A stretch of 38,593 nt of DNA from positions 1-38,593 of the forward strand of contig JALSIB010000054.1 in the NCBI GenBank assembly GCA_026981855.1, written 5' to 3'. A model generated the notes under the pieces. The model had not been told where the DNA came from. It did no database searches and worked only from the letters and a program-made list of their open reading frames with translations. This stretch comes from Methylothermaceae bacterium (GTDB lineage: Bacteria; Pseudomonadota; Gammaproteobacteria; Methylococcales; Methylothermaceae). The position numbers and the translations under genes were made by a program. Every line of letters begins with the position of its first letter. Position 1 is the first letter of the stretch. Positions 1 to 38,593 of the stretch are shown piece by piece.

Positions 1-1
1 C

Positions 2-106
2 ATCTTTTACCACTGGTGGCGGCGACACCCCGCTCCTGGCATCACTGACCCTCCCATTGACGACCTTTTCAACGAATCCGGTGGCTTGTTGGCGGGAATC
101 AGGTGA
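2..106 (+). CDS. C-terminal end of an unidentified protein (cut by window edge)
   Basis: An open frame runs from the window edge to a TGA at 104-106 and encodes 34 residues. It begins with an aromatic and basic stretch (IFYHWWRRHPAPG) and continues with an acidic segment (PPIDDLFNESGG). The Trp/Arg cluster could be the cytoplasmic edge of a membrane segment. I do not recognise the family. It does not look like the Met-rich end of Ffh, which often lies upstream of rpsP. The other two forward frames also run some distance before stopping, so the coding call rests only on composition and is weak. Confidence 0.3.
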   Translation: MFYHWWRRHPAPGITDPPIDDLFNESGGLLAGIR

Positions 107-139
107 AAAAATGGGGAGACGCCAGGCAATAGATTCGAG

Positions 140-167
140 TTAACATTCCGGGAAAAATCGGTAAAAT
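140..167 (+). promoter_or_regulatory. Putative sigma-70 promoter of the rpsP operon
   Basis: TTAACA at 140-145 (5 of 6 to the -35 consensus) is followed by a 16-bp spacer and TAAAAT at 162-167 (5 of 6 to the -10 consensus). It lies about 65 nt before the rpsP ATG, in an AT-rich patch within GC-rich DNA. The remaining leader (168-231) includes a purine-rich GAGAG before the start. Predicted from sequence only. Confidence 0.5.
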
Positions 168-231
168 ATATCGATTAACCTGGAAAGATATTCGATTGGC
201 AACCAATCAATAACAGAGAGACTGATTTTTT

Positions 232-516
232 ATGGTTACGATTCGTCTGACGCGCGGTGGCGCAAAGAAACGCCCATTTTATCATGTGGTCGTGGCGGAC
301 TCGCGCGCCAAGCGCGATGGCCGTCATATCGAGCGGCTCGGCTATTTCAACCCATTGATCGAGGCGGGCGACGACCGTCTGCGCCTGGACATGGAACGGG
401 TGGAGTACTGGGTGGGACACGGTGCCCGCATGACCGACCGGGTGAAGAGCCTGCTTCGGGAATGGCGCAAGATGCAGGCTTCCCAGCCGGAAAAGGAAGC
501 CGAAGCGCAGGGGTGA
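232..516 (+). CDS. rpsP: 30S ribosomal protein bS16
   Basis: Encodes 94 residues, slightly longer than the 82 of E. coli S16. The N-terminus has the family pattern [20 protein letters not shown] followed by VADSR and the [12 protein letters not shown] segment. bS16 binds 16S rRNA early in 30S assembly. The C-terminal tail is Glu/Lys-rich, as is common in longer S16 proteins. It is the first gene of the conserved rpsP-rimM-trmD-rplS operon, with a 14-nt gap to rimM. The ATG at 232 is the only sensible start and has GAGAG upstream. Confidence 0.97.
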
Positions 517-530
517 TTCCCTGAGAACAG

Positions 531-1037
531 GTGCCGCAGCGTATCGAGATCGGTGAAATCTCCGGCGTGCATGGGGTGAGGGGGTGGGTGAAAATCTACT
601 CCTACACCCAGCCGCGGGAGAACGTCCTTCGCTATTCCCCCTGGCGGATCCGCCATCGTGGGGAAGAGCACGTCATGAAGGTGATGGAGGGACGGCGTCA
701 AGGGAAGACCGTGGTGGCGCGGCTGCAGGGCATCGAAACGCGGGAGCAGGCGGAGGCCTTGCGGGGCGCCCGGATCGGCATCGAGCGCTCCCAGTTGCTT
801 CCCCTGGCGGAAGGGGAATATTACTGGGCCGATCTGATCGGTCTGGAGGTCATCGATAGCGGGGGCAGAAACCTTGGAAAGGTGACCAACCTGATGGAAA
901 CCGGCGCCAACGACGTTTTGATCGTGCGTGGGCAGGATGGCAGGGAGATCCTGATTCCCTGGATTCGGCAGCGGGTGATTCAGGAAGTGGATCTGGCGGC
1001 GGGGGTGATCCGGGTGGATTGGGATCCGGATTATTGA
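531..1037 (+). CDS. rimM: Ribosome maturation factor RimM
   Basis: Encodes 168 residues from a GTG start. RimM binds ribosomal protein uS19 and assists maturation of the 3' domain of 16S rRNA. The N-terminal RimM domain shows [16 protein letters not shown] and a PRENVLRY segment. The C-terminal PRC-barrel domain shows [13 protein letters not shown] and later NDVLIV with the IPWI motif. The gene sits between rpsP and trmD, and its TGA overlaps the trmD ATG (TGATG), so the two are translationally coupled. The GTG start lacks a strong ribosome binding site but gives the normal family length. Confidence 0.96.
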
Positions 1038-1798
1038 TGCGGTTCGACGTCATCACCCTGTTTCCCGAGATGATCGATCACGCCAGCCGTTTTGGTGTCA
1101 CCGGGCGGGCGCTGGAAAAGGGTCTGGCCGAACTGGAACTATGGAACCCCAGGGACTACACCCACGACCGTCATCGTACCGTGGACGACCGGCCCTACGG
1201 CGGCGGCCCGGGAATGGTCATGAAGGTGCAGCCGCTGCGGGACGCCATCCGGGACGCCAGGGAGTCGGACCCACGGCCGGCGGTGGTGATCTGCCTTTCC
1301 CCCCAGGGGCGCAGGCTCGATCAGGCGGCGGTGACCCGGCTGGCGGACCGGCGGCGGTTGATTCTGGTGGCCGGCCGCTACGAAGGCATCGACGAGCGCC
1401 TGGTGGATGCCGAGGTGGACGAGGAATGGTCCATCGGCGACTACGTCTTGTCGGGCGGAGAGCTGGCGGCGCTGGTGGTGATCGATGCCGTGACCCGGCT
1501 GTTGCCGGGGGTGCTGCATCACCGGGAGTCGGCGCGCCGCGATTCGCATGTGGACGGGTTGCTGGATCACCCCCACTATACCCGTCCGGAAGAAGTGGAT
1601 GGCAGAAGGGTGCCGCCGGTATTGCTCGGTGGCGACCATCGGGCCATCGAGCGCTGGCGGCTGAAACAGGCCCTCGGCAGAACCTGGCTCAGGCGGCCGG
1701 ACTTGCTGGCCGGCCGCAGGCTGACGGAAACGCAGCGGGCGTTGCTGGAAGAATTCAAAACTGAGATGAAAAGCGAAGGGGACACGAAAGATGGCTAA
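1037..1798 (+). CDS. trmD: tRNA (guanine37-N1)-methyltransferase TrmD
   Basis: Encodes 253 residues. The enzyme transfers a methyl group from SAM to N1 of G37 in tRNAs, which prevents +1 frameshifting. It is a trefoil-knot (SPOUT) protein. Visible signatures are [11 protein letters not shown] (50-60), LSPQG (87-91), AGRYEGIDE (112-120) and [11 protein letters not shown] (132-142). Arg154 and Asp169, the positions of the catalytic residues in characterised TrmD, are both present. I chose ATG 1037 because it overlaps the rimM stop and gives [10 protein letters not shown], the usual N-terminus; an in-frame TTG at 1019 lies inside rimM. The 3' end overlaps rplS by 8 bp. Confidence 0.97.
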
Positions 1799-2144
1799 TA
1801 TCATAGAGCAGATCGAACAGGAACAGATGGCCAAGCTGGCCAAGCAGGTGCCGGAATTCAATCCCGGCGACACGGTGGTGGTGCAAGTGAAGGTGAAAGA
1901 GGGCAACCGCGAGCGTTTGCAGGCCTTCGAAGGGGTGGTGATCGCAAAACGCAACCGCGGGCTCAATTCCTCCTTCACGGTGCGCAAGGTTTCCCATGGA
2001 GAGGGGGTGGAAAGGGTGTTCCCGCTTCACAGTCCCCTGGTGCAGGAGATCAGCGTCAAGCGCCGGGGCAAGGTTCGGCGGGCCAAACTGTACTATCTGC
2101 GCGAGCGGCGCGGCAAGGCGGCGAGAATCAAGGAGAAAATCTGA
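1791..2144 (+). CDS. rplS: 50S ribosomal protein bL19
   Basis: Encodes 117 residues, the standard length for L19, which lies at the 30S-50S interface. Family patterns are visible: the N-terminal helix [13 protein letters not shown], then [51 protein letters not shown] and the basic end [18 protein letters not shown]. It is the last gene of the ribosomal operon, overlaps trmD, and is followed at once by a hairpin that may end the transcript. Confidence 0.97.
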
Positions 2145-2152
2145 TTGGACGG

Positions 2153-2175
2153 CGGGCGCTTCAGGCGCCCGTTTC
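2153..2175 (+). terminator. Likely intrinsic terminator of the rpsP-rplS operon
   Basis: A perfect 7-bp stem, CGGGCGC (2153-2159) with GCGCCCG (2165-2171), encloses the loop TTCAG and is followed by a short T-run (TTTCGTT). It starts 9 nt after the rplS stop. The T tract is short, so some readthrough into the next two genes is possible. Confidence 0.55.
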
Positions 2176-2178
2176 GTT

Positions 2179-2667
2179 GTGGTCGTATGGGATGCCGAAG
2201 CCTCCGGCCCGCCGTTCCGCCAGTGGGTGGACGGGCCACTGGGGTTCTCCCTCGAGGTGTGCGGGAAGGGGGCCGTCATCACGGGTGTGCGCTGGCGCAG
2301 GGAGGCGTGCCCCAGGCTTCCGTCTCCCGGCCCGGCAGCGGACCCGTTCCGATTCTATTTCACCTGTCCCCGTCATGTTTTCCAGTGCCGCCTGGCCCTT
2401 CGCGGAACGCCCTTCTGCAGGCGGGTCTGGCGGGCGCTGCTCGAAATTCCCCCCGGCCGGATCAGAACCTATGGAGAGCTGGCTTCCCTCTTGGGAACCT
2501 CTCCGAGGGCGGTGGCGGCAGCCTGCCGCGCCAACCCTTACCCTGTCGTCGTTCCCTGTCACCGGGTGGTGGCGAAAACCGGCCCGGGAGGCTATTGCGG
2601 CCAGGCCGGGGGCAAGTGGCTGGATCTCAAACGCTGGTTGTTGAAACACGAAGGATGGCATGGTTGA
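2179..2667 (+). CDS. ogt: Methylated-DNA--protein-cysteine methyltransferase family protein
   Basis: From GTG 2179 this encodes 162 residues, close to the 171 of E. coli Ogt. These proteins repair O6-alkylguanine by transferring the alkyl group irreversibly to their own cysteine. The active-site motif PCHRV is intact with Cys127. The DNA-binding half TPFCRRVWRALLEIPPGRI is followed by RTYGELA (Tyr98) and PRAVAAACRANP (Arg110, the arginine-finger position). The end, KRWLLKHEG, is typical of the family. The N-terminal half (DGPLGFSLEV) is divergent. The start is uncertain: no clear Shine-Dalgarno sequence precedes GTG 2179, and GTG 2227 is an alternative. It overlaps xerD by 8 bp, so the two are probably cotranscribed. 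Confidence 0.85.
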   Translation: MVVWDAEASGPPFRQWVDGPLGFSLEVCGKGAVITGVRWRREACPRLPSPGPAADPFRFYFTCPRHVFQCRLALRGTPFCRRVWRALLEIPPGRIRTYGELASLLGTSPRAVAAACRANPYPVVVPCHRVVAKTGPGGYCGQAGGKWLDLKRWLLKHEGWHG

Positions 2668-3559
2668 AACGATCCGCGAGGACGATGCCCACCTGATTCA
2701 ACGGTTCACCGAAACCCTGTGGCTGGAGGAGGGGTTGAGCGAACATACCCTCAAGGCCTACGGCAGCGATCTGAAGCAGTTCGCCCGCTGGTCGGGAAGG
2801 CCGCTGCTGCAGGTGGACAGCGCCGATCTTTCCGCCTATCTCGCCCACCTCGGTCAGCGTGGCGGCAGCGCCCGCAGCAGTGCCAGAATCTTGTCCAGCC
2901 TGCGAAAATTCTATGGATACTTGGTGCGCGAGCGTCTGATCGGTCTCGATCCCAGTTCGGGAATCGAATCCCCCTATCTGGGACGGCCGCTCCCGGACTC
3001 ACTCAGCGAAGCGGAGGTCGAAGCCCTGCTGGAGTCTCCCGATACCTCCCGGGCATTGGGATTGCGGGACCGCAGCATGCTGGAAGTCCTCTACGCGACG
3101 GGCCTGCGCGTTTCGGAACTGGTGGCCCTGCGTTTCGATCAGTGGGATCAACTGCGGGGGTTGGTGAGATTGTTCGGCAAAGGCAACAAGGAACGCCTGG
3201 TCCCTCTGGGCGAGGAAGCGACGATCTGGCTGGACCGTTATCTGGGCGACGCTCGTCCCGTGCTGCTGGGTGTCCGCCGGTCGGAATATTTGTTCGTCAC
3301 CCGCCGGGGAGGACCGATGACCCGGCAGGCATTCTGGCATCTGATCAAACGATACGCCCGCCGGGCGGGTATCTCCAAACCCCTGTCCCCCCATACGCTG
3401 CGTCACGCTTTCGCCACCCACCTGATCAATCACGGGGCGGACCTGCGGGTGGTGCAGATGTTTCTGGGACACAGCAGCCTGTCCACGACCCAGATCTATA
3501 CCCATGTGGCCCAGGAGAGGCTGAAACGCCTGCACGAGACATATCATCCGAGGGGATAG
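2660..3559 (+). CDS. xerD: Site-specific tyrosine recombinase XerD
   Basis: Encodes 299 residues. XerD acts with XerC at dif to resolve chromosome dimers under FtsK control. The N-terminal SAM-like domain (about 10-95) is followed by a catalytic domain with all six residues: Arg150 (YATGLRVSEL), Lys174 (GKGNKERLVPLGEE), His245 and Arg248 (SPHTLRHAFATHL), His271 (LGHSSLSTT) and nucleophile Tyr280 (QIYTHV). The similarity to XerD over XerC is clear from WLEEGLSEHTLKAY near the start and the GADLRVVQM segment. It overlaps the upstream alkyltransferase gene. Confidence 0.95.
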   Translation: MVETIREDDAHLIQRFTETLWLEEGLSEHTLKAYGSDLKQFARWSGRPLLQVDSADLSAYLAHLGQRGGSARSSARILSSLRKFYGYLVRERLIGLDPSSGIESPYLGRPLPDSLSEAEVEALLESPDTSRALGLRDRSMLEVLYATGLRVSELVALRFDQWDQLRGLVRLFGKGNKERLVPLGEEATIWLDRYLGDARPVLLGVRRSEYLFVTRRGGPMTRQAFWHLIKRYARRAGISKPLSPHTLRHAFATHLINHGADLRVVQMFLGHSSLSTTQIYTHVAQERLKRLHETYHPRG

Positions 3560-3649
3560 GAAACGCCGGAGCAAAAGGCGGCGGCGGGCGATGGGGTGCT
3601 TTCTGATCTAATATTGTTGCAAACGACATGACTGCCGGGGGGAAAGGCA

Positions 3650-4714
3650 ATGACCGGGGAAGAGGAAAAAACGGACAAGCGGGTACTGGTCACCGGTGGT
3701 GCTGGTTACATCGGCAGCCACACCTGTGTGGAATTGCTGAATGCGGGTTTCGAGATCGTGGTGGTGGACAATCTGAGCAACAGCAAGATCGAGTCCATCC
3801 GCAGAGTGGAACGGATCACCGGGAAAGACATTCCGTTCTTCGTCGGCGATATCGGCGACAGAGTGGAGATGCGCAAGATCCTGTCACTTTTCCCGGTCGA
3901 AATCGTGGTGCATTTCGCGGGGCTCAAGGCGGTCGGCGAATCGTGCGAAAAACCCTTGCTGTATTATCAGAACAACATCGCCGGTACCTTGAACCTGTGT
4001 GAGGAAATGGGCCGGGCGGGGGTCAGGCGCATGGTCTTCAGTTCATCGGCCACGGTTTACGGCGATCCCCATGTGGTGCCCATCACCGAGGATTTCCCGC
4101 TGCAGGCAACCAACCCCTACGGCCGCAGCAAGCTGTTCATCGAGGAAATCCTGAAGGATCTGGTCAGCGCCGACAGGCTGAAGCAGGCACAGAACCCCTG
4201 GACGGTGACCCTGCTGCGTTATTTCAATCCGGTCGGAGCCCACGAAAGCGGCACCATCGGCGAAGATCCCAATGGCATCCCCAACAACCTGATGCCCTAC
4301 ATCACCCAGGTGGCGGTGGGCAAGCTGGAAAGGCTGCGGATTTTCGGGGGAGACTATCCGACCCGGGACGGCACCGGGGTGCGCGATTACATCCATGTGG
4401 TGGATCTGGCCAAGGCCCACGTCAAGGCGGTGGAAGCGCAGATGAAGCGGGCTCCCGGGCAGGTCTTCACCTACAATCTCGGGACCGGAACCGGCTACAG
4501 CGTGTTGGAAGTGGTCGAAGCTTTCGAGTCCCAATGCGATGTCCATATCCCCTATGAAATCGTGGGCCGGCGCCCCGGCGACGTGGCCGAATGTTACGCC
4601 GACCCGGCGTTGGCCGCGGCGGAGCTGGGCTGGCGGGCCGAAAAGGGAATCGGCGACATGGTCAAAGACGCCTGGCGCTGGCAGTCGCAAAATCCGGAGG
4701 GGTATCCGGATTGA
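3650..4714 (+). CDS. galE: UDP-glucose 4-epimerase
   Basis: Encodes 354 residues of an extended short-chain dehydrogenase that interconverts UDP-glucose and UDP-galactose with bound NAD, supplying galactose for surface polysaccharide. The NAD motif GGAGYIGSH holds the GxxGxxG glycines 16, 19 and 22. The catalytic set is SSSATVYG (about 131-138) plus Tyr157 and Lys161 in NPYGRSK. The C-terminal part ([41 protein letters not shown]) is characteristic of GalE. ATG 3650 has a good ribosome binding site (GGGGGGAAAGG). The gene appears monocistronic and faces the convergent copper-protein operon. Confidence 0.93.
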
Positions 4715-4796
4715 GAGAGGCGCCTTTCACTCAGACCCAGGCGACGATTCGGCCGCGTCTGGTATGCGCCTTCAGGAAATTCGTGCGGCGCTCTGC

Positions 4797-5435
4797 TCAT
4801 TCGCCCATCGCCTTCAACAGTCGGCGCCCGCCCCACACCAGGACCACTCCCGCAACCAGCGCCAATAGCAGTGACACGATCGAGCCCGCGGTCCAGTCGG
4901 TCGGGTAGCGGTCCGGGCGGACCGCTTTGGTCAGGCCGGGCAGGCTGGCCAGATCCCGGTCGCCGCCGGCCACCTTGATCTGGGCCTTCATGCCGTGTTC
5001 TGTGTGCTGGGCGATGTCGCAGTGAACCAGGTAGGTCTTTTTGTACGGCGGCAGAATGAACGAGGCCGTTTCTTCCCCCGGTCCCGACACCTCGATGGTG
5101 AACATGCCCTGGGGGTAGATCTTTTCCGGCAGGCCGTGGACCATGAACTGGTGACGGATGTCGTCGTCGTTGACGAACCGGACCGTCAGCCGGGTGCAGG
5201 GGGCGACGTCCCAGCTCTGCCGGTCGTAGGCGAAGACCAGTCCGGGGAATTTTTTGGCGTGTTTGCGTCCGGCATGGACGGTGATCTTCTGGTCCCCCGA
5301 GATCCTTTGGCAGCCTTCGGGCAGGGTCATGGGGTTTTCGTTCATCACCATGCTGTCCATGTCCATGCGATGACCGGCGAAGCTCCAGGCCGGCAGGAGC
5401 AGTATCGACAGAAAAACGATGCTTGGAATTTTCAT
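4797..5435 (-). CDS. Membrane-anchored cupredoxin (blue copper) protein
   Basis: Encodes 212 residues. A signal peptide (MKIPSIVFLSILLLPAWSFA) is followed by a Met/His-rich start (GHRMDMDSMVMNENPM), a cupredoxin-like domain and a C-terminal transmembrane helix (about 185-205). Plausible type 1 copper ligands are His95 (DIRHQFMVHG) with Cys139, His144 and Met149 in HCDIAQHTEHGM. The protein probably carries electrons on the periplasmic face of the inner membrane. It starts inside the stop of the multicopper oxidase gene (4-bp overlap), so it is a natural candidate donor or acceptor for that enzyme. It could instead be an accessory copper chaperone. It is not a standard azurin or plastocyanin. 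Confidence 0.82.
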   Translation of the reverse strand: MKIPSIVFLSILLLPAWSFAGHRMDMDSMVMNENPMTLPEGCQRISGDQKITVHAGRKHAKKFPGLVFAYDRQSWDVAPCTRLTVRFVNDDDIRHQFMVHGLPEKIYPQGMFTIEVSGPGEETASFILPPYKKTYLVHCDIAQHTEHGMKAQIKVAGGDRDLASLPGLTKAVRPDRYPTDWTAGSIVSLLLALVAGVVLVWGGRRLLKAMGE

Positions 5436-7084
5436 CGCCCTTTCCTCCCGTCACGCCAAAGTGCCACCAGCAGCCCCAGGGCCAGGCCCAGCAACAGCCC
5501 GGCGATCACCACCCGGATGGTGTTGGGGGGCAGGGGCGCGGCATCGGAAAAAATCGCCCATTCGTCGCTTCGTGCCCATACCGGCACCTGTTTTCGATAG
5601 AACCAACGATTGAAGAAGGGAACCAGATCCATCCCCTGCAATTTCGGGAAACCGTCCTCGCCGAGATATTTCCGGTAGATCACCAGACCGATGTCGCCGC
5701 CCGGTCCGATGCCGTCGGAAGTGACGCTTTTTTCCGCGTGGTCGTGCATCAACCAGGCCCCCTCGCCGAAACTGTGCAAACCGTCGTCGTGGGTGTCGAG
5801 CACCAGAGTCAGCCTTTGCGCCGGTGCCAGTGCCTGCACGTCCCGGGTGACGGGGGATTCCAGGGGCACGCCGTCGGCGGCGATGGCGGTGGTCTTGTGG
5901 CCGTGGAGGTGAAGCCCGAGTGTGTGTGGGTGGCCGTTGGCCACCTGCAGCAACACCTTTTGTTCCGGCTCCACCACGATCAGGGAATCGCGCAGGGTAT
6001 AGGGAAAGGATTCGCCGTTGAGCAGGAAGAAATCCTCGTCCGAGTCGGTGATGTCATACTCGCGGTTCATCGCTCTGGCCACCAGGCGGGGGTCGTTGTG
6101 CGCCTGGATCGGCAGATAGCGTTCCTTGTCCAGGGACTGGAAGTGGAGGTCGTATTCCTGGTCGAAGCGTTGCCGGCTGGCGGCGGAGCGGTGCCTGACC
6201 TTGCCGGCGCCGATGTTGAAGGTCTGGAGCCAGTTGTCGGGGCGGTTCTCTTCCACGATGAACAATCCCTGCAGCCCCATGAGCATGTGTTTGTCGGTCT
6301 GCACATGGCAATGGTAAAGCATCGCGCCCGGCCGGCGGGGGGTGATTTCATAGGTGCGCCGCTCGCCCGGCATCAACATCTTCTCGCTGGTGACGGGGAC
6401 GCCGTCATTGCCCTGGCCATCGGCGCGCAGATAGGGGTGGTCGACGCCGTGGAGGTGGATGGTGTGGGGAAAATAATGGCTGTTTTCCAGCGTCAGGTAG
6501 ATCGTGTCCCCCTGCTCGACCCGGATGGGCGGCGAGGGGGCGCGCAACATGGGGTTGGCGTCCAGATTGACCGCATCCACGGTGGCCATGCCGCGCATCT
6601 TGGGAACGAACACCCACATACCCGGCGTCAGGCCGGGCGCGATGCGGTAACCGGGGATGAGAAAGTCGCCGTCCGGGGTGCTGCCGTTGAGTTCGGCCAC
6701 CTCCAGCTTGATGTGGATGACATCGGGATCCCCGTCGCCGTCACGGTCGTTTTCCTTGACCACCGCGTCCATCGCCAGCCGGGTCTTCATCAAGGTGGGC
6801 ATGGAAACCTTGTCGGTGCCCTTGACCACGCTGGCGACCAGATAGGGGTTGTCGGGCTTGCACTGCGGGTCTTCCTCGATTTCCACCCCTTCGATGCTCT
6901 GGGCCTGGCGCCATTCAGGATGCTCGAATTGACAAAAATCCTCGGTGTCGTCCAGGGAGGGCACCCACTTGACGGTCGAGGGAAGCGACAGGCCCGCCTC
7001 GGTCAAGGGGCCGGGAAAGAAAATCCAGGCCAGAGAGAGGCTGATGGCGATGCCGAGCAAATAGAAAAGACGGGTCAGGGTCAT
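5432..7084 (-). CDS. Membrane-anchored multicopper oxidase, type 1 site only in the first domain
   Basis: Encodes 550 residues with an N-terminal signal anchor (about 4-22) and a C-terminal transmembrane helix (about 522-541), and the catalytic part between them. Four His motifs are visible: HTIHLHG (207-213), YHCHVQTDKHMLMG (257-270), HPHTLGLHLHGHK (385-397) and LMHDHAEK (445-452). Cys259, His266 and a nearby Met can form a type 1 site in the first half. The last motif has Asp448 where laccases have the type 1 Cys, so it can give only type 2/3 ligands. This pattern resembles type C two-domain oxidases such as the blue copper oxidase of Nitrosomonas (recalled). It overlaps fchA upstream and the cupredoxin downstream by 4 bp each. 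Substrate unknown. Confidence 0.85.
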   Translation of the reverse strand: MTLTRLFYLLGIAISLSLAWIFFPGPLTEAGLSLPSTVKWVPSLDDTEDFCQFEHPEWRQAQSIEGVEIEEDPQCKPDNPYLVASVVKGTDKVSMPTLMKTRLAMDAVVKENDRDGDGDPDVIHIKLEVAELNGSTPDGDFLIPGYRIAPGLTPGMWVFVPKMRGMATVDAVNLDANPMLRAPSPPIRVEQGDTIYLTLENSHYFPHTIHLHGVDHPYLRADGQGNDGVPVTSEKMLMPGERRTYEITPRRPGAMLYHCHVQTDKHMLMGLQGLFIVEENRPDNWLQTFNIGAGKVRHRSAASRQRFDQEYDLHFQSLDKERYLPIQAHNDPRLVARAMNREYDITDSDEDFFLLNGESFPYTLRDSLIVVEPEQKVLLQVANGHPHTLGLHLHGHKTTAIAADGVPLESPVTRDVQALAPAQRLTLVLDTHDDGLHSFGEGAWLMHDHAEKSVTSDGIGPGGDIGLVIYRKYLGEDGFPKLQGMDLVPFFNRWFYRKQVPVWARSDEWAIFSDAAPLPPNTIRVVIAGLLLGLALGLLVALWRDGRKGR

Positions 7085-7692
7085 AATTTTTTCAACACCA
7101 GTTGATAGAGGGTTTCCACTTCATGGTCCTTGCCGTTCAGCAGGTCGTCGAGCAGCCGCCGGCGGTCCTCGACGAACGCCCGGTCACGGATGACGTTGAG
7201 GTTCACGATCACGTTGATGGCGCAGCTTTTCAGCGCCGCCTGGGCGGCCAGCACGCCGACGCCGGCATCGGAGATCACATTGACGTTGCCGCTTTCGGCG
7301 GCCGTTCGGCACAACCCGATGACCTCGCCGCACAGCCGGGCGCAGGCCAGCGGCGCATCGGTGGCGGATTTGAGGGCCGTCTGGATTTTGCCGCCGCGCT
7401 CCGGGTCATCTTTCGGCAGGCGATAGGCGGCCATCACCTGATTGAAGGCGGCGATGTCGTCGTCGATGGCGGCGAGCAAACGCTGCCGCAGCGCCTCCGA
7501 TCGTTCGAGCAGTTCACGCATCTGCGGTTCGACTTCCTGGTACCTGGGTTTTCCGATGGTGAGGTTGGCGACCATACTGACCAGGGCCGCGCCCATGCTC
7601 CCCATCACCGCCGCGGCGCTGCCGCCGCCGGGGGTGGGAGAGGCGCTGGCCAGTTGATCCAGGAATTCGGTGAGGGAATGCTGTTGATACAT
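7081..7692 (-). CDS. fchA: Methenyltetrahydrofolate cyclohydrolase FchA
   Basis: Encodes 203 residues of the formiminotransferase-cyclodeaminase-like cyclohydrolase family. FchA interconverts methenyl-H4F and 10-formyl-H4F in methylotrophs and works in series with MtdA. Visible features are the glycine-rich SPTPGGGSAAA (18-28), LVSMVANLTIGKP, the helical mid-part with PLACARLCGEVI, and NVISDAGVGVLAA with LNVIRD near the end. The divergent neighbour is mtdA, which supports the assignment. Its stop overlaps the multicopper oxidase start (ATGA), so it is the promoter-proximal gene of a mixed one-carbon and copper-protein operon. Confidence 0.92.
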   Translation of the reverse strand: MYQQHSLTEFLDQLASASPTPGGGSAAAVMGSMGAALVSMVANLTIGKPRYQEVEPQMRELLERSEALRQRLLAAIDDDIAAFNQVMAAYRLPKDDPERGGKIQTALKSATDAPLACARLCGEVIGLCRTAAESGNVNVISDAGVGVLAAQAALKSCAINVIVNLNVIRDRAFVEDRRRLLDDLLNGKDHEVETLYQLVLKKL

Positions 7693-7834
7693 GTGCGGCC
7701 TGCAAAGGATTGGTGCGAGAAATGACCAACCATTATAATCGAACCCGCCTTTTCGTGGATGCGCTTGATGTTATGTTGCGGGGCAGTGGCGGTGCCGCTG
7801 AAGCCCTTCTCCTTTTCGCTGAAATTTACGGAGC
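7693..7834. promoter_or_regulatory. Divergent fchA-mtdA promoter region
   Basis: This 142-bp gap must hold the promoters for both directions. The palindrome ATTATAAT (7732-7739) contains a perfect TATAAT on each strand. On the plus strand TTGGTG (7710-7715) lies 18 bp upstream of it as a weak -35. I saw no convincing -35 on the minus strand. A shared -10 would tie the two one-carbon genes together. GGAG (7830-7833) precedes mtdA. Confidence 0.4.
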
Positions 7835-8698
7835 ATGTCATTGAAGAAGTTGTTGTTTCAGTTCGATACCGATTCCCGTCCCGCTTCCTTCGACACGGTG
7901 GTGGCCTATGATGGCGGGGCCGATCAGGTGATCGGTTACGGGGGGGTGACCCCCGAAAATGTGACGCCGCTGGTGGAAGGCGCCATTTTCACCCGCCCGC
8001 CCAGGGAAAAGAAAAATACCGCCATTTTCATCGGTGGGAGCGATCTTTTGGCCGGTCAGGCACTGCTCGAGGCCGTGAGGAACGTGTTTTTTGCCGGTTT
8101 CCGGGTTTCGGTCATGCTCGACAGTAACGGCAGCAACACCACGGCGGCGGCGGGGGTGGCGAAAATCGCCGCCAGCACGCCTGTCGCCGGCAAGAAAGCC
8201 GTGGTGCTGGCGGGAACGGGCCCGGTCGGTCAGCGGGCGGCGGCCCTGTTGGCCAGGGAGGGGGCGGAAGTCCTCCTGACTTCGCGGGAGCTGGAGCGGG
8301 CCGAAAAGGCTTGCGCCGCCATGAAAGACCGCTTTGGCGTGGAGATCGAGCCGGTGGAAGCCTGCGACGACGACGCCCGGGGCAGGGTGATCCGCAGCGC
8401 CCAGATCGTTTTCGCCACCGGCGCGGCGGGGGTGCGACTGCTGGAAGAACGCCACTGGAAGGATCTGGAAAAGCTGGAGGTGCTGGCCGATGCCAACGCC
8501 ACGCCCCCTCTGGGTATCGAAGGGGTGGAAATGATGGATCGGGGCGAACGCCGGCATGGCAAGGTCTGCTGGGGCGCGATCGGCTTCGGCACCCTGAAGC
8601 TGGCCGTTCACAAGGCTTGCATCGCCCGGTTGTTTCAGCGTAACGATCAGATCTTCGATGCCGAGGAGATCTACGCCATCGCCAGGGAGATGGCATAG
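7835..8698 (+). CDS. mtdA: NADP-dependent methylene-H4F/H4MPT dehydrogenase MtdA
   Basis: Encodes 287 residues, matching the 288 of Methylorubrum MtdA. The enzyme oxidises methylene-tetrahydrofolate (and methylene-H4MPT) with NADP and links formaldehyde oxidation to assimilation. Recognisable MtdA segments are the N-terminus KKLLFQFDTDS, VVAYDGGADQVIGYG, MLDSNGSNTTAAAGVA, the nucleotide-binding VVLAGTGPVGQRAA, and the end FDAEEIYAIAREMA. It is not MtdB-like at the N-terminus. GGAG sits only 1 nt before ATG 7835, so the in-frame TTG at 7841 could be the real start; either gives a complete enzyme. Pairs functionally with the divergent fchA. Confidence 0.95.
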   Translation: MSLKKLLFQFDTDSRPASFDTVVAYDGGADQVIGYGGVTPENVTPLVEGAIFTRPPREKKNTAIFIGGSDLLAGQALLEAVRNVFFAGFRVSVMLDSNGSNTTAAAGVAKIAASTPVAGKKAVVLAGTGPVGQRAAALLAREGAEVLLTSRELERAEKACAAMKDRFGVEIEPVEACDDDARGRVIRSAQIVFATGAAGVRLLEERHWKDLEKLEVLADANATPPLGIEGVEMMDRGERRHGKVCWGAIGFGTLKLAVHKACIARLFQRNDQIFDAEEIYAIAREMA

Positions 8699-8712
8699 GG
8701 GCGTTGCATCGC

Positions 8713-8730
8713 CCGGCTGACCGCAGCCGG
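8713..8730. terminator. Hairpin between convergent mtdA and cysS
   Basis: A perfect 7-bp stem, CCGGCTG (8713-8719) with CAGCCGG (8724-8730), has the loop ACCG and lies 15 nt after the mtdA stop and 11 nt from the cysS stop. There is no T tract on either side, so it may stop transcription only weakly or work with Rho. Confidence 0.35.
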
Positions 8731-8741
8731 CCGGGTGCGGT

Positions 8742-10130
8742 TCATTCCCGCCGCCACAAGGTGCCCTGGGGGGTGTCTTCCAGGGTGATGCCCTGGGCCT
8801 TGAGCCGGTCACGGATCCTGTCGGCGGCGGCCCAGTCGCGCGCTTCCCTGGCTTGCTCGCGCGCCCGGATCAGGTCTTCGATTTCCTGCGGCGGCAGTGT
8901 TTCCCTTCCTCCTTTCAGAAAAGCCTCGGGCTCCTGGGTCAGGATGCCCAGGGTATTGCCCATGAATTTCAGTATGGCGCCCAGGCGGGCGGCTTCCCCG
9001 GGGTCCTTTTCCCGCAGCCGGTTGATTTCCTTCGCCAGATCGAACATCACCGCCAGGGCGCCGGGAGTGTTGAGGTCATCGTCCATGGCTGCCTGGAAAC
9101 GTTCAAGCCAGGGGTCGCCTTCCAGCCTGGCGGCTTCGGGGGGTACGGGTGCAAGCCCCCGCAGAGCCGTGTACAGCCGGGTGAGCCCGGCCCGCGCTTT
9201 TTCCAGGGATTCATGGGAGTAGTCCAGGGGACTGCGATAGTGGCTGGTGAGGATGAAGAAACGGACCACTTCCCCCGGAAACTGTTTGAGAATCTCGCGG
9301 ATGGTGAAAAAGTTTCCCAGGGATTTGGACATCTTTTCCTTGTCCACCCTGACGAAGCCGGCATGAATCCAATAGTTGACGAAAGGTTCGCCAGTGGCGC
9401 CTTCGGATTGGGCGATCTCGTTCTCGTGATGGGGGAACTGGAGATCGGCGCCACCGCCGTGGATGTCAAAATGGGCGCCCAGACAGGTGGTGGACATGGC
9501 CGAGCACTCGATGTGCCAGCCCGGCCGCCCCGGCCCCCAGGGAGAGTCCCACGCGGGTTCTCCGGGTTTGGCGCGTTTCCACAGTACGAAGTCCAGCGGA
9601 TCGCGTTTCGATTCGTTCACCTCCACCCGCGCTCCGGCCCGCAGTTCTTCAGGTTTTTTGCCGGAAAGCTTGCCGTAGCCCTCGAATTTGCCGACCGCGT
9701 AATAGACGTCGCCGTTTTCCCCCACATAGGCGTAGCCTTTGTCGATCAATCGCTGGATCATATCGATGATGGCGCTGATGGAGCGGGTGGCCCGGGGTTC
9801 CTCGTCGGGGGGGAGGCAGCCGAGGGCCCGTTCGTCCTCGTGCATGGCCTCGGTGAAACGGTCGGTCAAGGTTTCGAAAGGCACCCCCGTTTCAGCCGCC
9901 CTTTGGATGATCTTGTCGTCGATGTCGGTGATATTGCGTACATAGGTGACCTCGAAGCCTTTCATCCGCAGATAGCGGGCCAGCACGTCGAACACCACCA
10001 TCACCCGGGCGTGGCCCAGGTGGCAATAATCGTACACCGTCATGCCGCATACATACATGCGGACCTTGCCCGGCTCCAGGGGGGTGAAGATTTCCTTGGC
10101 GCGGGTAAGACTGTTGTAAAGTTTCAACAT
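8742..10130 (-). CDS. cysS: Cysteinyl-tRNA synthetase
   Basis: Encodes 462 residues from ATG 10130; E. coli CysRS has 461. It charges tRNA-Cys with cysteine. The zinc ligands that select cysteine align exactly with E. coli: Cys28 (YVCGMTVYD), Cys209 (WHIECS), His234 and Glu238 (FPHHENE). The class I signatures are HLGH (37-40) and KMSKS (266-270). The open frame extends further upstream into gltX, but that extension has no family similarity, so ATG 10130 is the start. It lies 5 nt behind gltX, so both are probably on one transcript. Confidence 0.96.
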
Positions 10131-10135
10131 GGTGT

Positions 10136-11524
10136 TTAGGCCCATTTCGAGAGTCTGGTCAGGATTTTTTCCGCTCCCAGCAGTTCGTGAAGCCGGGGAA
10201 GTTCCGGGCCGTCGAGGCGGCCTGTCAACGCGGCCCTCAAGGGTTTGAAAAGCCGTTTGCCCTTGACCCCGGATTGGGCCTGCAGTGTCTGCAGAAACGA
10301 TTTCCATTGGTTCCGATGCGCTTGAAAGGCCTCCAGGGCGGTGCGAAAGAAGGTGGAATCGGTCTGGGCGAGAATCTCCCTGGCCTGGCCGGTGAGGGGA
10401 AATTCATCCCGAAACAGGATCGTGGCCCATTCAGCGGCCTGATCTGGAAAGACACAATTGCTTCGGACCAGGGCGAGGAAAGCCGCCCGCTTTTCCGGCG
10501 GGATGGTGCTGCGGGAATCGGCGTTGAGCCATTGCCACAGGGTTTCGTCATCCGCCTGATGGACCGCCTGTTGCTGCCAGTAGTCCAGCTGGTGGGGATC
10601 GAAGCGTGCCGGGGAACGGCTGAGGTGGTCGATGGAGAATCCCGCCTGCAACTGTTCCAGCGTTTGCAGGGATTCAACGGTGTAGCGGTGTCCCAGTCGG
10701 GCCAGCAGGTTGATGACCGCCAGGGGAAGGTAGCCTTGTCGCCTCAGCTCGCGAATGCTGCGGCTGCCGTTTCGTTTCGACAGGGGGGCGCCGTCTTCTC
10801 CCACGATCAGGGAAATATGGCCATAACGGGGTGGCCGCAGGCCCAACGCTTCCAGTATCAGCAATTGGCGCGGTGTATTGGTGAGGTGGTCTTCGCCACG
10901 CAGTACGTGCGTGACTTCCATCAGGGCGTCGTCCACCGCGTTGCAGAAAAAGAACGCCGGGGTGCCGTCGGCGCGGCGGATGATGAAGTCGCCGATGGTG
11001 TCGGTATCGAAGCGCTGTTTTCCCCGGACCAGATCGTCGAATTCGATGGTGCGACCGGCAGGAACGCGGAAACGCAGGGTGGGTTCGAGCCCCTGGTCGA
11101 GGCGCGCCTGGATTTCGTCGGGCTTCAGGTGGGCGCACGTGCCCGCGTAGCGGGGCGGCTTGCCTTCCAGCCGTTGCAGTTTACGCGAGCGCACCAGGTC
11201 ATCGGGGGAGCAGAAGCACGGATAGACCCGCCCCTGGGCTTCCAATTGCCGGTAGTAACGGTCGTACACCGCCTGTCGCCGGGATTGAAAGTATTGATCG
11301 GCCTGGCCGGATGCCGGTCCCTCGTCCCAGTCCATTTTCAGCCAGCGCAGATCTTCCATCAGGGCAGTGGTGTATTCCGGGCGGCTGCGCTCCTGATCCG
11401 TGTCCTCGATTCGCAGCAGAAAAGTCTGGCCGAACAAACGATTGAACAAGGCGGTGCGCGCATTGCCCAGATGGATATACCCGGTGGGGCTCGGGGCAAA
11501 GCGGGTCTTGCGGTGTTGTGTCAT
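10136..11524 (-). CDS. gltX: Glutamyl-tRNA synthetase
   Basis: Encodes 462 residues. Class I synthetase signatures are [17 protein letters not shown] (HIGH motif at 18-21) and LSKRNG (KMSKS-type, about 248-253). A zinc-type patch [10 protein letters not shown] (Cys103, Cys105) followed by RYAGTC (Cys130) matches the GluRS zinc site. [13 protein letters not shown] and [14 protein letters not shown] are further family hallmarks. The enzyme supplies Glu-tRNA for translation and for tetrapyrrole synthesis, relevant in a heme-rich cell. Whether it also misacylates tRNA-Gln cannot be read from the sequence. cysS follows directly. Confidence 0.95.
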
Positions 11525-11799
11525 GGGAGGTCGTCCTGAAAGAAGGCATATTGTATTGAAGATCTCCGCAAATTCACAGAGGACGATTTTTTCGCTATGA
11601 CGCCCTCATCAAGCATCCGTGTTCGGGCGCTCGTTCGGCTGCGAAAGTCCACCTGGACGGCCTCCTTCCAGTCGGGAAGGATGGGGGCGGGGGGTCAGTT
11701 CCTGGTGCTGCGGATGGAACCGGCATTTGCCTTTGCCTTGGCGTTCTTGCAGCCTGGAAGCCAGGACTTGCAATCAAGCATTCGGAATGGGCGCGGATC
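11525..11799 (-). promoter_or_regulatory. Intergenic region upstream of gltX
   Basis: No convincing gene is present. Read on the minus strand, a TACAAT (11555-11550) lies 25 nt before the gltX ATG and is a plausible -10 element; the -35 position is poor. Short frames on both strands here are rich in Pro, Arg and Gly and look non-coding. A weak hairpin (CCTGG-CTT-CCAGG, near 11755-11767) lies just after the slp stop and may act as its terminator. Confidence 0.3.
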
Positions 11800-12345
11800 T
11801 TACCAACACCAATAGGATCTGTAACATCCCCCCCACCAGGGATCATACCACCAGTAAGGAGGGGGCGCTGGAGGGGGTGTTTGCTTGCGCTTCGGCCACA
11901 GGTGCCAGCTGCGTGCCTCCAGCAACGGGATCTTGATTTTGCGTTTGCCCACGGTGCGTTCCGCCAGGCCTGCCAGGGTGCCGACGACCGTCAGTTCCTT
12001 TTCCGGCAGGTAAATCGCCGGATCCAAAAATGCGGAAGTATGGACCACGAAACGCCCCAGGGGGGTGGCGTTTTCTTTCGGGCGTCCTGCATTGTCGAGG
12101 GGATAGGCGAGGATCTGTACCCAGGTGTCCTGGGCGTCGTTCGTCAACTCGAGAATCTTTCCTCCCCAGCGTACCCGCTTGCCGCGATAGTGCTCTGGAT
12201 CCTCCATGGCCTGACCGAGGGTGATGGGTTGCAGCCCCGGAGAGTCGAGTTCAGGCGGAAGCGTCGAGCAGGCGCTCAGGAGAAAAAAACAACTCAGAGG
12301 TATCCCCAACCAGAGTGCTTGTATCAAGTGGCGACAGGTTTTCAT
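11800..12345 (-). CDS. slp: Slp-family outer-membrane lipoprotein with aromatic tail
   Basis: Encodes 181 residues from ATG 12345, which has AGGAG 7 nt upstream. A lipoprotein signal peptide ends at LLSAC with Cys26 as the lipidated residue. The body matches Slp (starvation-inducible outer-membrane lipoprotein): LDSPGLQPITLGQAMEDP, YRGKRVRWGGKILE, DTWVQILAYPLDNAGRP, GRFVVHTSAFLDPAIY, and ELTVVGTLAG. The last 27 residues are unusual, an alternation of Pro with Trp/Tyr (PPPAPPPYWWYDPWW) followed by Gly and Cys. Function in E. coli is poorly defined (envelope protection). It lies alone between gltX and rmuC. Confidence 0.85.
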   Translation of the reverse strand: MKTCRHLIQALWLGIPLSCFFLLSACSTLPPELDSPGLQPITLGQAMEDPEHYRGKRVRWGGKILELTNDAQDTWVQILAYPLDNAGRPKENATPLGRFVVHTSAFLDPAIYLPEKELTVVGTLAGLAERTVGKRKIKIPLLEARSWHLWPKRKQTPPPAPPPYWWYDPWWGGCYRSYWCW

Positions 12346-12414
12346 ACTGTGCTCCTGAGTCCATAAGAGGTGTGGTAGCAGGTTGTCATGCATGTTTGTC
12401 ATGTAAGAACGGCC

Positions 12415-13737
12415 TCAGTTCCCGTCCTCTCCCTCCTGACGCAAGGTTGCCGGCAGCTTTTTCTTGGTCTTGATTCCAAGCTCCACCAATGTATCCGCCT
12501 GGCGGAGCAGGTTGCCGCGGCCATCCTGCAATTTTTTGCGTGCCGTGTCATACGATTTTTGCGCAGATTGCAGTTGCCGGCCGATTTGTTCGAAGTCTTC
12601 GAGAAAGCCGCACAATTTGTCGTAGAGCCTGGCGGCCCGGTCGTAGATATGGCGGACATTTTCCTGCTGGCGTTCGAAGCGCCACATGTTTTCGATGGTG
12701 CGCAGCGTCGCCAGCAGGGTGGTGGGAGTGACCACGATGATGCGGCTTTCGAAGGCTTTCGAGAAAAGCCCCGGTTCGGCCTGGAAGGCCGCGCTGAAGG
12801 CGGGCTCGATGGGCATGAACATCAGGATGAAATCGAGGGAGTTGATTCCTTCGAGATCCTCGTAATGTTTGCCGCTGAGATCGTCGATGTGGTGGCGGAT
12901 GGCGTCGATATGGCGTTTCAACGCGGCTTTGGCGGCCAGCTCGTCGGTGGCGGCGACATATTCCTGATAGGCGTTGAGGGAAACCTTGGAATCGATGATG
13001 ATGTCTTTTCCCTCGGGAAGGTGGATGATGACATCCGGCCGCAATCGTTTCCCCTGCGCATCCCGGAAACTTCCCTGGACCTGATATTCCATGCCCTTGC
13101 GCAGCCCGGATTTTTCCAGCACGGTTTCCAGAACGATCTCGCCCCAGGTGCCCTGGCGTTTCTTGTCGCCCTTCAGTGCCCGGGTGAGGTTTTGGGCTTC
13201 CTCGTTCAGGCGTTGATTGAGCTGCTGCAATTGTTGTAATTGCGCCTGCAGGGAGCCGCGTTCTTTTTGCTCGCTGCTGTGAATTGCGTCGATACGCTCA
13301 CGAAAGTCCCTGAGCTGGGTGCTCACGGGTTTCAGGATTTCATCCAGACGTTGCTGGTTCAGGCGGGTGAACTGACGGCTTTTTTCTTCCAGAATCCGGT
13401 TGGCCAGGTTCTCGAATTCGGTCTTGAGCTGTTCTCTGGCCTTCTCCAGATCGGCCAGTTTTGCTTCGTTATGGCGTTGCTGTTCCTCCAGCCGGGTGGT
13501 CAGTTCGGCCTCCCTGGCCACATGGGCTTCCTTTTCCTCCATGAGCCTTGATATTTCGTTTTGCTGACGCGCGAGCTGGTCCCGGAGATCCGCAGCCCGG
13601 TGGGACAGAAGCGCCTGTTCCCGCTGCAGTCGGGCATGATGGCGGAGCGTGATCAGGGCGGTCACCAGGCAGCCGGCAAGAAATCCGGCTCCCAGGGCGA
13701 TGAAGGTTTCAATGGGGAAGGATGCGGGAAAATCCAT
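12415..13737 (-). CDS. rmuC: DNA recombination protein RmuC
   Basis: Encodes 440 residues. An N-terminal transmembrane helix (about 12-30) is followed by a long coiled coil rich in Gln, Glu, Leu and Arg (about 35-190) and the RmuC nuclease-like domain. Family markers are KRQGTWGEIVLETVLEKSGL, the PD-(D/E)XK-type segment RPDVIIHLPEGKDIIIDSKVS, and FILMFMPIEPAF. RmuC limits inversions at short inverted repeats and is thought to act on unusual DNA structures. The gene appears monocistronic. Confidence 0.93.
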   Translation of the reverse strand: MDFPASFPIETFIALGAGFLAGCLVTALITLRHHARLQREQALLSHRAADLRDQLARQQNEISRLMEEKEAHVAREAELTTRLEEQQRHNEAKLADLEKAREQLKTEFENLANRILEEKSRQFTRLNQQRLDEILKPVSTQLRDFRERIDAIHSSEQKERGSLQAQLQQLQQLNQRLNEEAQNLTRALKGDKKRQGTWGEIVLETVLEKSGLRKGMEYQVQGSFRDAQGKRLRPDVIIHLPEGKDIIIDSKVSLNAYQEYVAATDELAAKAALKRHIDAIRHHIDDLSGKHYEDLEGINSLDFILMFMPIEPAFSAAFQAEPGLFSKAFESRIIVVTPTTLLATLRTIENMWRFERQQENVRHIYDRAARLYDKLCGFLEDFEQIGRQLQSAQKSYDTARKKLQDGRGNLLRQADTLVELGIKTKKKLPATLRQEGEDGN

Positions 13738-13880
13738 ACAGATCAGTCCGTTGTCAGCATGAGGAACGAAGGGGGTGAACGAGAGCTCCGCTCATGATAC
13801 CAAGCCGGAGGCGGGAGCACACGCAGGGCACTCGTATGACCGCGGCTTTCCCGTTCAAACTCGATTTTGCACGGCCTTGA
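13738..13880. other. Intergenic DNA upstream of rmuC, nothing recognised
   Basis: This stretch should carry the rmuC promoter on the minus strand, but I found no convincing -35/-10 pair. No open frame here has protein-like composition. Confidence 0.3.
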
Positions 13881-13984
13881 AGCCCTTCTCCCTCTGGGAG
13901 AAGGGTTGGGGTGAGGGCTGGAGCCGGTGAAAGTGGGGGTATGTTTCCCTCACCCCCGGCCCCTCTCCCAAAGGGAGAGGGAGG
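13881..13984. repeat. Paired palindromic (REP/BIME-like) repeat
   Basis: Two inverted copies of one element face each other. The first is the stem CCCTTCTCCC-TCT-GGGAGAAGGG (13883-13905) followed by TTGGGGTGAGGG. The second is CCCTCACCCC (13947-13956) followed by the stem CCCTCTCCC-AAA-GGGAGAGGG (13961-13981). The CCCTCACCCC/GGGGTGAGGG arms are complementary across about 30 bp. Dispersed elements of this look are common in proteobacterial intergenic DNA. It could also terminate transcription before the cytochrome operon. Confidence 0.7.
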
Positions 13985-14433
13985 AAACCGGTTCGTCGTC
14001 AGCGGCCGGGGAGGGGCGCTCCGGGGCTGAATTCACGGACGAATTGCGCTCCGGCGGACCCTTCCCGGACCCCGAAAAAGCAAACCGACAGGTGTTGAAG
14101 GCGCCGGGTTTTCCAGTAGGGGCTGTCGCCCGGCGGAGACACATTAACTGGTTGATTTTGCATGGATCGTCATTTTTCCGCAAATGCGTGTCGGTATTTG
14201 GGGACAAAAATCGTGCCGTGGGGCATTCTCAAACCGTTGTTTTTTATCCGCATGGATGGGATGTGAGGTTGCGGAGAGGGGAAAACTGCATCATCTGCTC
14301 ACAGAGCTCATCGTGGTATAGATATTGCTAATATTCATCTCGAGAACAATCGTACCGTCGAAGTGGTGAAGTGGCGTTTCCGCACCCGGGGCCGGCTTGG
14401 CCATGAAAGACGATTCTTGAAGGGAGAAGAAAA
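13985..14433 (+). promoter_or_regulatory. Leader region of the multiheme cytochrome operon
   Basis: About 450 bp without a convincing gene; open frames through it contain the repeat and have no protein-like composition. It becomes AT-richer from 14150 on. TAATAT at 14329-14334 could be a -10 but has no good -35. A strong ribosome binding site, AGGGAGAAG, precedes ATG 14434 with normal spacing. The length leaves room for a regulator site or leader RNA that I cannot identify. Confidence 0.35.
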
Positions 14434-17400
14434 ATGAATGTATGGCATGGTAAGACACTGATTCATTGGCTTGTTTGTCTGATCTTGATGGCCGGTTTCA
14501 GCGGTGTGTCCTGGGGAGGGGACGACGATGAAGAAAACCGCCGCGACTTCAAGATCAAAGAAGCGAAGTGGGATGACGGCAAGCTGAAAGTCAAGGGAAG
14601 GGGAATCACCGGTCTGAAGGTGACGATCAGAGACGCTGGCAGCGGCGCCAGGATCGGTGAAACCAAGATCAGGAAGGAGGGGAAATGGAAGTTCGAGGTC
14701 AGGAATCCGGCTGTCGTCCCGTGCAAGATCAGCGCCGAGCAAAGTGATGGCAAACGGCGGGAAAAAAGCGTCAAGGACGCGCCGCCTGGTTGTGGCAGAA
14801 GCGACACTGGTGACGACGAAGACGACGAAGACGACGAAGACGACGAAGACGACGAAGACGACGAAGACGACGAAGACGACGAAGACGACGAAGACGACGA
14901 AGACGACGAAGACGACGAAGACGACGAAGACGATGGAGACGATGGAGACGATGGAGACGATGGAGACGATGGAGACGATGGAGACGATGGAGACGATGGA
15001 GACGATGGAGACGATGGAAATAACGGAAATGGAAATAATGACGCTGCGGCAGGCACGACGCCGAAACACACCTTCAATCTCCTGATGAATTACGAGCTGG
15101 GGATGCACTGCACCGGTTTCGAATTTTCCTACTGCTGTGTGCTGCCTCCTTACAACTCCATCCTCGCCCAGGTGGTCAAGACGGAAAAAGGCGCCGCCAC
15201 GCCCATGCTTCTGGAGGCCGACCCCAATCTTGGGTTGGATTTTCTCGGCCGGCCGACGGTATTGCGTGATCCGGAACTGGACGCCAACGGCAACTTCAAG
15301 AAGTACGTCCTGCGCTACTGGCACGAGGCCCAGCCTCGCAACGATGGCCGTGGCGCGCCCCAGACCGATCCGCTGATCAGCAAGGTGGAAGGCAACTCCC
15401 TGTTGATGTGGGGGACGGTGTTCGATGCCGCCACCGTGGACAGCGGCAACAGATTGCAATATGGTTCCAAGGACGGCAGCGATGGCGTGATGCTGGGAGA
15501 TGGTGACACCAGCGACCCCAACGACAATTACGCCAACGCCTGGCTCAATCACCTCTATATCTATGAGGATCTCGAAGGGAGCAATTCTTCCGGCAGCAGC
15601 CTGGAGATCGACAAGATCCGCCTGGGGATGCCCAATGACCACAAGAACTTTTCCACCATCCTGCCGGACAACAGCGGCCCGGCCTTTCATCCGATGGGGC
15701 CGGGTGCGGTCCAGGGGTTGAACAACGTGCTGACTTTCTCCGGCGAGAGCGGCACCGTGGTGTTCACCCAGACCAAGACGGTGGAAAACCTGCCGGTGAT
15801 GCTCACTTCTCCCCGGATCTGGGAAGCGCTCGGCCTGCCGCTGACCCCGTTCGAGGACACCATCGACTTCTATGCCGATCCCGGCGCGGTCGATGAGAGC
15901 AGCATCCGTCCCTACGTGAAGATGATGGCCCAGCTGCACCATTATGATCCCGGCCGGCCCGGCGGAATCGGCGAGCCGGTGCTGGACAACGGTGAGCCCG
16001 TCATCGGCATGGGGACCGCCCCGATCGACATTCCCAACTGCGAGCGCTGTCATGCGATCGGCGAAAACGATTCGGTCAACAGCGCGCAAAAAGGCGAACC
16101 CGACGTTGCCGCGGCGGTCCAGGGCGAGATCGAATTCTGGAAAGCCTATTACGATATTTCCGGAAACGATTCGGACTGGTACCCGCGCTTGAAAGGGGCG
16201 GCCATCAGTATGTTGATGTTGCACGACCGGCAGCACGGCACGTCCTTCACCGCCAACTACGATCCCAATGACAGCAATACGGTGACCCGGCTGGGTCATG
16301 ACACGGTTCTGTGTCAGCGCTGCCATGCCGACAACGTGATCGCGGTGACCCGTTCCGGGGAAAAGGACGGCAGGTTGATTCCGCCCTTGAGCGAAGCGAT
16401 CCATCTCAATCACATGGATCTGGCGTTTCAGGATTCCCTGGGGCGTGACGGCAGTTGCCAGGGGTGTCATCCTGCCCACCGTTCCGATGGCAACATGGAC
16501 AGTTACCCCATCACCGAACTGGGGCTCAACGCCTATGCGGATGCCGACAACCGCGACGCCGCCGGCGGCTGTTTCGTCGGCCGTGACGTCCATTCCAATC
16601 CCGGACGCAACGCCGACTGCGGCACCCCCAGTCACCTCAACGCCGTCGGCCGATGGCTGGTGGACAACGTGGCCAGTGACAGCGGCCATGACAAGGGTAT
16701 CTGGTGCACCAACTGCCACACCCAGTTCAGTCAGGAAATGTGGAAGGCCGAGAACGTGGCCGATCTGATCAATGCCCATCCGGGCGATCCCGGTCATGTG
16801 CGCGAGCCCTCGGCCAACGCTTCCCTGGCGGATGTGGCCGCCGCGGTCGGGGTGCCGCTCGGTCAGGCGGTCGCCTGGCTCGATCCCAAGACGGCCAGTG
16901 ACACCTTTGCCGTCTGGAACCGGGATCCGGGGTTGTGCGACTATCTTTCGGCCAACCCGAGCCCTTACAACGACGCGGGCGTGGCCACGGTGGAAGTGGC
17001 CGCCGGCGGACAGAGCTGTTCCACCGGCTTTGGCGTACCGGGGCCCGACTGTGACGCCGATGGAAGCCCCGACTTCCAGATCTGCGGCACCCAGGACGGT
17101 GACGGGGATTTCAGCGTCCATATCCTGGACTTCTGCACCACCCCCGACTGCGTCTCCGCCGCCCAGGCCAGGCTGGCCGATTCGACCGCCGCCGCCGTGC
17201 CCTTCTCGGCCGCCACCGATGGCCGGGATCACTGGCTGGCCGCCGGCGAGCCCCATTGCGCCGACTGTCACGCGGCGCCCTTCGTGGAGCAGAGTGGAAA
17301 TCACAATCCATTCCCGCCCTTCAACTATCCCCACAAGGCGTCGTTGTTCCGCTATTCGCGTGGGCATCAGGACATCACCTGTCAGGGCTGTCACGAATCG

Positions 17401-17961
17401 CCCCACGGTCTGTATCCGGTGACGGCGGACATCGACACCACCACCTACGCCCAGGCGGCCATGCTCAATGCCGATGGTTCCCATGGGCCGCTCAAATGCG
17501 GGGCCTGTCACGAAACCAACCAGAACGGGGTGGTGGCCTGGGCCAAGCGGCTCAGCTATGAAGGCCGGCGCATCGCCGGCGACTTCGACAGCGCGGTCGC
17601 CTGGGCGCACACCTTCACGGATGAAGCCGATCCCCGTCAATCGGTCTGCCTCAACTGTCACGGGGACGAAAGTGACGAGATCGGCTGGCGCGAGGACGAC
17701 TGGCTGGAACACGCCAGCAAGGGGCGGGTCTCGCGGCGGCTCATGGACAAGGTGGAAATCCTGACCCAGGGCTTCGTGTCCGGGGACCCGGATCACCAGG
17801 ATCCGCTGCAGACAGTCTGCAAGGGGTGTCATGGGGACAAGCGCTCCAAGGTGTCCTGCGACCGCAAGGAATGGAAGCGACACCTCACCAGAGGGCGGGT
17901 GGCCGTCAAGGTCTGGGAGCATGTCTCCACCCGGCTGGCCGGTTCGACTTGCGGATGGTGA
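14434..17961 (+). CDS. Secreted nonaheme c-type cytochrome with acidic repeat linker
   Basis: Encodes 1175 residues. A signal peptide (MNVWHGKTLIHWLVCLILMAG...) leads into a small beta-rich domain (about 35-115), an almost purely acidic linker (127-195) and a large cytochrome part. Nine CXXCH heme sites have their first Cys at 536, 627, 675, 758, 942, 983, 1022, 1072 and 1129. The segment before the hemes has the Cys/His motif MHCTGFEFSYCC (about 225-236). Residues from about 218 to 1030 align along their length with the heptaheme lipoprotein encoded downstream; hemes 8 and 9 are an extra C-terminal module. It probably acts in the periplasm or at the cell surface as a multi-electron carrier. 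Partner and acceptor are unknown. The stop overlaps or abuts the isomerase gene. Confidence 0.9.
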   Translation: MNVWHGKTLIHWLVCLILMAGFSGVSWGGDDDEENRRDFKIKEAKWDDGKLKVKGRGITGLKVTIRDAGSGARIGETKIRKEGKWKFEVRNPAVVPCKISAEQSDGKRREKSVKDAPPGCGRSDTGDDEDDEDDEDDEDDEDDEDDEDDEDDEDDEDDEDDEDDEDDGDDGDDGDDGDDGDDGDDGDDGDDGDDGNNGNGNNDAAAGTTPKHTFNLLMNYELGMHCTGFEFSYCCVLPPYNSILAQVVKTEKGAATPMLLEADPNLGLDFLGRPTVLRDPELDANGNFKKYVLRYWHEAQPRNDGRGAPQTDPLISKVEGNSLLMWGTVFDAATVDSGNRLQYGSKDGSDGVMLGDGDTSDPNDNYANAWLNHLYIYEDLEGSNSSGSSLEIDKIRLGMPNDHKNFSTILPDNSGPAFHPMGPGAVQGLNNVLTFSGESGTVVFTQTKTVENLPVMLTSPRIWEALGLPLTPFEDTIDFYADPGAVDESSIRPYVKMMAQLHHYDPGRPGGIGEPVLDNGEPVIGMGTAPIDIPNCERCHAIGENDSVNSAQKGEPDVAAAVQGEIEFWKAYYDISGNDSDWYPRLKGAAISMLMLHDRQHGTSFTANYDPNDSNTVTRLGHDTVLCQRCHADNVIAVTRSGEKDGRLIPPLSEAIHLNHMDLAFQDSLGRDGSCQGCHPAHRSDGNMDSYPITELGLNAYADADNRDAAGGCFVGRDVHSNPGRNADCGTPSHLNAVGRWLVDNVASDSGHDKGIWCTNCHTQFSQEMWKAENVADLINAHPGDPGHVREPSANASLADVAAAVGVPLGQAVAWLDPKTASDTFAVWNRDPGLCDYLSANPSPYNDAGVATVEVAAGGQSCSTGFGVPGPDCDADGSPDFQICGTQDGDGDFSVHILDFCTTPDCVSAAQARLADSTAAAVPFSAATDGRDHWLAAGEPHCADCHAAPFVEQSGNHNPFPPFNYPHKASLFRYSRGHQDITCQGCHESPHGLYPVTADIDTTTYAQAAMLNADGSHGPLKCGACHETNQNGVVAWAKRLSYEGRRIAGDFDSAVAWAHTFTDEADPRQSVCLNCHGDESDEIGWREDDWLEHASKGRVSRRLMDKVEILTQGFVSGDPDHQDPLQTVCKGCHGDKRSKVSCDRKEWKRHLTRGRVAVKVWEHVSTRLAGSTCGW
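14812..15018 (+). repeat. In-frame 9-bp minisatellite (DDE)n(DDG)n
   Basis: By base count, thirteen copies of GACGACGAA (14812-14928) are followed by ten copies of GACGATGGA (14929-15018), with identical bases in every copy. They encode 23 Asp-Asp-Glu or Asp-Asp-Gly triplets, residues 127-195 of the nonaheme cytochrome. Identical codons imply recent expansion by slippage. Changes in copy number would keep the reading frame. Confidence 0.95.
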
Positions 17962-17969
17962 GGATGCAG

Positions 17970-19298
17970 ATGACCTTGTATGTGCGCATGTTGGGTGTCT
18001 GGCTGTGTCTGATCCCGGCCCTGGCGATGCCCTCCGGCAGCCAGGAGGCGATCGCCGAGGTCGGTGATCAGACCATCACCCTTCACGATGTGGATGTGCT
18101 GATCGACAGCTCCAGTGTCATCGGCGTTCCGATTCCTCCCAAGGGAACCGCGGAGCGCAACCGCCTCAGGATGGTGATCCTGGACCGGATGATCAGCGCC
18201 AACCTTCTCTACCTCGACGCCTTGTCCCAGGGACTGGACGACAACCCCGTCTACCGGGAGGACGTCCGCCGGTACAGGGAGGCCATGCTGGCCTCCCTCG
18301 CCCGGGAGAAACTGATCGGAGAGATCGAAATCGGCGACGAGGAAGTGCTGGCGTACTATAAAAGCCACTTCGATCCGGATACGCCGTTGACGCGGGATCT
18401 GGGAACCGCCATCCGGGCCAAGCTGCGCAAGCGGGAATTCGTGCGTCGGCGCTCGGAAATGCGGGACAGGTTACGGCACAAGGTGAAAGTGGAGATCCGG
18501 GCGCAAAAACTCGACGACGGCCTCGGAGACAAGGAAGTGGTCGCCAGAATCGACGGCAAACCCCTGCTCTGGGGCGAGGTCAGGCGTTCGGTGATGAGCG
18601 AGCCTGGGGAGAAACGCCGCGAGGCGCTGGAGAAGGCCATCGATTACCGGCTCCTGATCGATTACGCCCGTCGTCACGATCTGGAGCGCGATGCCCGGTA
18701 TCTGGGGCGGGTGGGGGAATATCGCAAGACCCGCCTGATCAACTTCCACCGTGAAAGGCTCGCTTCCGCCTGGATGCCGTCGGATGAGGAAATCCAGGCT
18801 TATTTCGAGAGGCATCGGGAAAAGATCGAGGTCAAGCCCAGGCGCAAGGTTCAGATGGTGGTGGTGAAGACCCGTCAGGAGGCGGAAAACCTCAAAAGAC
18901 GCATCGAGGCCGGGGAGTTGACGTTGTATCAGGCCGCCCAGCGATATTCCATCGACCCCAACGCGAAGCGAAACCTGGGGGAAATCGGCTGGGTCACACA
19001 AGGCAGTGGCTATCTCGCGCTGGACCGGCTGACGTTCGAACTGAATCCGGGCGTGATCGGCGGCCCGGTGGCGACACCGGCGGGATGGCACCTGGTCAAG
19101 GTGTTGGAAACAAGGCCCGGCCGCTACCACAGCCTGGATGATCCGGCCACCCGGCGTCAGGTGAAACGGTTGCTGGAACACCAGCGGGAGGGCCGCTATG
19201 TGGCCGCTCTGCGGAAAGAGAAGTTTCCTGTGGTGGTGCATCGGCAGAGGTTGAAGCAATTGTTGGCCAGGGAACAGGTCGCCCTTGGAACGCACTGA
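17970..19298 (+). CDS. Periplasmic parvulin-type peptidyl-prolyl isomerase (SurA/PpiC-like)
   Basis: Encodes 442 residues from ATG 17970, which has GGTGAGG 6 nt upstream; ATGs at 17955 and 17964 are alternatives. A signal peptide (MTLYVRMLGVWLCLIPALA) precedes a SurA-like chaperone region with two repeats of the type VGDQTITLHDVD and IDGKPLLWGEVR. The parvulin domain covers about 289-383: KVQMVVVKTRQEAENLKRRI, FELNPGVIGGPV, TPAGWHLVKVLE. Such proteins fold secreted and outer-membrane proteins. It lies between two paralogous multiheme cytochromes, overlapping the next gene by 14 bp, so it is probably dedicated to their maturation. That role is inferred from position. Confidence 0.87.
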   Translation: MTLYVRMLGVWLCLIPALAMPSGSQEAIAEVGDQTITLHDVDVLIDSSSVIGVPIPPKGTAERNRLRMVILDRMISANLLYLDALSQGLDDNPVYREDVRRYREAMLASLAREKLIGEIEIGDEEVLAYYKSHFDPDTPLTRDLGTAIRAKLRKREFVRRRSEMRDRLRHKVKVEIRAQKLDDGLGDKEVVARIDGKPLLWGEVRRSVMSEPGEKRREALEKAIDYRLLIDYARRHDLERDARYLGRVGEYRKTRLINFHRERLASAWMPSDEEIQAYFERHREKIEVKPRRKVQMVVVKTRQEAENLKRRIEAGELTLYQAAQRYSIDPNAKRNLGEIGWVTQGSGYLALDRLTFELNPGVIGGPVATPAGWHLVKVLETRPGRYHSLDDPATRRQVKRLLEHQREGRYVAALRKEKFPVVVHRQRLKQLLAREQVALGTH

Positions 19299-21555
19299 TT
19301 CCGTGTTTTCCCGGATTCGGATCGTGGGGCTGTGCGCGCTGCTGCTCATGGCAGGGTGCGTTCCCCATGCCCGTACACCGCTTCAGGGCCAGGCGCCTCC
19401 CCGCGACTACCTGATTCTGGTCAATTACGAACTGGGGATGCACTGTACCGGCTTCGATTTTTCCTATTGCTGCGTGCTGCCTCCCTATAATTCGATTCTG
19501 GCCCAGGTGGTGCGGACCGAGCGCAAGGGGGGCAAGCCGGTGTTGCTGGGCGCCGCCGCAGACGATCCCACGGTTTTGGTCGACGGTGAACGGCGATTCA
19601 AACTCGCTTATCATCATGAAACCCCGGAGGGCGTGCCCAACAGTTATTCCGCTCCCAAGAAACTGGTCTATTGGGGGGTGCGCTACGACGAACGGACGAA
19701 ACTGCCCGATCATGTCTTCAGCCACCTCTATATCTATCAGGATCTGGCCGGAAGCAACCCGGAGAACACTTCGGCCGACGCCAGGAAAAAAAGGATCGGC
19801 CCGGACCTCCCGGTGGGATGGAACCGCGGGCCGGCGGGCGATCACGTGGGAAAAGGATTCCTGCGCTATTCCGGACCCACCGGCACGGTGGTCTTCACCG
19901 ACTCGCCGGTGATGGAAAACGTTCCGATCCAACTTTCCCAGCCGGGCGTCTGGGAAGCGTTGGGACTGCCCCTGACGCCATTCGGGGACGATTTCACCGC
20001 CCTCATCTCGTTGGATGAAACGATGGTCCAGCCCTATCAGAAAGCGGTCGTGACTCTGGTGGATGCGGGGACGGAAGCGCCGGTGCTCGATTCGGCGGGC
20101 CTTCCGGTGCGTTTTTTCGGCCTCAATCCCATCGATGTGCCCAATTGCGCCCGCTGTCACGCCAATGCGCGCGCCAACGGGGAGCGTTACCGCAAGTATC
20201 GCCAGGAATACGATTTCTGGCGTGGCATTCGCGGCGCCAGCCGGTGGTACGCGGAGCTCAAGGCCGCCGCCATTTCGATTCTGGAAATCCACGACGATCA
20301 CCATGGCACCGACTTCCTCGCCCACTGGCCGGGAGGGGCCAACGTCTATACCCGTCTGGGACGGGGGGCGGTCGTCTGTCAGGATTGCCACGCCGACAAT
20401 GTCATCGGCAAATTGATGTCGGCCAGGGGGCCGGACGGGCGGGTGCTGCCGCCGTTGACCGAAGCCATCCACAAGGTGCATCAGCGCAATTTACCCCTGC
20501 CCGATGCATTGGGGCGGGCCAGCGGGTGTCAGTTGTGTCACCCGACTCATCGAAGCGACCGCAGCATGGAGGCTTTCCCCTTGACTGATGATGGACAGAA
20601 CCTGTTTGCTCAAGGAGATATTCGTGACGCCAAGGGCTGTTATACCCGCCGGGATGTGCATGCCAATGCCGCCCGCAATCGCGACGGCGCCGAGACGCCG
20701 GCGGCCCTGAACGCCATCGGTGAATATCTGCGGGCGCGCGTGATGACGGTCGGCGGTGCGGACAAGGGACTTTACTGCACCCACTGCCATAACCGGCTGT
20801 CACGTGAACTGTACAAGGCCGATCACTTGCGGGATGCGGTCAATCAGGTCGGCGAGACCCTGCGCAATCTGCCATTGGCCGGGATCGCCGGCGCTTTGGG
20901 CGTCACGGAAGGCGAATTGATCCAGGAATATCTCGATCCGAGCGTTCCTGAAAGGGGTGATGACGACCATAGCGGTGTCTACCGGACCTGGCATAGGGCC
21001 GGCGACCGTCTCGCCGCCATAGGCAGGATCGCTGTGGATGCAGAGGGCCGACTCCGTTTGACCGATCCTGATGAAGACGGTGACCGCTCCGTTATCCTGC
21101 TGAGTGCGGATCCATCCGAACCCGTGGGCGTGGCAGTGGGATATGGGCGTGCCACCCATGGCAAGGACTATTGGTTGGCGCCCGGGGAGCCCCATTGCGC
21201 CGACTGCCACCGTCCCCCTTTCGTGGAAAGCGGGGGAGGTGGCGCGTTTCCGATCGATCAGCCGGGTAAATATGCTCTGATGCGTTATTCCAAGGGGCAT
21301 GCCGGCATCACCTGCCAGGGTTGCCACGAGTCCACCCATGGACTGTATCCGGTCGATCCCCGGGTCGATTCCGTCAGTTACGCCCAGGCCGCTTCGCTCA
21401 ACCCGGATCACAGTCACGGCCCGGTGAAATGTGGCGCCTGCCACCGGGTGAACGGCCACGGCATCCCCACCGCTTATCCCCGGCTGCTTTCTCCATCCAG
21501 CGATCTCTGGCACGATTATGGCCAGGCGCTCGAACTTCAACACCGGTTACGATGA
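19285..21555 (+). CDS. Heptaheme c-type cytochrome lipoprotein
   Basis: Encodes 756 residues from TTG 19285 (GTG 19303 is an alternative; neither has a clear ribosome binding site). The signal ends at LLLMAGC with Cys25 as the predicted lipidated residue, so the protein is tethered to a membrane. Seven CXXCH sites begin at residues 288, 365, 415, 498, 638, 677 and 716. It is a paralogue of the upstream nonaheme protein, sharing the motif NYELGMHCTGFDFSYCC, the block HCADCHRPPFVESG and the run ITCQGCHES-HGLYPV, but lacks the acidic linker and the last two hemes. A membrane-tethered and a free secreted partner suggest an electron relay. Function is unknown. Confidence 0.9.
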   Translation: MERTDSVFSRIRIVGLCALLLMAGCVPHARTPLQGQAPPRDYLILVNYELGMHCTGFDFSYCCVLPPYNSILAQVVRTERKGGKPVLLGAAADDPTVLVDGERRFKLAYHHETPEGVPNSYSAPKKLVYWGVRYDERTKLPDHVFSHLYIYQDLAGSNPENTSADARKKRIGPDLPVGWNRGPAGDHVGKGFLRYSGPTGTVVFTDSPVMENVPIQLSQPGVWEALGLPLTPFGDDFTALISLDETMVQPYQKAVVTLVDAGTEAPVLDSAGLPVRFFGLNPIDVPNCARCHANARANGERYRKYRQEYDFWRGIRGASRWYAELKAAAISILEIHDDHHGTDFLAHWPGGANVYTRLGRGAVVCQDCHADNVIGKLMSARGPDGRVLPPLTEAIHKVHQRNLPLPDALGRASGCQLCHPTHRSDRSMEAFPLTDDGQNLFAQGDIRDAKGCYTRRDVHANAARNRDGAETPAALNAIGEYLRARVMTVGGADKGLYCTHCHNRLSRELYKADHLRDAVNQVGETLRNLPLAGIAGALGVTEGELIQEYLDPSVPERGDDDHSGVYRTWHRAGDRLAAIGRIAVDAEGRLRLTDPDEDGDRSVILLSADPSEPVGVAVGYGRATHGKDYWLAPGEPHCADCHRPPFVESGGGGAFPIDQPGKYALMRYSKGHAGITCQGCHESTHGLYPVDPRVDSVSYAQAASLNPDHSHGPVKCGACHRVNGHGIPTAYPRLLSPSSDLWHDYGQALELQHRLR

Positions 21556-21971
21556 AGAAAATCATTGTCTTTTTGCTCACATTGGCGGTTTCCGCCTGTA
21601 CGGCCTTGCAGTCCCGCAAGGCGCCGGCTTCGTTCGACCAGGTTCCACTGGCGCAAGTGCAGCGTGAGGCGGAGCGGTGGCGAGGGCGAACCTTCGAAGG
21701 GCGTTTCAAGTTCTATCATATTTATCATGGGCCCGACCGTCCCAAGGGTCCCCCGAGGGAGCAGCGGACGCCGGTGCCGACCCATTTCACCGCCAGGGCC
21801 ATGAGCCAGCCGGGACATGTCGTTCGTATTCGCCTCACACCTTCGCAGGAAGCGCAATTCAAGCGCCGCGGCATTCGCCGTCAGGATGTGATCGGCGCCA
21901 CGGTACGCTTTGCGGGACTCGACCCCGATGGCGGGCTGGCATTCGAATTGCTGGAGGTGACACGATGGTAA
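21552..21971 (+). CDS. Small lipoprotein of unknown function
   Basis: Encodes 139 residues, starting in the stop of the heptaheme gene (ATGA). A lipoprotein signal (MKKIIVFLLTLAVSAC) gives Cys16 as the lipidation site. The mature part has no heme motif and no cysteine beyond the anchor. It is basic and seems beta-rich (GRTFEGRFKFYHIYHGP, HVVRIRLTPSQEAQF, VIGATVRFAGLD), which would suit a small OB-like barrel. I do not recognise the family. Its tight coupling to the cytochrome and thioredoxin genes suggests an accessory role in the same envelope complex. Confidence 0.8.
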   Translation: MKKIIVFLLTLAVSACTALQSRKAPASFDQVPLAQVQREAERWRGRTFEGRFKFYHIYHGPDRPKGPPREQRTPVPTHFTARAMSQPGHVVRIRLTPSQEAQFKRRGIRRQDVIGATVRFAGLDPDGGLAFELLEVTRW

Positions 21972-22450
21972 GGTGGGTGATGGCGTTTCTGGGGCTGTTG
22001 CCCCTGCTGGGAGGGGCGGCGCCTTCGGTGGAGCTGGTGCTTCCCGGCCTGGACGGGAAGCCTTACCGGCTTTCCGATTATCGCGGTCAATGGGTGGTGG
22101 TGAATTACTGGAGTACCACCTGCCCCCCCTGCCTGAAGGAAATTCCGGAATTGAGCCGTTTTCACGATCGCCACAAGGACGAGGATGCCGTGGTATTGGG
22201 CATCGATTACGAAGAGATTCCCAGGCTCTGGCTCAAGGAATTCAGCGAAAACCGCAAGATCAGTTACCCGGTTTTATTGGGGCCTCCCGGTGCGCCCACG
22301 CCTCTGGGCCCTGTCGTGGCGCTGCCGAGCACTTTTCTGGTTTCCCCCGACGGGGAAGTGATCGGCCGCCATGTCGGGCCTGTGACGGCAAAGGCTCTGG
22401 AGGCGTTTCTTCAGGAACGGAGCCGCCAGGCCGCAGGCGCCGGCAGGTGA
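21965..22450 (+). CDS. TlpA/ResA-like periplasmic thioredoxin
   Basis: Encodes 161 residues from ATG 21965, preceded by the strong site GGAGGTGA. A short signal peptide (MVRWVMAFLGLLPLLGGAA) is followed by a thioredoxin fold with the redox motif TTCPPCLKE (CPPC), DYRGQWVVVNYWS before it, and the cis-proline segment ALPSTFLVSPDGEVIG. Proteins of this type keep apocytochrome CXXCH thiols reduced for heme attachment, or reduce other exported disulfides. It overlaps the small lipoprotein and ends the cytochrome cluster. With sixteen CXXCH sites encoded upstream, a role in their maturation is the simplest reading. Confidence 0.87.
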   Translation: MVRWVMAFLGLLPLLGGAAPSVELVLPGLDGKPYRLSDYRGQWVVVNYWSTTCPPCLKEIPELSRFHDRHKDEDAVVLGIDYEEIPRLWLKEFSENRKISYPVLLGPPGAPTPLGPVVALPSTFLVSPDGEVIGRHVGPVTAKALEAFLQERSRQAAGAGR

Positions 22451-22499
22451 GCTTTTCACCCGGTCTTTCGAAGCGGGGGTGGTGGCGCCTTGCCGGAAG

Positions 22500-23312
22500 T
22501 CAGCCGTGGAATTCGGCTTCCAGACCCAGCAGCTGAAATCCGATCAGGGCCAGAATCACCAGCGCCACGCCGATACTGATCCAGCGAAACAGTTCCGTGG
22601 CTGTTTGTTCCTTGCGGATGCGTCCCAGTACGTCGACGGCGGCCACGTACAAAAAGGTGCCGCCGGAAAACAGCAGCATCAGCCCGATCCATTCGTGGGA
22701 AAGATGGCGCAGGAACAGAAAGGTGAGAATCAATCCCGCCGGTGTCGCCAGGCTGAACGCCAGCAGGCTGCGCATCGGCCGTCCGCCGGTGTTGCGCTCG
22801 CTCCATAAAAAGGTGCCGAGGCCGAAGGCGACCGGAAGCTTGTGAATCGTTACCGCGGCAAGGATGGGCAGGGTGATGGCCATCAGATTGGTGGCGACGC
22901 TGGCGCCCAGGGCGAGGCCGTCGGTCATCGCATGAATGCCCAGCCCGAGGGAAAGGAGGCGGACCGTTTGCTGGTGCTCGTCAATCTCGTGGCTGATACC
23001 CCGCGCTTCCAGCCCCAGCATCAGCATGAACCCGCCGAGGATGGCCAGCCCCGAGGCCAGGACGGGAGGCAAGCCCAGGAACCGGTCCGAGTGGGGAACG
23101 GCACCCGCCTCGTGGGAGAGGAAAAGCACTTCGAAACCTTCGGGGATCACGATCACCATCGCCGATGCCAGCAACAGTCCGGCCGCGATCGCGGTGGTGG
23201 CCGGCCAGTAACGTGTCTTGGTCATTGGCAGGTATCTTGGGGCGATCCCGGCGGCGAAGGCGCCGAGGAAAGCGACGAAGGCGAAAACGAACGCCGGGAT
23301 CCATCCTGTCAT
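22500..23312 (-). CDS. ZIP-family divalent metal transporter
   Basis: Encodes 270 residues with about eight hydrophobic segments. The metal-site helices are recognisable: HAMTDGLALGAS (His127, Asp131) and IHKLPVAFGLG (His157, Pro160). A His/Glu-rich loop (SHEIDEHQQ, about 107-115) lies before them. ZIP proteins move zinc, iron or other divalent metals into the cytoplasm. It faces the cytochrome cluster tail to tail and is divergent from the response regulator. Metal specificity cannot be read from sequence; iron supply to the surrounding heme proteins is only a guess. Confidence 0.87.
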   Translation of the reverse strand: MTGWIPAFVFAFVAFLGAFAAGIAPRYLPMTKTRYWPATTAIAAGLLLASAMVIVIPEGFEVLFLSHEAGAVPHSDRFLGLPPVLASGLAILGGFMLMLGLEARGISHEIDEHQQTVRLLSLGLGIHAMTDGLALGASVATNLMAITLPILAAVTIHKLPVAFGLGTFLWSERNTGGRPMRSLLAFSLATPAGLILTFLFLRHLSHEWIGLMLLFSGGTFLYVAAVDVLGRIRKEQTATELFRWISIGVALVILALIGFQLLGLEAEFHG

Positions 23313-23488
23313 GGAAATCGTCCTCTCGAAAGGTGGGTTCAGGCTTGGGGAATCATGCTCATGGGCAAGGAGTTTACCACCACTTCGGCGGGTGTTTCGT
23401 CGAGCGGTTTTTCATGATGAAATAAAATGCCACCATCGAGGTCAGTGGCGAAATCAGGCATGACGACCACCTCGTTTCAGGGTTGCCC

Positions 23489-24199
23489 ATGGTAAAGCAC
23501 ATATTGGTGATCGACGATGATGCCGAAATCGGCACCATGCTGCAAGATTACCTGAGCCGTTACGGTTACCAGGTGAGCAAGGCGATGACGGCGGCTTCGG
23601 CGATGGAGAGGCTCAAACACCACCAAGTGGACTTGGTGCTGCTCGACATCCGTCTTCCCGACGAGGATGGATTCGGGTTGCTGCGCGAGATTCGCCGTTG
23701 GAGCAACGTGCCGGTGATCATGTTGACCGGACTCGAAGAAACCGCCGACCGGGTGGTGGGGCTGGAGCTGGGGGCGGACGATTATCTGACCAAACCGTTT
23801 GATCCACGCGAATTGCTGGCCCGCATCCGGGCGGTGCTGCGCCGCAGCCATCGAGATCCACCGTATGGAGGGGAAACCGAATATCGGTTCGCCGGTTATC
23901 GTCTGGATACGGAAAAAAGGGAACTGACGCTTCCCGATGGCACCCGGAGGCCTTTGACCCGCAGCGAATTGCGCCTGCTGATGGCTTTTTTACGATATCC
24001 GGGGCGGTTGCTGAGCAGGGAGCGATTGCTCGATCTCTGCCATCCCCAAGGGGAGGAGGTGTTCGATCGCAGTATCGACGTTCAGGTGCTTCGGTTGCGG
24101 CGCAAGCTGAGTGACGAGGGGCGTTTGATCCGTACCGAAAGGGGGGGTGGTTACCGGTTCGAACCTGTGGTGGAACGGGTGGCCAAGCCGGTAACCTGA
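23489..24199 (+). CDS. OmpR/PhoB-family response regulator
   Basis: Encodes 236 residues. The receiver domain (about 3-118) has the acidic pair Asp10/Asp11, phosphoacceptor Asp53 (LVLLDIRLPDEDG), Thr80 and Lys102 (LTKPFDP). The winged-helix DNA-binding domain (about 130-228) shows LTRSELRLLMAFL, LSRERLLDL, DRSIDVQVLRLRRKL and TERGGGYRF. The start is ATG 23489, with CAGGG upstream; a TTG two codons earlier is less likely. No kinase lies beside it. The nearest is the sensor kinase at 26997-28511 on the other strand, its probable partner. Confidence 0.9.
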   Translation: MVKHILVIDDDAEIGTMLQDYLSRYGYQVSKAMTAASAMERLKHHQVDLVLLDIRLPDEDGFGLLREIRRWSNVPVIMLTGLEETADRVVGLELGADDYLTKPFDPRELLARIRAVLRRSHRDPPYGGETEYRFAGYRLDTEKRELTLPDGTRRPLTRSELRLLMAFLRYPGRLLSRERLLDLCHPQGEEVFDRSIDVQVLRLRRKLSDEGRLIRTERGGGYRFEPVVERVAKPVT

Positions 24200-24204
24200 A
24201 ACGG

Positions 24205-24594
24205 TCAATGTTTTCCAGGCGCCAGCGGAACGCCGCGGCGCTCCCATGTGATATAGGCCTCCAGGGCGATCATCTCGTCGCTGTCCAGTGGCAGGGGTTT
24301 GCCTTCCAGGGGATTTTGCAGGCACCAGTTGATCATTTCCCGCAAAGTGGCCACCTTCCCCAATTGTTTCTGGAATTTGGGGTAGGTTTCGGGGTGGGTA
24401 TTGGCCCCGTTGGGATGGCACTGGTCGCAGGAGACCTGGTTGCTGCCCAGGGTCGAATGGAACAACTTTTCACCTTTTTCCATCACTGTGTTGAATTCGG
24501 CCCGCCAGCGTTCCAGATCTTTTTGGCTGAATTCGTCACCCAAGGCCAGGGGGGTGGCCAGCGCCAGGAATACGATTATGCGGTGTTTCATCAT
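24205..24594 (-). CDS. Periplasmic monoheme c-type cytochrome
   Basis: Encodes 129 residues. A signal peptide (MMKHRIIVFLALATPLALG) is followed by one heme site, CDQCH (Cys56, Cys59, His60). Then come MINWCLQNP and a final helix with DEMIALEAYITWERRG, as in SoxX-like and related class I cytochromes; a Met in this part may be the sixth ligand. It is the last gene of the unit peroxidase 1-phosphoesterase-cytochrome, 10 nt after the phosphoesterase. A likely job is to feed electrons to the diheme peroxidase. Confidence 0.85.
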   Translation of the reverse strand: MMKHRIIVFLALATPLALGDEFSQKDLERWRAEFNTVMEKGEKLFHSTLGSNQVSCDQCHPNGANTHPETYPKFQKQLGKVATLREMINWCLQNPLEGKPLPLDSDEMIALEAYITWERRGVPLAPGKH

Positions 24595-24604
24595 GGCCTC
24601 CCGA

Positions 24605-25684
24605 TCAATAATGCAGTTGAGGTGGAATACGTTTGTCCGGGTTCTGGAACTTCAGGTCCACCGGGTGTTTCAGCTTGAAGTCGAAGGCGACCGTCCGGTT
24701 CTCGTTCAGCCACAATTGATAGTGGTTGGTGATGGCGCCGCTGTCCATGTCGAGAATGTCCCATCCGGTCCCGTCGCGGGAATGGAAGGGGTCGGCGCGG
24801 TTCATGAATACCGTCAGTTTCGGTACCTGGTTGGGCTTTTGGACATAGCTGACCGGATAGGGCCAGGGCCAGGCGGTGGCCATCATGGCGTAAAAGGTGA
24901 TGTTGCCGATCTGGTTGTATAGCACCTGATGTACGTGGCCATGGAGGACGGTCACCCGGCTGAAACGACGGAGCAATTTCTGCACCTTCTCGGCATCGTC
25001 GGTCCAGAAATTCCAGGGTTTGAAGATTTTGTACAGGGGCGAATGGGACAGGATCACGATGGGAATGGAATCATCGTATTTGGCCAGATCCTCCCGGAGC
25101 CACCGCAGTTGTCGCTCACCCACCATGAAAGGAGAGCCACGGGGATTGTCGAGCCGGGCCATGTTGAGCATCCGCTCCATCGGCGTGGTCCACTGATTGA
25201 TCCAGGCTTCGTGGGTGAGAATGCTGTTGAGAACCACGAAATGGACCCCTTTGTGGTCGAAGCTGTAATACAAGGGGCTGATTTTGTCCTGCCAGTATTC
25301 CCCCATGTCGAGATAGAAGTCATGTTCGCCGATCACCCACTTGAGGGGCGGGCGAAGCCCCGACAACAGTTCCAGGCCGTGATCCAGCTCCTCACGCTTG
25401 CCCAGTTGGGCCAGGTCGCCACCGTAGATTACGAAATCGGGCTTGGGATCCAGCAGGTTGACTTCCATCACCGCCTTGCGCAGTCCCCGATCGAAATTGG
25501 AAGTGAAGCGGGTACCCTTGATGTGGGTGAGGTGGGAGTCGGAAATGTAGGCGAAGGTGAAGGATTCGTGTTCCGCCGGTTTGCTGCCCAGTCCCCACGC
25601 CACCTCCACCAGGCTGAAGGGGAGGGTGGCGGCGGCACTCGCGGCGCCGAGGTGTTTGAGGAAGGTTCTGCGGTCGATGCTCAT
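24605..25684 (-). CDS. Tat-exported calcineurin-like metallophosphoesterase
   Basis: Encodes 359 residues. The N-terminus has a twin-arginine signal, RRTFLKHLG, and a hydrophobic stretch ending near residue 31. Metal-site motifs of the calcineurin-like family follow: DSH (Asp49, His51), GGD (Asp90), GEHD (120-122), LSHSP (His214) and HGHVH (248-252). In most relatives the third motif is GNHD; here Glu120 replaces the metal-bridging Asn. The enzyme should act folded in the periplasm on a phosphoester that cannot be inferred. It overlaps diheme peroxidase 1 by 4 bp, an unusual partner for a phosphoesterase. Confidence 0.87.
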   Translation of the reverse strand: MSIDRRTFLKHLGAASAAATLPFSLVEVAWGLGSKPAEHESFTFAYISDSHLTHIKGTRFTSNFDRGLRKAVMEVNLLDPKPDFVIYGGDLAQLGKREELDHGLELLSGLRPPLKWVIGEHDFYLDMGEYWQDKISPLYYSFDHKGVHFVVLNSILTHEAWINQWTTPMERMLNMARLDNPRGSPFMVGERQLRWLREDLAKYDDSIPIVILSHSPLYKIFKPWNFWTDDAEKVQKLLRRFSRVTVLHGHVHQVLYNQIGNITFYAMMATAWPWPYPVSYVQKPNQVPKLTVFMNRADPFHSRDGTGWDILDMDSGAITNHYQLWLNENRTVAFDFKLKHPVDLKFQNPDKRIPPQLHY

Positions 25685-26793
25685 GGTTGAACTCCTGTGG
25701 TTGCGAAGCGTTGACTGGTCAGGGATTTCAGAAAAGAGACCAGATCGGCCTTTTCCTCCGCAGTGAGGCGCAGGGGGCGGATGCCACTGTCGAGCATGGG
25801 ATTGTCGAAACCGCCACGGTCGTAGAAGTCCACCACCTCCTCCAGGGTTTTCAGGCTGCCATCGTGCATGTAAGGGGCCGTCAAGGCGATATTCCGCAGG
25901 GTGGAGGTTTTGAATCCACCGATATCCTCCACTTCCCCGGTGACGGCAAAGCGCCCCAGCTCCGAAATTTCCGCTTGGGTGAGGATGGCCTCATCGATAT
26001 CTTGGTTGGCCTGCTTCGCCTTGCGGAAGGTGGGAATGATTTCCGCCAACCGCGTTTCGATCCGGCCGAAGCCGACGCCGAGATTGTGAAACCGGTTGTC
26101 GGTGAACAAGGCCGTGGTGCTTTCGATCACATGGCAACTCACGCAGCGTCCCTTGCCGCGGAATACCGCCAGCCCGCGGATCGCGGAAGGAGAAAGCGCA
26201 TTCTTGTCGCCACCGAACTGGTATCGGTCGAAAGGGCTGTCGCCGGCCACCACCGTGCGTTCGAAGCTGGCGATGGCCTGGGCGACGTGATCGATGGTGA
26301 TTTGGGAAGGTGGGATCCCGAATGCCTGTTTGAAGTCCCTTTGATACCCTTGGTCGCGGCGGACGATATCGACGATGGGTTGGTGGTCTTTGAGACCGTG
26401 CTCGATGGGATTGATGAAGGGATCCTTGCTCTGTGCCTCCAGCGTCTTGCGGCGCCCGTCCCAAAACTGGGTGGTGAAGTAAGCGGCATTGATGACCGTC
26501 GGGGCATTGCGGGTTCCTTTCTGACCACTGATGCCCTCAGACACCGGCAATCCGTCCTGGAAGGCCCGTTCGGGCTTGTGGCAGTGGGCGCAGCTGATGG
26601 TGCCGTCGGCACTGAACCGCCTGTCTTCGAATAGTTTCCGGCCAAGCCGGGCCTTTTCCAGGGTCAGGGGGTTGTCCGCCGGAACCGGTACTGGCGGAAG
26701 CCCCAGCAGGGCCTGGGCGTCCGGCAGCTTGACTTCGTTGGCGGCCAGGGGAACAGCGATCGAGATAAGCGTGATGAAACAGCGGATCTTCAT
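25681..26793 (-). CDS. Diheme cytochrome c peroxidase/MauG-family protein 1
   Basis: Encodes 370 residues with a signal peptide (MKIRCFITLISIAVPLAA). Two heme sites are present: CAHCH (68-72) and CVSCH (217-221). Family segments include LGRKLFEDRRFSADGTISC, GTRNAPTVINAAYF, WDGRRKTLEAQ, ASFERTVVAG and TLRNIALTAPYMHDGSL. Proteins of this family reduce hydrogen peroxide or, like MauG, oxidise protein residues. It heads a three-gene unit with the phosphoesterase and a monoheme cytochrome. Whether it is a peroxidase or a protein-modifying enzyme cannot be told from the sequence. Confidence 0.9.
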   Translation of the reverse strand: MKIRCFITLISIAVPLAANEVKLPDAQALLGLPPVPVPADNPLTLEKARLGRKLFEDRRFSADGTISCAHCHKPERAFQDGLPVSEGISGQKGTRNAPTVINAAYFTTQFWDGRRKTLEAQSKDPFINPIEHGLKDHQPIVDIVRRDQGYQRDFKQAFGIPPSQITIDHVAQAIASFERTVVAGDSPFDRYQFGGDKNALSPSAIRGLAVFRGKGRCVSCHVIESTTALFTDNRFHNLGVGFGRIETRLAEIIPTFRKAKQANQDIDEAILTQAEISELGRFAVTGEVEDIGGFKTSTLRNIALTAPYMHDGSLKTLEEVVDFYDRGGFDNPMLDSGIRPLRLTAEEKADLVSFLKSLTSQRFATTGVQP

Positions 26794-26996
26794 GTCGGTT
26801 CACCGGTGGTGAATGATAAAGACGGCTGTATGGCCAAGACGGGGAATTGAAAAGAGGGGGTTTTGCCCATGGGGTCGATCCTCTCTAATTTGAATCTGTT
26901 CTTTAGTCTATGACCTTTCGGTTACCAAGGAATTGCAAAATCGGCCGGAAAAGTTACCGTTGTAACATTTCACCTGGTATCGGGCGGCTTTCGAAG
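26794..26996 (-). promoter_or_regulatory. Upstream region of peroxidase 1 operon with GTTAC palindromes
   Basis: The 203-bp gap between the kinase stop and the peroxidase 1 start holds two related palindromes: GGTTACC (26920-26926) and GTTAC-CGTT-GTAAC (26953-26966), about 36 bp apart centre to centre. The gap is AT-rich relative to its surroundings. They are candidate operator sites, perhaps for the nearby OmpR-type regulator. No clear -35/-10 pair was found. Confidence 0.35.
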
Positions 26997-28511
26997 TCAG
27001 GGCTTCTTGGGACGGCGGCAGGACTTCAACCCTTTGGGTAATTCGATGATGAACTCGGTGCCCCGGTCCGGCTCGCTCTCCACTCCGATCCGCCCGCCAT
27101 GATCCCGGACGATCCGCTGAACGATGGCGAGACCGAGGCCGGTTCCGAGCCCGCCCGGTTTACCGCTGGCAAAGGGTTCGAAGATTCGTTCGATGCGTGA
27201 TGGGGGAATGCCGCGGCCGCTGTCGTGAACCCGGATAAGAATCGTGTCGGAACCGGCGGGCTCCAGGGTCACGGTGATTTTGCCCTCACCCTCGATGGCC
27301 TCGGCAGCGTTGCGTACCAGGTTGACGATGACCTGCTGAAGTTCCCCAGCGCGTGCGGCGATGCGGCACCTGTCGTTCAGGCGGTTGAGGAAAGAAACCT
27401 GGATGGCTTCGGGAAGTGTGGGCGTAAGGAATCCGAGCGCTTCTTCGATGACGGCCGCAGGGGCCAGGGGCGTGAGGTCGTCCCCGCCGGGGCGGGCGAA
27501 CTGGAGCAGCCGTTGGATCAATTCGTGACCGCGGCCGACGATGGCTTCGATTCGGCTTAGGGCGTGATAGGGTGATTGGCCGTTCTCCAACTGTTCCCGG
27601 GCCAGGACTCCGTATCCCCGGATGCTGCCGAGCAGATTGTTGAAATCATGGGCGATGCCGCTGGCAAAGGTGCCCATGGCCTCCATTTTTCGGGCCTGCA
27701 GCAATTGTCGTTCGGTGTCGAGCCGCTGCCGCATTTCCTCGCCAAGGCGGCGGTGGGCGCGCTGAAGCCGCCGCAGGGCGTGAAACAGATAAGCCAGCAG
27801 CAGGATGGCAGTCAGATAGAGGGCCAGCCGGAATCGGTCGGCTCGCTTTTGCAAGGTGTCCAGGTGGCTTTCATGGACGCTTGCGATCCGGGTGGCGGTG
27901 ATGCCCAGCGGCGTGGTCAGCAAATTGGCCAGAATCTCTTCCAGTTCGGGCAAGCGTTGCAGGATCAGGCGGGTATGGGCCTCGAGGTGGGTGCCGCGCC
28001 CATTTTTCCCTGCTGGCAAGGTGTCGAGCAAGTCGGACAAGGATCGCTGGTGTCTCGGGTCGGGCCGGCGCATGAATTGCAGCATCGCGGCCCCCAGTGC
28101 CGGGAAAACCGGAGCCTCGTCCGTCAGGGCTTCCTGCAGGTGGAGAAAGTAGGCGAAGGAGTTGCGAACCAGGGCATGGGTGGACTTGAAGCGCTCGAGC
28201 TGCGCCGCTTTGTACCGCGCCATCCGTTTCAGGGTCTCCACTTGAGGCGCAAGTTCCCCCGGCAGGGCGGTGAGCGTGGAGAGATCCGAACGAATCTGAC
28301 CGATGGCATGGTTGATCGAGTCGTAGTGGAGAAGGTCGCCACCTCTCAGTAACAGCAGATCCCGGTTGAGTTCGGCGTCATGCAGCCGCAACGCCGTCAG
28401 GGCGGAGGCGAAGCGGACCGCATGCCTGACCTCCAGGGCGGTATAGCGGTACATGGCCGTCAGCAGGATGAGCATGCTCAGCAATAAGAACGTCGGCCGG
28501 AACGAAGTCAT
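26997..28511 (-). CDS. Membrane sensor histidine kinase
   Basis: Encodes 504 residues from ATG 28511, which overlaps the stop of peroxidase 2 by 4 bp; a longer frame runs into that gene but is not kinase-like. Two transmembrane helices (about 6-22 and 228-246) enclose a helical periplasmic domain of about 200 residues with RGGDLLHYDSINHAI. The kinase part has H-box GIAHDFNNLLGS (His288), N-box NLVRNAAEAI, G1 DSGRGIP, F-box FEPF and G2 GTGLGLAIV. The H-box resembles the NtrB-like HPK4 class. No receiver is attached. Cotranscription with a diheme peroxidase suggests it senses redox or peroxide state, or something the peroxidase produces. Confidence 0.88.
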   Translation of the reverse strand: MTSFRPTFLLLSMLILLTAMYRYTALEVRHAVRFASALTALRLHDAELNRDLLLLRGGDLLHYDSINHAIGQIRSDLSTLTALPGELAPQVETLKRMARYKAAQLERFKSTHALVRNSFAYFLHLQEALTDEAPVFPALGAAMLQFMRRPDPRHQRSLSDLLDTLPAGKNGRGTHLEAHTRLILQRLPELEEILANLLTTPLGITATRIASVHESHLDTLQKRADRFRLALYLTAILLLAYLFHALRRLQRAHRRLGEEMRQRLDTERQLLQARKMEAMGTFASGIAHDFNNLLGSIRGYGVLAREQLENGQSPYHALSRIEAIVGRGHELIQRLLQFARPGGDDLTPLAPAAVIEEALGFLTPTLPEAIQVSFLNRLNDRCRIAARAGELQQVIVNLVRNAAEAIEGEGKITVTLEPAGSDTILIRVHDSGRGIPPSRIERIFEPFASGKPGGLGTGLGLAIVQRIVRDHGGRIGVESEPDRGTEFIIELPKGLKSCRRPKKP

Positions 28512-29431
28512 GGCATGTCGCCCAGCGCGCGTCCCCGGTAATGTCCGGTCAGGCTGTGGAGGAATTCGACGATCAGTGCGATGTCCTCCTTGCTCATCCG
28601 GGTGCCGAGCTGATATTCGGCCATCAGCGCCACGGCCTTTTCCAGGGTTTCCACCCGTCCGTCGTGGAAATAGGGGGCGGTGACCGCCACGTTGCGGAGG
28701 CTGGGAACACGGAATATTCGCAGATCCTCGCTTTTGCCGGTGATGGCGAAGCGCCCCGGGTCGCGGGTGTCGTATTCCCCGAAGATCCCCAGCTTCTGAT
28801 AGAGGTTTCCACCGATGTTGGCTCCTTGATGGCAAGCACTGCATCCATATTGTTTGAACAATCGGTACCCTTGTCGCTGACGCGGAGTCAGGGCGGCGGT
28901 CTCGCCACGAAGGAAACGGTCGATGGGGGCGTTTGGGGTCACCAGGGTGCGCTCGAAGGTCACCAATGCGTCGATGATCCCGTCGGCATCGATGATGCCA
29001 TACAAGGGTTTGAACAGCCGGGGATAGAGGCGGTCTGCGCGCAGCCGTTTCAGCACCCGCATCCAGTCCACCTGCATGTCGCGCTGTAACGCCACCAAGG
29101 CTTGTTTTTGCAGGCTGTGCAGGTCTCCATACCAATGGAGGCGGAAATTGAACACCGCATTGAAGACCGTGGGCGTATTGTGCGGATAGGGGCCTGTGGG
29201 AACGGATGGCAGGGGAAGGCCGTCGTCACCGCCCGACTCCAGGCGATGGCAGCTGGCGCAGCTCAACCGGCCGCTCCCGCTCAAGCGGGGGTCGTGGAAC
29301 AATCGCTCTCCCAAAGCCGCCTTGTCTCTGGAGACGGCGGGTGGCGGCGGTAAGGGAAGAAGCGGTTCGGCGGAGAAAAGCGGACCTGGCGGCAGCACAA
29401 TCCAGAGCAGGAAAACAACGATGCGCGTCAT
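28508..29431 (-). CDS. Diheme cytochrome c peroxidase/MauG-family protein 2
   Basis: Encodes 307 residues from ATG 29431; this start has AGGA upstream and gives a clean signal peptide (MTRIVVFLLWIVLPPGPLFSA). An ATG six codons earlier (29449) is possible. Heme sites are CASCH (58-62) and CSACH (197-201). Family segments are LGERLFHDPRLSGSGRLSC, NTPTVFNAVFNFRLHWYG, VTFERTLVTPNAPIDRFL and SLRNVAVTAPYFHDGR. It is shorter and more divergent than peroxidase 1 and lacks that protein's WDGRRKTLEAQ form. It leads an operon with the sensor kinase, so it may be part of the signal input rather than a bulk detoxifying enzyme. Confidence 0.88.
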   Translation of the reverse strand: MTRIVVFLLWIVLPPGPLFSAEPLLPLPPPPAVSRDKAALGERLFHDPRLSGSGRLSCASCHRLESGGDDGLPLPSVPTGPYPHNTPTVFNAVFNFRLHWYGDLHSLQKQALVALQRDMQVDWMRVLKRLRADRLYPRLFKPLYGIIDADGIIDALVTFERTLVTPNAPIDRFLRGETAALTPRQRQGYRLFKQYGCSACHQGANIGGNLYQKLGIFGEYDTRDPGRFAITGKSEDLRIFRVPSLRNVAVTAPYFHDGRVETLEKAVALMAEYQLGTRMSKEDIALIVEFLHSLTGHYRGRALGDMP

Positions 29432-29458
29432 TTTCCCGGATCCTGTCATGGTGATTCA

Positions 29459-29490
29459 GGCATTCGCCGGCAGCGTGGCCGGCGAACGCC
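29459..29490 (-). terminator. Hairpin between PEP-CTERM gene and peroxidase 2
   Basis: Inverted repeats TTCGCCGGC (29463-29471) and GCCGGCGAA (29478-29486) form a perfect 9-bp stem with a 6-nt loop, extendable to 12 of 13 pairs. It lies about 20 nt after the PEP-CTERM stop. There is no T-run on the minus strand, so it is either a weak terminator or a structured leader for peroxidase 2. Confidence 0.45.
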
Positions 29491-29508
29491 AAGGGGGGGT
29501 GGAGGCGC

Positions 29509-30366
29509 TCAGCCTGGAGACCGGGTGGCGCGTGCTCGAATGATGGCCGCCATGCAGAACGCCAGCAGCAGAATGGCGGCTGTCGGGGGTTCGGGGACGG
29601 TAATGCCGACCCGAACCTGGAGGGAGGTGACCGTGTTCTCCGGCAGTAGAATACCCAGGCATCCGCCGGTTTTGCCTATGGCTGCGCATAGCTGATCATT
29701 GAACGGATTGAGTCCCTCGATTTGCATGAAACTCGTGTAACGGTGGCCGAAGAAGTCGAATTGTCCCACGAAAGCATCATAGCTATCCACATACGCCATG
29801 CCTACGGGTTCGACCACCGCCATGTCGGAGCAGGGGGTCGGGCCTGGCAGGAGGCAGGTTCCGGAATCGGGCGTATCCACATAAAAGATATTCCAGAACA
29901 AGGGGAGGTGGTTTTCACCGGTTCCTGGAATCCCTTGCTCGTAAAAGGATGGCGCTATTGCGTCGGACCACACGCCATCCATCAAGCCGCCGTAGACCAG
30001 GGCGGGCCCCTGGCTTTGACGGTTGACGAATTCGATCTTCACCGTTTCCACGAATTCACCGTTGGTGAACATCGTGGTGACATGATGGCCACCGGTAGGG
30101 CCGCCGACGGAAAGAGAACTGATTTCACTTCCGCTTCCCCATGAAAGCGTTGCCGGCGCCCCGCCGAGCGTGGGTTCGGGGCTTGGATCCGAACCGCTCA
30201 GTCCCGATGCCAGACCGGTCACCGGCCCTTCGGCCGTCGAGGCGGTGGTGACAAAGCCCGATTCCACCCTCACCTTCCATTCCGTCACCACGGGAAAGGC
30301 CGAAACCGGGGTGGATGCCCAAAGTAACATGAAGAAACCCAACGAAGCATGAATTGTCCGAGTCAT
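29509..30366 (-). CDS. PEP-CTERM sorting-domain protein
   Basis: Encodes 285 residues. A signal peptide (about 1-23, ending PVSA) precedes a Gly/Ser/Thr-rich beta-type secreted domain with four cysteines. The last 29 residues form the sorting signal: VPEPPT (from about 257), a hydrophobic helix AAILLLAFCMAAII and the basic end RARATR. Such proteins are processed by exosortase and exported with exopolysaccharide. The ribosome binding site GGGAGG lies 8 nt before ATG 30366. The upstream DNA has two hairpin repeats. No exosortase gene is in the window. The function of the body is not recognisable. Confidence 0.9.
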   Translation of the reverse strand: MTRTIHASLGFFMLLWASTPVSAFPVVTEWKVRVESGFVTTASTAEGPVTGLASGLSGSDPSPEPTLGGAPATLSWGSGSEISSLSVGGPTGGHHVTTMFTNGEFVETVKIEFVNRQSQGPALVYGGLMDGVWSDAIAPSFYEQGIPGTGENHLPLFWNIFYVDTPDSGTCLLPGPTPCSDMAVVEPVGMAYVDSYDAFVGQFDFFGHRYTSFMQIEGLNPFNDQLCAAIGKTGGCLGILLPENTVTSLQVRVGITVPEPPTAAILLLAFCMAAIIRARATRSPG

Positions 30367-30404
30367 GGAAAACGCCTCCCTCTTTATTTTTACAAATTAT
30401 GACT

Positions 30405-30453
30405 GTCGCTTTACAGCGACGCTCAGTATTTTCAACTGTCGCTTAATGGCGAC
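30405..30453. repeat. Twin hairpin repeats upstream of PEP-CTERM gene
   Basis: Two copies of a short palindrome occur 33 bp apart: GTCGCT-TTAC-AGCGAC (30405-30420) and GTCGC-TTAATG-GCGAC (30438-30453), both preceded by CT. On the minus strand each reads GTCGC...TAAAGCGACAGT or TTAAGCGACAGT. The spacing is close to three helical turns, as expected for a pair of protein binding sites. They lie 40-90 bp before the PEP-CTERM start and about 130-180 bp before pfkB. Confidence 0.6.
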
Positions 30454-30586
30454 TGAATGAGGAAGGCACCTCTTTCGTCAATGGTTTGCTTGTTCGAATG
30501 AGGGGCCTGCGGGGAGATGCCATTCGCTTTTATTGACTGAATGAGGCGGTTATAGTGTGTAGTCCGAATAGTATTGGGGGAAATGG

Positions 30587-31519
30587 ATGGAGATCGTCAC
30601 CTTGACCCTGAATCCCGCCGTGGATGTGACCTACGAGATCGGGCATTTGATCCCCGACCGAAAGGTCCATGCCAGCGCCACCCGCTTCGACGCGGGGGGC
30701 AACGGCATCAATGTCGGAAGGGCGCTCAAACGGCTGGGTGTCCACGCGAGCAACTTTTGCGTCCTGGCGGGGGAGACGGGCCAGTTTCTCCAGCGGTTGT
30801 TGCGCAAGCACGTCGATGATCCGGTCTATGAATGGGTGGAAAAGGAAACCCGGATCAATTGTACGATCCTGGAGCGGGATAGCGGAAATCAGTTCGAGGT
30901 CAGCGGAATCGGGCCCGATTTGCCGAAACCGCGGCAGGACAGGCTGCTCGACAAATTCGTCGCCACGGTGGGCCGAGGCTTTGGTGTGGTCACGGGTTCG
31001 GTGCCGCCGGGGGTCGGCCATGATGTCTATGCCAGGCTGATCGAACGGATTCAGGGACGGGGGGGGAGGGTGGTGCTCGACGCCCATGGAGATTTGCTGC
31101 GGCAAGGGATCGAGGCGGCCCCCTTTTTGGTGAAACCGAATCTTTTCGAATTGGGACAATTGGCCGGAAGGCCCCTCGGCGGAATGCCGGAGGTGGCTTC
31201 GGTGGCGCGGGGGCTGTTGCATAAAGGAGTGGAATGTGTCTGTGTGTCGTTGGGGGGGGAAGGCGCTTTGCTGGTGACTTCGTCCGTCACTTTGCATGCC
31301 CTGCCACCCCCAGTGGAAGTCCGTTCGACAGTGGGAGCCGGGGATTCCATGGTGGGTGGGCTGGTGGCCGGCTTTGCCAGGGATGAATCCCTCCAGGAGA
31401 CGCTAAAACTTGCGGTTGCCTGTAGTGCCGGGACGGTGAAACAGCCTGGTACGGAATTGTTCGATCCCACCGATCTGCCTGAACTGATTCGACGGGTCGA
31501 AATCTCGGTTGTGGAATAA
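30587..31519 (+). CDS. pfkB: PfkB-family sugar kinase, likely 1- or 6-phosphofructokinase
   Basis: Encodes 310 residues, the length of E. coli Pfk-2. The N-terminus ITLTLNPAVD type (MEIVTLTLNPAVDVTY) and the ribokinase signature FDAGGNGINVGRALKRLG place it with fructose-phosphate and tagatose-phosphate kinases. The catalytic motif STVGAGDSMVGG holds Asp253, and VKPN (182-185) binds nucleotide. In a methylotroph using the ribulose monophosphate cycle such a kinase would make fructose 1,6-bisphosphate, but the exact substrate is not readable. It precedes marC by 16 nt. The ribosome binding site is GGGGGAAA. Confidence 0.85.
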   Translation: MEIVTLTLNPAVDVTYEIGHLIPDRKVHASATRFDAGGNGINVGRALKRLGVHASNFCVLAGETGQFLQRLLRKHVDDPVYEWVEKETRINCTILERDSGNQFEVSGIGPDLPKPRQDRLLDKFVATVGRGFGVVTGSVPPGVGHDVYARLIERIQGRGGRVVLDAHGDLLRQGIEAAPFLVKPNLFELGQLAGRPLGGMPEVASVARGLLHKGVECVCVSLGGEGALLVTSSVTLHALPPPVEVRSTVGAGDSMVGGLVAGFARDESLQETLKLAVACSAGTVKQPGTELFDPTDLPELIRRVEISVVE

Positions 31520-31535
31520 CCTTTGGGGGTGCCTT

Positions 31536-32186
31536 ATGTTGTTCATCTTGAAAGCGTTCATCAGTCTGTTGATCATCGTCAATCCGCTCGATGCCTTGGC
31601 CGGATTCTTTGCCTTGTCCGCCGACCGCCCGCTGGAGGAGCGGCGTTCCATCGCCCGGACGGCCGCCATGGCGATGACGGTGATCCTGTTGGTTTCGGTA
31701 TGGTTGGGCGAATGGGTGCTGATGCTGTTCGGTATCAGCCTCGGTGCATTCCAGGTGGGAGGCGGGCTGGTCGTCCTGCTGATGGCCATCGCGATGCTGT
31801 ATGCCCGTTCCAGTGCGTTGACCCAGACCACTGCCGAAACCGACGAGGCCGCCGGTCGTGACAGCATCGCCATTGTTCCCTTGGCCATTCCGATCATGGC
31901 AGGTCCCGGTGCCATCAGTGTCGCCATTCACCATGCCTACCATGCCGGTGGGGTGGGTGCCAGAATCGTTTTGTCGGCGGTGGTGCTGCTGGTGGGTTAT
32001 GTCATCTGGATGATTTTGCGCAAAGGAGAAACCATCCAGGCGTTTTTCGGCCTGACGGGGATCAATATTCTCCGCCGGGTGGCGGGGCTGATTCTGGCTG
32101 CGGTGGGGGTGCAGATCATCGCCAATGGTCTGGTCGATCTTTTCCCCGGGTTGATGGGTTCAGGCAGTGTCGGTCATCTTGACTGA
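31536..32186 (+). CDS. MarC-family integral membrane protein
   Basis: Encodes 216 residues from ATG 31536, with GGGGG upstream. Six hydrophobic segments are visible. Family markers are IVNPLDALAGFFALS, the helix FGISLGAFQVGGGLVVLLMAI, and VPLAIPIMAGPGAISVAI. MarC proteins are of unknown transport function and were once misassigned to multiple antibiotic resistance. It follows pfkB closely, so they are likely cotranscribed. Its 3' end overlaps the convergent MFS remnant by 27 bp. Confidence 0.88.
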   Translation: MLFILKAFISLLIIVNPLDALAGFFALSADRPLEERRSIARTAAMAMTVILLVSVWLGEWVLMLFGISLGAFQVGGGLVVLLMAIAMLYARSSALTQTTAETDEAAGRDSIAIVPLAIPIMAGPGAISVAIHHAYHAGGVGARIVLSAVVLLVGYVIWMILRKGETIQAFFGLTGINILRRVAGLILAAVGVQIIANGLVDLFPGLMGSGSVGHLD

Positions 32187-32618
32187 TCTGGCCAGAATGA
32201 AGAGCACCAAGGCCGCGGTCAGAGTGATGCCCGCGGCCAGCAGGAAAGCAACCGGCGTCCCCCAGCCTTGCCAGACGATTCCAAAGAGCACCGCACCCGG
32301 AAGTGCCGTCAGGCCAACGGTCATGTGGAACAGCCCGAACGCGGTGGCCTTGAGCTCTGGAGGAGCATGGTTTCCGATCAGCGCGTGCTCCGGTCCTTCG
32401 GTCAGCGCCAGCGATCCGGCATAGGCCAGAAAAAGGCCCCACGTCAGGAGGGGGCCGTCCGCCGCCAGAGCCAGCATGACGAGGGATGCCACCCTCAGCC
32501 CCCACCCCGTCAGGAGGACCGGCAGGCGCCCCAAGTGATCCGACAGTTCCCCACCCAGCATGGCCAGCGGGGTCTTCACCAGACTGGCCGCGGCCCACAA
32601 TAGCGGGGCCCCAGGCGA
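32160..32618 (-). pseudogene. C-terminal remnant of an MFS transporter
   Basis: About 152 residues show an MFS C-terminal half: LLWAAASLVKTPLAMLGG and SDHLGRLPVLLTG (the loop motif), then four more hydrophobic segments including ALTEGPEHALIGNHAP. A full MFS protein has about 400 residues, so the N-terminal half is missing. The frame runs upstream without a break until the TGA at 32621-32619, which is the stop codon of the glycosyltransferase gene in the same frame. The only internal start is TTG 32600, with no ribosome binding site. It is most simply a truncated gene whose 5' part was lost when the glycosyltransferase gene came to lie here. An assembly join is possible. Confidence 0.75.
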
Positions 32619-33905
32619 TCATTCCTTGCGACAGCCGCATGTGTGTTCGCAGCTTTGTTCGACCACGGAACACAATCTTTTGTGCAACACCTGGAAGGAA
32701 TAGTACTTCAGCCCCAGCTCATAGTTGGTTTCCACCATGTCCTTGGCACTGTCGGGATCCTCCATCAACTGCCGGACGGCTTTGACGGTTTCTTCGTCGA
32801 TGAAGTCGTCGAAGGCGATGACCTTGAACCCTTTGGGCTGGATGTCGATCTTGAAGGTTTCATAGCGGCTCATCAAAAGAGGTTTGCGGTAGTAGATGGC
32901 TTCCAGAAACGCATTGCCAAAGCCTTCCAGGGTGGAGGGATAGGTGACCAGATCCGCCTCGGAATAGGCGTCGGCGAGGGAATAGATGGGGCGGCCGTCG
33001 GCGCCACGGCCCCGCCGGTGGTTGAAGCGTTCGGCCGCGAACAGTACCTTTACTTTCATCAGTTTGGCATACTCGGCCAGGTACTTGCGATATGCCTCCC
33101 CTTCATCACCACTGGAATGGGTGATCAACAGGCAGCATTGACGGTCCTTTCGTTGTGCCAGCCTCGCCAGCTCGATGGCCCGCTCGATGCGCTTTCGCGG
33201 CACGATGCGGGTAGGCTGGAGCAGCAGGATTTCATCCTCGTCGATTCCAAGTTCCCGCCTCATCGTGGCGCTGTATCCATCCGCAGCGGGTGGAGGCGTC
33301 TCGAAGGGCATGACGTTGGGAATCAGAGTGGAGCGGATTCCGGTACGCAAGGCCACTTGCTCGGCGGCATAGGAGTTGATGACGACGTGATGGATCAAGC
33401 TCATGGCCGGGGGAAAGGCCGCCTTGAGGTAATCCTCGGCCGCGTGCAGGGCGTATCTCGGTCTTTCCCAGGCAAAATCATGATGGTGGGCGATGGTCGG
33501 CAGCCGGGTTTCGGTGATATATTCCGTCAGCGCCAGCCCCAAGGGAATATTCATGGGCAGCGACAAGGCGTTTTCTACAATGAGCACATCCAGATCGAAT
33601 TTTGCCACGAACCCGCGAATCTGCTGTTTGAGCCGCCTGCGAAGGGCGTTGACCGTTTCGGAAGTGGTGGGGGTGCGGAAAATGTCGTCGAACAGATCAC
33701 GGTTGATCCGTTCGATCAAGGGATGCTTGAAATGGGCCTCGGGAACCAGATAGGTCCTTTCGGCCGGCCGGTCGCATTCGCCGGCGAAAAAAAAGCACTT
33801 GTGGCCTGCATTTTCAAGTACCTGTGACCATTTCTCCGACTCCAGCGATACACCATCGGTACCGGCCAGGCGGGTGGAGACGAAACCGATTTTCAGATTG
33901 GGCAT
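32619..33905 (-). CDS. GT4-type family glycosyltransferase
   Basis: Encodes 428 residues from ATG 33905, which has AGGTG upstream; a GTG three codons earlier is less likely. The N-terminal domain starts KIGFVSTRLAGTDGVSLE, the donor-loop pattern of GT-B enzymes. The C-terminal domain shows LLQPTRIVPRKRIERAIEL and the EGFGNAFLEAIYYRKP segment, with the paired Glu residues of GT4 enzymes. The end carries a short Cys-rich tail (CEHTCGCRKE). It transfers a sugar from an activated donor; osmolyte glycoside or polysaccharide synthesis is possible but not shown. It lies divergent to the GGDEF-EAL gene and its stop is in frame with the MFS remnant. Confidence 0.85.
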   Translation of the reverse strand: MPNLKIGFVSTRLAGTDGVSLESEKWSQVLENAGHKCFFFAGECDRPAERTYLVPEAHFKHPLIERINRDLFDDIFRTPTTSETVNALRRRLKQQIRGFVAKFDLDVLIVENALSLPMNIPLGLALTEYITETRLPTIAHHHDFAWERPRYALHAAEDYLKAAFPPAMSLIHHVVINSYAAEQVALRTGIRSTLIPNVMPFETPPPAADGYSATMRRELGIDEDEILLLQPTRIVPRKRIERAIELARLAQRKDRQCCLLITHSSGDEGEAYRKYLAEYAKLMKVKVLFAAERFNHRRGRGADGRPIYSLADAYSEADLVTYPSTLEGFGNAFLEAIYYRKPLLMSRYETFKIDIQPKGFKVIAFDDFIDEETVKAVRQLMEDPDSAKDMVETNYELGLKYYSFQVLHKRLCSVVEQSCEHTCGCRKE

Positions 33906-33958
33906 TCCCGTCACCTGGTTTTTGGTTGGCTTTGTTTTCCAAGGTAAAGAGATAGAGT

Positions 33959-35896
33959 ATGATCAAACGATTCGATTGTCAGCCTGATCGGAAAACCCCT
34001 ATGGCCAATGACCCCTTGCCCCGGCTGCTTCCTGATGAACGAACCGTGCAGTTGAGCAGCGAGCAGGCCGGTTTGCTGTTGAAACTGCAGCGTGACGTAC
34101 TGGCCGAGGTGGTGCAAGGGGAAGCCCAATCGGCTTTGGAACTGCTGTGCGTCACTGCCGAACACCTGCTGCCGAATTCAGTGGCCTCCATCATGCTGTT
34201 CGATGATTCCCGAAGCTCCCTCAATGTCCGTGCCGCGCCCAGCATTTCCCCTGAGGCCATCGCCGCCTTGAATGGCCTCAAGCCGGGACCTGCGGCGGGA
34301 TCTTGTGGAACTGCGGTCTTCAGGGACGAGCCCCAGTTCGTCTGCGATACGGAGATCGATCCCCGTTGGTCCAGCCCGGACTTCAGAAGCGTTGCCGAAA
34401 AATTCCATATTTGCGCCTGCTGGTCCCTGCCGGTCCGAATTGCGGGGGAGGTGGTCGGATCTTTGGCGCTTTCCAGTTTTGAAAAACGCCAGCCCTCTGA
34501 ATTCCATCGTCTGTTGCTGGAAACGGGCGCCTATTTGGTGGGAATCATTCTGGAGCGTGAACGTGAACAGCAGCGCTTGTGGAGGATGGCTCATTTTGAC
34601 AGTCTCACCGAGCTTCCCAACCGCAGAGGGTTCAACCAGCAGTTGGAAGAGAGGATTCATGCCGCCGCAGAAAGCGGGAATCGACTGGCTTTACTGTTCC
34701 TCGATCTGGACCACTTCAAGGACATCAACGATACTCTGGGGCATCATGCCGGTGATATGGTATTGCGCCAGATCGCCTGCGCTCTGAAGACCGTCCTGCG
34801 ACCTGCCGATATCATGGCCCGTCTGGGCGGGGACGAGTTCGTGATTCTGCTGCCGGAAGTCGAGGATATTCTCGATGTCCATCATGTGGCCGACAAAATC
34901 ATGCTCGCCGTCAAACGGCCCATATTCCTGGAAGGTCGAAGTTACCGCCTTTCCGCCAGTATCGGCATCAGTCTATATCCCGACGATGGCGGGGATTTGC
35001 AGACATTGCACAAAAACGCAGACCTGGCGATGTACGAAGCCAAGGCCAAAGGGCGGGATCGCTATATTTACTACCGTCCGGATCTGGCCACACTGATTGA
35101 GTCTCGGACCGCTTTGGTGGGGGATATCCGTCAGGCTCTGCAAGAGCAATCCTTCTTCCTCGAGTATCAACCCCAAATCTCGGCGACGAGTGGCAGATTG
35201 GCGGGGGCGGAAGCATTGATTCGATGGCGCCATCCCCGCAAGGGGTTGATTCCACCTTTGGATTTCATTCCCTTGGCCGAAGAGACGGGGTTGATTACCG
35301 AACTGGGTGACTGGGTTCTCGTCACGGCGTGCAGGCAATCTTTGGATTGGTGGCGGCAGGGAGCGCCTGAATTCGTCTTGTCCGTCAACCTGTCGGTGAA
35401 ACAGTTGCTGGACGGTTATCCCGAGCGGATACTGTCCACCCTCGCACAGTTGCATTTTCCACTAAGGCTGCTGGAACTCGAGATTACCGAAAGTCTGGTC
35501 ATGGAAAGTGGTGGTGAGGCGCTCGAGCAACTGGAGAAACTGAGGCGTGCTGGAGTCTCCATCTGTATGGATGACTTCGGAACCGGGCATTCTTCCCTGG
35601 CCCAACTTAAAAGGATGCCCATCTCCAGGCTCAAGATCGATCGTTCGTTCGTGCGCGATATTCCGGAAGACCCCAGCGACATGGTCATCGCTCGGACGAT
35701 CATTGCCATGGGTCATAGTCTGGGACTCGAGATCGTGGCCGAAGGGGTGGAAAACGAAGTGCAGAGATCGTTTCTGATGACGGAAGGATGCGATTTCCTG
35801 CAGGGATATCTGATCTCCCGCCCCCTGCAGCCGGGGTCTTTCAAACAGTTTCTGATGGGGGGTGATTTTGATCCAGGTCAACAGCGGGATGGTTAG
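33959..35896 (+). CDS. GAF-GGDEF-EAL cyclic-di-GMP signalling protein
   Basis: Encodes 645 residues and has no membrane segment. The GAF domain (about 55-200) includes GSCGTAVFRDEPQFVCD and a CACWSLPV segment. The cyclase domain has RLGGDEF (GGDEF at 290-294) and an intact product-inhibition site RPAD (281-284) five residues before it. The phosphodiesterase domain has AEAL (EAL at 418-420), SVNLS, LELEITES, MDDFGTG, LKIDRSF, VAEGVE and LQGY, so all metal and catalytic positions look intact. Both activities may therefore be present, with GAF choosing between them. ATG 34001 is an alternative start. nirK follows 70 bp later. Confidence 0.92.
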   Translation: MIKRFDCQPDRKTPMANDPLPRLLPDERTVQLSSEQAGLLLKLQRDVLAEVVQGEAQSALELLCVTAEHLLPNSVASIMLFDDSRSSLNVRAAPSISPEAIAALNGLKPGPAAGSCGTAVFRDEPQFVCDTEIDPRWSSPDFRSVAEKFHICACWSLPVRIAGEVVGSLALSSFEKRQPSEFHRLLLETGAYLVGIILEREREQQRLWRMAHFDSLTELPNRRGFNQQLEERIHAAAESGNRLALLFLDLDHFKDINDTLGHHAGDMVLRQIACALKTVLRPADIMARLGGDEFVILLPEVEDILDVHHVADKIMLAVKRPIFLEGRSYRLSASIGISLYPDDGGDLQTLHKNADLAMYEAKAKGRDRYIYYRPDLATLIESRTALVGDIRQALQEQSFFLEYQPQISATSGRLAGAEALIRWRHPRKGLIPPLDFIPLAEETGLITELGDWVLVTACRQSLDWWRQGAPEFVLSVNLSVKQLLDGYPERILSTLAQLHFPLRLLELEITESLVMESGGEALEQLEKLRRAGVSICMDDFGTGHSSLAQLKRMPISRLKIDRSFVRDIPEDPSDMVIARTIIAMGHSLGLEIVAEGVENEVQRSFLMTEGCDFLQGYLISRPLQPGSFKQFLMGGDFDPGQQRDG

Positions 35897-35966
35897 GAGC
35901 TGAAACCATCCTGGCCCCGGAGTATCTTTGCTGCTTTACCAACCCTATTACAAAGGAAATAAAACA

Positions 35967-37154
35967 ATGATGAGTGCAGCAGTGAAGCGGTGTGGGCAGG
36001 TGGTTGTTTTGGGACTCTCCTTGACATTGATCTGGCATGGAAAACTGACTGCCGGGACCGGTCACGACAGCCAGCAATCTCGGCACGAGGGAAAGCCCGA
36101 GTCTCTGGAGACCTTCGGTCCGGGGGACAGTTTCCACCTCCACAAGACCATTCACCCGGAAGATTACAAGCAGGTGGCCGATATCGCCAGGCATCCCGAT
36201 GACCTTCCCCCTCCCATTGCCATGTGGCCGCCCGAAACCGTCGAAGTGAATCTGGTGGCGCGGGAAGTGGTTTCGGAGATCGCCCCCGGCATTCGTTTCC
36301 ATTACTGGACTTTCAACGATACCGTTCCAGGCCCTTTCATTCGAGTCAGGGTGGGCGACACGGTCAAGCTGACCCTTCACAACGACGAAACCAGCAGTCA
36401 CGAGCACAACATCGACCTGCACGCGGTGAACGGACCGGGTGGGGGAGCGGTGCTGACCAAGGTCAAATCGGGCGAAACCAAATCCTTCAAATTCAAGGCG
36501 CTCAATCCCGGTCTTTATGTCTATCATTGCGCCGCGGGCAATGCCCCCACCCATATCGCCAACGGCATGTACGGCATGATTCTGGTGGAGCCGGAAGAGG
36601 GCCTGGCTCCTGTGGACCATGAATTCTACGTCATGCAAGGCGAGCTTTATACCAAAGGCTCCATCGGCACCCAGGGTTTCCAGCCTTTCGATGGTCGCAA
36701 GATGTTCGATGAGCGTCCTGAATACGTTATCTTCAACGGTCGGGTGAAGTCATTGGTGGCGCATCCCTTGAGAGCCAAAACGGGCGATACCCTTCGTATA
36801 TTCGTCGGCAACGGGGGTGTCTCGCGGATTTCCTCGTTCCATGTCATTGGCGAGATATTCGATCGGGTTTGGCCTGAAGGGGCTACCACCCGGCCGCTCG
36901 AGAACGTGCAGACCACCCTCGTTCCCGCAGGTGGCGCGGCGATGGTGGAGTTCAAGGTCGATGTGCCGGGTGCCTATGTCCTGGTGGATCATGCCCTGAG
37001 CCGGATCGACCGGGGTGCCTGGGGTATTCTCAAGGTGGAGGGGAGGGAGAATCCGGCGGTGTTTTCACCCCTCTCAGAAGGGGGCGCTGCTATGCCTGGA
37101 TCTTCCGTCCAGGAGATTGACGCCGGTTCTGTCAGGTTGAAGATACGTCAGTGA
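35967..37154 (+). CDS. nirK: Copper-containing nitrite reductase NirK
   Basis: Encodes 395 residues from ATG 35967, with AAAGGAAA upstream. It reduces nitrite to nitric oxide in the periplasm. A signal-type N-terminus (about 10-30) precedes two cupredoxin domains. Type 1 ligands are His147, Cys188, His196 and Met201 (YHCAAGNAPTHIANGMYG); type 2 ligands are His152, His187 and His342 (LVDHALSR). The catalytic Asp150 (HNIDLHA) and His292 (SSFHVIGEIFD) are present, so the enzyme looks functional. The sequence around Cys188 is of the short-loop kind seen in many environmental NirKs. No nor genes lie in the window. A bidirectional hairpin ends the gene. Confidence 0.95.
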   Translation: MMSAAVKRCGQVVVLGLSLTLIWHGKLTAGTGHDSQQSRHEGKPESLETFGPGDSFHLHKTIHPEDYKQVADIARHPDDLPPPIAMWPPETVEVNLVAREVVSEIAPGIRFHYWTFNDTVPGPFIRVRVGDTVKLTLHNDETSSHEHNIDLHAVNGPGGGAVLTKVKSGETKSFKFKALNPGLYVYHCAAGNAPTHIANGMYGMILVEPEEGLAPVDHEFYVMQGELYTKGSIGTQGFQPFDGRKMFDERPEYVIFNGRVKSLVAHPLRAKTGDTLRIFVGNGGVSRISSFHVIGEIFDRVWPEGATTRPLENVQTTLVPAGGAAMVEFKVDVPGAYVLVDHALSRIDRGAWGILKVEGRENPAVFSPLSEGGAAMPGSSVQEIDAGSVRLKIRQ

Positions 37155-37184
37155 TTTTTGGCCTTGGGGGGCTGCGGGAAAAAT

Positions 37185-37209
37185 GAAGGCGGTCGGGATG
37201 ACCGCCTTC
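37185..37209 (-). terminator. Terminator between convergent nirK and porin gene
   Basis: A perfect 10-bp stem, GAAGGCGGTC (37185-37194) with GACCGCCTTC (37200-37209), has the loop GGGAT. On the minus strand it is followed by ATTTTT, a good intrinsic terminator for the porin gene. In the plus direction the T-run is more distant (GTTTT at 37224-37227), so it can also stop nirK transcripts, less strongly. Confidence 0.75.
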
Positions 37210-37243
37210 GCTGCCGCAGGGCCGTTTTCCAGTGGGAGGGGGA

Positions 37244-38449
37244 TCAGAAATGCATTGCCACCTGTCCCCACACTTTTTGCGTGTCGGTGGAAAAGCCCTT
37301 GGCGTTATAGTAGGCGTATTTGAGCAATACGCTGAAATGTCGGCCGAATTTTCGCGTCAGCAGAGCATCGTACTCTTCACCGTAGCGCTCCCCACCGTTC
37401 TCGTCCTGGAAGTCGTGATACACTCCCATCAGCCTGGCTCCCCACAATTTCACCGCGACCGTGGCATAGACATCCCGCACGCCGTTGGCCGGTGTCACCA
37501 GGAATTTGTCGGCCCAGCCCTGAAAGGCATGAAGGGTCGAGAGCGGAGTGGAGAAACCGATGCGATTGTCCGCGGTCAGGTTTTCGATATCCCCCTGGAG
37601 GGTGATTCCATAAAATGAAAGCCCGCCCATGAAGTGGTAGTAGTCGGTGGCATAATCGACCGGGTTGCGCTGGAAATCCATCTGCCGGGCGTATTCGGCG
37701 GTGTAGAGCACTTTCGTCCGGTCGTCGATGGGATAGTCGCCAATGAAACGGATACCGTAGGTCTGGGACGAGAGGGTGAAATTCCGGCTGTCTTTCCGGT
37801 CATCGTAATCAAGCCAGTACCCATAGGCGATGACTTGCCCGTAGGGCAGCCCCGTATATTTGAGATGCAACAGAGGGGAGGTCATTTGAATGGTGTTCGA
37901 CAAGATGCCTCTGACCTGCCACAGAAAGGCGACCTCTATTTCGGTATCGGGCAGAAGGTTGTTGCGGATGACCACCGAGTCGAATGTCTGTTCGAGCTGC
38001 CGCCATCCCACGTTACCGATGAAACGGTGATTGTCGTAGATGATCCGCTGACGGCCCACTTTGGCCAGCACGCCTTGGATGCCGGTATAACTCAACCAGG
38101 CCCGATTGAGTTCCACTTCCTGCGGGTCGGCGACCACGGAATATTTGGTCTCATCGTTGCGCAGGCTGTTGTAGCGCTCTTTCCCCAGCACCCAGTTTCC
38201 CTCCATTTCGGCATAGGCTTCGAAACCCTTGAAGTTGGGTGTCAGGTAGCCCAGCCGCAGCCGCATGGTGGATGCGTGGCCTTCCTGCTTGTTGTTGCCT
38301 TCTTCGTCTGCATATTCGTAGCGGTAGCGGAGGTCCGTCTTGATCTGTCCCCAGTCGCCCTTGAAAGAATTCGCCACAGGTTGTAGCAGGTCTTCCGCGG
38401 AAACGGTGGTGACACCAAGGGAAAACAGCACAGCGGCAATCTTTTTCAT
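37244..38449 (-). CDS. Outer-membrane porin, alginate-export family-like
   Basis: Encodes 401 residues. A signal peptide (MKKIAAVLFSLGVTTVSA) is followed by alternating polar and aromatic beta strands. Recognisable parts are LRYRYEYADEEGNNKQEGHA, MRLRLGYLTPNFKGFEAYAE, ELNRAWLSYTGI, VGRQRIIYDNHRFIGNVGWR and a C-terminal Phe (QVAMHF), the usual outer-membrane assembly signal. The pattern GRQ-I-YDN-RFIGNVGWRQ is typical of alginate-export-like barrels. Substrate unknown; it may be a general anion or sugar channel. ATG 38449 has GGAG upstream. It is convergent with nirK. Confidence 0.87.
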   Translation of the reverse strand: MKKIAAVLFSLGVTTVSAEDLLQPVANSFKGDWGQIKTDLRYRYEYADEEGNNKQEGHASTMRLRLGYLTPNFKGFEAYAEMEGNWVLGKERYNSLRNDETKYSVVADPQEVELNRAWLSYTGIQGVLAKVGRQRIIYDNHRFIGNVGWRQLEQTFDSVVIRNNLLPDTEIEVAFLWQVRGILSNTIQMTSPLLHLKYTGLPYGQVIAYGYWLDYDDRKDSRNFTLSSQTYGIRFIGDYPIDDRTKVLYTAEYARQMDFQRNPVDYATDYYHFMGGLSFYGITLQGDIENLTADNRIGFSTPLSTLHAFQGWADKFLVTPANGVRDVYATVAVKLWGARLMGVYHDFQDENGGERYGEEYDALLTRKFGRHFSVLLKYAYYNAKGFSTDTQKVWGQVAMHF

Positions 38450-38552
38450 TGATACTCCAATATATTAAATGCGAATTAAGCGCGAGGGTTGATGCCAGCC
38501 CACCCTGCAGCCATGATGGCAAAACAACAACCAAGCCACGGAGGCGATCGGG
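38450..38552. promoter_or_regulatory. Divergent region between porin and right-edge gene
   Basis: The part next to the porin is AT-rich (AATATATTAAAT, 38460-38471) and could hold its -10 on the minus strand, but I see no paired -35. GGAGG (38540-38544) is a ribosome binding site for the gene at 38553. No other element was recognised. Confidence 0.3.
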
Positions 38553-38593
38553 ATGGACTGGCAAGAACGATTGATAACACTGTATCTGTGGGT
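38553..38593 (+). CDS. Start of an unidentified gene, cut by window edge
   Basis: ATG 38553 lies 8 nt after a good GGAGG site and opens a frame MDWQERLITLYLW that is still open at the window end. Thirteen residues are too few to assign a family. A start of this kind occurs in some insertion-sequence transposases, but this is recall of a pattern and not a firm call. Confidence 0.4.
   Translation, partial: MDWQERLITLYLW

Follow-up and report, generated by a model that had tools for sequence, protein, structure and literature searches.

An overlapping multicopper oxidase-cupredoxin gene pair behind fchA in one Methylothermaceae lineage, with relatives near copper monooxygenase genes

Results

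Gene organization of the locus

The window analysed here comprises 38,593 nt of a Methylothermaceae bacterium (contig JALSIB010000054.1, assembly GCA_026981855.1). It contains three genes on the same strand (fchA, mco and cup), which encode a folate-dependent enzyme of C1 metabolism, a multicopper oxidase and a cupredoxin, respectively. The features of this region are presented in Table 1. The two copper genes are housed in the interval between fchA and galE, the latter forming its far end. Coordinates confirm both of the successive ATGA overlaps (each of 4 nt) by which the first-pass annotation had joined the three genes, as well as the divergent position of mtdA.

Table 1. Features of the fchA locus of the window
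Feature	Position	Strand	Evidence and remarks
galE, convergent to cup	3650..4714	+	TIGR01179, 438.7 bits
cup, exported type 1 cupredoxin, 212 aa	4797..5435	-	Conserved copper site, AlphaFold fold; C-terminal helix, a probable membrane anchor; His/Met-rich stretch at the N terminus
mco/cup ATGA overlap	5432..5435	-	TGA stop 5434-5432, ATG start 5435-5433
mco, two-domain multicopper oxidase, 550 aa	5432..7084	-	Pfam Cu-oxidase_2/_3; DxDGDGDPD loop conserved; a helix at either end, both probable membrane anchors
fchA/mco ATGA overlap	7081..7084	-	TGA stop 7083-7081, ATG start 7084-7082
fchA, methenyltetrahydrofolate cyclohydrolase, 203 aa	7081..7692	-	NF045657, 304.8 bits (cut-off 275); PF04961, 221 bits
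fchA-mtdA intergenic gap, 142 nt, between divergent starts	7693..7834	.	
mtdA, methylene-H4F/H4MPT dehydrogenase homologue	7835..8698	+	PF09176, 115 bits; MtdA structures

A Shine-Dalgarno sequence, GGAGGAAAGG, is located immediately 5′ of the cup start (duplex energy -10.3; 5% point of the background -9.5), and none precedes mco of the window (-2.8; background median -3.5). A consensus scan of positions 3400-8900 revealed no promoter-like sites (0.9 expected), not even upstream of fchA or mtdA. Six terminator-like sites were identified by consensus scan (4.8 expected), none of them on the operon strand.

Protein identities and copper sites

The match of FchA to NF045657, which lies above the equivalog cut-off, spans residues 1-203, and the MtdA protein of the window matches structures 6tge, 6tlk and 1lu9 over residues 4-287 (E about 1e-98, ~334 bits).

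Mco contains two cupredoxin domains, in which every copper ligand is present. The residues that are invariant in 37 sequences constitute (i) the type 1 ligands in domain 1 (H207, C259, H266 and M269) and (ii) a type 2/3 cluster of eight histidines (H210, H212, H258, H260, H392, H394, H447 and H449); these roles were assigned partly from the profile alignment and partly from the usual layout of such sites. The best folds for the predicted structure of mco (pLDDT of only 76.1) are the Nitrosomonas blue copper oxidase 3g5w and 2zwn, both with a Z score of 24.6, and the profile match covers both domains of each. A search of the window's own genome with PF00394 gave no hit (0 of 1), although hmmscan matches mco weakly to this family; we regard this as a hit overlooked by the initial screen and draw no conclusion from it. 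Three assignments of mco to known proteins were rejected on their scores: copper_res_A (CopA/PcoA; 39.9 bits vs a cut-off of 478.95), CueO (33.4 vs 525) and the copper nitrite reductase NirK (TIGR02376; 39.8 vs 296.3).

Cup carries a complete type 1 site, with H95, C139 and H144 invariant and M149 nearly so among 31 sequences. Its AlphaFold model (pLDDT 92.7) has a cupredoxin fold and a helix at residues 183-211; the closest folds are those of auracyanin, the cupredoxin domains of NirK and nitrosocyanin, among others. In addition to the rows of the window, the alignments used for structure prediction included 36 of 42 oxidase rows and 30 of 40 cupredoxin rows; partial, overlong and some near-duplicate rows were removed by eye.

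Conservation of the fchA-mco-cup order

Genome comparison establishes fchA-mco-cup as a genuine arrangement within one Methylothermaceae group. It occurs in 9 of the 10 genomes of the genus-level group (the window counted), with protein identities of 62-87%; for one of these, G004, whose genes are distributed over two contigs, it is presumed. The suspicion that this order might be found only in the genome of the window is thereby ruled out. The fchA-mco junction is ATGA in seven of the nine genomes and a 5-nt gap in the other two (G002 and G007), and mco has no Shine-Dalgarno sequence in any of them. The mco-cup junction is ATGA in all nine, accompanied by a strong Shine-Dalgarno sequence. Since the Shine-Dalgarno sequence of fchA is also weak in this group (-0.7 to -5.6), its absence before mco is weaker evidence of coupling than it appears. 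The interval is also bounded by galE in G001, G003, G004, G005, G006 and G008; no galE turned up in the parts of G002, G007 and G009 that were read.

Outside the genus, fchA is followed by other genes. The fchA-mco adjacency was seen in none of the 34 fchA-bearing genomes of the order, 30 of which were resolved (in G010, G013, G017 and G036 the contig breaks off within 500 nt after fchA), and the divergent fchA-mtdA order is present in 18 of the 25 loci read. One locus (L132, genome G051) has a gene for a DUF2167 protein, exported as judged by eye, closely behind fchA. The sister genome G001 retains both the divergent fchA-mtdA order and a PmoA gene, and it contains no fchA-linked oxidase. The mco-cup pair is missing behind its fchA, which is overlapped through GTGA by the gene of an unrelated exported protein, followed by that of an M10 protease; G001 and G006 carry different genes at this position. 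Given the lack of fchA-mco outside the genus and the unrelated gene in G001, the folate link of the oxidase pair is lineage-specific. Conservation of the trio among methylotrophs, which the first-pass annotation had named as a check, thus holds within this lineage and was seen in none of the other genomes of the order that were read, and joint control with C1 flux cannot be upheld as a general methylotroph trait.

The oxidase family and its gene neighbourhoods

The oxidase belongs to an old, order-wide family whose genes usually adjoin a cupredoxin gene, and which is older than the lineage-specific folate link. A quick tree search without bootstrap, rooted at the midpoint only, assigned the window's mco to clade B, which comprises 24 of the 85 rows (SH-aLRT 98). 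Matches covering fewer than 331 query residues or with an identity below 38% were excluded, as were identical proteins. Many relatives outside this paralogue clade form a c2-mco-cup unit, in which c2 encodes an exported protein without a Pfam family (a Pfam search of c2 and of the small neighbours at pmo loci gave nothing above cut-off, a VTT-like protein reaching 28.7 of 33.9). The c2-bearing rows form no single supported clade in the quick tree.

The c2 gene is present at 44 of the 91 oxidase loci, and because L060 and L077 are the same DNA, these represent 43 distinct loci. Eleven of them, including one in Binatota, are located directly downstream of pmo-type monooxygenase genes, one further locus has pmo genes a few genes away, five adjoin cytochrome oxidase genes (coxB/coxA), and 26 have neither pmo nor cox genes in the flank read. 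Another locus (L040) lies beside pmo genes, its sequence ending before c2, and relatives of the pair in G405 are found beside genes read by eye as norC/norB. An RND-type efflux pair, also recognized by eye, is located beside oxidase locus L149. At the clade B loci, that of the window among them, we found neither adjoining pmo or cox genes nor a match to c2.

The pair is not universally retained: 11 of the 91 oxidase loci, most of them from a single group of family f8, showed no cup gene in the stretch read. A 4-nt overlap of mco and cup was counted in 46 of 78 loci. This figure is rough, since 12 of the 90 loci yielded no usable pair, certain loci duplicate one another's DNA, and starts were set at the closest possible position.

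Co-occurrence with copper monooxygenases

The oxidase is rare in Gammaproteobacteria, where it was detected in 11 of 369 genomes; a phylum-wide sample contributed little more (3 of 398 genomes with a match at 1e-60). The oxidase family is statistically linked to copper monooxygenases. PmoA is encoded in 8 of the 11 oxidase-bearing genomes of the gammaproteobacterial sample vs 2 of the 358 oxidase-free ones (Fisher p 9e-13), and within family f6 both proteins are present in 11 of 14 genomes and neither in the other three (p 0.003); these tests ignore common descent. Two of the ten PmoA-positive genomes of the class sample lack the oxidase. An exclusive link between the oxidase and CuMMOs was rejected, since 18 of 24 chosen named oxidase-bearing genomes gave no PmoA match and five loci are situated beside cox genes instead; the 24 were picked by title from 44, omitting titles with Methylothermaceae, Methylobacter, Methyloprofundus, Methylococcales and Cycloclasticus. 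A pmo neighbourhood combined with co-occurrence of PmoA was found for the c2-bearing relatives and not for the clade B loci read.

A connection between copper and methane metabolism, proposed at the outset, therefore survives as a statistical tie of the oxidase family to copper monooxygenases, but not as a general coupling to fchA: elsewhere, relatives of the pair adjoin pmo, cox or (by eye) nor genes, which speaks against a general C1-copper trait.

Discussion

Proposed role of the pair and alternative explanations

The reading that we favour, with a probability of about one half, is that mco and cup form a membrane-anchored periplasmic copper-handling pair serving membrane copper enzymes, one paralogue of which lies behind fchA. 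Because their relatives elsewhere often adjoin genes of copper-dependent methane- or alkane-oxidising enzymes, mco and cup more likely act for those enzymes than in folate chemistry. The two-domain oxidase would pass electrons from a one-electron donor to O2, with Cu(I) or the cupredoxin as the most likely donor. The cupredoxin may in turn exchange electrons or copper, in either direction, with membrane copper enzymes, of which pMMO is an example. The pair could thus hold periplasmic copper in the valence and place suited to metallating or protecting those enzymes. For the clade B paralogue behind fchA, ribosomes that finish fchA probably start mco, and translation of cup would then proceed from its own strong Shine-Dalgarno sequence. 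As mco has no such sequence of its own, co-production with FchA is plausible from the nucleotide sequence. The pair would then be expressed steadily, in step with a housekeeping C1 gene, with no biochemical link between folate and copper.

The first-pass annotation had suggested a closer relationship, in which a periplasmic copper redox step is produced in proportion to formaldehyde/formate flux through FchA, the functions of the two needing to be matched. Retention of the order in nearly all genomes of the genus (9/10), the missing Shine-Dalgarno sequence of mco and the family's link to methane-type monooxygenases are in keeping with this idea. We nevertheless regard it as very unlikely, since none of the 34 genomes of the order outside the genus showed the adjacency (four of them unresolved at contig ends), the position after fchA in G001 is taken, through a similar overlap, by the genes of the unrelated exported protein and the M10 protease, and the DUF2167 protein gene of G051 also closely follows fchA. 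The different genes in G001 and G006 and the other followers of fchA outside the genus would fit with hitchhiking alone, i.e. a pair placed behind fchA by chance, whose products are unrelated to that position. This appears rather doubtful as a full account, however: 9 of 10 genomes retain the order despite FchA identities to the window's protein as low as 62%, which makes some expression constraint likely.

Two further explanations concern the function of the pair itself. The cupredoxin might transfer electrons between the respiratory chain and either the monooxygenase or the multicopper oxidase, the latter acting as a minor O2 sink at low oxygen. A type 1 cupredoxin with a C-terminal helix, a fold close to auracyanin and the NirK domains, and the nearby cytochrome oxidase genes (with the putative norC/norB of G405) agree with such a branch, but the His/Met-rich N terminus of many cup proteins suggests copper handling, and no conserved cytochrome accompanies the pair among the recognised neighbours; we therefore consider this branch unlikely. 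Plain detoxification in the manner of CueO or PcoA, with an oxidase that merely removes excess Cu(I), seems still less probable. It would accord with the intact sites of mco, its probable periplasmic location and its weak similarity to the copper_res_A and CueO models. However, both scores fall far below the cut-offs, the neighbours, as read by query or by eye only, included no recognisable copper pump or CopB/CopD gene (locus L149 has the RND-type efflux pair noted above), and the rare oxidase is concentrated in PmoA carriers.

The copper-handling reading can be extended, more tentatively and at less than even odds, to a broader proposal: c2, the oxidase and the cupredoxin may constitute a hitherto undescribed accessory system, providing CuMMOs and cytochrome oxidases in at least two phyla with electrons or with copper in the correct valence state. 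The Methylothermaceae would possess two paralogues, and translational coupling would have wired one of them to a C1-assimilation gene, so that the upkeep of copper enzymes may track C1 growth. For the delivery of copper and electrons to particulate methane monooxygenase, the oxidase, cupredoxin and c2 genes directly beside pmo genes in several lineages of two phyla provide a further concrete candidate. The lineage-specific coupling to fchA would also make it possible to test cleanly whether the output of an exported copper enzyme is set by the translation of a cytoplasmic gene.

Comparison with known systems

The blue copper oxidase of Nitrosomonas europaea (3g5w) and a metagenomic laccase (2zwn) share with mco the two-domain fold and the matching copper ligands in both domains, with 283 and 273 aligned residues and 24 and 25% identity, respectively. 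Mco differs from both in (i) an extra conserved N-terminal part (about residues 45-120), with the DxDGDGDPD loop at 113-121, (ii) helices at both ends and (iii) a cupredoxin encoded alongside. Two-domain multicopper oxidases with the type 1 site in domain 1 are typically homotrimers with intersubunit trinuclear sites. CueO and CopA-PcoA are periplasmic multicopper oxidases as well, but they are three-domain proteins, whereas mco has two domains and scores far under the cut-off of each model. In the C1 gene region of Methylobacterium, mtdA and fch lie side by side; in the window, by contrast, the two genes are divergent, and copper genes stand behind fchA in one lineage only.

In the open-licence literature searched, as far as its accessible parts extend, we found no description of c2-mco-cup or of fchA-mco. 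Blue copper protein genes are located near the CuMMO cluster in Ca. Angelarchaeales (PMC9038741), where the proteins are archaeal, one-domain and equipped with five N-terminal membrane helices. The c2-mco-cup unit is not among the cluster features described in the accessible portion of that paper; the family of the window's cup resembles this case, to the extent reported there, in showing a cupredoxin gene near a CuMMO cluster.

PmoD/AmoD, according to the parts of the 2018 report available to us, is a copper protein with the cupredoxin fold and a domain in the periplasm; it occurs in CuMMO carriers, is encoded partly in or near pmo operons, and was put forward as a possible missing link (PMC6189053). 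The PmoD genes of one class are commonly located near multicopper oxidase genes, and CuA-forming PmoD has the motif Cx7MxHxnC and forms its site in a dimer (PMC6189053). Inspection of cup by eye revealed no Cys with the Cx7MxHxnC spacing, and its assignment as a CuA-forming PmoD/AmoD was rejected on the basis of the motif as given in that source. As far as PmoD/AmoD is characterised there, cup resembles it in being a cupredoxin-fold copper protein and differs from the CuA-forming type in its single type 1 site (H95, C139, H144 and M149) and its oxidase partner.

Organization of the fchA locus

The window corresponds to contig 54 in a 2.75-Mb draft genome. Its fchA gene and those of a multicopper oxidase (mco) and a cupredoxin (cup) lie on the minus strand where the first-pass annotation had placed them, and the two ATGA overlaps that it described were confirmed. 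FchA scores above its equivalog cut-off, and the mtdA product matches a solved MtdA along its length; the nature of the mco and cup products is based on domain matches and ligand alignments. The 3′ end of cup is convergent to galE, and cysS, also convergent, lies beyond mtdA. Elsewhere in the window, a copper nitrite reductase gene (nirK; TIGR02376, 329 bits, over cut-off) adjoins a gene for a GGDEF/EAL protein.

Coordinates of features in the window and in two related loci
Feature	Sequence	Position	Strand
fchA-mco-cup	window	4797-7692	-
GGDEF/EAL protein gene	window	33959-35896	
nirK	window	35928-37154	+
X and matrixin-like M10 protease genes	L055	11874-13795	
X and matrixin-like M10 protease genes	L146	2894-4773	

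The order fchA-mco-cup is present in nine of the ten genomes of the genus-level group (G000, the window genome, and G002-G009), including G004, in which it is split across two contigs and was inferred. The mco of this group is 79-87% identical to that of the window. The mco-cup junction is ATGA in all nine genomes and the fchA-mco junction in seven, the genes being 5 nt apart in the other two, G002 and G007. Shine-Dalgarno strength was expressed as duplex energy against the 16S tail, with 500 random window positions as background (median -3.5, 5% point -9.5 kcal/mol). In the nine genomes the duplex is -9.3 to -10.3 kcal/mol upstream of cup and +1.2 to -3.7 kcal/mol upstream of mco, so that cup has a strong ribosome site of its own and mco has none. 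This pattern would fit real translational coupling of mco to fchA, an argument tempered by the weak duplex upstream of fchA itself (-0.7 to -5.6).

In the window, fchA-mco-cup is followed directly by the convergent galE. In G006 the order is fchA-mco-cup-X-M10 protease before the convergent galE, and in G001 it is fchA-X-M10 protease before galE, with X (an exported protein unrelated to mco or cup) overlapping fchA by GTGA. The sole oxidase match of G001 is the locus of the other paralogue; mco-cup was either lost in this genome or gained by the others, and either way copper genes are not alone in overlapping the end of fchA. G001 has PmoA, a particulate methane monooxygenase subunit, so the fchA-linked pair can be missing where PmoA is present. 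X and the protease stand behind fchA (G001) or cup (G006); homologues of the protease occur in 10/10 genus genomes and in 0/51 other relatives (1e-10).

Of the 61 relatives, 44 have a match to fchA; 34 of these, including G028 with a weak match, fall outside the genus. Conservation of the trio in other methylotrophs, a point raised by the first-pass annotation, holds within the genus-level group, and outside the genus the order was not seen among these 34 genomes. No mco lies beside fchA in the 25 for which as much as 1.5 kb of flanking sequence was read; in four of the 25 (G010, G013, G017, G036) less than 500 nt of contig remains beyond fchA, and a link across the gap is possible. In the remaining nine, fchA and all strong oxidase matches are unlinked: they are either on separate contigs, where no less than 3 kb beyond fchA was read or available, or separated by 200 kb or more. 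The divergent fchA and mtdA pair occurs in 18 of the 25 loci, so this part of the arrangement is widespread. At L132 (G051) a DUF2167 protein gene lies about 20 nt behind fchA.

The oxidase family and its neighbours

A strong oxidase match is present in 58 of the 61 relatives, the window genome included; the three without it (G025, G034, G055) also lack PmoA. The window gene groups with genes of families f2, f3, f5 and f8 in clade B (24 of 85 tree rows, SH-aLRT 98), at whose loci no match was found to c2, the first gene of the unit c2-mco-cup. Much of the remaining tree, which is rooted at the midpoint, consists of c2-bearing rows, but these do not form one supported clade. The window genome carries a second, c2-linked oxidase copy. 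No cup was found, within the stretch read, at 11 of the 91 oxidase loci (eight are G-numbered stretches that belong to families f8 and f2; two share DNA with named ones or are cut by a contig end), so the mco-cup pairing is usual rather than universal. One f8 oxidase group (L043, L046, L048, L063, L069, L071) has neither cup nor c2 in the stretches read.

The c2 protein matches no Pfam family above cut-off and, read by eye, appears to be exported. A literature search confined to open-licence papers returned no description of the c2-mco-cup unit. At 11 of the 43 distinct c2-bearing loci this unit comes immediately downstream of pmo genes: L068, L083, L088, L089, L093 and L114 (those named being Cycloclasticus), L050 (family f7), L086 (Candidatus Binatota), L091 (Sinimarinibacterium, with one additional gene ahead of cup), L150 (G094) and L154 (G333). 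With the query used, pmoC was not found at L083, L089 and L154. At L066 and L040 (the latter contig being cut before c2), cup and pmoC are separated by four small membrane-protein genes, of which one is VTT-like. Such genes, with no Pfam family above cut-off, stand between the oxidase unit and pmoCAB at L040 and L066, and before a contig end at L038. The cytochrome oxidase genes coxB and coxA adjoin the unit in 5/43 loci (L094, L100, L102, L103, L151), the coxB of L094 having COX2 and cytochrome c domains; the other 26 have neither pmo nor cox in the flank read, the length of which varies. At L149, norC- and norB-like genes, recognized by eye, lie behind cup; its host, G405, carries three PmoA copies. 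The c2-linked unit of Methylothermaceae is convergent to a gene for an SBP56-family protein at L032, L033, L034, L035, L036, L060, L076, L077 and L078 (L060 and L077 cover the same DNA). This protein is possibly a methanethiol oxidase; the family includes a copper-dependent enzyme of this type.

Co-occurrence with PmoA and proposed role

Among 369 gammaproteobacterial genomes, eight have both the oxidase and PmoA, three the oxidase only, two PmoA only and 356 neither (Fisher p 9e-13), and in family f6 both are present in 11 of 14 genomes and neither in three (p 0.003); both tests ignore common descent. Against such a link, PmoA is absent in 18 of 24 named oxidase genomes, picked from 44, and two of the ten PmoA carriers of the class sample are without the oxidase. 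The three oxidase-only genomes include the draft from which the window comes. No PmoA match was found in the drafts G000, G007 and G008, whose pmo copies are probably unassembled, as seven of the nine sister genomes of the window have PmoA.

The recurrent neighbours, namely the copper membrane monooxygenase, cytochrome oxidase and, at c2-linked Methylothermaceae loci, the SBP56 protein, share a dependence on copper, and this speaks more for copper handling than for a role of the pair in one pathway. On the periplasmic side, the oxidase, using O2, and the membrane cupredoxin would act on Cu(I)/Cu(II), or on electrons, in the service of membrane copper enzymes. The position behind fchA in one lineage is best read as a means of setting expression.

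The cup model is good (pLDDT 92.7) and shows a cupredoxin domain, with a helix at the C-terminus. The mco model is moderate (pLDDT 76.1), with helices at residues 3-22 and 522-548; a conserved DxDGDGDPD loop is perhaps a calcium site. Across the 37 aligned oxidase sequences the type 1 ligands are invariant, as are eight histidines of the trinuclear cluster; these roles are assigned from the profile alignment and from background on such enzymes. In profile and fold comparisons, mco comes closest to 3g5w, a two-domain blue copper oxidase from Nitrosomonas europaea, and to 2zwn, both with a Z score of 24.6.
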